Part shown: positions 1 through 50,711 of the stretch, in pieces
Numbering within the stretch: position 1 is the stretch's first letter
How the letters are laid out: every line of letters starts with the position of its first letter
NCBI GenBank assembly: GCA_014378705.1
Contig: JACMND010000076.1
Coordinates: 1 to 50,711, forward strand
Origin: Pedobacter sp.
GTDB taxonomy: Bacteria; Bacteroidota; Bacteroidia; Sphingobacteriales; Sphingobacteriaceae
Length of the DNA stretch: 50,711 nt
Direction of reading: 5' to 3'
Notes under the pieces: generated by a model
Database searches by the model: none
Seen by the model: only the letters and a program-made list of their open reading frames with translations
What the model was told of the DNA's origin: nothing
Position numbers and translations under genes: made by a program

Positions 1-1
1 A

Positions 2-892
2 GGAAGATTCAAATTTGAAAACCTTGTTTTTGCGGATACCAGCAAAGTGATGATCCAGGCCCAAACCAAAAAAGGAAATAGAAATGTAATAATAGAAATT
101 AATGAAAGCTATACTGAATTAAAAATAAAACCAAGCAGATACAAGGCCGACATAAATTCTGGCATTAGTATGCTTGCCTATGCTGAGAATAACAGAAAAC
201 AATATGGAGAGCAACGTAAAGATGCTATACAGTTAAAGGAGGTTAAAGTAACTGCAACTAAAATAGTTCAAAAGCATTCTTCAAATCGTGCAGGCATAGG
301 TAATGCAGATGTAGTGATTACCAGTGAGATTCTTGCCAGAAGAGCAGGATCTTTAAGTCAGCGGTTAATTGGAAGTGGAAAATTAGGACGAAGTATTGGC
401 CATATACATGGAATGCGGCTGATTCTTGATGGGGCTTCTATGAACTATCCATTTTCTATAGATGATATTAATCCAAGTGATGTATCAAGTGTTGAAATTT
501 TACATACTGCCGGTACTCTTGGAGTGTATGGAGGAGTAATGGCAGGGAATTACGGCATTATCATCATAAACAGTAAACGCTGGGATGAGTATAGGGACGA
601 TAACACAAACAATTATGTTGCAGGTATGGTAATTTCTAAAATCCGTGGATATTATCCGGCCAGCCAATTTTATATCCCAAAATACAGCGGTTCTTATGAA
701 AATCATAATGATGACGATTTTCGCTCTACTATATTATGGCAGCCTGACTTAATAACTGATTCAGATGGTAGAGGGATAATCAATTTTTTTTATGCGACAA
801 CTCCTGGTTCTTACCGGGTAATTATAGAAGGCCTGGATACAGAAGGAAATATTGGCCGGGAAGTGTATCGTTATACGGTTCAAGAGGAATAG
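2..892 (+). CDS. TonB-plug / carboxypeptidase-like regulatory protein, C-terminal part (5' end outside window)
   Basis: The reading frame is open from base 2, so the gene begins upstream of the window; the first visible residues (GRFKFENLVFADT) are already inside a domain. A plug-like segment follows, with the QLKEVKVTATK lead-in, a DGASMNYPF loop, and a VSSVEIL...GVYGG stretch like the end of TonB-dependent receptor plugs. The last 80 residues resemble the beta-sandwich closing large Bacteroidota exported proteins (DSDGRGIINFFYATTPGSYRVIIEG). There is no beta-barrel after the plug, so this is not a classical TonB receptor but a plug-containing exported protein of the kind that carries macroglobulin-like domains upstream. 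The ligand is unknown. It converges on the fucosidase gene. Confidence 0.7.
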   Translation, partial: GRFKFENLVFADTSKVMIQAQTKKGNRNVIIEINESYTELKIKPSRYKADINSGISMLAYAENNRKQYGEQRKDAIQLKEVKVTATKIVQKHSSNRAGIGNADVVITSEILARRAGSLSQRLIGSGKLGRSIGHIHGMRLILDGASMNYPFSIDDINPSDVSSVEILHTAGTLGVYGGVMAGNYGIIIINSKRWDEYRDDNTNNYVAGMVISKIRGYYPASQFYIPKYSGSYENHNDDDFRSTILWQPDLITDSDGRGIINFFYATTPGSYRVIIEGLDTEGNIGREVYRYTVQEE

Positions 893-975
893 TTTTTCAC
901 AAGGAATAACCATAATCAAATTCGTTTTTTTCAATTTTCTTTGAGTGCTGAACAACGTGTTAACAGACATACAGT

Positions 976-2340
976 TCATTCAATTTCCTTTACCGCCAGG
1001 CTTAATACCGTATTCAGATCATCCCGGGCTACACCGGCCATATTTATTTCCAATCTGCCCTTATTGTATTTATACTTTATTTGCTTACCGGTTGCTAATG
1101 AAATTAATTTTCCGGGCTTTCGATCAAGGTTTTCTAAAACAACCTGATCAGAAGCATCAAAAATGTGAATAAACAATTCATTATTCTTTTCGGTGACCGT
1201 TCCCCAGGGCTTCGCGTTCAAGCGGGTTCCTTTTGTCCCGTAAATAGATTGCCCATACTTTTTCATCCAAATTCCTGCGCTATCCAACCGGCTGACAAAT
1301 TCCGGCTGTATAACCCCGTTTGGCATTGGGCCAATGTTTAATAAAAGATTGGCATTTAACCCGGCGGGAGAAGCTAACAGACGGATAATTTGCTTCGCTG
1401 ATTTATGTTTATCATCAGTAATGTTAAATCCCCAACTCCCATTCAGGGTTTCACAGGTTTCAAGCGCTAAAGTTTCAGAGGCTTTATGAAAACTCATTCC
1501 CGCCTTATTTTCGCCGGGAAGATCACGTTCAAACATTTGGAAATCCTCGCCAGGTAAAGTAGCCAGGTGATGGTTATTCCCGATCAGACAAGCGGGCTGA
1601 AGTTTATGTATCAGGCTGTATATTTCATCGTAGTGCCAGTCAACCCGGGAGCCTTTGCTCGCTTCTCCTTCTTTTTCCAACTGGTCCCAGTGTCCGTCAA
1701 ACCAGATCCCACCTATTTCACCATAATTTGTAAGCAGTTCGGTTAGCTGGTTTTTCATGAACTGAATATAATTGTTCCAGTCACCGTGTTTTGTACGGCC
1801 GGTTCCTTGTCCGGTACGCCCGGTCCAGTATTGGTAATCATCCCGTGACCAGTCTAAAAGTGAATAATATAAAAATAGCTTGATATCCTGCTTTTTGCAT
1901 TCCTCAGCCAATGCTTTCAAAACATCCATTCCGTATGGTGTATTCGTAATTTTAAAATCCGATTGCTTCGTATCCCAATTACTAAAGCTATCGTGATGGC
2001 GGGTAATAAACGTAATGTATTTCATACCTGCATTTTTTGCGAGTGAAACCCACTTCTTTGCATCAAACTGCTGGGGGTTAAAAAAATCCTGAACCCGGGC
2101 ATAATCAGTAACATGAATGTTCCGCTCATTCATCACCCACTCTCCATGCCCAAGCACACTGGAAGCACCCCAATGAATAAACATTCCGAATTTGGCTTTT
2201 TTGAACCATTCCCTAGACTCTAAATTCTCTTTCGAAGGCTGGTAATTTTCTTGAGCCTGCAAATTGATACAGGCAAAACAAAACATTAAAAAAAATGAAA
2301 GAGCAGGTTTCTTAATCATAGCCATCAGTTTTAGATTCAT
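976..2340 (-). CDS. Alpha-L-fucosidase, GH29 family
   Basis: Predicted exported retaining alpha-L-fucosidase releasing fucose from glycans. A hydrophobic signal segment ends near LQAQ (residue 30). GH29 landmarks follow: KFGMFIHWG near 50-58, the RHHDSFSNWDT strand near 114-123, and GGIWFDGHW near 210-218, where Asp215 is in the position of the catalytic nucleophile. At 454 residues it matches single-catalytic-domain GH29 enzymes, with a short C-terminal beta domain. Methionines at residues 6 and 8 are alternative starts; MIKKPALS would give a more usual signal peptide. It is divergent from the thioredoxin gene. The exact linkage specificity cannot be read from the sequence. Confidence 0.9.
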   Translation of the reverse strand: MNLKLMAMIKKPALSFFLMFCFACINLQAQENYQPSKENLESREWFKKAKFGMFIHWGASSVLGHGEWVMNERNIHVTDYARVQDFFNPQQFDAKKWVSLAKNAGMKYITFITRHHDSFSNWDTKQSDFKITNTPYGMDVLKALAEECKKQDIKLFLYYSLLDWSRDDYQYWTGRTGQGTGRTKHGDWNNYIQFMKNQLTELLTNYGEIGGIWFDGHWDQLEKEGEASKGSRVDWHYDEIYSLIHKLQPACLIGNNHHLATLPGEDFQMFERDLPGENKAGMSFHKASETLALETCETLNGSWGFNITDDKHKSAKQIIRLLASPAGLNANLLLNIGPMPNGVIQPEFVSRLDSAGIWMKKYGQSIYGTKGTRLNAKPWGTVTEKNNELFIHIFDASDQVVLENLDRKPGKLISLATGKQIKYKYNKGRLEINMAGVARDDLNTVLSLAVKEIE

Positions 2341-2387
2341 TGAATATAGGAGGTTTAGATTATCTCAACGAATTAGTTTTTAAGAAC

Positions 2388-2395
2388 TAAGTTTG
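2388..2395 (+). promoter_or_regulatory. -7 promoter box for the TlpA-like gene
   Basis: TAAGTTTG is a perfect match to the Bacteroidota -7 consensus TAnnTTTG, 18 bases before the start codon at 2414. No clear -33 TTTG is visible at the expected distance. Confidence 0.5.
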
Positions 2396-2413
2396 GGGGT
2401 TTAAAAAAAAAGG

Positions 2414-3016
2414 ATGAATATTATAAAATTAATTAAATCCAATTATGGATTTATTATATCCCTTATCTTCTTTGCCATTATTATTGTAAGTCCGGATGCG
2501 AAGGCGCTTTTTATGCGTGGCTTATTAAAAACTGGATTGTTTGCGCCTGATGTGAGCAAACTGAAGCCGGAGCCGGTTGGCATAACAACAAAAAAGATAA
2601 ACCTAATAGCACCACCTGTTAGTTTTATTACTTTGGGGGGAAAGTCTTTACACCTTGCCGATTTAAAAGGTAAAGTTGTTTTCGTCAATTTTTGGACTAC
2701 CTGGTGCCCGCCATGTGTTGCGGAAATGCCCTCCGTTAATTCACTGTTTAACAAGATAAAAAGTAATGAAAAGGTTGTTTTTATCATGGTTGATATGGAC
2801 AATAAACTCAAAAGGTCTGAAGCTTTTATGAAGCGGAAAAAGTACAATCTGCCTGTATATGGCCCCATTACTGATGTTCCTGAACAACTCTTTCAAGGAA
2901 GTTTACCTACAACCGTGATCATTAATAAAAAAGGGGAAATCGTATTTAAGCACGAAGGAATGGCTGATTACGATTCAGGAGATATTGAGAAATTTTTGAA
3001 TGAATTAGCAAGGTGA
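2414..3016 (+). CDS. TlpA/ResA-like membrane-anchored thiol-disulfide oxidoreductase
   Basis: Thioredoxin-fold protein of 200 residues acting on disulfides outside the cytoplasm. One N-terminal hydrophobic segment (about residues 12-26) anchors it or acts as a signal. The thioredoxin domain starts near 62 and contains WTTWCPPC, with active-site Cys98 and Cys101, and a GSLPTTVII loop whose proline is the usual cis-proline. This fits the TlpA/ResA/DsbE group used in cytochrome c maturation or repair of reduced cysteines. No cytochrome biogenesis gene lies beside it, so the partner is unknown. It is a single-gene unit with its own -7 box. Confidence 0.85.
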   Translation: MNIIKLIKSNYGFIISLIFFAIIIVSPDAKALFMRGLLKTGLFAPDVSKLKPEPVGITTKKINLIAPPVSFITLGGKSLHLADLKGKVVFVNFWTTWCPPCVAEMPSVNSLFNKIKSNEKVVFIMVDMDNKLKRSEAFMKRKKYNLPVYGPITDVPEQLFQGSLPTTVIINKKGEIVFKHEGMADYDSGDIEKFLNELAR

Positions 3017-3498
3017 CATTGAACTTCCCTGTTATGTTTGCGCTATGCGATATAGGCAAGTGTTCCTGTTACGTGCCCGTTAAAATGAAAAGAATTACAG
3101 AATATCTAAAACTAAAAGAATAATCAAAGTTAAAAAACCTCGATTCAGGCAATATTGTATTTGTAATTGATTGATAGGAGTTTAGATAAGCTATGATAGA
3201 TGACTTAGTAATATTCTGTAACATAGATAAGCTTAAAAACAAACCCATCAACTGTTCATTAAACTTGTTTAATTGTGCGCAGCACTTACCCATGTTTACA
3301 TAAAAATAGGTGCAGATTTACTTTCAACAAGCAAAAGTCAGAGATGCGTGCCTCCAGAAAAGCGGTCTAAAACACCGCAAAAGACAGAATAAAGAAAGAG
3401 CTATTAAATAGGGAAGGTTTAATTCTTTAATTCAATCACAAGGTCTTTCTTTAAAACACACTTATTAAGCAGTTTAGTACTCACCAGCATTTCTATAA

Positions 3499-3516
3499 AT
3501 ACGCATTGTTGCGTAT
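3499..3516 (+). promoter_or_regulatory. Site A: ATACG-N8-CGTAT dyad, putative response-regulator operator
   Basis: The sequence is ATACGCATTGTTGCGTAT, and the outer bases extend the symmetry to AATACGCA...TGCGTATT. Exactly 22 bases separate it from TAGCTTTA (3539-3546), a one-mismatch -7 box ahead of the gene starting at 3563. The same dyad with the same 22-base spacing occurs at 7670-7687, 8578-8595 and 10656-10673. The position just upstream of the -7 region suits an activator. That the binder is the LuxR-type regulator at 7887-8531 is an inference from proximity. Confidence 0.75.
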
Positions 3517-3538
3517 TGTAGCTTTTTTAGCATCGCGG

Positions 3539-3546
3539 TAGCTTTA
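3539..3546 (+). promoter_or_regulatory. -7-like box downstream of site A
   Basis: TAGCTTTA matches TAnnTTTG except for the last base. It starts 22 bases after site A and ends 16 bases before the start codon at 3563. Confidence 0.55.
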
Positions 3547-3562
3547 AAGAAAAAGAAAACTC

Positions 3563-5389
3563 ATGAAGAAAAACTATTACCTGACCCTAATTCTCTTTTT
3601 CATTGCCTTCCAAATACATGCTCAACTTCCAGTTTTGGAAAAAAGTTTTGACATTTCAAGAAAGTCTAAAAACGGCTACTTGGGCGGCATAGAAACCGAT
3701 TTGACGAAGCAAACATTTGACATGATTTACGTTTTAAAATCGGGAAAGAAATCTGTAAAACGCGAGATTTATACGTTTGACAAGGATCTTAAATTACTTA
3801 ATACCATAAAAGATGAGCAGGATGTTGAGCAAATGAGAAAGAAGTATAAATGGTTTAACTTTAAGGGAGACAGCTACCTGTCTCACAGTTTAAGTGCATC
3901 TGCAAATCTTACCGGAAAATTGGTTTTCAGAAAAAAAGAAATTACCTGGAAATATTTATGGTTAACAGGAAGCTATAATAAAACCATAAAGCAACTGGAT
4001 AAAGTAAAGGCTTCATCTGAGAACAACGAAAAATACCTTTTCAGGGGAGGTTCATACGAAGTGGAATCTGATAGTACTGTTTTAGTGCTAGTAGGGAAGC
4101 AAGAAAAAAAGAACGATATGCTAGGTTCTATGATGCATTACGATATCTTAAGTTGTGATAATCAAATCAATATTAAACCTGTTTCAAGCCTAAATTTTCA
4201 GTACCCGAACGCACCGGTATATTCATCTCCGCTCGAAGATGATAACCCCGAGCTGGATAATGATGATTTCCCAAGAGACTGGATATTGGTTTTTGCACCT
4301 CAGGGAGGAACAGGAATGGGTAAATCCACTGATCCGAAGCCTACTAATTACACTTTTGTGCGCCTGAACCCGCAAGGTCAGCTTATTGAAAAATTTAATT
4401 TTGAATCGCCCTCAAATGGATGGAGAGTATTAGGTGCATACGAACGGGAAGGATCAGTGTTTCTGTATGGTTCGGCAACTACTAAAGATCCTGGGTCGAA
4501 GTACATCAATCAAATATATAAAACCGCAATGGTTGCAACTACCTCGTCAGACTCTGATGAAAAAGAGACATCAAATGCAACTAAGGGAGGCTTAGGTGCT
4601 TTAAAGGGTGGACTCAGTATTTTGAACGGAAGCATGGACTTCGGTGTTACTCAAGATAAAATTGACGATACTATGGACGAGTTAAAGTATACTAATTTTC
4701 AGATTGGTAAAATCAGCAACGGAAAGTTTGATTTTTTAAGTTCTCCATCCATTGATGATTTTGATTCAAAAAAAGCAAAACCTGCTGATCAAAAAAAATA
4801 TGTAGATTTTGATGGCAAACGTTTTGTAATAAATGGAATATCATTTTCCCGGTCGGGAGATTTGTTTATAAATGGTCAGGATTTTAAAAAAATAACAACG
4901 GGGAAGAATAAAGGCGAGCGGAGTTACAAAGGCGTTTACATGTTTCAATTCGACCCATCAGGAAATTTAAAAAAGAATTATGGAATAACGCTTGATCAAA
5001 AAAGTACATCCGGATTATTTAATAACGCACCCCTTACATCCGATATGTATCCGTCAAAAAGTACCATTCAGGAATCTGCTGATGGTAAAAATCTATATTG
5101 GCTGATGCGTATGGTTCGATCTATCCATATGGAAAGTCACACTACTTATGGTTTTAACTCAAATATGGTTACTACTACCTGGGAGCCATTGTTTAATATG
5201 GAGTACGGTTCTATCCGTGTTGCAGATGGACAATTATCGAATTTTAACATTTTAGGTGAAAGTGAAAAAAAGAATTTTTATCTCTTTAAAAAGACGGATA
5301 GCGCCCGAATGAGTTCCTATACTTTTATGTTTAGTGAGACCGAGAAAGGGGATAAAATATTAATTTCCCGACTCGACTTATCCAAATAA
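3563..5389 (+). CDS. Large secreted protein of unknown family
   Basis: I do not recognise a family. The protein has 608 residues with a clear signal peptide (MKKNYYLTLILFFIAFQIHAQ). The mature part is rich in short beta-strand and turn segments of the kind found in propellers, for example DWILVFAPQGG, GQLIEKFNFES and GSVFLYGSATT. A low-complexity, glycine-rich stretch (GGLGALKGGLSILNGSMDFG) lies near residues 347-366. There is no transmembrane segment after the signal and no lipobox, so it is periplasmic or surface exposed. The gene sits behind operator site A and ends at a strong terminator before the PD40-OmpA gene. It is therefore probably the main target of the neighbouring two-component system in this direction. 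Confidence 0.8.
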   Translation: MKKNYYLTLILFFIAFQIHAQLPVLEKSFDISRKSKNGYLGGIETDLTKQTFDMIYVLKSGKKSVKREIYTFDKDLKLLNTIKDEQDVEQMRKKYKWFNFKGDSYLSHSLSASANLTGKLVFRKKEITWKYLWLTGSYNKTIKQLDKVKASSENNEKYLFRGGSYEVESDSTVLVLVGKQEKKNDMLGSMMHYDILSCDNQINIKPVSSLNFQYPNAPVYSSPLEDDNPELDNDDFPRDWILVFAPQGGTGMGKSTDPKPTNYTFVRLNPQGQLIEKFNFESPSNGWRVLGAYEREGSVFLYGSATTKDPGSKYINQIYKTAMVATTSSDSDEKETSNATKGGLGALKGGLSILNGSMDFGVTQDKIDDTMDELKYTNFQIGKISNGKFDFLSSPSIDDFDSKKAKPADQKKYVDFDGKRFVINGISFSRSGDLFINGQDFKKITTGKNKGERSYKGVYMFQFDPSGNLKKNYGITLDQKSTSGLFNNAPLTSDMYPSKSTIQESADGKNLYWLMRMVRSIHMESHTTYGFNSNMVTTTWEPLFNMEYGSIRVADGQLSNFNILGESEKKNFYLFKKTDSARMSSYTFMFSETEKGDKILISRLDLSK

Positions 5390-5398
5390 TTCAAACAA

Positions 5399-5426
5399 TT
5401 AAACGGGGGCTTTTGCCCCCGTTTAA
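5399..5426 (+). terminator. Strong hairpin terminator
   Basis: A perfect 12-base inverted repeat, TTAAACGGGGGC / GCCCCCGTTTAA, with a TTTT loop follows ten bases after the stop of the 608-residue protein. The T-rich tail is short (GTTTAACTT). The perfect symmetry means it could also act on the opposite strand. The next gene starts 13 bases later, so readthrough would be needed for co-transcription. Confidence 0.8.
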
Positions 5427-5438
5427 CTTACATATAAA

Positions 5439-6965
5439 ATGATGAAATTAATTTTCGCTTTATTTTTAGGTTGGGTCCAACTATCATATTCACAAGATAT
5501 GTATGCACCGGTTAACATCGGTCCAAAAGTAAACTCTAAATTTGGAGAAATTTCTCCATATCTATCTGCCGATGGCCATGAACTCTATTTTTTACGTTCA
5601 ATGCCACGAAAAGGGTCTTCTGATAATGTACAAAGCTTATGGTACTCCCGTATGGATGAGAAAGGCGAATGGGGAGTAGCAAAATATATGGCTCCACCGT
5701 TTAATGTGGGCTTAAAAAACTCGTCGGTAGATGGAATTTCAACAGACAATAATGTTATTTTACTAAAAGGGTATTTTATCAATGGGTCACGGTCTGACAC
5801 ATTTGGTTATTCATTTATAAAACGGGAAAATAATACATGGAAAGTTCCGGAAGGAATAGAAATTGATAATCTAAATGATATGAGGCACGGTGAATATGTA
5901 GGTGCACAAATGACGCCAGACGGTAAAGCCATCCTGATATACTTTAGCGAAGCACAGGGCAGCAAAAACAGCGATTTATATATTTGTTTCAAAACTAGCG
6001 ATAAGCATTACTCAACTCCAAAATATTTAAAAGATTTAAATACACAGTATGATGAGTCCGGTACGTTTTTGGCATCTGACAATAGAACTTTGTACTTTTC
6101 GAGCGATAGAAGAGGCGGAATAGGTGACAACGATATTTATAAAACAACAAGAATGGATGATAAATGGGATAATTGGTCTGAACCAGTTAACATGGGCCCA
6201 ACAATCAATTCAGATAAATGGGATAATTATTTTACTGTCGACGCCCGCGGCGAATTTGCCTATATGGTAAGTTCAAAAGATGGTGGACAAGGTGGTAGTG
6301 ATATTGTTAAAATAAAACTTAAACAGGAATTAAAGCCTCAGCCAGTAATTTTGATCAGGGGACTGGTACTCGATAAGTCAACAAATAAACCGATCGAAGC
6401 AGGAATCAAGTATGACGAACTCAAATCTGGCAGGAACCAGGGGATAGCAATAAGTGATGCAGTAACCGGAGCCTACCAAATCTCACTAGCCTACGGACAA
6501 AGTTACAGCTTCAATGCTACAGCCGAAAATTACATTTCAATTTCGGATAATATAGATCTCTCAACAGTATTAGACTATAAGGAATTAACGAAAAATCTGT
6601 ACTTGGTGCCGATTGCTAAGGGGCAGGTGGCGAGAATAAATAATATTTTCTTTGAAACCGGCAAGTCAGATCTAAAACCTGAATCCTTTAATGAACTTAA
6701 TAGATTGGTAGATTTGCTTCAAAAAAGGGAAAAATTAGAGATCGAATTGGGCGGCCATACCGATAATGTGGGCTCTGATGAGATTAACGTTAATCTATCA
6801 GCACAACGGGCATTGTCAGTGCAAACTTATTTGCTTGCTAAAGGCATTTATGCTTTAAGGATTAAATCTGCAGGCTATGGAAAAACTAAACCTGAAACAA
6901 CCAATGATACAGAAGAAGGCAGGGCAATTAATCGTAGGGTGGAATTTACTATTTTAAATCTATAG
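5439..6965 (+). CDS. OmpA-family protein with PD40 (WD40-like) repeats
   Basis: Exported outer-membrane-associated protein of 508 residues. After a signal peptide (ending near SYSQD) come several PD40 beta-propeller blades with the typical pattern SADGHELYFLRS, TPDGKAILIYFS, ASDNRTLYFSSDR and GEFAYMVSS. A short carboxypeptidase-like beta domain follows (about 310-385). The C-terminus (about 395-508) is an OmpA domain with the peptidoglycan-binding signature HTDNVGSDEINVNLSAQRA and AINRRVEF. The family tethers outer-membrane or gliding/secretion-type structures to peptidoglycan in Bacteroidota; the specific role here is unknown. It starts 13 bases after a terminator, so it is either expressed by readthrough from site A or from a promoter I cannot see. 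Confidence 0.85.
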   Translation: MMKLIFALFLGWVQLSYSQDMYAPVNIGPKVNSKFGEISPYLSADGHELYFLRSMPRKGSSDNVQSLWYSRMDEKGEWGVAKYMAPPFNVGLKNSSVDGISTDNNVILLKGYFINGSRSDTFGYSFIKRENNTWKVPEGIEIDNLNDMRHGEYVGAQMTPDGKAILIYFSEAQGSKNSDLYICFKTSDKHYSTPKYLKDLNTQYDESGTFLASDNRTLYFSSDRRGGIGDNDIYKTTRMDDKWDNWSEPVNMGPTINSDKWDNYFTVDARGEFAYMVSSKDGGQGGSDIVKIKLKQELKPQPVILIRGLVLDKSTNKPIEAGIKYDELKSGRNQGIAISDAVTGAYQISLAYGQSYSFNATAENYISISDNIDLSTVLDYKELTKNLYLVPIAKGQVARINNIFFETGKSDLKPESFNELNRLVDLLQKREKLEIELGGHTDNVGSDEINVNLSAQRALSVQTYLLAKGIYALRIKSAGYGKTKPETTNDTEEGRAINRRVEFTILNL

Positions 6966-7037
6966 TAATATTAAAGCCTAAAAATCTAAAAAATTGTATT
7001 TTAATATTCAAATCAGAAAGCTATTGCAAATTATATT

Positions 7038-7601
7038 TTATCTGTGCATTTTGAACACACTTCTTAAAAAACCTTTTTCCTGTCCGTTAGTCATGTCCAC
7101 TAATCGTTCAAAGCGCTCAATCTTAAACAAACTCTTTGAAACCTCTTTAATATCGAAAATCACGGTAGGACTTGAAATGAATGTTCGGTCGGTTCCTCTG
7201 TTATGAATTTTAAAATATTTTACTTCTAAATCGCTACCATTATTAACATCGTAGGAATAAGCTGTTGTATCAGTAATGGTTATCCCATTTTTTAAATAAC
7301 TATGGTACATGTACCCTTGTGCAGCTCTTAGATCATCCCCGTGGCTGTCATCTGTTTTCATGAAGGTTATTTTCCCAACGGGCATAATTTGTTCTGATAT
7401 TTGATGTTTTGATACATCAAATGAACTATACTTGATCGAATCGACAGTCCACTCGCCTGCTATTTTTCCTTCAAACTTATCAGCAAATGATTTTGGTTCT
7501 AAATTTTTTAACTTTTCGCAACTTGATGTAATAAGTGATACGGTCGCAATACACCCGATTGCAAGTAATTTTAATTGGTTAGCTCTACGTTTTGTGTTCA
7601 T
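7038..7601 (-). CDS. Lipocalin-like lipoprotein of unknown function
   Basis: A 187-residue protein with a type II signal: charged start, hydrophobic core and lipobox LITSSC near residues 23-28, so it is expected to be lipid anchored. The mature part begins with a GKIAGEWTVDSIKY segment reminiscent of the GxW opening of lipocalin-like domains common in Bacteroidota lipoproteins, but the similarity is too weak to assign a ligand. The gene lies next to the two-component system and has operator site B at 7670-7687, oriented toward it with the same spacing as the other three sites. It is convergent with the OmpA gene. Confidence 0.8.
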   Translation of the reverse strand: MNTKRRANQLKLLAIGCIATVSLITSSCEKLKNLEPKSFADKFEGKIAGEWTVDSIKYSSFDVSKHQISEQIMPVGKITFMKTDDSHGDDLRAAQGYMYHSYLKNGITITDTTAYSYDVNNGSDLEVKYFKIHNRGTDRTFISSPTVIFDIKEVSKSLFKIERFERLVDMTNGQEKGFLRSVFKMHR

Positions 7602-7639
7602 GTCATTAATTTGTTTTTATTTGGGCTATTAATTAAAAT

Positions 7640-7647
7640 TAAAGTTA
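7640..7647 (-). promoter_or_regulatory. -7-like box downstream of site B
   Basis: On the minus strand this reads TAACTTTA, one mismatch from TAnnTTTG, exactly 22 bases downstream of site B and about 38 bases before the lipoprotein start at 7601. Confidence 0.55.
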
Positions 7648-7669
7648 GTTTTAATGAACTGAAGCCACC

Positions 7670-7687
7670 ATACGCATAATTTCGTAT
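7670..7687 (-). promoter_or_regulatory. Site B: ATACG-N8-CGTAT dyad, putative response-regulator operator
   Basis: On the minus strand this reads ATACGAAATTATGCGTAT. It differs by a single base from site C at 10656-10673, and the similarity extends into both flanks. The distance to the -7-like box at 7647-7640 is 22 bases. It lies upstream of the lipoprotein gene. Confidence 0.75.
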
Positions 7688-7886
7688 TTTTCAGATTTCT
7701 AAAATTCGGTTAAAGCAGTTTGATTGGTGATGGTGTTCAATGATTCCTGTTGAAAATTAGATATAGAGCATTTTAAATCAAAATTGCAAAACAGGGAATT
7801 CAAATATTTTGAGTGTCCTACACTTAGACTTTAAAGAGGGCAAAATTTTCATCAAATCCCACAGTATGCGAAATATAAATGAAGTT

Positions 7887-8531
7887 TTAAATTAATCGAT
7901 TATTGGAGGCTTTGCGCACCGCGTCCATTTTATTACCAACCTGAAGTTTTCGATAAATATTTTCGATGTGCTTTCTTACCGTTCCATAGCTAATGGAAAG
8001 GTTTGAAGCAATTTTTTCATAACTGAAACCATTTTTTAGATGCTCAAGTAGTTCAACTTCTCTTTTTGTCAGGCTAAAATTATCTGACGAAGCGGGTGTG
8101 TTAGCTAATGGATTTTTGATCAGATTCAAAACTTTCAATGCAATTCCTGGAGACATTGCCGCGCCACCGCTTAAGGTGTCGTATATGGCCTCATGTAATG
8201 TTTCAGCGGTCTCCTCTTTAAGCAGATACCCGGAAGCACCCGCCATTATTGCTTGAAAGATGTTCTCATCATCATCAAAAGTAGTAAGCATTAAAATTTT
8301 AATTTGTGGATAATTTAACTTAATCCTCCGGGCACATTCTATTCCACCCATACCAGGCATTTGGATATCCATCAATATTAGATCTACCTGATGCTTTTCA
8401 ATATTCCCAACTAATTCTTCCCCGTTAAATGCCTTGAGAACAATTTTATACTCGGGATAAAAACTGAGCTTATCAATACACACTTTGAGTGCAAGACTGT
8501 TATCTTCTGCAATGGCAATACGTATTTGCAT
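7887..8531 (-). CDS. LuxR/NarL-family response regulator
   Basis: DNA-binding response regulator of 214 residues. The receiver domain has the acidic pocket (Glu9, Asp10), phosphoacceptor Asp55 in LILMDIQMPG, the MLTT segment near 81-84 and conserved Lys105. A LuxR-type helix-turn-helix follows (about 148-210), with LTKREVELLEHLKNGFSYEKIA and the recognition-helix region SISYGTVRKHIENIYRKL. It is encoded 66 bases after the sensor kinase on the same strand. The gap carries operator site D and a -7-like box, so the regulator appears able to drive its own gene. NarL-type regulators bind as dimers to short inverted repeats, which fits the four dyads here. Confidence 0.93.
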   Translation of the reverse strand: MQIRIAIAEDNSLALKVCIDKLSFYPEYKIVLKAFNGEELVGNIEKHQVDLILMDIQMPGMGGIECARRIKLNYPQIKILMLTTFDDDENIFQAIMAGASGYLLKEETAETLHEAIYDTLSGGAAMSPGIALKVLNLIKNPLANTPASSDNFSLTKREVELLEHLKNGFSYEKIASNLSISYGTVRKHIENIYRKLQVGNKMDAVRKASNNRLI

Positions 8532-8547
8532 CTTCCCTTTGAAATAA

Positions 8548-8555
8548 CAAAATTC
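8548..8555 (-). promoter_or_regulatory. -7-like box downstream of site D (response regulator promoter)
   Basis: On the minus strand this reads GAATTTTG, one mismatch from TAnnTTTG, 22 bases downstream of site D. The implied leader is only about a dozen bases before the start codon at 8531. Confidence 0.5.
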
Positions 8556-8571
8556 ATCAATACTATTGATG
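8555..8571. repeat. Second palindrome in the response-regulator promoter
   Basis: CATCAAT-ACT-ATTGATG is a perfect 7-base inverted repeat with a 3-base centre. It lies in the spacer between site D and the -7-like box. It may be a second protein-binding site or a chance AT-rich palindrome. Confidence 0.4.
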
Positions 8572-8577
8572 TTATCA

Positions 8578-8595
8578 ATACGACATACTGCGTAT
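8578..8595 (-). promoter_or_regulatory. Site D: ATACG-N8-CGTAT dyad in front of the response regulator
   Basis: On the minus strand this reads ATACGCAGTATGTCGTAT. It sits directly after the kinase stop codon, and 22 bases separate it from the -7-like box at 8555-8548. It implies autoregulation of the response regulator, independent of readthrough from the kinase gene. Confidence 0.7.
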
Positions 8596-8597
8596 AA

Positions 8598-10538
8598 TTA
8601 TACAGGAAAGTAAACACTTACTTTGGTGCCATTACCTAGACTTGATTCAATAGCGCAATCACCTTCTAGAGCTACGGCACGAGCCTTGATATTTTTTAGC
8701 CCAAATCCCTCTTTAACTGCTTCCAGATCAAACCCAATTCCATTATCAGTTAAAGTCAGAACAACCTTTCCTTGTTCACAAAACACAGTTATATCCAATT
8801 TATTTGCCTGAGCATATTTGATTATATTATTAACCCCTTCCTGAATGATTCTGAATAAATTAGTGGCTGCTAATGCATTTAGAACACAACACCCGTTACT
8901 GGAAATACAAATAATAAGGTTCTGATTGGCTGCTTGAAAAGGCTTAACATATTCCCGGAGCTTAATAATAAACTCGTCCAGATCAACTTCTTGTTTGTTG
9001 ATTAACCAAACAGTTCTTCTAAGTTCAGTAATAGCTACCTGGGTTATTTTTTGTATCTCAACTAATACACCTGTATCTACCGAAGCTAATTTATTAAGAT
9101 GTTGTATGGACGTATTAATGAAGGTTAATTGTGATCCTATATTATCGTGAAGTTCTCTGGATATTCTTAATTTTTCTTCCTGAAGTTGAAACCGCGCTTC
9201 AGCACCAGCTAATTTAAGACTGAATTCATTTTTAGTCTTAAGCTTGCTATGTTTTATTCGCCAGGTTCTATAAATAATAAATGCAAAACTGCTTAATAAT
9301 AGAACAAAAAATGCCGAATAGATTAGCCAGCTGTTTTTTCTACTGAGTTCCATTGCATTAAGCATGAGCGTCTCCTTGCTCTTTGCAAGTTCCTTCTCTT
9401 TTCGCTCAGTTGCATACTTAGTTTGCAAATCCCTGATAGAAGTTAAATGCTGCCTGTCTGCGATAGAATCCTTAACTGCATTTAATTTCTCTAAATAAAT
9501 GAGAGCGGAATAGGATCTGTTCGTTTTTTTATGAAAGTCATATATGGATTGCAAGGCGTCTCGCTGCGTTTCTATATCTGGTTCAGCAACAGCCATATGA
9601 TACCCTTTGAGCAAAGACTTCTCGGCTTTATCAAATTGAGCAATGTTGGTATAAGCCTGCCCCAGATAGACATAAATGGCGTCGATGTGCTGATTATTCT
9701 GCGAGGATTTATAAGTTTGCAATGACTTTAAAAAGTTTGGTATAGATTCTTTACTTTGGCCGCTTTCAATCTGAGCTTTACCAATCTCTGCGAAGACAAT
9801 AGCCTTCATCGACATATCGCCTGTTAATTCAAAAAGTTTAGCTGCTTTTTGGTAATAAGTAATAGCACTCTTGTAGTTGCCGGAATTTCGCTCAATATAT
9901 CCAAGACTTCCCAGGCACTCGCTAATTCGCGGCAGATTTTTGAGTGATACAAATAACTTGTATGCTTGACGGTAATATTCCTTTGCCTTATCGAAATCCT
10001 GAGAAACAAGGTACATATTCCCTATTTGCCTGAGTGAAAGAGCCTGGCCAAGTGTGTCATTTGCGGATTCGGCAATTTCCAAGGATTCTCTATAATATTT
10101 TTGAGCGGTTATTAGCCTTGAATTTCTTCTTTCAATCAAGCCGAGCCCCAATAAAGATTCAACCTCAATAAACCGATCCTTACATTGCACGGCTAGCTTC
10201 CTGCCTTTCTCGTAATATTTTATACTCGAATCGGGAAGGTTCTGCGATAAGAATATACCTGCTTTTACATTATGATTTTTCGCCAGCCCTTTTTTGGATT
10301 TACTTTTGGTGTAGATTTGAAAGGCTGCTTTCTGATAGCTCCATGCTTTTACAGAATCAATGTCCTGGTAATTCTGGCTTATTTTATTGTATAAAAAAGC
10401 TTTTTCATCATCACTTTTAGCCTCGCTTAAACTTGCGAGCAGTTTAGATAACTTTTGGGGTATTGACTGACCTGAACCCGTGATCTGAAAGCCTGTTACT
10501 AAAACTAGAATAAGTAAATTTTTAAATTTTTTTTTCAC
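8598..10538 (-). CDS. TPR-containing sensor histidine kinase, NarL-partner (HisKA_3) type
   Basis: Membrane sensor kinase. Numbered from the GTG at 10538 (646 residues), it has a signal peptide (MKKKFKNLLILVLVTGF...), about six tetratricopeptide repeats in the periplasmic part (about 50-330), a coiled linker, one transmembrane helix (about 403-423), a HisKA_3 dimerisation domain with His464 in RISRELHDNIGSQLT, and an ATPase domain with N-box (FRIIQEGVNNIIKYA), DNGIGFD and GFGLKNIKARA. A TTG nine codons earlier (10565) is also open, but GTG gives the normal signal peptide. This TPR-HK plus LuxR-RR pair is a common Bacteroidota design; the TPR part probably senses a protein or peptide signal outside the cytoplasm. 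Confidence 0.9.
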   Translation of the reverse strand: MKKKFKNLLILVLVTGFQITGSGQSIPQKLSKLLASLSEAKSDDEKAFLYNKISQNYQDIDSVKAWSYQKAAFQIYTKSKSKKGLAKNHNVKAGIFLSQNLPDSSIKYYEKGRKLAVQCKDRFIEVESLLGLGLIERRNSRLITAQKYYRESLEIAESANDTLGQALSLRQIGNMYLVSQDFDKAKEYYRQAYKLFVSLKNLPRISECLGSLGYIERNSGNYKSAITYYQKAAKLFELTGDMSMKAIVFAEIGKAQIESGQSKESIPNFLKSLQTYKSSQNNQHIDAIYVYLGQAYTNIAQFDKAEKSLLKGYHMAVAEPDIETQRDALQSIYDFHKKTNRSYSALIYLEKLNAVKDSIADRQHLTSIRDLQTKYATERKEKELAKSKETLMLNAMELSRKNSWLIYSAFFVLLLSSFAFIIYRTWRIKHSKLKTKNEFSLKLAGAEARFQLQEEKLRISRELHDNIGSQLTFINTSIQHLNKLASVDTGVLVEIQKITQVAITELRRTVWLINKQEVDLDEFIIKLREYVKPFQAANQNLIICISSNGCCVLNALAATNLFRIIQEGVNNIIKYAQANKLDITVFCEQGKVVLTLTDNGIGFDLEAVKEGFGLKNIKARAVALEGDCAIESSLGNGTKVSVYFPV

Positions 10539-10655
10539 CTGCAAAAACGTTAAACGTATCGTCAAGTCGAAGATGCATTTTTTACCTTAATTGTTCAGTT
10601 GTTAAGAAAAATATTTAAAAAAAGCCTCATCTTAAACGATTTAACCTCATAAAAA

Positions 10656-10673
10656 ATACGAAATTCTGCGTAT
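10656..10673 (+). promoter_or_regulatory. Site C: ATACG-N8-CGTAT dyad, putative response-regulator operator
   Basis: The sequence is ATACGAAATTCTGCGTAT, differing from site B at one base, with matching flanks (AAAA before, GGT after). Spacing to the -7-like box TATTTTCG (10696-10703) is 22 bases. The site is between the divergent kinase and the 312-residue exported protein. In the kinase direction, no -7-like box lies at the 22-base distance. Confidence 0.75.
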
Positions 10674-10695
10674 GGTAGATGAATCACCTTCGTGG

Positions 10696-10703
10696 TATTT
10701 TCG
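10696..10703 (+). promoter_or_regulatory. -7-like box downstream of site C
   Basis: TATTTTCG has one mismatch to TAnnTTTG. It starts 22 bases after site C and ends 22 bases before the start codon at 10726. Confidence 0.55.
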
Positions 10704-10725
10704 ATTCGATCAATGAATAAATTTT

Positions 10726-11664
10726 ATGAAGAACGCACTTTTAGTCATACTAGGGTTTTTGGCATTTACATCATTTAAAAAGGAAATCAAAACACCTGAA
10801 GAAGAGATTACAAGCCCTGATGAAGTGCATAAGGTCTTGAAAGATAATTCCAGATTCAATAATGTGTTTAATGTTGTAAAAGGCCTTTCATTGGCAACGG
10901 GTATATGCCCGTCAATTCAAGTAGCTGATTTCAGCTTCGAGACTATTAATAACTTTAATATTGTTTACTATTCCAAAGCCACTTCTCAACAATTGGTTTT
11001 AACCAATTACTATTTAGAAACTTCGAACTCTTCCATTCTGACAAAGGTTTGCAGTCCATTTTCAATAACTTTTCTAAACAACAGCGGCAGTCGCATTATC
11101 CGTTCTTTTCTAAAACCACGGCAGCCCGCACAAGGAGCGTCTATGGCCTTCACCATTGGTCCTGAATCAAAAGTAGTCTCAGGTTATAATTATAACAAAC
11201 AGACTCTGTTAGCGGTAACGCAATTAAAACCTGAGGGTGTTAAACAATCTGGTGCATTTTTTACCATGAGACATTACAGAGCCGATGGGAAGATCCTTGA
11301 AATCTCACTCAAAGATCAACCCTTAAAAAAGTATTGGACCTTCTCTTATAATTCCACTAAAAAGTTGCTGACTAAAGAACTGAAAAATATTACTTTGAAA
11401 TACAGCGGCGACAGTATTGATCTGGACCTTGATGAACTTGGAAATATCTACTATTCTAAATATGCATTGAACGGAACCAACAAAGTTGGCGTGTCGATAT
11501 ATAAAAACAGCCTTGAAAGTCCAACGACCAGAATTGATGCCGATGATTTTTTAAAATTTAGCACAATTCTTAAATTGAAGGTTTTGATGGAGAAAATATA
11601 TCTTGTGCTAAACAGCAGGAAAACCGGGTTTGGAGGGTACCAATTTTCTGTTTTAAGGCAGTAA
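10726..11664 (+). CDS. Exported protein of unknown function with altered lipobox
   Basis: I do not recognise the family. The 312-residue product has a short hydrophobic N-terminus (MKNALLVILGFLAFTSFKKE). Bacteroidota lipoproteins usually read SCKKE at this point; here the cysteine position holds phenylalanine (codon TTT, one base from TGT), so lipidation looks lost or the cysteine is a sequencing error. The rest is mostly predicted beta strand without repeats I can align. It has operator site C upstream and is divergent from the sensor kinase, so it is probably a target and perhaps a partner of the two-component system. Confidence 0.75.
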   Translation: MKNALLVILGFLAFTSFKKEIKTPEEEITSPDEVHKVLKDNSRFNNVFNVVKGLSLATGICPSIQVADFSFETINNFNIVYYSKATSQQLVLTNYYLETSNSSILTKVCSPFSITFLNNSGSRIIRSFLKPRQPAQGASMAFTIGPESKVVSGYNYNKQTLLAVTQLKPEGVKQSGAFFTMRHYRADGKILEISLKDQPLKKYWTFSYNSTKKLLTKELKNITLKYSGDSIDLDLDELGNIYYSKYALNGTNKVGVSIYKNSLESPTTRIDADDFLKFSTILKLKVLMEKIYLVLNSRKTGFGGYQFSVLRQ

Positions 11665-11993
11665 TAATTTTCCACTTCGAGACACGCATAATTTGAAAAT
11701 TGCGGGGCCTTATTCCAGTTGTTCTGATTTGTATTAAGTTTATTTTAAAACGCCTCTATCCGTTTCGCTAGTCACCAATAGCACCATGTGTACTAATTTA
11801 ATTGTTAGAATTTGTTTATTCAATAGATGTAAATTCTGTAATGATGTTTAATGTAGTTTAGAATCTAAATGATCTACATCAGGATATTTACTTTTTATCC
11901 TCTCCCACCCTTGAATAGGAACTTGAACAGCTGCAATTTGTCCCTTTTCGTTTGAAAGATATTGCACACTAAATAAACAGATTTAACAAATGC
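11665..11993. other. Gene-free gap, 329 bases
   Basis: No gene is visible. Near 11689 the sequence ACGCATAATTT matches part of site B, but the second half site is absent. Nothing else structured is seen between the two convergent genes. Confidence 0.5.
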
Positions 11994-12425
11994 CTATAAA
12001 GTCAGTTCCTTTTCCCTTAAAGCCAGGTCAGCAATACTGGTAGTTCCCATAATCTTAAGGGTGGCATCTCTTACTTTCTCCATCATCTCGCGAATGCTGC
12101 ATGTTCGTTCGTTACGGCACTCATCACAGCGCTGATAAAAGTTTATGCTTACACACGGAAGTAACGCTATAGGGCCTTCAAGGATGCGTATAACGGTACT
12201 TACCATAATTTCTGCAGGGGGTTGCAAGAGAAAGTATCCTCCCCCTGCCCCCATTTTACTTCCAAGGAGTTGCTTTCTTTTCATTTCAAGAAGGATACCT
12301 TCCAAAAATCTTTTGGGCAAATTTCCAACAGCTGCAATTTCAGAAATGAGCATGGGCCTGTTATCCTTCGCCCTGACCATTACAATCAATGCTCTAATAG
12401 CATACTTGGTTTTTTTTGTTAGCAA
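11994..12425 (-). CDS. Rrf2-family transcriptional regulator with Fe-S type cysteines
   Basis: A 143-residue winged-helix regulator of the IscR/NsrR/CymR/RsrR superfamily. The N-terminus (KKTKYAIRALIVMV) and the helix-turn-helix region (LISEIAAVGNLPKRFLEGILLEMKRKQLL, about 26-54) followed by the wing GAGGGYFL are typical. Cys91, Cys100, Cys103 and Cys109 form the cysteine cluster that binds an Fe-S centre in IscR or NsrR, although the spacing differs from both. It is encoded on the same strand as, and 259 bases after, the TonB receptor. Two dyads resembling Rrf2 operators lie upstream of that receptor, so it probably controls this locus. The effector (iron-sulfur status, sulfur supply or nitric oxide) cannot be told from sequence. 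Confidence 0.88.
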   Translation of the reverse strand: MLTKKTKYAIRALIVMVRAKDNRPMLISEIAAVGNLPKRFLEGILLEMKRKQLLGSKMGAGGGYFLLQPPAEIMVSTVIRILEGPIALLPCVSINFYQRCDECRNERTCSIREMMEKVRDATLKIMGTTSIADLALREKELTL

Positions 12426-12684
12426 AACACCACAATGAGTTTGAGATATTAAAGATTTTTTAAATTTAGAGAATTACAATCTAAATAGATATCGAAAAAA
12501 TATTTATCCTGTGAATATGGTGTTTAAAATTGTTAACACATCCTTCAAATAAGATTAGCCACCTTCGGATTTTTATATCCAATTCTTAAAATCCTACTTT
12601 GATAATAAGCGTGTTCTTGTAATTTGCTTATTCTGGTTTTCAAAATATACCCAAATAATTTTACAGCTTTCTGTGTGCTTACTT

Positions 12685-15651
12685 TTACTTCAATAATCCG
12701 TCAAAGGTCAATGCAATATAATAAAGACCGCCTAATGTGGGTCCGCCGGCATACTGAAAATACTTTGAATTAAATATATTTGTTCCCCCTGTTTTAACTA
12801 TCGCTTTTACTTTGGGTAAACGATAACTAACCTGTGCATCGAAGGTATTAAATGAAGAAACCAAACCATTCACTAAAGGGCTTTCCCACTGAAAAGCATC
12901 CTGCCATTTCCATACCATATTAAAGCCCAGGTTTTTAATTATTTCCCGGTTTCCAAAAGAAAGATTTGTGGCCAGATTGGGAGTATTGAACCCTACTACA
13001 AAATAATCACTCTGCTTATTTTCTGAGATATCATTATAGCTCAGACTACCTGCAAAAGTGTATTTCTTATAAAAATTATAAGTTAGGCCCAATGATGACC
13101 CAAAGTTATTATACGTGTTTTTAGCATTAGTGTAAACGCGGTAACGGGTTTGCTGTGCATTCCGGTTTGCTGCAAGCATCGCAATTACTGCCTCATCAGA
13201 ACCTACAGTAACCTGATTAACAGGCTTCCCACTTCCTGATTGGTAGGGTACCGACACTTCTACCTGCCCTAAAAAACCCACATACTGATTGGCGTACGCA
13301 TCTAAATCTACCACGAGCTTATTATTTAAAAGAATGCTTTTATAACCTGCTTCGAAAGAGTTTATCCGCTCAGGGCGGGTTTCAGCAAGACTTGTTATTG
13401 CAAGAAGATTTCGGTTCTTCAAGGCAGCCTCGTTAGCTGGCAATCCGGTGGTCAAATCCTTATTAACAGCGGCGTTAAAACTATTAATTGATGCTAAAGT
13501 ATAGGAGTTATCAAGGTAATTCAGACCTTTATTAATGTAGGATAAACCACCAACCCTCCTTATATTTCCGTTGTTAACAAAAGAGATCGCTTCAAAGATA
13601 GCCGGAAATCTGAAGCCATTTTGAAAAGATACCCTGAAGTTATGCTTCTCAGCTAAAGTATACACAGCCGCAACCCGGGGGTTTATTTTAGCTTGAAACT
13701 CCGGATTATAATCCAATCTCAACGAGCCGTATAATTTCAACTTTTCCTTGAGAAGTGTTTTAGTTACCTGAGCAAATCCACCAAATTTCTTGTAATAAAC
13801 ATTATCGCCAAAACTACCGTCTGGCAGCGGTTTATTTCTGTCAGCGATGGGCCTGCTAAAATCTACAAAGTTATTTCCATCCGGAATCACTTCATAAATC
13901 CGGGCATCAGCACCAATCAGCAAATCAAAAACCTTTATTTTTTCTGAAAGATTCCATTGCGCATCCGTATGGTAGGTTCTGCTTCTTTGTGTTAACCAGG
14001 CACCTCCGGTTTTCGCTGCGCCTGTTCCAGGCAATACCGCATCATTATCCCAATTATTGATTTTAATAATGGTATTCTTCAATTCGTCAAAATAAGGAGT
14101 ACCCGGTTCAGCCCTACCTGCATCGGCAGCTGCCCTGGCTGTTCTTAGTGCTTCTGGTAATGGTACGCTGGCATTTAATGCAGTTTGCAGAGAAGCTTTA
14201 TATTTTGCGCCCCATACAGAATTAGTACCTCCGCTGGTTACATCAAGGTTATCTACCAATGGTTTCAAATTATAGGAATCGCCTGTATTCTCAATAGAAG
14301 CATAGGTTCTTATAAAATAATTAGCGCCCTTTAGCTCTAGTTTATGATTTTGAACAACAACATTATCCAGCTGAATTTTATTGCCTCTCTGAAAAACACC
14401 ATCCATTTTACCTATCCTATATCCATAAGATAACTCCGCGTTTTCTGTTAAGCGATAATGTAAAGCAGCATCAAGTTTTAGGTTATCAACAGCCGGATTA
14501 ACCAAATCCTTCTCATAATACCCGGTTCGTCTTACAATAATACTTTGATTGCCTGTTCTCCCCGGAATAGTTAAACCACTAATAGTTACGGCATTACTGC
14601 CACCATCATCCCCGTATTTATTCCAGGCGTCATAAGCGGGATTATCAAAGTCTGAAGCCAATTCCTGAAAAGCTGGATTGGCTGTATTTAGATTGTTGGG
14701 ATTCTGGTTTATCCTGGTATCAGAAACCCAGTCAGTTCCTCTCAAATAACTTAGATTAACTTTAAATGCCCAATTATTATTAAAGGCTTTGGCATATCTA
14801 ATAGCTGTTTCAGTTAAATTGCTCAATTCTCTTCCGGTACCGCCGCTGTGATTAATCCCTGCCCTTTGATAAAAACTCAATCCCTGGTAATAGAACGGGC
14901 TCTTCGTTAAAAGATTAGCCATCCCATTTATGGCGTTCATACCATAAAGGGCAGACGCTGCTCCGGGAGTAATTTCCACACTGGCAATATCAAGTTCGGT
15001 TGGCCCAATAGAATTTCCAAGAGGGACACCCAATGTACCGGCTTGCATATCAACTCCGTCAACCAGCTGCACAAACCGAAAATTATTAGGAATGTTAAAC
15101 CCTCTTGTATTAGGAACTTTAAACGTAATACTGGAGGTTGTCATTTGCACTCCTTTAACATTTTCCAGAGCGTCATAGAAACTTGGCGCAGGAGATTCTC
15201 TTATCGATTTAATATCCAATTTTTCTATAGCAACTGGAGATTTCATGATGCTTTCCTCAACCCTGGATGCAGTAACAACCACTTCCTGCCCTAGCTGAGT
15301 TTGAGTAATTAAAGCGATGCTCAGCCTTGAATCAGCTCCACTAACTATAAATTCCTGTGTTTTAAAACCGATACTCGAAACTACAAGCGTGAGGGGAAAA
15401 TTGGCTTTTGTTTTAAGATTGAATGTGCCATCGTTTTTTGTAGAAGATCCATTAACGGTATTTTTAACAGAGACACTAACACCTGGAATGGGCGCTTTGC
15501 TTATATCATCGATGATTGTACCAGAAATTACAATTAAATTATTTCCCTGAGCGAGCACAAAACGCGGTTCTAAAACCGAGATGATTACAATGGCAAAAAT
15601 GTAAGTTGGTCGAAATAATGCCTTAATTTTTGAATTCGATAAAAGTTTCAT
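12685..15651 (-). CDS. TonB-dependent outer-membrane receptor
   Basis: A 988-residue ligand-gated outer-membrane channel energised by TonB. A signal peptide (ending near LAQG) is followed by a carboxypeptidase-like beta domain (about 40-110, VISGTIIDDISKAPIPGVSVSV) and a plug domain (about 120-260) with VVVTASRVEESIMKSP, DGVDMQAGTLG and the ASALYGMNAINGMANLLTK end. The remaining 700 residues form the 22-strand barrel. There is no SusD-like gene beside it, arguing against a polysaccharide utilisation locus. Two Rrf2-type dyads lie in the 431-base gap upstream, and a ChrA-type transporter is divergent. The substrate is unknown; sulfur- or iron-containing compounds would fit an Rrf2 regulator. 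Confidence 0.93.
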   Translation of the reverse strand: MKLLSNSKIKALFRPTYIFAIVIISVLEPRFVLAQGNNLIVISGTIIDDISKAPIPGVSVSVKNTVNGSSTKNDGTFNLKTKANFPLTLVVSSIGFKTQEFIVSGADSRLSIALITQTQLGQEVVVTASRVEESIMKSPVAIEKLDIKSIRESPAPSFYDALENVKGVQMTTSSITFKVPNTRGFNIPNNFRFVQLVDGVDMQAGTLGVPLGNSIGPTELDIASVEITPGAASALYGMNAINGMANLLTKSPFYYQGLSFYQRAGINHSGGTGRELSNLTETAIRYAKAFNNNWAFKVNLSYLRGTDWVSDTRINQNPNNLNTANPAFQELASDFDNPAYDAWNKYGDDGGSNAVTISGLTIPGRTGNQSIIVRRTGYYEKDLVNPAVDNLKLDAALHYRLTENAELSYGYRIGKMDGVFQRGNKIQLDNVVVQNHKLELKGANYFIRTYASIENTGDSYNLKPLVDNLDVTSGGTNSVWGAKYKASLQTALNASVPLPEALRTARAAADAGRAEPGTPYFDELKNTIIKINNWDNDAVLPGTGAAKTGGAWLTQRSRTYHTDAQWNLSEKIKVFDLLIGADARIYEVIPDGNNFVDFSRPIADRNKPLPDGSFGDNVYYKKFGGFAQVTKTLLKEKLKLYGSLRLDYNPEFQAKINPRVAAVYTLAEKHNFRVSFQNGFRFPAIFEAISFVNNGNIRRVGGLSYINKGLNYLDNSYTLASINSFNAAVNKDLTTGLPANEAALKNRNLLAITSLAETRPERINSFEAGYKSILLNNKLVVDLDAYANQYVGFLGQVEVSVPYQSGSGKPVNQVTVGSDEAVIAMLAANRNAQQTRYRVYTNAKNTYNNFGSSLGLTYNFYKKYTFAGSLSYNDISENKQSDYFVVGFNTPNLATNLSFGNREIIKNLGFNMVWKWQDAFQWESPLVNGLVSSFNTFDAQVSYRLPKVKAIVKTGGTNIFNSKYFQYAGGPTLGGLYYIALTFDGLLK

Positions 15652-15757
15652 AATTGATTTTAAAAGTGTTAAATGATTTTGGATGATTGCTGATTAACCG
15701 ATCATCAACACAAACTATCTCCGAAGAAGCCGGATCCATTGAAAAGTAAAAATAAAT

Positions 15758-15796
15758 TTGTATACATACTATATAGTCTACTGATTTAGTATACAA
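15758..15796. promoter_or_regulatory. Rrf2-type operator candidate upstream of the TonB receptor
   Basis: Perfect outer arms TTGTATAC (15758-15765) and GTATACAA (15789-15796) enclose the core TCTACTGATTTAGTATA (15777-15793). From memory, the E. coli IscR type 1 consensus is ATASYYGACTRWWWYAGTCRRSTAT; positions 15773-15797 agree at 21 of 25 places. The core fits TCTACT-N5-AGTAGA with one mismatch. The Rrf2 gene nearby is the obvious candidate binder. Confidence 0.6.
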
Positions 15797-15946
15797 TTAT
15801 AAGACAAGTTTTTTGAATCACAAAATAAGTATCCATTTTATTTAATTAACTTTAAAATAATTTTTATACAAAATGGACTGTATTTTAGGGACCAATAGCT
15901 ATTTTCAAACTGTATTGATAATTACTGCACTTAATGATGGCCATTT

Positions 15947-15971
15947 ACAATCTACAGAACTAGTAGATTGT
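15947..15971. promoter_or_regulatory. Second Rrf2-type dyad, on the ChrA side
   Basis: A perfect 9-base inverted repeat, ACAATCTAC / GTAGATTGT, with a 7-base centre. Its inner part (15951-15967, TCTACAGAACTAGTAGA) fits TCTACT-N5-AGTAGA with one mismatch, the same core as the site at 15777-15793. It lies about 111 bases before the chrA start. Confidence 0.6.
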
Positions 15972-16082
15972 ATTTAATTAATAGCAAGTTATTACCTATT
16001 GTATTCAATAAATTTTTTATCAAGCATCTCATATATTAACCTGTACCAATTAAAAGGTTAACCCTGTTATCATAATATTACC

Positions 16083-17249
16083 ATGAACGAGCCCATCAAG
16101 TATACGCTTTATGACATTACTCTTTACTTTCTCAAACTTGGCACCTGGGGTTTTGGCGGACCGGTTGCCTTGGTGGGATATATGCACCGTGATCTTGTTG
16201 AAGATAAATGCTGGCTCACTGAAGAAGAATATACGGAAGGATTAGCACTTGCACAATTAGCTCCGGGCCCGCTTGCCGCCCAGCTTGGAATTTACATTGG
16301 CTTTGTTCATTTCGGACTTCTTGGCGCAACCTTAACTGGTTTAGCTTTTATTATTCCCTCATTTATTATGGTTGTACTTTTGGGAATGGCCTATAAAATA
16401 TATAGCGGTTTAGCCTATATCCAGGCTATATTTTATGGTGTCGGTGCTTCAGTAATTGGCATTATCATGGTGAGCTCTTATAAACTCACCATTAAATCCA
16501 TCAGTAAATTTGAGCTCACAGCTATAAAATCTAAATGGATGCTTTGGTTTCTCTATCTACTATCTGTAATTATTACGGTGTTAACTCAACGGGAAGACGT
16601 TCTTCTTTTCATAGCCTCCGGCTTTTTGTATATGGTCATTAAGGCCCCACCTTCCTGGATTAAGAAATATACTACTTTACCTTCCATTTTTGTAGCTGGG
16701 ATAGGATTTTGGCAATATGAAAATAAGACTTTATGGGATATTGCTTTTTTCTTTACAAAAGCAGGTGCCTTTGTATTTGGCAGTGGTTTAGCCATTGTAC
16801 CTTTTCTTCACGGCGGGGTAGTCAAAGAGTTTGGATGGCTCACTGAGAACCAGTTTTTAGATGCCGTTGCTGTCGCTATGGTCACCCCCGGTCCAGTTGT
16901 TATCACGGTTGGTTTTATTGGTTACCTGGTTGCCGGCTTTCCCGGAGCTTGCATTGCTGCACTTGCTGTTTTTCTACCTTGTTATCTTTTTACGGTTATT
17001 CTGGCGCCTTCTTTTAAAAGGATAGCAAAAAACACAAGTATAAAAGCTTTTGTTGAAGGGATTACCGCATCTGTAATTGGAGCCCTGGTGGGTGCGGTAA
17101 TTGTTATAGGAATTCGTTCTATTATCGATATACCAACGGCACTTATTGCAATATCAAGTGTTCTAGCGTTAATTTACATCAAAAAAATACAGGAACCATT
17201 AATCATTGCAGTCGCTGCTGTTATTGGTATACTGCTTAATTTTTTTTAA
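16083..17249 (+). CDS. chrA: ChrA-family (CHR) chromate/anion transporter
   Basis: Inner-membrane transporter of 388 residues with two homologous CHR halves. The N-terminal half has FLKLGTWGFGGPVALVGYM (about 12-30) and GLALAQLAPGPLAAQLGIYIG (about 48-68); the second half repeats the pattern with FFTKAGAFVFGSGLAIVPFL and DAVAVAMVTPGPVVITVGFIGYL. About ten hydrophobic helices are visible. Known members export chromate, and chromate and sulfate are structural analogues. No chromate reductase or chrB gene is near. The divergent TonB receptor and the Rrf2-type dyads between them suggest another physiological anion may be the substrate. The bidomain length is normal for the family. Confidence 0.88.
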   Translation: MNEPIKYTLYDITLYFLKLGTWGFGGPVALVGYMHRDLVEDKCWLTEEEYTEGLALAQLAPGPLAAQLGIYIGFVHFGLLGATLTGLAFIIPSFIMVVLLGMAYKIYSGLAYIQAIFYGVGASVIGIIMVSSYKLTIKSISKFELTAIKSKWMLWFLYLLSVIITVLTQREDVLLFIASGFLYMVIKAPPSWIKKYTTLPSIFVAGIGFWQYENKTLWDIAFFFTKAGAFVFGSGLAIVPFLHGGVVKEFGWLTENQFLDAVAVAMVTPGPVVITVGFIGYLVAGFPGACIAALAVFLPCYLFTVILAPSFKRIAKNTSIKAFVEGITASVIGALVGAVIVIGIRSIIDIPTALIAISSVLALIYIKKIQEPLIIAVAAVIGILLNFF

Positions 17250-17319
17250 GACAAATACAGTTTTAACATTTTATAATTGCGGTAGGCCTTTTTGTTTTTC
17301 AGCAAGTTTAAAATGGAAA

Positions 17320-17361
17320 GGAGCAAGATGAACTTTAAACTTTTTAAGTCCATCTTGCTCC
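17320..17361. terminator. Long inverted repeat between chrA and tRNA-Leu
   Basis: Eleven-base arms GGAGCAAGATG and CATCTTGCTCC, extended inward by ACTT/AAGT after one mismatch, form a stable hairpin. On the minus strand, downstream of the tRNA, it is followed by TTTCCATTTT; on the plus strand a TTTTTT run follows 10 bases later. It is probably a bidirectional terminator. Confidence 0.6.
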
Positions 17362-17383
17362 TGAAGCAGTGTTTTTTAAGCTG

Positions 17384-17463
17384 TACCCGGCGCCGGAATC
17401 GAACCGGCACAGTTTCCTATCGGTGTTTGAGACCGACGCGTCTACCAGTTCCGCCAGCCGGGC
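17384..17463 (-). tRNA. tRNA-Leu (anticodon CAA)
   Basis: On the minus strand, acceptor arm GCCCGGC pairs with GCCGGGT (one G-T pair) before discriminator A. The D-arm is GGCGGAACTGGTAGAC. The anticodon stem TCGGT/ACCGA encloses loop CTCAAAC, giving anticodon CAA, which reads UUG. The variable region is TAGGAAACTGT and the T-arm is GCCGGTTCGATTCCGGC. The gene is 80 bases long and the 3' CCA is not encoded. Confidence 0.93.
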
Positions 17464-17470
17464 ATTTGTA

Positions 17471-18004
17471 TCATATGCGGGCAGCAAACTTAGATAAACT
17501 CTCCCTAATCCGCAACAAGTATTTCTGCCTGTACCAGATGTCTTTTATTTTCTGCAAAGTGCTTTCATGCCCTTGTTCAAGCTCATGATCATAAGCATGG
17601 GTATGTTGCTTTAATTCTGTGAATAATTGCTTTTCAAACTCGTTTACTTTCTCCTGAATAATCATTAAAGCTGCGGCATTGGGTAGAAACTCCTGCTCCA
17701 TAATTTCCTCGTTCACTTCCATCATTTCCATTAAAAAATCTTGCGGAAGCTTATACTTATCTCCTTCGGCCATCATCCCCTTTATACTCAGCACATATTC
17801 TGTTCGCTTTAGCGGATTGGAAAGTACCAGATAGGCTTTATTGTTAAGGGTAGAAAGCTGCAATATTTCTTCTTGTTTTGCCTCACTTTCTGTCGCATGA
17901 AAGTCGGGGTGGTATTGCTTGCTTAACTGATAAAACTTCTTTTTAACCAACGAATCATCTGGATGAAAGCTGATGGGTATATCGTAAAGTTCGAAGTAAT
18001 TCAT
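17471..18004 (-). CDS. hscB: HscB-like J-domain co-chaperone for Fe-S cluster transfer
   Basis: A 177-residue protein. The N-terminal J domain has the HPD motif at residues 32-34 (QLSKQYHPDF) and LNNKAYLVLSNPLKRTEYVL. The C-terminal helical domain matches the HscB three-helix bundle (DFLMEMMEVNEEIME...). HscB delivers the scaffold IscU to the Hsp70 HscA during Fe-S cluster assembly. The frame is open for 21 more codons upstream, but these encode a proline-rich stretch inside an intergenic repeat; starting at MNYFELYDIP gives the standard length. No isc genes are adjacent. It is the last protein gene of the leftward block, next to tRNA-Leu. Confidence 0.85.
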   Translation of the reverse strand: MNYFELYDIPISFHPDDSLVKKKFYQLSKQYHPDFHATESEAKQEEILQLSTLNNKAYLVLSNPLKRTEYVLSIKGMMAEGDKYKLPQDFLMEMMEVNEEIMEQEFLPNAAALMIIQEKVNEFEKQLFTELKQHTHAYDHELEQGHESTLQKIKDIWYRQKYLLRIRESLSKFAARI

Positions 18005-18029
18005 ATTGATAGGTTGGAGGGTGGGGGTT

Positions 18030-18148
18030 GGAGGTATGAGGTTAGAGATTTTTATCGGAAATTTCAATCTGATACCTGATACCTCCTAACTAATACCAAT
18101 TTAGTTCGGATACATGATCCACCTGATACCTCATACCTCCTACTTAAT
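18030..18148. repeat. Intergenic GGAGGTATGAGGT / GATACCTCC repeat cluster
   Basis: An inverted pair GGAGGTATGAGGT (18030-18042) and ACCTCATACCTCC (18128-18140) is perfect over 13 bases. A direct repeat at 18069-18094 and 18123-18148 agrees at 23 of 26 positions. The cluster fills the gap between hscB and rseP and overlaps the rseP stop codon. It looks like an extragenic repetitive element. Confidence 0.55.
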
Positions 18149-19469
18149 TAATAACGTGTTTGATAATGTCATTTCCGAAAACGAAAACCATCAAGGTTAC
18201 TAATATGACAAAACCTACCATTTGGGCACGTTCCATGAATTTATCACTCAATGGTTTGCCTTTTACCATTTCTATTAAAAGAAAAACAGAATGCCCGCCA
18301 TCCAATGCCGGTATCGGTAATAAATTCATCAGGGCAAGAGCCATGGAAAGCAAACCAACCAAACTCCAGAACTTAACCCAGTCAACCGTGTTTCCAAACA
18401 TGGCGGCAATACCAATTGGACCTGTAAACGCCTTGTTCGCTTTTACTTCCCCGCTAACAACCTTACCTAAACCTTTGGCATTGTCTGTAAATGAACCCCA
18501 TGCCTTGGAAGCTCCTATAGGTAAAGCTTTAAGAAAACCGTACTGCTGGTTTTCTCTCGGAATACCAAGTTTAGGAATGATTACCCCAATCGTTCCTTCC
18601 GGGGTAACCTGAGAAGTTAATGAAACCGGAGCATCGTTACGGATTAAAGCAATGTCAACGGATTTACCACGATTCTTTTGAACTTCTGCTTGAAACTCAT
18701 CAAAGAAACGAACTGGTGCGTTATTTACAGACACAATGCTGTCACCTACTTTAAGCCCGGCTTTCTCCGCATTGCTTTTATTTGCGATTTCCACAATGCT
18801 TCCGGTAAGCCCTCGTGGCTCAATAAATTGCCCAATGCCATAGTCTGAAAGCTCTTCTATAATATTTCCAGGAACTTGAATTTTTTTATTTTCGCCATTG
18901 CGATCAACAGTTAACTCTGTATTACCAAATAAAACCTCAGAACTTAAAAGCTCCTCAAATCGAACTACCTTTTTACCGTTAACCGCTGTAATATTATCTC
19001 CTGACTGAAGCCCAATATTTCGCCCAATGGTGCCCGGGGCAATTCCATAAGAAAGTTTATCATTTGGAATATACGTTTCGCCAAATTTTAATGTAAGCAT
19101 CCAGAATATAAAAATTCCCAATACAATATTAACTGTAACCCCTCCCAGCATGACAATTAGTCGTTGCCAGGCTGGTTTTGAACGAAACTCCCATGGCTGC
19201 GGGGGTCCGGCCAGTTGATTGGTATCCATTGATTCGTCAATCATCCCCGCAATTTTCACATATCCGCCCAAAGGCAACCAGCCCATTCCGTATTCACAAC
19301 CTTTGTAATTAAAACTAAAAAGCTTAAAGCCCCAGGCATCAAAGAACAGGTAAAATTTTTCTACTCTAATCCCGAAAGCCCTGGCGGCAAAGAAGTGGCC
19401 AGCTTCGTGCAATATGATTAAAATGGAAAGTCCGAGCAGCAATTGCCCTGTCATTATCAATACATCCAT
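18144..19469 (-). CDS. rseP: RseP-type site-2 intramembrane metalloprotease
   Basis: M50-family zinc protease of 441 residues that cuts membrane-spanning substrates such as anti-sigma factors or signal-peptide remnants. The zinc motif HEAGH is at residues 21-25 in the first helix, and the third ligand motif PIPALDGGH is near residue 390. Two PDZ domains (about 130-200 and 215-290) lie in the periplasmic part, the second with AGLKVGDSIVSVNN. Four membrane helices are visible. It is 32 bases downstream of dxr; dxr-rseP is a widely conserved neighbour pair, and both serve the cell envelope. Confidence 0.92.
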   Translation of the reverse strand: MDVLIMTGQLLLGLSILIILHEAGHFFAARAFGIRVEKFYLFFDAWGFKLFSFNYKGCEYGMGWLPLGGYVKIAGMIDESMDTNQLAGPPQPWEFRSKPAWQRLIVMLGGVTVNIVLGIFIFWMLTLKFGETYIPNDKLSYGIAPGTIGRNIGLQSGDNITAVNGKKVVRFEELLSSEVLFGNTELTVDRNGENKKIQVPGNIIEELSDYGIGQFIEPRGLTGSIVEIANKSNAEKAGLKVGDSIVSVNNAPVRFFDEFQAEVQKNRGKSVDIALIRNDAPVSLTSQVTPEGTIGVIIPKLGIPRENQQYGFLKALPIGASKAWGSFTDNAKGLGKVVSGEVKANKAFTGPIGIAAMFGNTVDWVKFWSLVGLLSMALALMNLLPIPALDGGHSVFLLIEMVKGKPLSDKFMERAQMVGFVILVTLMVFVFGNDIIKHVIN

Positions 19470-19501
19470 GTGTTTTGTTTATTTGTAATTGGAGATTTTT
19501 A

Positions 19502-20689
19502 TTAAAGATTTGTTACTAAGTGTTTCGCGTATGATCGGGTCTCAGAGTCTGTTTCCATATAATCCTGAAGAGTTGGATTACTCAAGAAAGAAATTTTTGA
19601 CATACAGCTTTCAATTACCTCGCTCATCTGCAGAAACCCAAGCCGATTATTCAAAAACTCTGCCACAACAACCTCATTGGCAGCGTTGATGACACAAGGC
19701 ATGTTACCACCGGAATGTAATGCTTCATAAGCCAATGCAAGATTTTTAAATGTCTGAGTATCCGCAGGCTCAAAACTCAAGTTGGGATAATGAAGAAAAT
19801 TAAACCTTGGAAAATTATTTTTTATTCTTTCTGGGTAAGCCAGTGCATATTGGATAGGAAGTTTCATGTCCGGAACACCCATCTGGGCTTTCATTGAACC
19901 ATCTGTAAATTGAACAATAGAATGAACCACAGACTGAGGGTGAACGATTACATCAATTTGTGAAGGCTGCAGATTAAACAGCCATTTAGCTTCAATAACC
20001 TCCAGACCTTTGTTCATCAGCGAAGCGGAATCAATGGTGATCTTTGCCCCCATTACCCAATTGGGATGCTTTAACGCTTCATTTTTAGTAACGGATGACA
20101 AAAAATTAAGAGATTTACCTCTAAACGGACCACCGGAAGCGGTTAAATATATTTTTTCTATCGGGTTATTTTCTTCACCTGCAAGGCATTGAAAAATAGC
20201 TGAATGTTCAGAATCAACCGGAAGGATTTTTACCTGGTGTTTGTTAGCTAAAGAAGTGACCAGTTCGCCGGCGACTACCAATGTTTCTTTATTTGCCAAC
20301 GCTATGTCTTTTCCGGCTTTGATGGCGGCCAAAGTGGGCCTTAATCCGGCAAATCCAACCAAAGCTGTAAGTACAATATCAATTTCAGGCCTGGCAACTA
20401 CTTCATTTAAATCATCAAGCCCACACAGAACAGGAATATTTAATGATTTGAGGGCAAGCTCAATCTCACGGCATTTACTTTCAATTCCGATAACTACACA
20501 ATCCGGTTTAAATTCAAGAGCCTGATTAATTAATAAAGATGCGTTAGATTGTGCTGTTAAAACCGAAACCCTAAACCGTTCCGGATTCTGCCGGATCACT
20601 TCCAGCGCCTGCGTACCAATACTTCCGGTTGATCCCAATATAGCTACAGACCGCAAATGTCTGTTTGGTAGTGCTTGCATGAATGTCAT
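19502..20689 (-). CDS. dxr: 1-deoxy-D-xylulose 5-phosphate reductoisomerase
   Basis: Converts DXP to 2-C-methyl-D-erythritol 4-phosphate with NADPH, the first committed step of the MEP isoprenoid pathway. The NADPH-binding motif ILGSTGSIGTQALEVI is at residues 18-33. The catalytic region shows LVNKE-like ALANKETLVVAGE, PVDSEHSAIFQCL (metal and substrate site) and LTASGGPFRG. At 395 residues it is full length. The start codon directly follows the stop codon of the GH3-family gene (no gap), so the two are translated from one message. A second ATG four codons in is an alternative start. Confidence 0.95.
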   Translation of the reverse strand: MTFMQALPNRHLRSVAILGSTGSIGTQALEVIRQNPERFRVSVLTAQSNASLLINQALEFKPDCVVIGIESKCREIELALKSLNIPVLCGLDDLNEVVARPEIDIVLTALVGFAGLRPTLAAIKAGKDIALANKETLVVAGELVTSLANKHQVKILPVDSEHSAIFQCLAGEENNPIEKIYLTASGGPFRGKSLNFLSSVTKNEALKHPNWVMGAKITIDSASLMNKGLEVIEAKWLFNLQPSQIDVIVHPQSVVHSIVQFTDGSMKAQMGVPDMKLPIQYALAYPERIKNNFPRFNFLHYPNLSFEPADTQTFKNLALAYEALHSGGNMPCVINAANEVVVAEFLNNRLGFLQMSEVIESCMSKISFLSNPTLQDYMETDSETRSYAKHLVTNL

Positions 20690-22201
20690 CTAACTATCGC
20701 CCCGATCAATGTATTTCTCCAGTTTAGTTGCTATTTTTCTATCGTTAGAAAGTCGCGGAACTTTATTTTGCCCACCCAGCTTACCTTCAGAACGCATATA
20801 ATTAATAAACGCTTCTTTTTTAAGGTATCGCATTATTAAGGGTTGTAAAATTTTTCCTTTGATCAAATCTAAATAATAAACATTTTTTTTCTGCAAAGCA
20901 GCGTCTACTTTTAGCCTGAAATTCTCCGCATCATCCGGAATTTTAGCAAATTCAACAAACCATTCATGGTAAGGAAGAGTTCCATCAGGAGGTGTAATTT
21001 GAGGAGCAACTGTAAATTCAGTGATCTCAACTCCTTGTTCTTTGGCAACTGATAAAATCGCGTGTTCCACTTCTTCTGCTATTACATGCTCACCAAAGGC
21101 AGAAATATAGTGTTTAATTCTTCCTGTTACCAACAGACGGTATGGATCTTTTGAGACAAATTTTACAGTATCGCCAATGCTATAACCCCACAAGCCAGCG
21201 TTTGTATTTAAAATTATCGCGTAATTTTTGCCAATCTTGACATCCTGCAGCGAAATGCGTTCTGGTTTGTCTGTATGGTATTCGTCCGCGGGAATGAATT
21301 CATAAAAAATACCGGCATCAGCTAGTAAAAGCAACGCCTTATTTTTTTGGGAATCCTGAAAAGCGATAAACCCTTCAGAAGCCGGATAAGTTTCAATTGA
21401 ATCTATTTTCGCACCTAAACTTTCCTCCAGTTTAGCACGGTAAGGTTCAAAATTTACACCGCCGTAAACGAAAAGTTCGAGATTTGGAAAAATTTCTTTG
21501 ATCTTTTTTTTATCAGACCTGGAGATCAATTTATCAAAATACATTTGCACCCATGGCGGTATCCCCCCTAACAAGCGTAAATCAGCATGGAGCGTTTCTT
21601 CTACAATGGCATCCACTTTTTCTTCCCAGTCTATGATACAATTCGCCTGATAAGAAGGCAAACGATTTTTTTGCAGATACTGAGGGACGTGATGTGCAAC
21701 AATACCTGATAAACGGCCGGTTGCAATCCCCTCCTTAATTTCTAACGTCGGGCTACCCTGCAAAAACATCATTTTACCTTCAACAAATTTAGTTTTACCG
21801 GTTTCATGGATATAACATAGCAATGCGTTTCTGGCAGCCTTAATATGCTCCGGCATAGATTCGATCGAAATTGGGATGTACTTAACCCCTGATGTGGTTC
21901 CGGAAGTTTTGGCAAAGTAAGCCGGTTTTCCCGGCCATAGAACATTCGGTTCGCCATGTACAACCCGCTCAATGTAAGGACGAATATCTTCATATTCGCG
22001 GATGGGCACCCGGTTTTTAAAATCCTGGTAAGTGAAGATTTCTTCAAAATTATGGTCCGTACCAAATGCGGTTCGTTTTGCTTTGGCGATTAAAGTGTGG
22101 AAAACCTTATTTTGCGCAGCAACGGCATTGTTCTTCCATTTGTTGATCTGCCACACAACCATGGCAGCAAATGGTTTACTCAATGCTGATTTAAGCCCCA
22201 T
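20690..22201 (-). CDS. GH3-family acyl-adenylate-forming protein
   Basis: A 503-residue member of the GH3 (auxin-responsive GH3/JAR1-like) branch of the adenylate-forming superfamily. Plant members conjugate amino acids to hormone acids; the bacterial function is not established. The phosphate-binding loop appears as AKTSGTTSGVKYIP (about 104-117), with ETYPASEGFIAF (about 275) and YSIGDTVKF (about 343) as later conserved blocks. Its ATG overlaps the stop of the upstream membrane-protein gene (TAATG) and its stop abuts the dxr start. It sits in one transcription unit with dxr and rseP, which suggests a lipid or isoprenoid-linked acid as substrate, but this is only context. Confidence 0.88.
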   Translation of the reverse strand: MGLKSALSKPFAAMVVWQINKWKNNAVAAQNKVFHTLIAKAKRTAFGTDHNFEEIFTYQDFKNRVPIREYEDIRPYIERVVHGEPNVLWPGKPAYFAKTSGTTSGVKYIPISIESMPEHIKAARNALLCYIHETGKTKFVEGKMMFLQGSPTLEIKEGIATGRLSGIVAHHVPQYLQKNRLPSYQANCIIDWEEKVDAIVEETLHADLRLLGGIPPWVQMYFDKLISRSDKKKIKEIFPNLELFVYGGVNFEPYRAKLEESLGAKIDSIETYPASEGFIAFQDSQKNKALLLLADAGIFYEFIPADEYHTDKPERISLQDVKIGKNYAIILNTNAGLWGYSIGDTVKFVSKDPYRLLVTGRIKHYISAFGEHVIAEEVEHAILSVAKEQGVEITEFTVAPQITPPDGTLPYHEWFVEFAKIPDDAENFRLKVDAALQKKNVYYLDLIKGKILQPLIMRYLKKEAFINYMRSEGKLGGQNKVPRLSNDRKIATKLEKYIDRGDS

Positions 22202-22950
22202 TATTTTATTTCAGGTTTATCAATTAAAATTTCTTCCTCGTCTGTGTAATTATTCACCATCTGACGGTAAGCTATAATTAATATTAAGCTGGAAAAAGGA
22301 ATGGTAAATAGTAATCCGATAAAAAGTGCCAGGGCTCCCAAAATATTTAAGGCCAGGATTATGGCGAACAATAAAAGCATCAACCAGAAATGCCCTTTTG
22401 TTAATGTAAAACTTTGGCTGATTGATTCTGAAGCCCCGGATTCCTGGTCCACAATAAAGCAAACCACAAAACACAGGCGGATTGTAAAGTAAGTAACCGG
22501 GATGGCGATCAGTAAAAATACAGGCCAAAGTTTGGGGTTCATGATATCAGCAGTTTCAATATCCGGGGTGTTCATAAAAAATATAGAACTAATGATGCCG
22601 ATAAGAAAAACAAGAATGATCCCGATAATTAACTTCACAAGCACAAAGTTTAATGCTTTCATTAAATTAGGAACAAAATCCGGAAACTCAGGCTCTCCTT
22701 CCTCGTCAATTAATTTAAATATAACCTGGTAAAATGCCACGGTAAAAAAGGCGTCGAATAAACTTAATATTATATTTTGAAGAAGAACAGCAGTGGTGCT
22801 TTCTCCGCCAAACACTGCCGTCAACAAGCTTGTAATAATTAGAATGACCACAAACTGTACTGCGGTAAAACCAATTAAGATCCACACGTTCTTTTTGGCG
22901 AAATTCCAGGATTCACTCATGATCTCGTTAACCGAGAATGTCTTGTTCAT
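22201..22950 (-). CDS. Multi-pass membrane protein of unknown function
   Basis: A 249-residue protein with about six hydrophobic helices. It starts with MNKTFSVNEIMSESWNFAKKNVWILIGF, a pattern seen in Bacteroidota membrane proteins related to the DUF975/GlpQ membrane-domain type. No catalytic motif is visible. It overlaps the upstream glycosyltransferase gene by four bases (ATGA) and the downstream GH3 gene by one base, which implies translational coupling across this operon. Confidence 0.75.
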   Translation of the reverse strand: MNKTFSVNEIMSESWNFAKKNVWILIGFTAVQFVVILIITSLLTAVFGGESTTAVLLQNIILSLFDAFFTVAFYQVIFKLIDEEGEPEFPDFVPNLMKALNFVLVKLIIGIILVFLIGIISSIFFMNTPDIETADIMNPKLWPVFLLIAIPVTYFTIRLCFVVCFIVDQESGASESISQSFTLTKGHFWLMLLLFAIILALNILGALALFIGLLFTIPFSSLILIIAYRQMVNNYTDEEEILIDKPEIK

Positions 22951-23924
22951 AAAGTATTATTCTTATTCATCATTATCTTTCGAAAAAAATCTTGCGTAAA
23001 ACCTAAGCCATACGCTGTAAGTTGTACAAAGACAGCTATAATGCTCAAAAATGCAACTTTTGCTGATTTGTTTTCAATCCAGGAGTGAAAAAATATAAAT
23101 ATTATATAAACAGCTAGTAAAAAATTACAAATGGCTGCTAAATCACTATTTAGGATGTTAATTATTAGGCTTGCAATTAAAAAAAATGTAAATAAAGCCG
23201 GCAAAAAATGAACAATTTTTAATTCATCAGCATAGTATTTGTAAATATTAATTCTGGCCCTGCCAAAAAAGTGCAGCTGTTTATAAAACCTGATAAAATC
23301 AGTTCTACGCTTATGATAAACCATTGCACAAGGTATTAAACCGATTTTAAATCCTAGAGAATTTATACGAATGCTAAATTCTATATCTTCTCCAAGGCGT
23401 GTTAAAATATAACCGCCAGTTTTTTCCCAAACTTCGCGGGAGATTCCCATATTGAAGCTACGCGGATGAAAATGGCCAACATGTTTTTTGTTTCCACGAA
23501 TTCCACCGGTGGTTAAAAAAGATGTCATAGAATAACTGATGGCTTTTTGAACAGGGGTAAAAGATTTATGAGCTCCATCCGGGCCACCATAAGCATCCAG
23601 CCAATTATTAAAAAGATGGTTTTTTACAATTTCGAGGTAACTTTTGGGAGTAAGACAATCAGAATCAAACACTATAAAATATTCGCCTTTAGCTCTTTGA
23701 AATCCATAATTACGGGAAAAACCCTGGCCTTCATTTTCCTTAAAATAATATTTTATGTCTAACTGATTCTTATACTTTTCTACAATTTTTTTGGCATCAT
23801 TAATTGAACCATCTTCAATTACCAAAACTTCAAACTGAGTATATGTTTGCTGGGTTAAGGTAAGCAGCAACTCGTCTATCTCATTCGGACGATTGTATAA
23901 CGGGATTATGATGGAGAAAAACAT
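22947..23924 (-). CDS. Family 2 glycosyltransferase
   Basis: Inverting GT-A glycosyltransferase of 325 residues. The nucleotide-binding start FSIIIPLYNRPNEIDELL and the metal-binding FDSDC (residues about 91-95) are clear, followed by LGEDIEFSIRI, the ED acceptor-base region. Two hydrophobic helices at about 245-310 anchor it to the membrane. The donor and acceptor are unknown; membrane-anchored enzymes of this kind act in glycolipid or exopolysaccharide assembly. It is the first gene of the overlapping set running to rseP. Confidence 0.88.
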   Translation of the reverse strand: MFFSIIIPLYNRPNEIDELLLTLTQQTYTQFEVLVIEDGSINDAKKIVEKYKNQLDIKYYFKENEGQGFSRNYGFQRAKGEYFIVFDSDCLTPKSYLEIVKNHLFNNWLDAYGGPDGAHKSFTPVQKAISYSMTSFLTTGGIRGNKKHVGHFHPRSFNMGISREVWEKTGGYILTRLGEDIEFSIRINSLGFKIGLIPCAMVYHKRRTDFIRFYKQLHFFGRARINIYKYYADELKIVHFLPALFTFFLIASLIINILNSDLAAICNFLLAVYIIFIFFHSWIENKSAKVAFLSIIAVFVQLTAYGLGFTQDFFRKIMMNKNNTL

Positions 23925-24109
23925 CTAAATTTGCAAATCATTAGCTCGTGCAAATGTGCAATTTTTCACATACTGACAAGGATTTAAGGCAGAATTTAAA
24001 AATATAGGTGTTTTGTGCATCTTAAAGTAGGTGTATAAAAATGCAAGGGATTTGCACATCTTATAATCTGACCAATTAATAGTACCAATAATTCTAATTT
24101 GCATATTTA
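23925..24109. other. Intergenic TGCAAAT/ATTTGCA-rich stretch
   Basis: This 185-base gap contains GTGCAAAT (23948-23955), its reverse complement ATTTGCAC (24050-24057) and several partial copies (GTGCAA, TGTGCATCTT, TTTGCACATCTT, TTTGCAT). It appears to be a non-coding extragenic repeat rather than a gene. Confidence 0.45.
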
Positions 24110-25063
24110 CTACACGGTTTTTTCAATCTGATAGGAGTTTCTTTCAGGTGCGTTCCGCGATACCAACTCTGAGATAAATCCTGTTAAAAATAATTGAAAA
24201 CCAACAACGATGGCAACCAGCGCAATATAAAAAAGCGGCTGGGCAGTAATTTCTCGGGAATACCGAATGTGGTAAGCCACATGATATAGTTTTTGCCCGA
24301 TAATCCATAATGCGATGATTGTTCCAGTAAAAAAACTGATTACACCCAGTGTCCCGAAAAAATGCATTGGACGTTTGGCAAATTTTCCCACAAAAAAAAT
24401 GGAAAGTAAATCTAAAAAGCCGTTTATAAACCGGCTAAAGCCAAATTTAGTTTTACCGTACTTTCTGGCCCGGTGTTCTACAACTTGCTCACCAATTTTT
24501 TTAAAGCCGGCCCACTTGGCTATAACCGGTATATAACGGTGCATTTCGCCATATACTTCGATGCTTTTTACAACTTCCTTACGATAAGCCTTTAAGCCAC
24601 AATTAAAATCATGTAAATTTTTAATCCCGGACATGCTTCTGGTAACTGCGTTGAAAAATTTTGTAGGAATAGTTTTGGTTAACGGGTCAAACCGTTTTTG
24701 TTTCCAACCTGAGATAAGATCAAGTTTTTCATCTTTAATCCGGCGGTAAAGTTCAGGTATCTCATCCGGGTTATCTTGAAGATCGGCGTCCATAGTTACG
24801 ACAACGCTTCCCTGCGCTGCTTCAAACCCAACGTTTAAAGCCGCGGATTTACCGTAATTACGCCTGAATTTAATGCCGACAATTTTTGGATACTGAGTTT
24901 TTAACTTTTCAATAACATCCCATGAATCGTCATCGCTTCCATCATCAACTAAAATAATTTCGTAATTAAACCCTTCTAAATCCAGCACCCGGCTAATCCA
25001 TTCAGTTAATTCAGGTAATGATTCGGCCTCGTTATATAAAGGAATAATTACTGAGATATCCAT
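24110..25063 (-). CDS. GtrB/DPM1-like family 2 glycosyltransferase
   Basis: Polyprenyl-phosphate sugar transferase type enzyme, 317 residues. The catalytic domain (1-225) has SVIIPLYNEAESLPEL, LVDDGSDDDSW and MDADLQDNPDEIPELY with the DAD metal motif, plus the NCGLKAYR segment of this subfamily. Two C-terminal helices (about 232-256 and 272-296) are as in GtrB. Such enzymes load glucose or another sugar on undecaprenyl phosphate for use outside the membrane. It follows the DUF4199 gene by 115 bases, an arrangement I recall as common in Bacteroidota. Confidence 0.9.
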   Translation of the reverse strand: MDISVIIPLYNEAESLPELTEWISRVLDLEGFNYEIILVDDGSDDDSWDVIEKLKTQYPKIVGIKFRRNYGKSAALNVGFEAAQGSVVVTMDADLQDNPDEIPELYRRIKDEKLDLISGWKQKRFDPLTKTIPTKFFNAVTRSMSGIKNLHDFNCGLKAYRKEVVKSIEVYGEMHRYIPVIAKWAGFKKIGEQVVEHRARKYGKTKFGFSRFINGFLDLLSIFFVGKFAKRPMHFFGTLGVISFFTGTIIALWIIGQKLYHVAYHIRYSREITAQPLFYIALVAIVVGFQLFLTGFISELVSRNAPERNSYQIEKTV

Positions 25064-25178
25064 TTAATAGTATTAAGATTCAGGATGTGAGATAAAAAAA
25101 AACTGTTATAAATAAAAACGTGCAAATCTTACCATTATAAACGATAATACCCGCACGTCATGGTTAATGATTGATCTA

Positions 25179-25748
25179 TTACTCTTCAGTTATAAAAACA
25201 GGTTGTTCTTTTTTGAAGATAGCCGCAAATATCAACGCCCCAATAAAATATCCAATAGCAATGTAGATGATACTTTTCAGTATATCTATAAAACCAGGGT
25301 TAAACTGTGTCTCGTAATTTTTTTCCATTTCAACCATGGCTTTGTCTATCGTTTCTTGGTCAGCACCCATTCCTTCCATCATTTTAGTTGCTGTATTTTC
25401 AGATATCTCTTTCATTTTTGTAACGTATTCAGGCTCAATGAATTTTGCAAATGCAATTGTAAAAAAGAACACAATAATTGCCTGTACGAAAAACATTACG
25501 AAAATTGATCCTAAAGCCTGTTTAAAAGACCAAAAACCGCCCATATATTTTCTTAACTCAACACAAAAGTAGACAGCAAGCCCTAAACCTACCGCAACGC
25601 TTATCCCCATAAAGGCGAAAGATCCCATTAAGTCCGGATTGACATAATACACAACTAAAAAAATAGCTATGTTGATAGCGGCCCAAATTAAACCGTAGTT
25701 TAATGCCTGCATTTTAGGTGTTGGACTTTTTTGTAATGTTGTTTCCAT
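25179..25748 (-). CDS. DUF4199 membrane protein
   Basis: A 189-residue integral membrane protein with four hydrophobic helices in two hairpins (about 16-60, 75-100 and 150-175) and a soluble helical loop at 105-145 containing MKEISENTATKMMEGMGADQETIDKAM. The arrangement and the YGLIWAAINIAIFLV opening match the Bacteroidota family DUF4199. The function is unknown. It lies between the acidic 225-residue protein gene and the GtrB-like transferase gene on the same strand. Confidence 0.8.
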   Translation of the reverse strand: METTLQKSPTPKMQALNYGLIWAAINIAIFLVVYYVNPDLMGSFAFMGISVAVGLGLAVYFCVELRKYMGGFWSFKQALGSIFVMFFVQAIIVFFFTIAFAKFIEPEYVTKMKEISENTATKMMEGMGADQETIDKAMVEMEKNYETQFNPGFIDILKSIIYIAIGYFIGALIFAAIFKKEQPVFITEE

Positions 25749-25764
25749 TTGATTGTTTTAAGGT

Positions 25765-26442
25765 TTAACTTTTTTGATTGTTATAAGATACTAATAAAGC
25801 GTAAACCGAGGCATCTAGACCCGGGCTAACACTATGTTTATTGAAGATCTCAAGTTCCTGACTATCCGGGTTAAGGTTTCGGAAAAAAGCCATAACAGGG
25901 TAGAAAAGCTCTTTAAGCTCTGAAAATTCCGGAAGGCTTTTTGCTACGCGGGCAACCTCGTCCAGGGAACTGTCAACTAAAATCTGATTAGCAATCACTT
26001 CTTCATAAATGCGATGTTCGTCTTGAAATTCATCCTCTTCTACCAACAAAAACTCTTTCAGGAAGTCACCAAGTTCAGGCTCAATTGCTTCATCTTCACA
26101 TTCTTTAATATAAAGAAGCACATTTAAAAGTTCGGTTCCTCTATCAAGCGTTTCTTCTTCTATATCTTCCCACTCCTCAGATTCCAAATAGTCTTCCTCT
26201 AATTTTTGTACATCCTCTGTAAAGAAATTGATTAATAACAGATCAAAAACAATTTCCCTTAAAGGTTCAAATAATTCATTCTGATCAAAAATTTCGTCCA
26301 TCTCGCCCACCTTTTCAAGAAATCCCGCTTCTAATTCAAATATTTTAAGTAATTCTGAAAACAGGCTTAAGTGATCTGTTCCTTTTCTTTCTGAATACTG
26401 CCCGAGAGCAACGTTTAGTGATATTTTAACCCTTGTATTCAT
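25765..26442 (-). CDS. Acidic hypothetical protein
   Basis: I do not recognise a domain. The 225-residue product is strongly acidic (for example LEEDYLESEEWEDIEEE near 100-116) and mainly alpha-helical by composition, with no signal peptide or membrane segment, so it is expected in the cytoplasm. It starts five bases after the dihydroorotase-like gene and precedes DUF4199, all on the minus strand, so it is probably co-transcribed. The conserved placement suggests a lineage-specific protein. Confidence 0.7.
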   Translation of the reverse strand: MNTRVKISLNVALGQYSERKGTDHLSLFSELLKIFELEAGFLEKVGEMDEIFDQNELFEPLREIVFDLLLINFFTEDVQKLEEDYLESEEWEDIEEETLDRGTELLNVLLYIKECEDEAIEPELGDFLKEFLLVEEDEFQDEHRIYEEVIANQILVDSSLDEVARVAKSLPEFSELKELFYPVMAFFRNLNPDSQELEIFNKHSVSPGLDASVYALLVSYNNQKS

Positions 26443-26447
26443 ACATT

Positions 26448-27710
26448 TTAAGATAGAAAGAATTTATTATTGTTAACAACTAGATTTACTTTGCCAGTTA
26501 GTTTTTCCTTTAGCAATGGAGAATTGGAGGACTTTGAAAAATTAATTTCTGAAAAATAGGTCCATTGGGCTGTTGGATTAAACAACACGAGATTTGCCGG
26601 AGAATTTAATGTGATGCACGGAATTTCCAAATTCAGGATCTTCCTTGGATTGACTGCTAACTTCTCAATTAAAAGTTCTGCTGTTAGCCCTGTTTTTAAA
26701 GCCATTGGTAACAATGTTTGCAGACCTATAATCCCGTTGAAGGCAATTTCGAACTCCACATTTTTTAATTCTGATTCTAAAGGGGTGTGTTGAGATACAA
26801 TTGCATCTACAGTTCCGTCTTTTAAACCAGCTATAAGCGCTTTTACGTCATTCTGACCCCTTAATGGAGGCTTTACTTTATAATTGGTATCAAAACCAAG
26901 AAGCATCTCATCTGTAAAAATCAAATGATGAACAGCTACATCGCAAGTAACTTTCAATCCCTTTTTTTTGGCCTGCCTGATAAGATCAACACTTTTAAAG
27001 GTGCTTATAGTTGAAAAATGAATTCGGGAATCGTTATATTCAGCTAAACACAGATCACGAATAACCATCAGCTCTTCTGCTAAAGCCGGATTTCCTTTTA
27101 TCCCTAAAAGTGTGCTGTTAACTCCTTCGTTCATTTTTCCTTTGGCGGCTATATTTTCATCTTCCGGGTAAGAAAAAATAAGACCGTTAAATCCTTTGCT
27201 ATAAAGCAGGGCCCGAGACATTAAACCGGCGTCTCCAACAGAACGGTCGCCATCAGAAAATGCAATGGCACCTGCTAATTGCATATCGTAAAGTTCTGCT
27301 AAATCTTTTCCTGTCCTATTTTGACTTATACATCCCAAAGGAAAAACATTAACTAAATTATTAGTTGCCTTACCAAGAATATAAGAAATTTCACTTTTTG
27401 AATGGACTGGCGGTTGAGTATTGGGCATTAAAGCAACTCCGGTAACACCACCGGCAGCAGCCGCTTTACAACCTGATTCAATATCCTCTCTGGTCTCAGA
27501 GCCTGGCTCGCCGAAATTAACATTCATGTCAAAAAAACCAGGACTTAATATCTGACCCGTACCATCAATGATTTTAAAACTGCTTTGTTCCTTAATCTTA
27601 CTATCAATTTTAGAAATTATGCCATCCTTGATTAATAGGTCAACCTTTTGAGTATGATAGTTTGTTTGACTATCCATTATGGTCGCACTTTGAATTAATA
27701 CTTCTGTCAT
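26448..27710 (-). CDS. Dihydroorotase homologue lacking the catalytic metal ligands
   Basis: Amidohydrolase-fold protein of 420 residues, similar along its length to class I dihydroorotase of pyrimidine synthesis, but the active site is gone. The metal motif DMHVHLREPG is DMNVNFGEPG here (both His to Asn, substrate Arg to Gly). The SHCED ligand histidine is Tyr (FSYPED), the HVST histidine is Thr (HFSTIST), and TDHAPH is SQHTPL (Asp to Gln). Other family blocks (MPNTQPP, VTCDVAVHHL, VKPPLRG) are intact. Known pseudo-dihydroorotases serve as partners of aspartate transcarbamoylase; such a role here is an inference. The ATG at 27710 avoids overlap with the BatA-domain gene; an upstream in-frame start at 27734 exists. 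Confidence 0.88.
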   Translation of the reverse strand: MTEVLIQSATIMDSQTNYHTQKVDLLIKDGIISKIDSKIKEQSSFKIIDGTGQILSPGFFDMNVNFGEPGSETREDIESGCKAAAAGGVTGVALMPNTQPPVHSKSEISYILGKATNNLVNVFPLGCISQNRTGKDLAELYDMQLAGAIAFSDGDRSVGDAGLMSRALLYSKGFNGLIFSYPEDENIAAKGKMNEGVNSTLLGIKGNPALAEELMVIRDLCLAEYNDSRIHFSTISTFKSVDLIRQAKKKGLKVTCDVAVHHLIFTDEMLLGFDTNYKVKPPLRGQNDVKALIAGLKDGTVDAIVSQHTPLESELKNVEFEIAFNGIIGLQTLLPMALKTGLTAELLIEKLAVNPRKILNLEIPCITLNSPANLVLFNPTAQWTYFSEINFSKSSNSPLLKEKLTGKVNLVVNNNKFFLS

Positions 27711-27720
27711 CAGGTTCTGC

Positions 27721-29766
27721 TTAATTTTTAGCAACTTTAGTTTGAAAGATGTGAATTAAAAAGATTTCTGCGGCAAGCCCCAGCAAAGCTAAAATTATAC
27801 AAAGTTTCCACAACTCTATACCCAGATTAGGGGATTTAATTGATTTTTGAATGGCTACGCTATCAGAATTAATCATAGAAGCTTTGTTTTTTGGAAGCCG
27901 GGCCAGCAGTTCTTCATCTGTGGCATAGCTAAGATCTGATTCTTTTCCTGTTTGGTTAAACGACAGATTGGCAATCAGGCTGTCACTTTTAAACAGCTTG
28001 TAGTTACCAGGCTCTTTAATCTGATCTGCAACATACACCTGTGTACCACTTGGAGTCTGCCGAAGATCAGGTATAGTTTCAAAGTTATTTTTTTTGAGTG
28101 TTAGCAGTTGATTTTTATCTAACGTGATCCTTGGAATTTCTACGGTCTGATCAGTTCCAATAGTAGAATACAGCAGTTGATCTTGAGAACTTAACATAGA
28201 TATCTGATACATGACAGGAACGAAGATAGAGTGTCTGGGGAAATTTCCTGATTGGTCATTAAGTGGAACCGCTAATAAATAGATCTTCCCTTTTCCTAGT
28301 CTGTATTCACTTAAAAACGTTTCATATCCGGGTAACGATAACAAGCTTTGCTTGTTGGTTTTGCTTAGCGATGAATATTGAAGATATTTTTTAACAAGGG
28401 GAAGATTCATGTTTTTTGGTGTAGTCTCAAAAACACCTTTAAATAAAGGATGTTGCAGATTTACTCCGCTTACTTTTGTTTCCGCCGTAATTACCTTTAG
28501 AGGAATATCTGTTTTCAGATTAATTAAAAGCTCTTTTAAACCTAATAAATCAAGTTCAAGCGATGGGAGTATCACTAGATTGCCGCCCTTTTCAACATAT
28601 AATTTAAGTTGCTGAATGAATCCGCTAGAGAAGTCTCCAACTTCGTTTAATATCAATACTGATTGTTGGTTAAGGCCAGAATAATTGATGTTTCCGGCAG
28701 ACGTATTCTGGAAATTAAAATATTTGTCAGAATGGTATAAAGCCCGTAGATACGGATTCACCTGATCGCCATTAATAGCCAATATTTTTAATTCCGACTT
28801 CACATTGAAACTAAAATAAAAACGATCGTCAAAAATCATGGGGTAATCTGTAATGCTGATTTCCGCAGATTTCCATCCTGCGCTTAATCCACTAAAAGAC
28901 AATGTGTCATTTTCAATTCCACGAGCTTTGATGTTTACATTTCCGATGGCCCGCTGTTGTTCGTTAATAATCAATTTTACCGGAATATTTGTGGCGTCGG
29001 CATCTGAATTATTACGAAATCTGGCCACAATTTTACCTGCCTCACCAGGTTTAATAATTGCGGACGTAATCCAAACAGAATCTATAGAGATGTTGGGTAT
29101 CGTATTTGAACGAACTCTTATCAGACGTATATCAACAGCACTATCTGCCTGAAATAATTCAGTACTTACCAGGTTTTTCTGAAAATCAGAGATGAGGTAG
29201 CTAGTTTTAGAACTATTGGTTTCATTTAAAAATAAATCTTTCTGGCGGCTTAAAATTTGATTTAAATTTTTTACGGCAGGACTAATTTTAATTTCATCAA
29301 CGGCGTTTGCAAAATCATCATAGTTGTAAAAACGTTGGTGCTTTCCTTCAAAATCATTTGTTAAAATTTGAAATTTATCATTCAAACTATATGTTGATGC
29401 AATTTCCTTTGCTCTTCTTCGGGCCTCGTCAAACAAGGTCCCTTCTTTGTTAATGCCCTCCATACTGTAAGAATTGTCAATATAAATACTTACAGCCCGA
29501 GAATTTTGAAATACTGTCTGGTCAGTATTTGTTTTATAAGGCCTTGCAAAAGCTAAAACAAGAAAAATAACAGCTAAAATTCTTGATATTAGAATAAGCT
29601 TATTTTTTAGGTTTTTTCTTGAAGATGTTTGTTCATCAATAGATTTTAAAAATCTGACATTGCTGAAATATACTTTTTTAAATCTTCTGAAATTGAATAA
29701 ATGAATGATAATAGGAATGGCTACAGCCAGTAAGGCAAATAAAAATCCAGGGAAAAGGAATCTCAT
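27721..29766 (-). CDS. BatA-domain (aerotolerance-type) membrane protein
   Basis: A 681-residue membrane protein. It opens with the N-terminal double-transmembrane BatA region: MRFLFPGFLFALLAVAIPIIIHLFNFRR, then SNVRFLKSIDEQTSSRKNLKNKLILISRILAVIFLVLAFARPY. A periplasmic part with a degenerate von Willebrand A-like domain follows (YIDNSYSMEG near 90), then a glutamine-amidotransferase-like region (about 330-520) and a final helix near 655-675. Proteins of this design are widespread in Bacteroidota and may help in envelope protein assembly; the exact function is unknown. It is divergent from the his operon and heads the leftward cluster. Confidence 0.85.
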   Translation of the reverse strand: MRFLFPGFLFALLAVAIPIIIHLFNFRRFKKVYFSNVRFLKSIDEQTSSRKNLKNKLILISRILAVIFLVLAFARPYKTNTDQTVFQNSRAVSIYIDNSYSMEGINKEGTLFDEARRRAKEIASTYSLNDKFQILTNDFEGKHQRFYNYDDFANAVDEIKISPAVKNLNQILSRQKDLFLNETNSSKTSYLISDFQKNLVSTELFQADSAVDIRLIRVRSNTIPNISIDSVWITSAIIKPGEAGKIVARFRNNSDADATNIPVKLIINEQQRAIGNVNIKARGIENDTLSFSGLSAGWKSAEISITDYPMIFDDRFYFSFNVKSELKILAINGDQVNPYLRALYHSDKYFNFQNTSAGNINYSGLNQQSVLILNEVGDFSSGFIQQLKLYVEKGGNLVILPSLELDLLGLKELLINLKTDIPLKVITAETKVSGVNLQHPLFKGVFETTPKNMNLPLVKKYLQYSSLSKTNKQSLLSLPGYETFLSEYRLGKGKIYLLAVPLNDQSGNFPRHSIFVPVMYQISMLSSQDQLLYSTIGTDQTVEIPRITLDKNQLLTLKKNNFETIPDLRQTPSGTQVYVADQIKEPGNYKLFKSDSLIANLSFNQTGKESDLSYATDEELLARLPKNKASMINSDSVAIQKSIKSPNLGIELWKLCIILALLGLAAEIFLIHIFQTKVAKN

Positions 29767-29880
29767 CAGACCAAAACTAATGATTATTACGATTGTAGCA
29801 CTATAAATTCTTCTTATCTCAAAATAACGTAAAATCTTACATTATGAATTACTTTATCGCTGTGAGAGTTGCAGTAAAAT

Positions 29881-29910
29881 TTTGAAAAGAGGTAAGTATC
29901 TGTATATTTG
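29881..29910 (+). promoter_or_regulatory. Promoter of the his operon
   Basis: TTTG at 29881-29884 and TATATTTG at 29903-29910 match the Bacteroidota -33 and -7 elements (TTTG and TAnnTTTG) with an 18-base spacer. Transcription should start at about 29915-29917, just before the first attenuator arm. Confidence 0.75.
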
Positions 29911-29918
29911 GGCACTCC

Positions 29919-30029
29919 CCGTTTAAGGGCCAGGTATGATAAGTAAAGTTTTAATACATCACGTACATTTTCATCATTGCCTTAAACGGCGATAAAACTA
30001 ATTTTGTACGTTTCCATGTGAAACTTTTT
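29919..30029 (+). promoter_or_regulatory. Histidine attenuator (his leader RNA)
   Basis: Four segments can pair in alternative ways. Segment 1 (29919-29928, CCGTTTAAGG) and segment 2 (29980-29989, CCTTAAACGG) are perfect complements. Within segment 2, AAACG (29984-29988) can instead pair with CGTTT (30009-30013), supported by AAAA/TTTT inside. CGTTT overlaps the 5' arm of a weak terminator, GTTTC-CATGT-GAAAC-TTTTT (30010-30029). A ribosome stalled on the His codons would leave segment 2 free to form the antiterminator; a ribosome finishing the leader would cover it and allow termination. The stem of the terminator is only five bases, so strength is uncertain. Confidence 0.7.
29936..29995 (+). 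CDS. hisL: His operon leader peptide
   Basis: A 19-codon frame encodes MISKVLIHHVHFHHCLKRR, with five histidines in seven consecutive residues. It starts about 20 bases after the predicted transcription start and ends before the terminator-like hairpin and hisG. Too short for ordinary gene finding, it has the form of the leader peptides used for histidine-sensing attenuation. Its last codons contain segment 2 of the attenuator. Confidence 0.82.
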   Translation: MISKVLIHHVHFHHCLKRR

Positions 30030-30063
30030 CTTGAATTTAATTACTGGTCTAACCTTTTCCATA

Positions 30064-30915
30064 TTGAAAACTTTAAAAATTGCTATCCAAAAGTCGGGTA
30101 GGTTAAACGAAAAATCAGTTGAGCTTCTTAAAAATTGCGGCCTTAGTTTTGAAAACTATAAAAGTTCATTAATTTCTTCAGTCTCTAATTTTCCTTTGGA
30201 AATCCTATTTCTTCGGGACGATGATATTCCTGAATATGTACAGGATGGTATTGCTGATATTGGGATAGTTGGTGAAAACGTAATTGCCGAAAAAGGTGTT
30301 GAAGTCAGTTTTTTGCAGCATCTCGGATTTGGAAAATGTACCCTCAAACTTGCTGTTAAGAACTCCTCTGAGATTGAAAATGTGAAAGATTTGGAAGGTA
30401 AAGCAATAGCTACTTCTTATCCGGTTATTCTTAAACAGTTTTTAAACCAAAATCAGGTTACCGCAGATATCAGAACAATCTCCGGCTCTGTAGAAATTTC
30501 ACCCGGCTTGGGTTTAAGTGATGCGATTTTTGACATTGTTTCAACCGGCGGAACCCTGAAAAGTAATGGATTGAAACCATTTATAGATGTAATGTCTTCT
30601 CAGGCAATTTTAATTGGAAGAAAAGGAAGTGAAAATAATGAATTGATCCAGGAATTAATTCAACGCATACAATCGGTCTTGCGGGCAAGAGAAACAAAAT
30701 ATGTGGTCTTAAATGCTGAGATAAAAAATCTTGATGAAATAGTAAAATTACTACCCGGTGTAAAAAGTCCTACGATTGTTCCGCTAGCTGAAGAAGGTTG
30801 GGTAGCAATACACACTGTTATTTCCGAACGCGATTTTTGGGAAAAAATAAATCTGTTAAAATCTGCCGGAGCGCAGGGTATTGTGGTAATGCCTATAGAA
30901 AAAATCATTTTTTAA
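30064..30915 (+). CDS. hisG: ATP phosphoribosyltransferase, long form
   Basis: First enzyme of histidine synthesis, joining ATP and PRPP. The 283-residue product from TTG at 30064 (MKTLKIAIQKSGRLNEKS) has the standard length of the long, hexameric form with a C-terminal regulatory ACT-like domain (about 210-283), so no HisZ partner is needed. Motifs include DDIPEYVQDGIADIGIVGENV and the PRPP loop region DIVSTGGTLKSNGL. An earlier in-frame TTG at 30031 would add 11 residues that are not typical. The rare start and the terminator just upstream fit controlled expression. It is the first gene of the his operon. Confidence 0.92.
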   Translation: MKTLKIAIQKSGRLNEKSVELLKNCGLSFENYKSSLISSVSNFPLEILFLRDDDIPEYVQDGIADIGIVGENVIAEKGVEVSFLQHLGFGKCTLKLAVKNSSEIENVKDLEGKAIATSYPVILKQFLNQNQVTADIRTISGSVEISPGLGLSDAIFDIVSTGGTLKSNGLKPFIDVMSSQAILIGRKGSENNELIQELIQRIQSVLRARETKYVVLNAEIKNLDEIVKLLPGVKSPTIVPLAEEGWVAIHTVISERDFWEKINLLKSAGAQGIVVMPIEKIIF

Positions 30916-30948
30916 AGCATTAACTTAAAATTAATATAAGATCTTAAA

Positions 30949-32259
30949 ATGCTTAAAGTCTACTACTTAAAAGATTTACATAAAGCTGAGATTGATAATC
31001 TTTGCTTGAGAAACGTTGATGAAGACAATTTAATTGAAAATTCAGTTAAGGCCATTATAACGGAAGTAAAAACCAATGGCGACGCTGCTCTAAAAGTATT
31101 TACTAAACAGTTTGATCAGGTTGAACTTGATAGGTTGTATGTTGATAAGGATGAATTACAAAATCTTGCACGGTCTGTTTCAGATCATCAAAAAAAAGCG
31201 CTAAATACAGCTTACACTAACATTTATAATTTCCATTTAAGCCAGGTGGGTAAAGATGAAATTGTAGAAACCATGCCCGGAGTTTCTTGCTGGCGGGATA
31301 GCAGGCCTATTGAAAAAGTAGGGTTGTACATTCCTGGAGGAACCGCAGTTTTACCAAGTACCTTCCTTATGCTTGGTATCCCGGCAAAAATTGCCGGCTG
31401 TAAAGAAATGGTAGTTTGCTCTCCTCCCCAGAAAGACGGAAAAGTAAATGCTTTTATAGCCTATTGCGCTACATTGTTAAACATTGATAAGATATACCTT
31501 ACAGGCGGTGCGCAAGCTGTAGCTGCAATGGCCTATGGCACAGAAACTATCCCCAAAGTAGATAAAATATTCGGACCTGGTAACCGGTATGTAACCAGTG
31601 CAAAAAACATAGTTCAATCTACCACAAGAACGGCAATTGACATGCCAGCCGGACCATCTGAGGTTTTAATAATTGCAAACGGTCATTCCAACCCTAAATT
31701 TGTTGCTGCCGATTTGGCAGCGCAAGCTGAACATGGTATTGATAGTCAGGTAGTTCTGATATCTACCTCAACTCAGTTTGTAGATGATGTGCTGCAGGAA
31801 CTTTCACAGCAGTTACCGTTGCTTTCTAGATCTGAAATCGCTTACAAAGCATTCGGTAAGTCTTTTGCAGTAATCGTAGAAGACCTTAATCAGGCGATGG
31901 ATTTTAGTAATCAATACGCTCCTGAACATCTTATTCTTGCAATTGAAGATTGGCAGCAATTAGTTGACAAAATAGTTAATGCAGGTTCTGTATTTCTGGG
32001 AAATTACTCACCGGAAAGTGCGGGCGATTACGCTTCGGGAACAAATCACACTTTACCAACAAGCTCTTATGCGAAGTCTCATTCAGGGGTTTCCGTTGAT
32101 TCATTTATCAAGAAGATCACGTTTCAGCATATTACAGAAATAGGTCTTAAAAACCTTGGCCCTACAGTTGAAATTCTTGCGGATATGGAAGGTTTACAAG
32201 CGCATAAAAACGCGGTTACAGTAAGGCTTCAGAACCTAATAAGTGATAAAGAATTTTAA
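30949..32259 (+). CDS. hisD: Histidinol dehydrogenase
   Basis: Zinc enzyme oxidising L-histidinol to L-histidine in two NAD-dependent steps, the last reactions of the pathway. At 436 residues it is full length. Visible are GLYIPGGTAVLPSTFLML (about 125-142), the signature region IDMPAGPSEVLIIAN, zinc-site AEHGIDSQVVLIS (Gln and His), catalytic YAPEHLILA and SGTNHTLPTS. The gene lies 33 bases after hisG and its stop is one base from the hisC start, consistent with a single message. Confidence 0.95.
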   Translation: MLKVYYLKDLHKAEIDNLCLRNVDEDNLIENSVKAIITEVKTNGDAALKVFTKQFDQVELDRLYVDKDELQNLARSVSDHQKKALNTAYTNIYNFHLSQVGKDEIVETMPGVSCWRDSRPIEKVGLYIPGGTAVLPSTFLMLGIPAKIAGCKEMVVCSPPQKDGKVNAFIAYCATLLNIDKIYLTGGAQAVAAMAYGTETIPKVDKIFGPGNRYVTSAKNIVQSTTRTAIDMPAGPSEVLIIANGHSNPKFVAADLAAQAEHGIDSQVVLISTSTQFVDDVLQELSQQLPLLSRSEIAYKAFGKSFAVIVEDLNQAMDFSNQYAPEHLILAIEDWQQLVDKIVNAGSVFLGNYSPESAGDYASGTNHTLPTSSYAKSHSGVSVDSFIKKITFQHITEIGLKNLGPTVEILADMEGLQAHKNAVTVRLQNLISDKEF

Positions 32260-32260
32260 A

Positions 32261-33313
32261 ATGTTCGAGTTACAAAACATATTAAGGGAAAATATAAAAA
32301 ACCTTATCCCCTACTCTTCCGCCCGTAATGAATTTAACGGTGAAGCTTCGGTATTTTTAGATGCCAATGAAAACAGTTTTGGCTCACCCTTAACAGAGAA
32401 TTACAACCGTTATCCTGATCCCTTGCAAACGGCTATTAAACAAAAATTAAGCCTTATAAAAGGTGTTCCGGTTAAGAATATTTTTCTTGGAAATGGAAGC
32501 GATGAAGCTATTGACATCTTGTTTCGTGCATTTTGTCGTCCGGGGATGGACAATGTAATTACAGTGCCCCCAACCTATGGCATGTATGAAGTTTCCGCCA
32601 ACATTAATGATGTGGAAAATCGTAAAGTCAAACTAACGGCCGCTTTCCAGTTAGATATGGAACGGATTGCAGAAACCATAGATGAAAATACTCGCATCAT
32701 ATTTATTTGTTCGCCCAATAATCCAACCGGAAATTCCATAGATAGAAATGATATCCAAACTCTGCTTGCAAATTTTAACGGAATTGTAGTAGTGGATGAA
32801 GCCTACATAAATTACTCCAGGCAAAAAACCTTTATACAGGAGTTAACTGAGTTTGCTAACCTTGTGGTGTTACAAACGCTTTCAAAAGCTTGGGGCCTGG
32901 CTGGATTGAGAGTAGGAATGGCATTTGCGAGCGAGGAGATTATTGAAGTTTTTAATAAAGTAAACGCGCCATACAACATCAGCCAGGCTTCTCAGCAACT
33001 GGTGCTGAGAGCTCTTGAAAATATAGATCAGGTGAACGAATGGATTAAGCAAACTGTACAGGAGCGTGAAAACCTGACGCTTCAATTGTCTTTGCTGGAT
33101 TTTGTACAAAATATATATCCTTCAGACGCCAACTTCTTGTTGGTAAAAACAAGCGATCCGGTATTTATCTACCAGGCTTTAGTTAAACAGGGAATTATTG
33201 TGAGGAACCGCTCTACTGTGGAGCTTTGTGAAGGATGTTTGAGGATAACCGTGGGCACACCGGAAGAAAACGAAATACTGATCCATGCCATGAAAAGTTT
33301 AAACTGGCGCTAA
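32261..33313 (+). CDS. hisC: Histidinol-phosphate aminotransferase
   Basis: PLP enzyme converting imidazole-acetol phosphate and glutamate to histidinol phosphate. The product of 350 residues shows the fold type I landmarks: FLDANENSFGSP, GNGSDEAIDILFRAF, CSPNNPTGN, VVDEAYINYS and the PLP lysine in LSKAWGLAGLRVG. ATG at 32261 is chosen because it follows the hisD stop by one base; an upstream frame from 32243 would overlap hisD. It is the third gene of the operon. Confidence 0.95.
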   Translation: MFELQNILRENIKNLIPYSSARNEFNGEASVFLDANENSFGSPLTENYNRYPDPLQTAIKQKLSLIKGVPVKNIFLGNGSDEAIDILFRAFCRPGMDNVITVPPTYGMYEVSANINDVENRKVKLTAAFQLDMERIAETIDENTRIIFICSPNNPTGNSIDRNDIQTLLANFNGIVVVDEAYINYSRQKTFIQELTEFANLVVLQTLSKAWGLAGLRVGMAFASEEIIEVFNKVNAPYNISQASQQLVLRALENIDQVNEWIKQTVQERENLTLQLSLLDFVQNIYPSDANFLLVKTSDPVFIYQALVKQGIIVRNRSTVELCEGCLRITVGTPEENEILIHAMKSLNWR

Positions 33314-33406
33314 CCTGCCTCATTACAAATCCAAAAATAAAATTCTTAAAATCTTTTAAAAATTTACTTATCATACTCAAACTTCTATAATTAAAATCTT
33401 AGTGAA

Positions 33407-34498
33407 ATGAAAAAAGTATTATTTATAGACCGCGACGGAACCATTATAACCGAGCCTGAAGATGAGCAAATAGACAGCCTGGAAAAACTTGAATTTTTAC
33501 CTTACGCCATATCATCATTAAAAAAATTAATTGATTTTGGTTATGACTTAATTATGGTAAGCAATCAGGATGGCAGAGGAACATCCAGCTTTCCAGAAGA
33601 AACATTTCAGATCCCACATCAAAAAATGCTGCTTTTTTTAAAAAACGAAGGTGTAGAATTTAAAGAAATTTTTATAGATCATACCTTTCCATCTGATAAC
33701 AGCCCGAACAGGAAGCCAAATACGGGTATGCTTACTTCCTACCTGATCGAAAATACAATTGATCTTTGGAACAGTTACACCATAGGCGATAGAGTTACAG
33801 ATATCGAACTTGCTAAAAATTTAGGTTGTAAATCCATTTACTATTCATCCCAAAAAAATAATGAAGCAGTTTTCTGTAATCACAACTGGTTAGAGATTGT
33901 TAACTTTCTTACAACAAAAAATACAAGACAATGCCATTTAAACAGAAATACCAAGGAAACACAGATCAGTATAAATCTAAATCTGGATGGCAATGGGATT
34001 CATTCCATTGATACCGGTTTAAAATTTTACGATCATATGCTTGATCAATTGGTTAAACATTCTGGTGTAGATCTGACCATGAAAGTGGAAGGGGATTTGG
34101 ATATTGATGAACACCATACCATTGAAGACAGCGCCATCGCATTGGGTAAGGCGTTTAAAAAAGCACTTGGAGATAAACGTGGAATTGAGCGTTATGGCTT
34201 TTTACTGCCAATGGATGAAGCAATGGTACAATGCGCAATTGATTTTTCTGACCGGGCTTATTTTATTTTTGAAGGAAAATTTAATCGCGAATATGTTGGT
34301 GATTTTCCAACCGAAATGTTTGAACACTGGATGAAATCGTTTTCAGAGCATGCCGGTTTAAACCTGAACCTGAAAATTATAGACGGAGAAAATACCCATC
34401 ACATGATAGAAGCAAGTTTTAAGGCATTGGCAAAATGTATTAAACAGGCTATTATGGTCACAGGTACGCAATTGCCAAGCACCAAAGGGGTATTGTAA
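33407..34498 (+). CDS. hisB: Bifunctional histidinol-phosphatase / imidazoleglycerol-phosphate dehydratase
   Basis: Fusion enzyme of 363 residues catalysing two pathway steps. The N-terminal HAD phosphatase (about 1-165) has the nucleophile motif FIDRDGTI and a VSNQDGRGT segment; the cysteine/histidine-poor form without an obvious zinc loop differs slightly from E. coli. The C-terminal dehydratase (about 175-363) has the paired metal motifs DEHHTIEDSAIALG and HHMIEASFKAL. Bifunctional hisB is typical of enterobacteria and many Bacteroidota. The gene starts 93 bases after hisC and is followed by hisH. Confidence 0.95.
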   Translation: MKKVLFIDRDGTIITEPEDEQIDSLEKLEFLPYAISSLKKLIDFGYDLIMVSNQDGRGTSSFPEETFQIPHQKMLLFLKNEGVEFKEIFIDHTFPSDNSPNRKPNTGMLTSYLIENTIDLWNSYTIGDRVTDIELAKNLGCKSIYYSSQKNNEAVFCNHNWLEIVNFLTTKNTRQCHLNRNTKETQISINLNLDGNGIHSIDTGLKFYDHMLDQLVKHSGVDLTMKVEGDLDIDEHHTIEDSAIALGKAFKKALGDKRGIERYGFLLPMDEAMVQCAIDFSDRAYFIFEGKFNREYVGDFPTEMFEHWMKSFSEHAGLNLNLKIIDGENTHHMIEASFKALAKCIKQAIMVTGTQLPSTKGVL

Positions 34499-34592
34499 AG
34501 GGTGTGGTTGATTGGTAAAATAGTAAAAACGATCAAATTGATTATTACGGATTTTTAAGGTTAAGCACCCAACGAATAACTAACCAATAACA

Positions 34593-35186
34593 ATGACAGG
34601 AATTATAAACTATGGTGCTGGTAATATTTTTTCATTAACCGCTGCTTTAAATAGGCTAAATATTCCTTTCGGAATGATTAACCGGCCGGAAGAAGTTGAT
34701 CTATATGAAAGATATATTATCCCGGGGGTTGGACATGCGGGGGCTGCCATGAATAAGTTAAAATCGAGTGGTTTAGCCTCAATTATTCCTGTTTTACAGA
34801 GGCCCGTGTTGGGAATTTGTGTTGGTATGCAGTTGTTAACCGCCTACTCAGAAGAGGGAAATTCAGAGTTAACCGGCATTATTCCCATAAAAACGTTGCT
34901 TTTTGATAAAAAATGCAAACTAAAAATACCACATACAGGTTGGAATAAAGTGAGGCTTGATAAAAATAACGCTCTTTTTAAGAATATGAACGCTGAAGAT
35001 TACTTTTACTTCGTACACTCCTTTTTTATCGAATTTAATTCTAAATTTACGATCGCTTCAACTGAATATGGTTTAAAATTTTCAGCGGTTGTTCAAAAAG
35101 ATAATTATTACGGGGTTCAGTTTCATCCTGAAAAATCAGGATCAGCAGGCGAACAACTATTAACTAATTTTTCACTCTTAGTTTAA
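34593..35186 (+). CDS. hisH: Imidazole glycerol phosphate synthase, glutaminase subunit
   Basis: Class I glutamine amidotransferase of 197 residues supplying ammonia to HisF. The nucleophile Cys76 is in GICVGMQLL, with the oxyanion strand at PGVGHAGAA and the catalytic His/Glu in QFHPEKSGSAG near the C-terminus. It works as a heterodimer with HisF, whose gene lies after hisA. hisA begins four bases after its stop. The 94-base space before it is A/T-rich, with no clear regulatory motif. Confidence 0.95.
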   Translation: MTGIINYGAGNIFSLTAALNRLNIPFGMINRPEEVDLYERYIIPGVGHAGAAMNKLKSSGLASIIPVLQRPVLGICVGMQLLTAYSEEGNSELTGIIPIKTLLFDKKCKLKIPHTGWNKVRLDKNNALFKNMNAEDYFYFVHSFFIEFNSKFTIASTEYGLKFSAVVQKDNYYGVQFHPEKSGSAGEQLLTNFSLLV

Positions 35187-35190
35187 ATCC

Positions 35191-35940
35191 ATGTATATAA
35201 TTCCAGCCATTGATATCTTAAACGGCAAAGTGGTCCGTTTGCGGGAAGGCAATTACGAACAAGCGACATTTTATGATGTTACTCTTGAAGAAATGATTGA
35301 AAAATATCAGTCTAAAGGCACTGAGTTTATCCATATTATAGACTTAAACGGAGCCAAAGGTGATTTTAGCAATCAAAAATATCTGTTTGACATTATTAAC
35401 AAAACAGAAATGAAAGTGCAGTACGGCGGTGGTGTCAGAAGTATTGATAAAGTTAAAGAATTGATAGATTATGGTGTTCACCGCATTATTGTAGGCACCC
35501 AGGCTATTACTAATCCTGATTTTTTACCTGAACTTGGCAAAGAGATCTGCGGAAAAGATCAATGTTCAGATCAGGTTGTAGTGGCTATTGATGTACTGGA
35601 TGAAGTTATCAAATATTCAGGATGGATGGAAAGTTCGCCGGTAAAACTTACTCAATATATTGACCGCTGCCTTAGTTTGGGCTTTTTTAGATTTTTATGT
35701 ACCGATATAAACAAAGACGGCAAATTAGGCGGTACGGCGGTTGATCTTTACCGAAAGCTGCTTGATCATTCTCCTTTTATCAAACTTATCGCTTCCGGAG
35801 GCATCAGTTCCATGAATGACATATATGAATTGCAGGATATAAAAGTTGAGTCGTGCGTGATTGGTAAAGCCATTTATGAAAATCACATTAGCATTGATGA
35901 AATAAAAGACTTTAATTTAAAGGCTTTAATTTCATTTTAA
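35191..35940 (+). CDS. hisA: ProFAR isomerase
   Basis: TIM-barrel isomerase (249 residues) opening the ribose ring of ProFAR to PRFAR. It shows the half-barrel repeat common to HisA and HisF: IPAIDILNGKVVRL at the start with the catalytic Asp8, QYGGGVRS phosphate site in the first half, TDINKDGKLGG with the second catalytic Asp, and IASGGISSMND in the second half. It is full length, directly behind hisH and 165 bases before hisF. Confidence 0.95.
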   Translation: MYIIPAIDILNGKVVRLREGNYEQATFYDVTLEEMIEKYQSKGTEFIHIIDLNGAKGDFSNQKYLFDIINKTEMKVQYGGGVRSIDKVKELIDYGVHRIIVGTQAITNPDFLPELGKEICGKDQCSDQVVVAIDVLDEVIKYSGWMESSPVKLTQYIDRCLSLGFFRFLCTDINKDGKLGGTAVDLYRKLLDHSPFIKLIASGGISSMNDIYELQDIKVESCVIGKAIYENHISIDEIKDFNLKALISF

Positions 35941-36105
35941 ATTCCCGATTTATAAAAAGGTAGTTAAATGCTTTTCTTAAAGGCAAGCCCTGGTTTGCAC
36001 TCGTACTGCGCAAGGCCTTGATCACAGGTCGGTATCCGCTTTAATCAGGTTTAAATAACTTCTTGTAACTTTATTAAAACTTGTTTCATTTAAGCAAAAA
36101 TTAAC

Positions 36106-36891
36106 TTGAATCCCATAATTAAACCGCCAACTCAACTTGCTAAACGCATCATTCCCTGCCTGGATATAAAGGACGGACGTACTGTAAAAGGTGTTAATTT
36201 TATTGATTTGAAAGATGCCGGAGATCCGGTAGAACTTGCCTGGCAATATTCTGCCCAGGGAGCAGATGAATTGGTTTTTTTAGATATAACCGCTACCCAC
36301 GAAAAACGAAAAACACTCGTCGAATTAGTAAAATCAGTTGCCAGGCAAATAAATATTCCTTTTACTATTGGGGGCGGAATTATTGAAATTGGAGATGCGG
36401 ATATTCTACTTAATTCCGGGGCAGATAAGATTTCCATTAATTCTGCTGCAGTCAGAAACCCGGATTTTATAGATCAGCTCGCCAAATTATTTGGTAAACA
36501 GTTTGTAGTAGTTGCGGTGGATACAAAATCAATTAAGGGCAAACATTATGTACATCTTAACGGCGGCAGAATTGCTACAAATATTGAGACGAAGGCCTGG
36601 TTATTAGAAGCACAGGAACGCGGGGCCGGCGAAATCTTATTAACCTCCATGGATCATGACGGCACAAAACGAGGATTTGATTGTATGGAATTAAAAAAAA
36701 TTAACCAGTTACTTTCTATCCCAATTATAGCTTCCGGGGGTGCCGGTAGTATGGATCATTTTGCTGATGTTTTTCAAATCGCTGATGTAGATGCCGCCCT
36801 TGCGGCTTCTGTATTCCATTATGGCGAAATACTGATTCCGGAATTAAAGCAATTCTTAGCGGAAAAAAATATCCCGATAAGGACTTTGTAA
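36106..36891 (+). CDS. hisF: Imidazole glycerol phosphate synthase, cyclase subunit
   Basis: Cyclase of 261 residues forming IGP and AICAR from PRFAR with ammonia from HisH. TIM-barrel features are [21 protein letters not shown] (catalytic Asp), FTIGGGI phosphate loop, [29 protein letters not shown] (second catalytic Asp) and [13 protein letters not shown]. The usual protein starts at [10 protein letters not shown], but the Leu there is CTT; the nearest initiator is TTG at 36106, adding about ten residues. The 165-base gap before it has no -7 box I can identify. Confidence 0.93.
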
Positions 36892-36987
36892 GATGCAAAT
36901 GCGCTAATTTCTAAATTTGAACCCACACAACTCACAATCTACAGCCGATTACCTATACAATCCACAACCTTTACAACCAACAACCCA

Positions 36988-37584
36988 ATGACAATAGATT
37001 TTTCAAAAGGCGAAGGCCTGGTCCCAGTGATCATTCAGAATGAACAAACCTTAGAAATACTGATGCTTGGCTACATGAATGAAGAGGCTTATAAAAAAAC
37101 GGTAAATGAAAATAAAGTTACCTTCTTTTCAAGAAGCAAAAAGCGCCTCTGGACAAAAGGTGAAGAAAGCGGAAATTTTTTAGAAGTTAAACAAATGAGT
37201 ATAGATTGTGATCAGGATACCCTTTTGATTAAGGTTAAACCTGCCGGGCCAACCTGCCACACCGGATCCAGAAGTTGCTTTTGCACGGATTACAATCAAA
37301 ACTTTATTTTTGAGTTAGAGCATATTATTTCGGATCGGTACAACAATCCCAGTGAGAATTCTTATATCAATAAATTAAGACAAAAGGGGCTTAATAAAAT
37401 TGCACAAAAGGTTGGCGAAGAAGGCGTAGAAACAGTAATCGCGGCGTTAAATGAAACAGAAGAAGATTTGATTAATGAAGCTTCCGATCTCGTTTTTCAT
37501 TTGCTGGTTTTATTGAAAGAGAAAAACATAGGCCTTAAAAGCATTTCTAAAAATTTAGAACAAAGGCATTTGAAAAAACTGTAG
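36988..37584 (+). CDS. hisIE: Phosphoribosyl-AMP cyclohydrolase / phosphoribosyl-ATP pyrophosphatase
   Basis: Fusion of HisI and HisE, 198 residues, performing pathway steps two and three. The HisI half (about 1-105) has LMLGYMNEEAY, WTKGEESG and the zinc/magnesium motifs SIDCDQD and PTCHTGSRSCF. The HisE half (about 108-198) has NKIAQKVGEEGVETVIAAL and NEASDLVFHLLVLL. The preceding 96 bases are A/C-rich (ACAA repeats) and probably unstructured. It closes the his gene set; the WD40 gene follows after 18 bases and may be read through. Confidence 0.95.
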   Translation: MTIDFSKGEGLVPVIIQNEQTLEILMLGYMNEEAYKKTVNENKVTFFSRSKKRLWTKGEESGNFLEVKQMSIDCDQDTLLIKVKPAGPTCHTGSRSCFCTDYNQNFIFELEHIISDRYNNPSENSYINKLRQKGLNKIAQKVGEEGVETVIAALNETEEDLINEASDLVFHLLVLLKEKNIGLKSISKNLEQRHLKKL

Positions 37585-37602
37585 CCCTTACTTCTAAAAT
37601 TC

Positions 37603-38523
37603 ATGATTGAAATTAAGCAGCTTGCCAGTATGCCCGGACACCAAAATCCGATCTATACGGTTGAAGCATCCCAAAAACAAGGCATCATTTTTACCGCTGG
37701 AAACGATAAAGGAGTTGTTGAGTGGAGCTTATCAAAAAAAGAATTTATCAAGGTTTTAATGCCGGTGGAAAGCTCTGTTTATGCTTTGCATGCTCCTAAA
37801 TCAATACCGATACTTGCGGTTGGTGAAAGAAACGGTACGGTTAGCTTATTCAATTTTGAGGAGCAAAAAATAACAGCCATTCTAAAATTTCATCACAAAT
37901 CTGTTTTTGATATCAAATCTTTAAAATCAAAAGAGGAATTATTAGTTGCTTCTGAAGACGGAAGTGTTTCTGTTTGGGATTTAAAGCCAGCCACCTTTAA
38001 TACTTTGTTGTTTAGTTTTAAGGTAAGCACGGCAATGGTTAGGGTAATCAGCATTAGCCCGGATGAGGAAACCGTGGCTTTTGGCTGTAAAGATAACCGG
38101 ATCAGAATTTATAGCTCAAAAGATTACAGTTTACTTCATGATTTTGAAGCGCACACCCTTCCAGTATCGTCGTTAGCATATTCACCTGATGGCAATTACT
38201 TAATTTCAGGGAGCAGGGATGCCCAACTAAACATCTGGACAACTTCCGGTTTTACTTTAATAAAAAATGTTCCTGCACATAAGTTTGCAATATATTCTGT
38301 GGCATGGCATCCCCATCACTCTATCTTTGCAACCGGAAGCAGAGACAAAACCATTAAGATTTGGAGCGATGACTTTCAATTATTAAAAACAATAAGTATT
38401 GATAAAGGCTACCCGGCTCACAGGCTCTCAGTTAATAAACTAATCTGGGAACCTGTTAACGGACATTTAATTTCTGTTAGTGATGATAAACTGGTAATGA
38501 TCTGGAAAGTAAGTTTAAGCTAG
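37603..38523 (+). CDS. WD40-repeat protein
   Basis: A 306-residue cytoplasmic beta-propeller without a signal peptide. At least six WD40 blades can be seen, with endings such as GSVSVWDLK, DNRIRIYSS, DAQLNIWTT, DKTIKIWSD and DKLVMIWKV, and GH/H-containing starts (HTLPVSSLAYSPDGNYLISGS). Such propellers serve as protein-binding platforms. The gene is only 18 bases from hisIE, so it is likely expressed with the his operon, but no link to histidine is apparent. Confidence 0.85.
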   Translation: MIEIKQLASMPGHQNPIYTVEASQKQGIIFTAGNDKGVVEWSLSKKEFIKVLMPVESSVYALHAPKSIPILAVGERNGTVSLFNFEEQKITAILKFHHKSVFDIKSLKSKEELLVASEDGSVSVWDLKPATFNTLLFSFKVSTAMVRVISISPDEETVAFGCKDNRIRIYSSKDYSLLHDFEAHTLPVSSLAYSPDGNYLISGSRDAQLNIWTTSGFTLIKNVPAHKFAIYSVAWHPHHSIFATGSRDKTIKIWSDDFQLLKTISIDKGYPAHRLSVNKLIWEPVNGHLISVSDDKLVMIWKVSLS

Positions 38524-38542
38524 CAGATTTCATTTTGGTTCA

Positions 38543-39331
38543 TTAAGGGTAATAACGTTTAATTATTCGGAGCTTATGGGTATACTTTTTAAGTTCAGAG
38601 CTGTAAATTCCTTCTGTATCAATTCGATCAATTTTTACCCTTCCTGATGCATGAATGATTTGGTTGTTATTCAACATCATACCCACATGGACTATCTTAC
38701 CTTCAGCATTATCAAAAAATGCAAGATCGCCAGGTTGTGCTTCCTGTAAGAAGTTTACCATATCGCCTTGTTCTGCTTGCTGCCATGCATCACGTTTTAG
38801 TTTAATCGCAAACTGCTTAAAAACCATTTGGCAGAAACCGGAACAATCAATACCGAAGGGCGACCGCCCACCCCATAAATAAGGCGTGTTTAAATAAAAA
38901 TAAGCTGCTTCACTTATTTTAGAGGAAAACAAATTTATATCAGGCATTAAAGCCGGAAGCAATGTTGAATAAAAAGTTTTTCCAATATAAAATTTACCAT
39001 TTTGATAGGCCGGCAAATAACTTGCAGCCACTAAATTTAAAACTTCACCTGTTGCGATGTTTTGAACCGCCTGGTGGATATTAAAGCCAATTATGGTTTG
39101 CTGCTTATTTAAAATTTCGAAAGTTGCAAAATCAACTTCGGCATACTGCTTAAAATCTATCCAACCTTTATAATCATCGTAGGAAGTCAATATCAAAATC
39201 CAGCTTTCCTTTTTTTCTAATATTTTGAAATGGTCACCAAACAATAACTGGGATACCATCTCGCTCCGGTCTGAGGGTTCGGCCCTTAAAGGCACGAGGC
39301 TCAGATTGCAAACACCAAAAATTTGATTCAT
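38543..39331 (-). CDS. NlpC/P60 cysteine peptidase with N-terminal SH3 domains
   Basis: A 262-residue C40-family enzyme that cuts stem-peptide bonds in peptidoglycan, similar in layout to the gamma-D-glutamyl-diamino acid peptidase YkfC. One or two SH3-like segments (about 10-115) precede the catalytic domain. The triad is Cys163 in GIDCSGFCQMVF, His215 in GKIVHVGMML and His227 in QIIHASG, with the YLWGGRSPFG lead-in. There is no obvious signal peptide, so it may process recycled muropeptides in the cytoplasm. It is divergent from uspA. Confidence 0.88.
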   Translation of the reverse strand: MNQIFGVCNLSLVPLRAEPSDRSEMVSQLLFGDHFKILEKKESWILILTSYDDYKGWIDFKQYAEVDFATFEILNKQQTIIGFNIHQAVQNIATGEVLNLVAASYLPAYQNGKFYIGKTFYSTLLPALMPDINLFSSKISEAAYFYLNTPYLWGGRSPFGIDCSGFCQMVFKQFAIKLKRDAWQQAEQGDMVNFLQEAQPGDLAFFDNAEGKIVHVGMMLNNNQIIHASGRVKIDRIDTEGIYSSELKKYTHKLRIIKRYYP

Positions 39332-39418
39332 ATTAGCAAATAAAGTAAATTTAGATGATAGCTATTAACTATCTACTATTTTCTGGGCCAAAAAAAACTT
39401 AAAATCTATTAATTCGCC

Positions 39419-39886
39419 ATGATTAATCTCGACAACTTAAAAAAAATACTCATTGCTGTAGAAGACAGCGTTTATTCAGATCAGGCTGTCAATTATGGAC
39501 TTTCGCTTGCCCGAAAACTTCAGGCTGAAGTTGCTTTGGTACATGTAAATGAAATTCCGGCTGCAACCCCATATATAGCTGATCCGATGATGAACGAAAC
39601 TTCTTTTATCGTTCCCGAGATGATGAACATTCAGGAAGATGCCAGTAATGCCTTATTTGACAGGATTAAAAAACAAGCCGGAGATGAGGTTATAATTTAT
39701 ACTTACATACGCTTAGGAACACCAAAAACAGAAATTTTATCAACAGCAGAAGAATGCAACGCAGACCTGATTATTTTAGGAACACACGGCCGTACAGGTT
39801 TTGATCATTTTATATCAGGAAGCGTGGCTGAAAGTGTGGCCCGAAGATCAAAGTGCCCTGTATTAATTATCCCTAACAAAGATTAG
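39419..39886 (+). CDS. Universal stress protein (UspA family)
   Basis: A 155-residue single-domain USP. The start KKILIAVEDSVYSDQAVNYGLSLARKL is typical. The nucleotide-binding signature G-x2-G-x9-GS is present as GTHGRTGFDHFISGS (about 127-141), so it belongs to the ATP-binding group. It ends with CPVLIIPNKD. It is transcribed alone, divergent from the NlpC/P60 gene and convergent with the ferredoxin gene. Confidence 0.9.
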   Translation: MINLDNLKKILIAVEDSVYSDQAVNYGLSLARKLQAEVALVHVNEIPAATPYIADPMMNETSFIVPEMMNIQEDASNALFDRIKKQAGDEVIIYTYIRLGTPKTEILSTAEECNADLIILGTHGRTGFDHFISGSVAESVARRSKCPVLIIPNKD

Positions 39887-39943
39887 TCTATATAATAAAA
39901 ACGGTAATCCGTGTACTTAAGACTAAGAATACAGCGATTGAGG

Positions 39944-40294
39944 TTAATCTAAATGCAAAAATGCTTTTTTAGATAATAATTCTTCTTCTGTTTCGCGTAT
40001 ATCTTCATCATCAACACAACAATCTACCGGACAAACAGCGGCACATTGTGGTTCGTCATGAAAACCCACGCATTCTGTACATTTATCAGAAACAATAAAA
40101 TAAACCTCATCAGAAACTGCTGAACGTGCTTCTTCAGCATTTTGAACTGTACCGTCAGGGAAGTTGATCAGCCCACGTAAACTAGTACCATCAGAATATC
40201 GCCAGGCGGCACCTGCATCGTAAATCGCATTATTTGGGCATTCAGGCTCGCAAGCTCCGCAATTTATACACTCATCGGTTATTTTAATTGCCAT
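39944..40294 (-). CDS. Ferredoxin with two 4Fe-4S clusters
   Basis: A 116-residue electron carrier. The first cluster motif is CINCGACEPECPN near residues 10-22; the second is CTECVGFHDEPQCAAVCPVDCC near 73-94, with the insertion typical of the Chromatium-type (2[4Fe-4S]) ferredoxins. An acidic tail (DDEDIRETEEELL) follows. It is divergent from the acyl-CoA reductase-like gene and has a perfect -7 box at 40372-40365. Its redox partner is not obvious. Confidence 0.92.
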   Translation of the reverse strand: MAIKITDECINCGACEPECPNNAIYDAGAAWRYSDGTSLRGLINFPDGTVQNAEEARSAVSDEVYFIVSDKCTECVGFHDEPQCAAVCPVDCCVDDEDIRETEEELLSKKAFLHLD

Positions 40295-40340
40295 CTCTGT
40301 ATAAAAGTCTAATTTCTTGAGTTAATTTAGCAGCGTTAAC

Positions 40341-40356
40341 TATGCAGAAATGCATA
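40341..40356. repeat. Small hairpin TATGCA-GAAA-TGCATA in the ferredoxin leader
   Basis: A perfect six-base inverted repeat with a four-base centre lies between the -7 box and start codon of the ferredoxin gene. It could form a small RNA hairpin or be a protein site. Confidence 0.3.
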
Positions 40357-40364
40357 AAAACGCA

Positions 40365-40372
40365 CAAATATA
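40365..40372 (-). promoter_or_regulatory. -7 promoter box for the ferredoxin gene
   Basis: On the minus strand TATATTTG is a perfect TAnnTTTG match, about 70 bases before the start codon at 40294. No clear -33 element is seen. Confidence 0.5.
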
Positions 40373-40394
40373 ACATAATTAGAGGTATTTAAGT

Positions 40395-41432
40395 TTGGAG
40401 ATTTCATTTTTGACTTACAAAAGAAGGTTAGAAGCCTTCGCCCTTTTGGGCGATTTTTTGAATAGCCCCGACCCTGGCTTAGAGGAGTTAATTTTACAAG
40501 GCCCGCAACAAAATTCGTGGTTTACGGTAGAAAATATTCGCAAGGCTATTGCCGGCATTGGGCAAATGCTTATCCGGGCAGACCTGGAAATATGGTTTAA
40601 TTCTGCTTCTGCTGATTTTGAAAAAAAGAATCAAAATTTAAAAGCTGTAGGCTTAATTTTGGCTGGAAACATCCCTTTGGTGGGATTTCATGATGTTCTT
40701 TGCGTACTTGCGTCTGGTAACAAGGCGTTAATCAAACTTTCATCCAGCGACCAAAAACTTACACCTTATATTCTTACCAAATTAACAGAAATTGAACCAA
40801 CGTTTTTAGAAAGGTTCCAGTTTGTAGAACGATTAATTCATTATGATGCTGTAATCGCTACCGGAAGTGGAAATTCCTCCAGGTATTTTGAGTATTACTT
40901 TAAAAATGTTCCGCATATTATTCGCAAAAACAGAAATAGTATAGCGGTACTAAACGGCAATGAATCGAAAGCATCATTAACAGATTTAGGGCACGATATA
41001 TTTGATTATTTTGGATTGGGATGCCGCAATGTTTCTAAAGTTTATGTACCTGTGGGCTATGATTTTAAATTTTTTTTTGAAGCTATTGAAGAGTTTAAAG
41101 CTGTAGCAGATCACCATAAATATTTTAATAATTACGAGTATAATAAGTCCATTTTTCTGGTAAATATGCAGAAGCATTTAGATAACGGATTTCTTCTGTT
41201 AAAACAAGACGAACGCATAGCATCACCGCTGGCAGTTTTATATTTTGAAGAGTATGTAAGCTTATTGCAGCTTTCGCAGGTTTTAAAATCTCTTGATCAG
41301 CAAGTGCAATGCGTGGTAACAAATATGCCTGTCGTTTCGCAAAGCATTGATTTTGGGCAAACACAACAACCCAAGCTTTGGGATTACGCAGACAAAATAA
41401 ACACACTTAATTTTTTAAATACCTTAAATTAA
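40395..41432 (+). CDS. LuxC-like acyl-CoA / acyl-protein reductase
   Basis: A 345-residue member of the aldehyde dehydrogenase-like LuxC family, which reduces activated fatty acids with NADPH. Recognisable parts are GLILAGNIPLVGFHDVLCVLASGNKALIKLSS (about 89-120), VIATGSGNSS (about 153-162), IIRKNRNSIAVLNG and the catalytic cysteine in YFGLGCRNVSKVYVP (about Cys212). No luciferase genes are near, so it is not for light production. It probably starts at TTG 40395. Divergence from a ferredoxin gene may indicate a redox connection, but this is not shown. Confidence 0.8.
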   Translation: MEISFLTYKRRLEAFALLGDFLNSPDPGLEELILQGPQQNSWFTVENIRKAIAGIGQMLIRADLEIWFNSASADFEKKNQNLKAVGLILAGNIPLVGFHDVLCVLASGNKALIKLSSSDQKLTPYILTKLTEIEPTFLERFQFVERLIHYDAVIATGSGNSSRYFEYYFKNVPHIIRKNRNSIAVLNGNESKASLTDLGHDIFDYFGLGCRNVSKVYVPVGYDFKFFFEAIEEFKAVADHHKYFNNYEYNKSIFLVNMQKHLDNGFLLLKQDERIASPLAVLYFEEYVSLLQLSQVLKSLDQQVQCVVTNMPVVSQSIDFGQTQQPKLWDYADKINTLNFLNTLN

Positions 41433-41475
41433 CCCCTATAACCTAAGAATAAAACTGTTCTTTTGTGGAAAATTT

Positions 41476-41483
41476 TAACTTTG
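41476..41483 (+). promoter_or_regulatory. -7 promoter box for the small protein and FtsE-like ATPase
   Basis: TAACTTTG is a perfect TAnnTTTG match ending six bases before the ATG at 41490, so the message could be nearly leaderless. Confidence 0.5.
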
Positions 41484-41489
41484 GCCATC

Positions 41490-41693
41490 ATGTACATCAT
41501 CAAAGTAAAGGGCATTGCTAAAATACCAGATTATGTACAGCTACGTGATGATAATTTTACCTTGCTTGCTTATTTTCGTGTTGACAGACCGGAAAAAGCT
41601 TTATTGAAGGCAGGTTTAGCAGAACACGAGGAGTATATTATGAAAACAGTTAATGAACTTCCATTTGGAAAAGTCTTTAAATTAGAAATTTAG
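41490..41693 (+). CDS. Small conserved protein upstream of FtsE-like ATPase
   Basis: A 67-residue soluble protein (MYIIKVKGIAKIPDYVQLRD...) ending in LPFGKVFKLEI. I recall similar small proteins in other Bacteroidota beside the FtsE-like ATPase, but no function is known to me. ATG at 41490 is preferred over an in-frame TTG at 41463, because a perfect -7 box lies between them. Its stop is one base before the ATPase start, indicating co-translation. Confidence 0.7.
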   Translation: MYIIKVKGIAKIPDYVQLRDDNFTLLAYFRVDRPEKALLKAGLAEHEEYIMKTVNELPFGKVFKLEI

Positions 41694-41695
41694 TT

Positions 41696-42379
41696 ATGCC
41701 AGGTGATTCTATTATTAAATTACAGGGTGTTGATGTTTACCAGCAAAAGCACCTTGTTCTAAATCATGTAAATCTGCAGGTTGATAAAGGAGAATTTGTT
41801 TTCCTGATCGGTCAGACCGGTTCTGGAAAGAGCAGCCTTCTTAAAATAATATATGGTGATTTGCACATTGCGAATGGGGAAGGATTGGTAGCTGGATTTG
41901 ATCTGAAAAAATTATCTGAAAGGGATATCCCGTACCTGCGCCGTAAATTAGGTATCGTTTTTCAGGATTTTCAACTTTTAACTGATCGAAGCATTGAAGA
42001 CAATTTGGTATTTGTAATGAAAGCTACCGGTTGGAAAGATAAAACTTTAATTACTGAACGGATTTATGATGTTTTAGATAAAGTTGGGTTACGATCAAAG
42101 CTTAAAAAAATGCCGCACGAAATTTCTGGCGGAGAGCAACAAAGAATCGTTATTGCAAGGGCTTTATTAAACGATCCCGAAATTATTTTAGCTGATGAGC
42201 CGACTGGTAACCTGGATCCGGATACTTCAGAAGAAATTGTGATCCTGCTTAAAAAAATAAGCCAGGGAGGAACAGCGGTTTTAATGGCTTCGCATGATTA
42301 TCATATCATCCGAACCTTCCCTTCGCGGATTATTAAATGCGAAGGTGGGAAGGTTCATGAAGACGCCACGATCGTGTAG
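41696..42379 (+). CDS. ftsE: FtsE-like ABC transporter ATPase
   Basis: A 227-residue ABC ATPase. Walker A is GQTGSGKSS (about 38-46), Q-loop FQDFQLL, signature SGGEQQRIVIARAL and Walker B IILADEPTGNLDP, followed by the H-loop SHDYHII. The sequence is closest in style to FtsE, the cell-division ATPase that with FtsX activates peptidoglycan hydrolases (the gene symbol is a best guess). No FtsX-like permease gene follows; in Bacteroidota ftsX often lies elsewhere. A LolD-type role is a less likely alternative. Confidence 0.82.
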   Translation: MPGDSIIKLQGVDVYQQKHLVLNHVNLQVDKGEFVFLIGQTGSGKSSLLKIIYGDLHIANGEGLVAGFDLKKLSERDIPYLRRKLGIVFQDFQLLTDRSIEDNLVFVMKATGWKDKTLITERIYDVLDKVGLRSKLKKMPHEISGGEQQRIVIARALLNDPEIILADEPTGNLDPDTSEEIVILLKKISQGGTAVLMASHDYHIIRTFPSRIIKCEGGKVHEDATIV

Positions 42380-42568
42380 CATTTAACACAACTCTGCCAA
42401 GGCTTAAAAAATTCTAAATTGTCCTGCTTTTTTATTAAAAGGCTGACAGCTTGACTGCTAATAAACGCTTGGCAAAAAATTTGTCTACCTGTTTTTAACA
42501 ATTATAAATAATCAAATTCACAATACGTTCCAGTCTCAAATTGGAATCTATAATTTCAAGTTACGCAA

Positions 42569-43177
42569 ATGAATTTTTCAGATATGTTGAAGAAGAAAAA
42601 AATTCAAGAAGAAGCATTAAATCTTGAGGAGCAAGAACTTCAGAAAATTTCTGAAGAAATTAAGTATGTAAATGAAGCACACAAAAACGACCCTGATGAG
42701 CCACAGCCTGAACAGGAAACTGAATCTTCTGAAGAAGATAAGCTTAAGGCCGAGATATCTGAGTGGAACAATAAATATTTACGCTTATATGCAGAGTTTG
42801 ATAATTACAAACGCCGCACTGTAAAAGAGCGCATAGAATTGCAACAAACGGCTGGCAAAGACGTAATAGTTGACTTGTTACCCGTTCTGGATGATTTTGA
42901 AAGAGCTTTAAAAGCAATGGAAAACGCATCCGAGATCAATGCTGTTAAAGAAGGCGTGAATTTAATTCATAATAAATTTAAAAATATCTTGATGCAAAAA
43001 GGGCTCAAGGAAATGGAATCACATGGAACCGCCTTTAACGCGGATATTCATGAAGGCATTACCAATATACCCGCACCCAGTGATGACTTAAAAGGAAAAA
43101 TTCTGGATGAACTTGAAAAGGGTTATTATTTAAATGATAAGTTAATCCGCTTTGCTAAAGTGGTAATAGGTGCATAG
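42569..43177 (+). CDS. grpE: GrpE nucleotide exchange factor
   Basis: Cochaperone of 202 residues releasing ADP from DnaK. A long N-terminal coiled coil, highly charged (about 10-100), leads to the conserved core: NKYLRLYAEFDNYKRRT, LLPVLDDFERAL and the beta wing ending in GYYLNDKLIRFAKVVIG. The length is normal. dnaJ follows after 140 bases on the same strand, the usual chaperone pair; dnaK is not in the window. I see no CIRCE element (HrcA operator) upstream. Confidence 0.95.
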   Translation: MNFSDMLKKKKIQEEALNLEEQELQKISEEIKYVNEAHKNDPDEPQPEQETESSEEDKLKAEISEWNNKYLRLYAEFDNYKRRTVKERIELQQTAGKDVIVDLLPVLDDFERALKAMENASEINAVKEGVNLIHNKFKNILMQKGLKEMESHGTAFNADIHEGITNIPAPSDDLKGKILDELEKGYYLNDKLIRFAKVVIGA

Positions 43178-43272
43178 TAAATGTGTAGTTGAATAGTTGT
43201 GAAGAGGTTACCAGGCGCAAACAAGTAATTTTCCTTAAATAAGATTTGCAAAAAAATGATGTTCGAATGTTG

Positions 43273-43294
43273 TGATACTGTAAACACTGTATCA
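43273..43294. promoter_or_regulatory. Inverted repeat upstream of dnaJ
   Basis: TGATAC and GTATCA (six-base arms, ten bases apart) lie 24 bases before the dnaJ start, with ACTGT repeated inside. It does not match CIRCE. It is a weak operator candidate only. Confidence 0.3.
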
Positions 43295-43317
43295 GCAAGC
43301 ATTGGTTAAATATAAAG

Positions 43318-44499
43318 ATGGCTAAAAGAGATTATTACGATATATTGGGGGTGCAGCGGAATTCCAATGCCGACGAGATTAAAAAAGCCTACCGGAAGAT
43401 GGCTATTAAATACCATCCGGATAAAAACCCAGGCGACAAACAAGCTGAGGATAACTTTAAAGAAGCTGCCGAAGCATATGAAGTTTTAAGTAACGGCGAC
43501 AAGAAGCGACGGTATGACCAGCATGGCCATGCCGCAAACGCCGGAAGTGCTGCCGGTGGCGGTTACGCTGGCGGAAATATGAACATGGACGATATTTTCA
43601 GTCAGTTCGGCGATATTTTTGGTGGTAATAGCGGTGGCGGCGGTGGTAGCCCGTTCGATAGTTTTTTTGGAGGTAGTGGTGGCCAAACCAGGGGTGGCCG
43701 AAGAGTTAGCCGAGGCAGTAACCTAAGGATTAAAGTAAAATTAACTCTTGAAGAAATAGCAAAAGGCACTGAAAAAAAAGTTAAAGTAAATAAACAGGTG
43801 ATTTGTAATACCTGTGATGGATCCGGTGCCAAAGATAAATCTTCATTCAACACCTGCCGTACTTGTGGTGGTGCGGGCTCCGTTAGAAGGGTTACCAATA
43901 CCATTTTAGGCCAGATGCAAACTACCAGCACCTGCCCAACCTGTAATGGCGAGGGAAATGAAATTACCTCAAAATGCATTACCTGTCATGGGGAGGGATT
44001 GGTTCGTGGCGAAGAAACCATTACGATAAATATTCCTGCCGGGGTAAGTGAAGGCATGCAGTTATCCATGAGCGGTAAGGGAAACGCGGCGCCCAGAGAC
44101 GGTGTTCCCGGAGACCTAATTATTTTGATAGAAGAATTACCTCATGAATCCTTAAAGCGTGAAGGAAACAACATTATTTACGACCTGCACATTAGTTTCG
44201 TTGATGCCACGTTAGGTTCAAGCGTAGAAGTTCCTACTATTGACGGGAAAGCGAAAATCAAAATTGAACCCGGAACACAAGGCGGAAAGATTTTAAGATT
44301 AAAAGCCAAAGGTGTTCCAGAAGTAAACTCCTACCACCGCGGCGATCAGCTGATCTATGTAAATATCTGGACACCTAAAGCCCTAAATAAAGATGAACGG
44401 GATCTGCTTGAAAAATTGCAGGATTCTCCAAATTTTAAACCTCAGCCTGGTAAAAATGAAAAGAGCTTTTTTGACAGGATGAAAGAATATTTTGAATAA
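43318..44499 (+). CDS. dnaJ: Chaperone DnaJ
   Basis: Class A J-protein of 393 residues that stimulates DnaK and binds unfolded clients. The J domain (1-70) has YHPDKNPGD with the HPD motif. A Gly/Phe-rich linker (about 75-135) follows, then four zinc-binding CxxCxGxG motifs ([24 protein letters not shown] and CITCHGEG), and the C-terminal substrate-binding domains. It is full length, pairs with grpE and ends at a good terminator. Confidence 0.97.
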
Positions 44500-44520
44500 A
44501 ATTTTCCATACTATAAAAAG

Positions 44521-44552
44521 GCCTGTTTGTTTACACCAACAGGCTTTTTTTT
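44521..44552 (+). terminator. Rho-independent terminator after dnaJ
   Basis: GCCTGTT (44521-44527) pairs with AACAGGC (44538-44544) around a ten-base loop, followed by eight T residues. It lies 22 bases after the dnaJ stop. Confidence 0.9.
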
Positions 44553-44892
44553 AACTGCAATCCGTACCTACAGCTTTGCGGCTCTTTAATTCCCTTTTTT
44601 GGGCGTGCCCCTTCAATTTTAAAAAGATCTTGCCTTAATAACACTACCTCCACCAATTGAATACAGCAATGATTAATTCAGATAGATTTGTTAAAGTTAT
44701 CGCGGGCAAACGAACAATAACATTGTAATTCTAAACTTACTATTCTCTCCTTCACGAGTACACTAATTCTATAATAACAAAAATGGGGATAATATCTGCT
44801 GGCCAATAATTATGGCTTAGCTCTTATCCATTTTACAATGCAAAGCACTTCCGGCAAATTGAAAAGGCATTCATTTTTAAATAGAAACAGTG
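44553..44892. other. Gene-free gap, 340 bases
   Basis: No gene is seen. A TTTTTT-GGGCGTGCCCC block (44595-44611), with the palindrome GGGCGTGCCC, resembles the opening of a dispersed Bacteroidota repeat I recall, but it is only a fragment. The rest is AT-rich and featureless. Confidence 0.5.
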
Positions 44893-45444
44893 TTATTTCT
44901 TACCCGGTACTGTCCAGAAGTAAATAGTTGCCCCGTCAACCTCAATAGTTTGTTCTGGTTTCCAGTCGCCCATATCAAAATCATGCGAAACAATGCGGGT
45001 GCCCGGTTTTAATTGTTTTAAGAGAGTTGGGCGTAACCTCAAGTTTACTGAAGGTAAAAGATAAAGAGTAACCACCGAAGCCGGACTAAAATCAGTTTTA
45101 AACAGATCAGCCTGTTCAAACTTAACTTTGTCTGTTACATTGGCATCCTTCGCATTTTGATTGGCTTCGCGTATTCGTTCAGGATTGAGATCAATTCCTT
45201 TGCCGGTGGCGCCATATTTTTTTGCAGCTGTGATCACTATTCTTCCGTCGCCGCAGCCCAGATCGTATAAAACATCATTTGGGCCAACTTTAGCCAGTTT
45301 AAGCATGGCATCAACCACGGCCGGCCGGGTTGGAACATAGGGTACATCCAGTTTTAAATCTTTGGTAACACTTTGAGCTGTCGCGATGCCTGCGATACCT
45401 GAAACCATCATAAATGCAAGAAAAAACTTTTCAATTGTTTTCAT
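44893..45444 (-). CDS. Exported class I SAM-methyltransferase-like protein
   Basis: A 183-residue Rossmann-fold methyltransferase: VPYVPTRPAVVDAML, the SAM-binding motif I VLYDLGCGDGRIVITAAKK (about 58-76), acidic motif II GKGIDLNPERI, and ASVVTLYLLPSVNLRLRP near residues 120-137. This resembles the FAM173/ATPSCKMT-like group of lysine methyltransferases. Unexpectedly it has a convincing signal peptide (MKTIEKFFLAFMMVSGIAGIATAQ), which would place it in the periplasm, where SAM is not known to be available; alternatively the segment is a membrane anchor. It is downstream of the permease gene on the same strand. Confidence 0.82.
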   Translation of the reverse strand: MKTIEKFFLAFMMVSGIAGIATAQSVTKDLKLDVPYVPTRPAVVDAMLKLAKVGPNDVLYDLGCGDGRIVITAAKKYGATGKGIDLNPERIREANQNAKDANVTDKVKFEQADLFKTDFSPASVVTLYLLPSVNLRLRPTLLKQLKPGTRIVSHDFDMGDWKPEQTIEVDGATIYFWTVPGKK

Positions 45445-45515
45445 AATTTTTTGATTTGTTTGAAGATGAATTTTTAGACCGTTTAACTGTATAAATTATT
45501 CTTTTGGATGGGATT

Positions 45516-46925
45516 TTAAGATGACTTTTCTCCATTCTTTATTTTAAAAATCAGTATTAATAAAAGCCCGATTAACAAAACACCGATTCCTAAAAACGCA
45601 CCAATACCCGAATACATCACACTTGAATATAGAAGGTAAGCACTTGTTAAGCAAAACAAAGCTGGTGTAATGGGATAAAATGGAACCCTAAACGGGCGCT
45701 CCACATAAGGTTCTTTCCTTCTTAAGATAAACAAGGATAACCCTACCATCAAAAAGAAGAACCAGAAAACCGGAGCGGTATATTCAATCATTGTTTCAAA
45801 GCCACTACGGGTAAATAATCCCAAACTAATCAATCCTAAAGAAATTAATCCCTGTATTAAATATGCGTTTAAGGGCACTGATTTTAGCGAATTCCACCGA
45901 CCCATGCCAGAGAAGATCCTGAAATCCCGCCCAAGGGAATAATTGGTTCTGGCGCCGGTAAAAATGGATGCATTTGCCGAGGTAAGCGCAGAAACAGCAA
46001 CCAAAACACCAATGAGAATAACACCCGGCTCACCCATAGAGATGCGCATCAGATCTATTGCTACCGCTTCAGAACCGGCCATATTACTTAATCCAAGAAC
46101 CCTTAGATAAGCCATATTTATTAACAAATAGATTATAGTAATCACAATCAGGCTGATGATCAATGCTTTTGCCAACTGCTTTTTACCCGATCGCAACTCA
46201 GAGGAGATATAGGCCGCTTCATTCCAGCCGCCAAATGTTAGTAAAACAATAACCATTGCCAATCCCGCTGAGGAGTGATTTGAGGAAGTTAAAGGGCTTA
46301 CCGCGATGGACGTAACCTGCTCAGGAGCCATAAAAAACCCAACAATAATGATCAGTAAAATTCCCAACACTTCAATGGACGTCAATAATTTTTGAGTGCC
46401 TGCCCCGAAAGTAATTCCCAGGCAATTGATGGCTGTTAACAAAATAACCACTACCGCAGCATAAATGACAGAGGAAAATTGGCCGAGGCTGTAAACCTGC
46501 GAAGCATAATCACCGAAAATAAAAGCTAATAACGCAATAGAACCTGTTTGAATAATACTTAGCCGCGACCATGCGAACAGGAATGAAAGACGTTTACCAA
46601 AAGCACGTGAAAGAAAATGATAATCTCCTCCTGTATCAGGGAAAGCGGTGGTGAGTTCGGCATAGCACAAAGCACCAATTAGCGAAACAACTCCACCGGC
46701 AAGCCAGAAAAACATAAAAAGGGTGTCGCTGTCTGAATTTGCCGCAACTAAAGAGGGGCTGCGAAATATTCCGGCGCCTATCACAATTCCCACAATCAAA
46801 GCAATGGCATCTAATAAACTAAGTGCAGACTTAGGAACACCGTTTTTAATAACGAGGGCAGAATGCCCTGTCACGTGTATTGACTTCGTTACTTGAGATG
46901 CCTCCTCAATACTGCCTTTCATCAT
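45516..46925 (-). CDS. APC-family amino acid permease
   Basis: Inner-membrane amino acid transporter of 469 residues from the ATG at 46925, with twelve hydrophobic helices. The first helix carries the substrate-binding glycine motif IVIGAGIFRSPSLVA. Other family signs are FPDTGGDYHFLSRAFGKRLSFLFAW and GGWNEAAYISSEL. It resembles the LAT/serine-threonine exchanger-type branch, but the amino acid is not determinable. A frame extending 19 codons upstream exists but starts with atypical residues. The methyltransferase-like gene follows. Confidence 0.88.
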   Translation of the reverse strand: MMKGSIEEASQVTKSIHVTGHSALVIKNGVPKSALSLLDAIALIVGIVIGAGIFRSPSLVAANSDSDTLFMFFWLAGGVVSLIGALCYAELTTAFPDTGGDYHFLSRAFGKRLSFLFAWSRLSIIQTGSIALLAFIFGDYASQVYSLGQFSSVIYAAVVVILLTAINCLGITFGAGTQKLLTSIEVLGILLIIIVGFFMAPEQVTSIAVSPLTSSNHSSAGLAMVIVLLTFGGWNEAAYISSELRSGKKQLAKALIISLIVITIIYLLINMAYLRVLGLSNMAGSEAVAIDLMRISMGEPGVILIGVLVAVSALTSANASIFTGARTNYSLGRDFRIFSGMGRWNSLKSVPLNAYLIQGLISLGLISLGLFTRSGFETMIEYTAPVFWFFFLMVGLSLFILRRKEPYVERPFRVPFYPITPALFCLTSAYLLYSSVMYSGIGAFLGIGVLLIGLLLILIFKIKNGEKSS

Positions 46926-47186
46926 ACCAACCGATATAAAATAAATGGATGTATTTTGATTGCGAAGCACCTGCCGGAACAAAAAACATTCAAATCTGAA
47001 CGCTTTTATTTAAATGCTTTCCACCACAACTAATAATAGTACAAGTACAGGGTGCAGTAGTTTTTATTTTTTTTGAATGTTTTTTTAACAATACAATTTT
47101 GAAGACACGTTACCCGGCTTGGTTTCACTTAAACTAAAATGTCATCCGCTGGCTAAGTTGGTCTGTTCCCAGACAATATGAAATAA

Positions 47187-47408
47187 TCAGGACGACGAAA
47201 TAATTGTCTTAAGATATAGATTTTCAACTTTTAATCTGGCCCAGGGGGTTTTCCTGAGAAATTTTAAACTTGACTTAACTCCGGGGTTATTATTAAAGCA
47301 ATCTATATTTATTTTCATACCCAATTCCTCCCATCCATACTTCTCAACCAGTTGCAAAACCATATTTTCAAGGGTAATGCCATGCAAAGGGTTATTCGCC
47401 TGTTCCAT
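47187..47408 (-). CDS. VF530-family (DUF2132) small protein
   Basis: A 73-residue protein matching the VF530 family: [25 protein letters not shown], then [26 protein letters not shown] and KVENLYL. The family has a known structure resembling a DNA-binding fold, but its function is unproven. ATG at 47408 gives the family's normal start ([10 protein letters not shown]); the upstream extension in frame is untypical. A perfect -7 box lies 21 bases upstream. Confidence 0.85.
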
Positions 47409-47709
47409 ATTTATATTTGAGTACGATGCAAATGTAACGATTGTACATTCCCGGTTAAAACCCAAACTTGTAAAAAACGATAAAAGCTATTATGGTTCTT
47501 TCCCTCAGGTGATAGCGGTGGTCTGTTTCTATCAGCAGAACTGAAGGGGTGCTTCCATTTTTTTACATTAAAAATTTTAGTTTTTACCACATTCGCCTTC
47601 GGCACCTCCGCCAGTTGTGCACAGCAATAATTATTAGTACGGGCAACCAGGAGTTTTAAAAAATCAACCTCCTCACACTTCTCTTATTTAAAAGTCATAA
47701 ATTCAAATC
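47409..47709. other. Gap of about 300 bases between VF530 gene and lipoprotein gene
   Basis: Apart from the -7 box at 47436-47429, I see no feature. A 64-codon minus-strand frame crossing 47411-47605 has low-complexity content and no motif, and is judged non-coding. Confidence 0.4.
47429..47436 (-). promoter_or_regulatory. -7 promoter box for the VF530 gene
   Basis: On the minus strand TACATTTG matches TAnnTTTG exactly, 21 bases before the start codon at 47408. Confidence 0.5.
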
Positions 47710-48276
47710 ATGAAAAATATCCTGATGGTCATGCTCTTCTTCTTTTCTCTCGCAGGATGCACGGAAGAAAAATACGCGGATAAACGCCCGGCAGAGCAGT
47801 CAAGGTTTGTCGGCCTTATTCGCGAATGGCGAGATACAATTAATGCCGCTCAAAAGAACCCAGGTTTACGCATGCAGCTTCTGGAAAAAGGGGTATTTTC
47901 TGCAAAAACTCACATACAAGATAGCCTGCAACTACAATTCAGTTTATGGGAAGCACGTGTCCTAAACCTCGCCCCGGATCCCACAGCATCTGAATATATC
48001 ATCGCATCTTTTGGAATGAATCTGGATGGAGGCAAAATGACCGAGGAATTCCGTTTTAAATCTTTGGTGTTTACAAGCCGTACTTTTCAATCGGACCCAG
48101 CTTATGCAATCTTAAAAACGCTGAAGGCTGGCGATATTATTCGCATAAGTGGCAACTTTAAAACCGTACAAAAAACCATTAACATAGACAGTTTTAATGA
48201 CCTTACCCAATCAAAGAACGTGCTGGACAATCCCGAATTTAAAGTAGAAATAACAACTCTGGAGAAACTTGAATGA
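47710..48276 (+). CDS. Lipoprotein of unknown function
   Basis: A 188-residue protein with a lipoprotein signal: MKNILMVMLFFFSLAGC, lipobox LAGC with Cys17. The mature part has no family I recognise. Its second half is beta-rich (YIIASFGMNLDGGK...LKAGDIIRISGNFKTVQKTINID), with a GD-I-R-I-SG-F pattern like small OB-fold or beta-barrel domains. It is convergent with another lipoprotein gene and stands alone on the plus strand. Confidence 0.75.
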   Translation: MKNILMVMLFFFSLAGCTEEKYADKRPAEQSRFVGLIREWRDTINAAQKNPGLRMQLLEKGVFSAKTHIQDSLQLQFSLWEARVLNLAPDPTASEYIIASFGMNLDGGKMTEEFRFKSLVFTSRTFQSDPAYAILKTLKAGDIIRISGNFKTVQKTINIDSFNDLTQSKNVLDNPEFKVEITTLEKLE

Positions 48277-48320
48277 GTAATAGACTATAGAACAACCGGG
48301 AAGAAAGCTATATAGTTGTA

Positions 48321-48812
48321 CTACCTTAACTTTCTCTGCTTTCCAAGCGTAGCTAAAATTTCGGGATTGTTGCGCTGATCATCAATCGCAAAACCTTCGC
48401 CCGGATAACCTAACTTCATTGTAACTTTGTTATTATCACTTGCATAGTCCATAGTTATGGAATGATCACAAGTTGAACTTGAATAGCTTGGTTTATTGAT
48501 GCCATAATAAATGACTCGATTATCAATCGTAACAGCGAATGGAAAGCCATCTCTTAAAGTCATTAATTTCTGTACCGAGTTTGCAGAAAAAGTAAATTCA
48601 TGCATTCTTCTATTGTACTCCAAAATGTCCTGGTTACTGATAATGGGAATGTCTTCTAAAACGGCTTTGCTTGCGTCAACCTGGCATTTATTAGTAAGCA
48701 TCTGAGATGATTTAAGTAAATAGAATTCCATTTTTGCACCTGCTTGTACTTCATCCTTTTTACAGGAAAAGCCCGCCACGCTAAATATCAGTATGAATAA
48801 AAACGGTTTCAT
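48321..48812 (-). CDS. Small lipoprotein of unknown function
   Basis: A 163-residue protein starting at ATG 48812 with MKPFLFILIFSVAGFSCKKDE, a typical Bacteroidota lipobox (FSC followed by KKDE, where acidic residues favour surface export). The mature part has four further cysteine/histidine-poor beta segments and no recognised family. The frame extends nine codons upstream, but those residues do not improve the signal. It is convergent with the 188-residue lipoprotein gene. Confidence 0.75.
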   Translation of the reverse strand: MKPFLFILIFSVAGFSCKKDEVQAGAKMEFYLLKSSQMLTNKCQVDASKAVLEDIPIISNQDILEYNRRMHEFTFSANSVQKLMTLRDGFPFAVTIDNRVIYYGINKPSYSSSTCDHSITMDYASDNNKVTMKLGYPGEGFAIDDQRNNPEILATLGKQRKLR

Positions 48813-48992
48813 TTTGTAGGTTTTTGTTATGAGCCTCAAATAATTTATTTATTAATCTAACGATTTAAAGCGAAATCATGAGCTTAACCTTAAGATGTAT
48901 CTATTTCTTGTTTAACAATTGGGTTGTGATAAGGGACACAGGTATTTCTCCTTTTAAAAAGTTGTGGAAATACAATTTACCTCTACCTATTC

Positions 48993-49940
48993 TCACCACT
49001 TGTTTAAACCAAGCAACTTTTTGCCCAGCTCAGACAGTTCCGCTATCGGGTTTTGTTTTTCCCTTTCCATGGGATCACCCGGAAAAGCATAACCCTGCAT
49101 TGCTTCTCTGCTTTGCCAGCTATTAATTCGCCACTGCTTTAATTCTTCATTTTCTTCCTGGGCAGGCATCATGGAAACATATTGAGCGATACGAACTTTA
49201 TGCCCGCTTGTATTTGGCCGGATCCCATGAGGCAACAAACTATTAAAAATTAAAAGATCACCAGCTTCAAGTTTCACCTTCACAATATCAAAACCAGTTG
49301 TATCCGGTTTATAATGATCGCGGTCTTCGGGCTGAGTTAACTTCCAGATATCATACGTTTTAAAAAGCGCTGGCACACATTGAAACCCGCCCATGTTTTC
49401 ATCTGTCTGATCAGCTAAAGCGATAACTCCCTGAACGTTCTGTGGTTTTGTTTCAGGATCATAATCCCAATGAATAAAACCTTTATATTCAAAACCTGGC
49501 CGTATTGGAAAATTTAAGTTAGCCCTGTCAATCGTAACCCATAGCTTTTCGGTTCCCCAAATATCGGCGTAAGCCTGGTGAACTTTAGGAAACTGCCTGT
49601 TGTCCCACATAAACTGCTGATTGTAAATTTCAACCATACCCGTATTGTTCAGCTCTGTCATTTGCATTTGGGCATTCGGTTTTTTATACCAGCTTTCTAT
49701 ATCCTGCGGGTCTTTATCTTCGTACTTCCATAAATAATCAGCAAGGCGCTCAGCCTGTTCTTTTGGTACCGCATCTTTTATAATCACATAGCCATTGTCC
49801 GTCCAGAACTGCCAGTCATCTTCATTAAGTAGAGAAAGCACTTTGCCGTTACTGCGGTCGTTTAATTTAAGCTGGCTTGATTTTGCGGTAGAAGGATTAC
49901 CGGGTATCTCCTTGTGCCCATGTTTCATTTCTACTTTCAT
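48993..49940 (-). CDS. Phytanoyl-CoA dioxygenase (PhyH) family protein
   Basis: A 315-residue Fe(II)/2-oxoglutarate-dependent oxygenase. The start of the fold is FWTDNGYVIIKDAVPKEQAERLADYLW (about 43-70). The iron-binding HxD is in FIHWDYDPE (about 156-164), the distal His is in LLPHGIRPN (about 239-247), followed by KVRIAQYVSMMP carrying the 2-oxoglutarate-binding Arg. No signal peptide is present. Family members hydroxylate diverse small molecules; the substrate is unknown. It follows a Gfo/Idh/MocA oxidoreductase on the same strand by 51 bases, suggesting a shared catabolic role. Confidence 0.88.
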   Translation of the reverse strand: MKVEMKHGHKEIPGNPSTAKSSQLKLNDRSNGKVLSLLNEDDWQFWTDNGYVIIKDAVPKEQAERLADYLWKYEDKDPQDIESWYKKPNAQMQMTELNNTGMVEIYNQQFMWDNRQFPKVHQAYADIWGTEKLWVTIDRANLNFPIRPGFEYKGFIHWDYDPETKPQNVQGVIALADQTDENMGGFQCVPALFKTYDIWKLTQPEDRDHYKPDTTGFDIVKVKLEAGDLLIFNSLLPHGIRPNTSGHKVRIAQYVSMMPAQEENEELKQWRINSWQSREAMQGYAFPGDPMEREKQNPIAELSELGKKLLGLNKW

Positions 49941-49991
49941 AATTTTAGGCGTTACCGCGATGTGATGTTTGACAGAATAAATAAGCTTCTT

Positions 49992-50711
49992 TTAAATCCT
50001 TTCGCTTTTACCGGATTTAACGCTTCTGAAAATTGCATCTACTACTTTCATATCCTTCATTCCCATTTCGCCCGGCACTCTGGTCACTTTACTTTGCATC
50101 ACACACTGAGCGAAGTCGTCCATTTGCAAAGCTTGTTCGTAAACCTGTGGAAAGTTCATGGCTCCTTCTGGTGTTTTTCCATTTTGCCCGCTGTATCCGT
50201 AGGCCGGTTCTAAGCTAAAATCACCCTTTTCTGCCTCGGCACGTAAATATCCGTAGTTTTTAGCGAAGCTGGTTTCGCCTTTGGCTTTTGTTCCGCCCGG
50301 AAACTCTAATTCCCAGCTTATTGTTTCTTCCACTTCTTTAAACAAAGGATTTCCTGATTTTACCTCCTTCGCTGTCACAAAAATTGGTTCTTCACCAATG
50401 GTATATCTGGAACCTTGTATCGCATAAACTCCCATGTCCATTAAAGGGCCGCCACCTAATGCCTTTTTCAACCTCCAGGCATTTGGATCGCCCCCATAAC
50501 TAAATCCGTTTGATGCATCTATCGATAAAATCTTACCGTAGACTTTTTTCTGTCCAAGCCGCATCATTTCCTGGTTGTGAGGTTCAAAGTGCAACCGGTA
50601 ACCAATGCTTAGCATTTTACTGGCTTCTTTACAAGCTGAAATCATTTCATTACATTCTTCAGCATTCATAGCCATTGGTTTTTCACAAATAACATGCTTA
50701 CCAGCTTTGGC
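49992..50711 (-). CDS. Gfo/Idh/MocA-family oxidoreductase (5' end outside window)
   Basis: NAD(P)-dependent sugar or inositol dehydrogenase type enzyme, of which the C-terminal 239 residues are visible; the frame remains open to the window edge and the N-terminal Rossmann part lies beyond. The first visible residues, AKAGKHVICEKPMAMNAEE, are the classical EKP motif with the catalytic lysine. ALGGGPLMDMGVYAIQGSRYTIGEEP is the D-x3-H-equivalent region, although here Tyr-Ala replaces the usual histidine at DMGVYAI, as seen in glucose-fructose oxidoreductase-like members. The substrate is unknown. It is upstream of the PhyH gene on the same strand. Confidence 0.9.
   Translation of the reverse strand, partial: AKAGKHVICEKPMAMNAEECNEMISACKEASKMLSIGYRLHFEPHNQEMMRLGQKKVYGKILSIDASNGFSYGGDPNAWRLKKALGGGPLMDMGVYAIQGSRYTIGEEPIFVTAKEVKSGNPLFKEVEETISWELEFPGGTKAKGETSFAKNYGYLRAEAEKGDFSLEPAYGYSGQNGKTPEGAMNFPQVYEQALQMDDFAQCVMQSKVTRVPGEMGMKDMKVVDAIFRSVKSGKSERI

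Follow-up and report, generated by a model that had tools for sequence, protein, structure and literature searches.

A predicted compact regulon of a FimS-like kinase and a NarL/LuxR-type response regulator in Pedobacter, marked by dyads at a fixed distance from promoter boxes

Described systems and the Pedobacter locus

In class II activation by regulators of the NarL/FixJ/LuxR type, a GerE helix-turn-helix contacts a short dyad at about -42 in promoters read by the main sigma factor. In Bacteroidota the -7 box of sigma-A promoters reads TAnnTTTG, and the Flavobacterium psychrophilum map puts it at -12 to -5 (PMC9723704); the main text of that paper makes no mention of palindromes or LuxR. 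The closest described two-component system is FimS/FimR of Porphyromonas gingivalis. Its regulator FimR binds the promoter regions of mfa1 and pg2130, for which PMC1974823 mentions no palindrome, inverted repeat, footprint or binding site. The TPRs of FimS are periplasmic, flanked by two transmembrane (TM) helices, and altering them affects fimbriation (PMC11053733). A survey of the open-access literature, not an exhaustive one, found no described operator of a LuxR-type response regulator (RR) in Bacteroidota.

The window, that is, the whole analysed stretch of 50,711 nucleotides from Pedobacter sp. (assembly GCA_014378705.1, contig JACMND010000076.1), holds a kinase-RR pair amid genes for mostly exported proteins (Table 1). 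Both RR domains score above their cut-offs (Response_reg 88.3 bits against 30.2, GerE 59.6 against 23.5), and the receiver residues D10, D55, T83 and K105, assigned by eye, are kept. The same holds for the kinase domains HisKA_3 (35.0 bits against 24) and HATPase_c (46.6 against 26.4). The kinase TPRs lie at about residues 137-244 and a clear TM helix at 413-431; the N-terminal hydrophobic segment falls below the hydrophobicity threshold used, and the start codon is uncertain, the longest ORF opening with TTG. Residues 174-618, covering TPR region and core, match FimS (NCBIfam NF053520, E 3e-26) at 91.8 bits against a curated score of 600, which makes the kinase FimS-like at most; its best NCBIfam match is UhpB, core only, with a slightly higher 97.2 bits. 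Like FimS/FimR, the pair combines a kinase bearing a TPR region with a FimR-type RR that activates surface-protein genes, activation being a prediction here; unlike FimS/FimR, its targets are not fimbriae.

T608 belongs to no Pfam or NCBIfam family and has seven orthologues (69-71% identity) among 250 other family genomes; a structure prediction from the single sequence was unusable (mean pLDDT 34). The 508-aa PD40/OmpA gene follows after a gap of 49 bp and probably forms one operon with it, a PD40/OmpA-type gene following T608 in four of the seven orthologous loci as well. Its product contains Pfam OmpA and PD40 and matches PorE (NCBIfam NF052230, E 5e-50) at 170.3 bits, below the curated cut-off of 600. 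E312 has no assigned family, and a search of 150 other family genomes gave no relative. The initial annotation had proposed a secreted 608-residue protein, a lipoprotein, the RR and an exported 312-residue protein as targets. Among these, the export of the 312-residue protein is insecure: E312 shows no 19-residue stretch above the hydrophobicity threshold and no N-terminal Cys, and its export is likely at most.

Table 1. Genes, dyads and promoter boxes of the cluster, in window coordinates.
Feature	Position	Strand	Remark
Dyad A ATACGCATTGTTGCGTAT	3499..3516	+	22 bp 5' of its own box
-7 box of A TAGCTTTA, 5/6	3539..3546	+	predicted start 3551
T608, 608 aa, signal-peptide-like N-terminus	3563..5389	+	
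PD40/OmpA protein, 508 aa	5439..6965	+	
Lip187, 187 aa, lipobox-like N-terminus (SLITSSC)	7038..7601	-	lipobox by eye
-7 box of B TAACTTTA, 5/6	7640..7647	-	predicted start 7635
Dyad B ATACGAAATTATGCGTAT	7670..7687	-	
NarL/LuxR-type RR, receiver and GerE HTH	7887..8531	-	recognition helix ISYGTVRKH
-7 box of C GAATTTTG, 5/6	8548..8555	-	predicted start 8543
Dyad C ATACGCAGTATGTCGTAT	8578..8595	-	between kinase stop and RR gene
Sensor histidine kinase: TPR, TM, HisKA_3 with RELHDN, HATPase_c	8598..10565	-	
Dyad D ATACGAAATTCTGCGTAT	10656..10673	+	in the gap from which the kinase and 312-aa genes diverge
-7 box of D TATTTTCG, 5/6	10696..10703	+	predicted start 10708
E312, 312 aa	10726..11664	+	

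Four dyads and their distance to the promoter box

An exact pattern search finds ATACG-N8-CGTAT four times in the window, at the places where the initial annotation had put it, and none of 100 dinucleotide shuffles reaches four (shuffle mean 0.01). Its further claim, that each dyad stands 22 bases from a box one mismatch away from TAnnTTTG, is equally borne out: read in gene orientation, the gap is exactly 22 bases at A-D, and every box keeps five of the six informative bases. It had also described sites B and C as one base apart with common flanks, but this is the wrong pair, and the description fits B (7670) and D (10656). These two could be mutual copies; that the dyads are chance or duplicated sequence without function is nevertheless extremely improbable in view of the shuffles and of dyads standing before unrelated genes in 11 other genomes, at the same spacing.

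The own genome (G000; 3,308,660 bases in 209 contigs) contains six exact dyads, four of them inside the 7.2-kb cluster and two (C50, C149) inside ORFs, against one match of the reversed-pattern control. The chance of at least four of six dyads falling within 7.2 kb is about 3e-10, for a region itself chosen because of its dyads. When up to one mismatch is allowed, the dyad is no commoner in G000 than its control pattern (55 per strand, 63 in the control). When dyad and box are sought together with up to three mismatches, five matches have one mismatch and all fall at A-D, C matching in both orientations; three further matches have two mismatches, and the total of 45 lies under the control of 60. 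Site D read toward the kinase yields a composite with three mismatches only, which is noise level. The motif is therefore not scattered through G000 without its 22-base relation, since the composite stands out at A-D alone, and the regulon in the own genome, as far as the site defines it, consists of these four promoters.

The spacing was counted at 12 loci, where a search with the dyad as its sole criterion finds 32 sites, 13 facing RR genes and 19 other genes; orientation was taken from gene context, and five divergent gaps between kinase and exported gene were assigned to the exported gene. At least four of six box bases occur at 22 bp for 31 of the 32 dyads, an effective number below 32 because L091-L093 are near relatives; the runner-up among the spacings, 12 bp, reaches 11. 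With the orientation reversed, 5 dyads have that many box bases at 22 bp and 8 at 24 bp, the best spacing nearby. The one exception, L086:18437, has three of six box bases. In the subset tested first (22 dyads), the mean box score is 4.77 of 6 at 22 bp and does not exceed 2.8 at other spacings from 8 to 44; nine distal sites, picked with the composite pattern, were left out of the spacing counts. A blind scan of 86 loci for any 18-bp dyad with six paired ends returned 373 dyads, among which the ATACG group peaks at 22 bp (12/47) and all others show no peak (6/326 at 22 bp and as many as 9 at a different spacing), so the 22-bp spacing is not general to palindromes.

If the box is set at -12 to -5, as in PMC9723704, the predicted starts of Table 1 leave leaders of 12, 34, 12 and 18 nt for A, B, C and D. 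On this scale the dyad would reach from -52 to -35, over the -33 place. With 31 of 32 dyads at one distance and a predicted centre of -43.5, which we take to be the position of a class II activator, the arrangement agrees with that class. It resembles NarL/FixJ/LuxR class II systems in the pairing of a GerE HTH with a short dyad at a comparable position; it differs in having an 18-bp dyad with 7-bp half-sites and in the Bacteroidota -7 box, which replaces the -10/-35 pair. Compared with Bacteroidota sigma-A promoters, the -7 box is the same, but the dyad stands in for the -33 element.

Its location over the -33 place speaks for activation, with the RR as a predicted class II activator, though it is also compatible with repression. 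Repression by occupation of the -33 region would fit a dyad that abuts or covers the -33 place, where the adjoining bases are GG, TG or TT, but the -33 element itself is mostly absent, and a spacing fixed in nearly all dyads fits contact with polymerase and is not needed for simple blocking, which makes this explanation quite improbable. The dyads might also work in RNA, as attenuators or processing sites, given that each could form a stem of 5-7 bp and that dyad C directly follows the kinase stop codon. Dyads A, B and D, however, lie upstream of the box and hence outside the predicted transcript, and the distance between dyad and box is conserved; hairpins are accordingly regarded as very improbable, and the preferred reading remains that of DNA sites bound by an activator.

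Inheritance of the dyad with one response regulator clade

Relatives of the RR were sought in 251 family genomes, the own one included, and 45 genomes have one at E 1e-40 or better. The loci examined are 17 regions, which cover the 19 top-ranking RRs beyond the window (47-69% identity), RRs of 46% or less being left out. Exact dyads occur at L085-L090 (RR identity 64-69%) and also at L091, L092, L093, L098 and L099 (51-55%). No exact dyad was found anywhere in the six sister RR regions L094-L097, L100 and L101 (47-54%), three of which share their genome (G065, G103, G140) with a dyad-type RR locus. In a tree of 28 RR proteins, the 14 dyad-type RRs, the window's among them, form one clade with support 100/99; they come from 12 of the 251 genomes. 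The exact dyad stands just upstream of 13 of the 14 clade RR genes (or where the longest ORF begins), the fourteenth (L090) has the one-mismatch dyad ATAAGCATTTATGCGTAT, and the recognition helix reads GTVRKH in all 14. The comparison with related genomes that the initial annotation had proposed thus reveals a dyad that tracks one RR clade. Which genes stand behind the dyads varies from species to species, the dyad following the RR and no single target family. Because it is inherited together with the RR in relatives, the dyad is very probably the RR's own binding site.

At two loci, in G118 and G103 (L086, L089), the kinase-RR pair is duplicated in tandem, and each RR has its own dyad. Pelobium manganitolerans, also of the Sphingobacteriaceae (NZ_MBTA01000012.1, L066), carries the same three sites as contig 12 of G103. 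The Rrf2 gene at 11994 was considered as the dyad binder and rejected, no Rrf2 relative being found at the relatives' loci searched.

Counts of the bare dyad over the family are uninformative, 214 of 251 genomes having at least one, and the dyad with its box was used instead. With TTT required at the right place, the 12 carriers (window genome among them) contain 45 sites against 3 in the control, and the other 239 genomes 61 against 99, with at least one site in 49 of them and at least two in 10. Two or more sites are found in 12/12 carriers and 10/239 others (Fisher p 6e-15, phylogeny ignored), counts that are not independent because the carriers are related genomes, L091-L093 above all.

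Apart from RR genes, the dyads elsewhere precede genes for proteins of about 590, about 330 (lipoprotein-like), about 1700, 343 and 350 aa; the ~1700-aa target in L087 has a T9SS sorting tail, and at L086:15897 the nearest long ORF, encoding a beta-barrel protein, starts 250 bp off. Lip187 has one orthologue among the 150 other genomes searched, in G054; it lies at another genomic place, behind a dyad with a 6/6 box, a site that came from the composite search. Homology among the target families was considered and rejected: in a profile comparison of 12 groups (T608, ~590 aa, ~330 aa, 343 aa, 350 aa, 312 aa, ~610 aa, lipoproteins) the large ones show no overall homology. Only three pairs exceed probability 30, one being two small lipoproteins (145/149 aa), the other two matching over N-terminal stretches of 30 and 47 columns only.

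A subtype of the dyad, ATACGTA, also with the box at 22 bp, stands before a conserved operon for a 126-aa, a ~610-aa and an OmpA protein (L132, L134, L135, L139) in G040, G054, G065 and G103; the ~610-aa protein is a BamB-like propeller. The same subtype precedes genes for lipoprotein-like proteins of about 98 aa, 48% identical to each other, at L136:4392 and L138:4255 (G103, G118). G040 has no clade RR (best identity 31%), yet has dyad and box before its 126-aa/600-aa/OmpA operon. For this reason the distal ATACGTA-type sites are not counted as targets, and these ATACG-like sites probably belong to another regulator.

The same case bears on the possibility that the operators are real and bound mainly by another LuxR/NarL-type regulator, with the local RR as just one target. 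LuxR-type candidates are plentiful in genomes of the family (48 at first look in G000), and ATACC-type dyads with the same spacing (see below) must have other binders. Against this stand the presence of dyads at RR loci of one clade and their absence from the six sister loci, even within one genome, as well as the lack of outstanding composites beyond A-D in G000; binding chiefly by another regulator is therefore considered unlikely.

The reading preferred here, with a probability of roughly 0.86, is a compact two-component regulon of a FimS-like TPR kinase and its RR, in which the RR would bind the dyads and activate its own gene and adjacent genes, most of them for exported proteins. It builds on the observed sites with their spacing, on their being inherited along with one RR clade, and on the unrelatedness of the target families. 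The kinase, its TPR region probably periplasmic and a candidate for sensing there, would phosphorylate the adjacent RR, and an RR dimer would bind the 18-bp dyad, roughly ATACG(C/A)A-N4-T(G/T)CGTAT. As a class II activator of RNA polymerase with the main sigma factor, it would serve its own gene, T608 with the OmpA gene behind it, the lipoprotein gene Lip187 and E312. Because the RR promoter sits between kinase and RR, feedback would raise the RR and not the kinase. A role in the envelope may be supposed. The notion of an undescribed envelope-response system, put forward at the outset, is one of the softer parts, as the kinase resembles FimS.

Possibly exchangeable half-sites and a proposed wider promoter rule

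The seven other T608 orthologues all come from genomes that lack a clade RR. Each is preceded, at the same position, by ATACC-N8-GGTAT, in five cases exactly and in two with one mismatch. At a distance of 22 bp from the exact dyads (L029, L030, L031, L034, L035), the box keeps 6, 3, 6, 5 and 6 of its six bases, respectively. The one-mismatch dyads of L032 and L033 have 4/6, that of L032 preceding a 166-aa gene 5' of T608; at both loci an exact ATACC dyad with a 6/6 box heads the cluster holding a divergent TPR kinase-RR pair. This pair, which the T608 orthologues of L032 and L033 adjoin, is only 23-29% identical to that of the window, so that the partnership recurs there with a distant regulator. 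At 22 bp from the exact dyad of L030 stands CAAATTGC, nearer to TAnnTTGY than to TAnnTTTG; TAnnTTGY is motif SM5 among those described in PMC9723704.

Across the family, 117 of 251 genomes contain a total of 207 matches to the ATACC composite, compared with 10 for the control (sums by hand). With the gap left free, at least 150 matches were listed, from 101 genomes. Among these listed matches, 52 have a gap of 22 bp and 20 one of 21 bp, while no other gap length exceeds 6; by eye, about 2 of those at 22 bp and 9 of those at 21 bp are near-identical and probably coding sequences that recur between genomes. A LuxR-type protein is encoded within the stretch at 6 of 20 ATACC loci, which were chosen partly for clustered sites, and the recognition helix is xT(V/I)xTH in all eight RRs near ATACC sites. 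Four of the six sister RRs have STVRRH, the remaining two STIRKH and FTVKRH; the RKH residues alone do not settle specificity, because the sister RR of L100 has them too.

The dyad ATGGGC-N6-GCCCAT occurs at L101:9733 (-), and a looser form upstream of L100:13906, a possible third half-site. These ATGGGC-type dyads near sister RRs stand 22 bp before GAATTTTG or AATTTTTG. Both the ATACC and the ATGGGC cases were first noticed among the six non-ATACG dyads at 22 bp of the blind scan.

The ATACC dyads at T608 orthologues and their family-wide recurrence 21-22 bp before the box suggest one promoter rule with exchangeable half-sites across the family. It is tempting to go further and to propose a general class II module, composed of an 18-bp dyad, a gap of 21-22 bp and TAnnTTTG, that would be shared by several LuxR/NarL regulators with half-sites ATACG, ATACC and possibly ATGGGC. 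Genes would then switch regulator by symmetric single-base changes, and T608 would have moved from ATACC to ATACG here. We lean slightly towards this broader proposal.

A rigid rule relating dyad to box would let regulons be read from sequence and would tie the residues of the recognition helix to half-sites, giving a testable code. It would also assign many unnamed exported proteins of the family to signalling circuits, and T608 would represent a natural switch of regulator through one symmetric base change.
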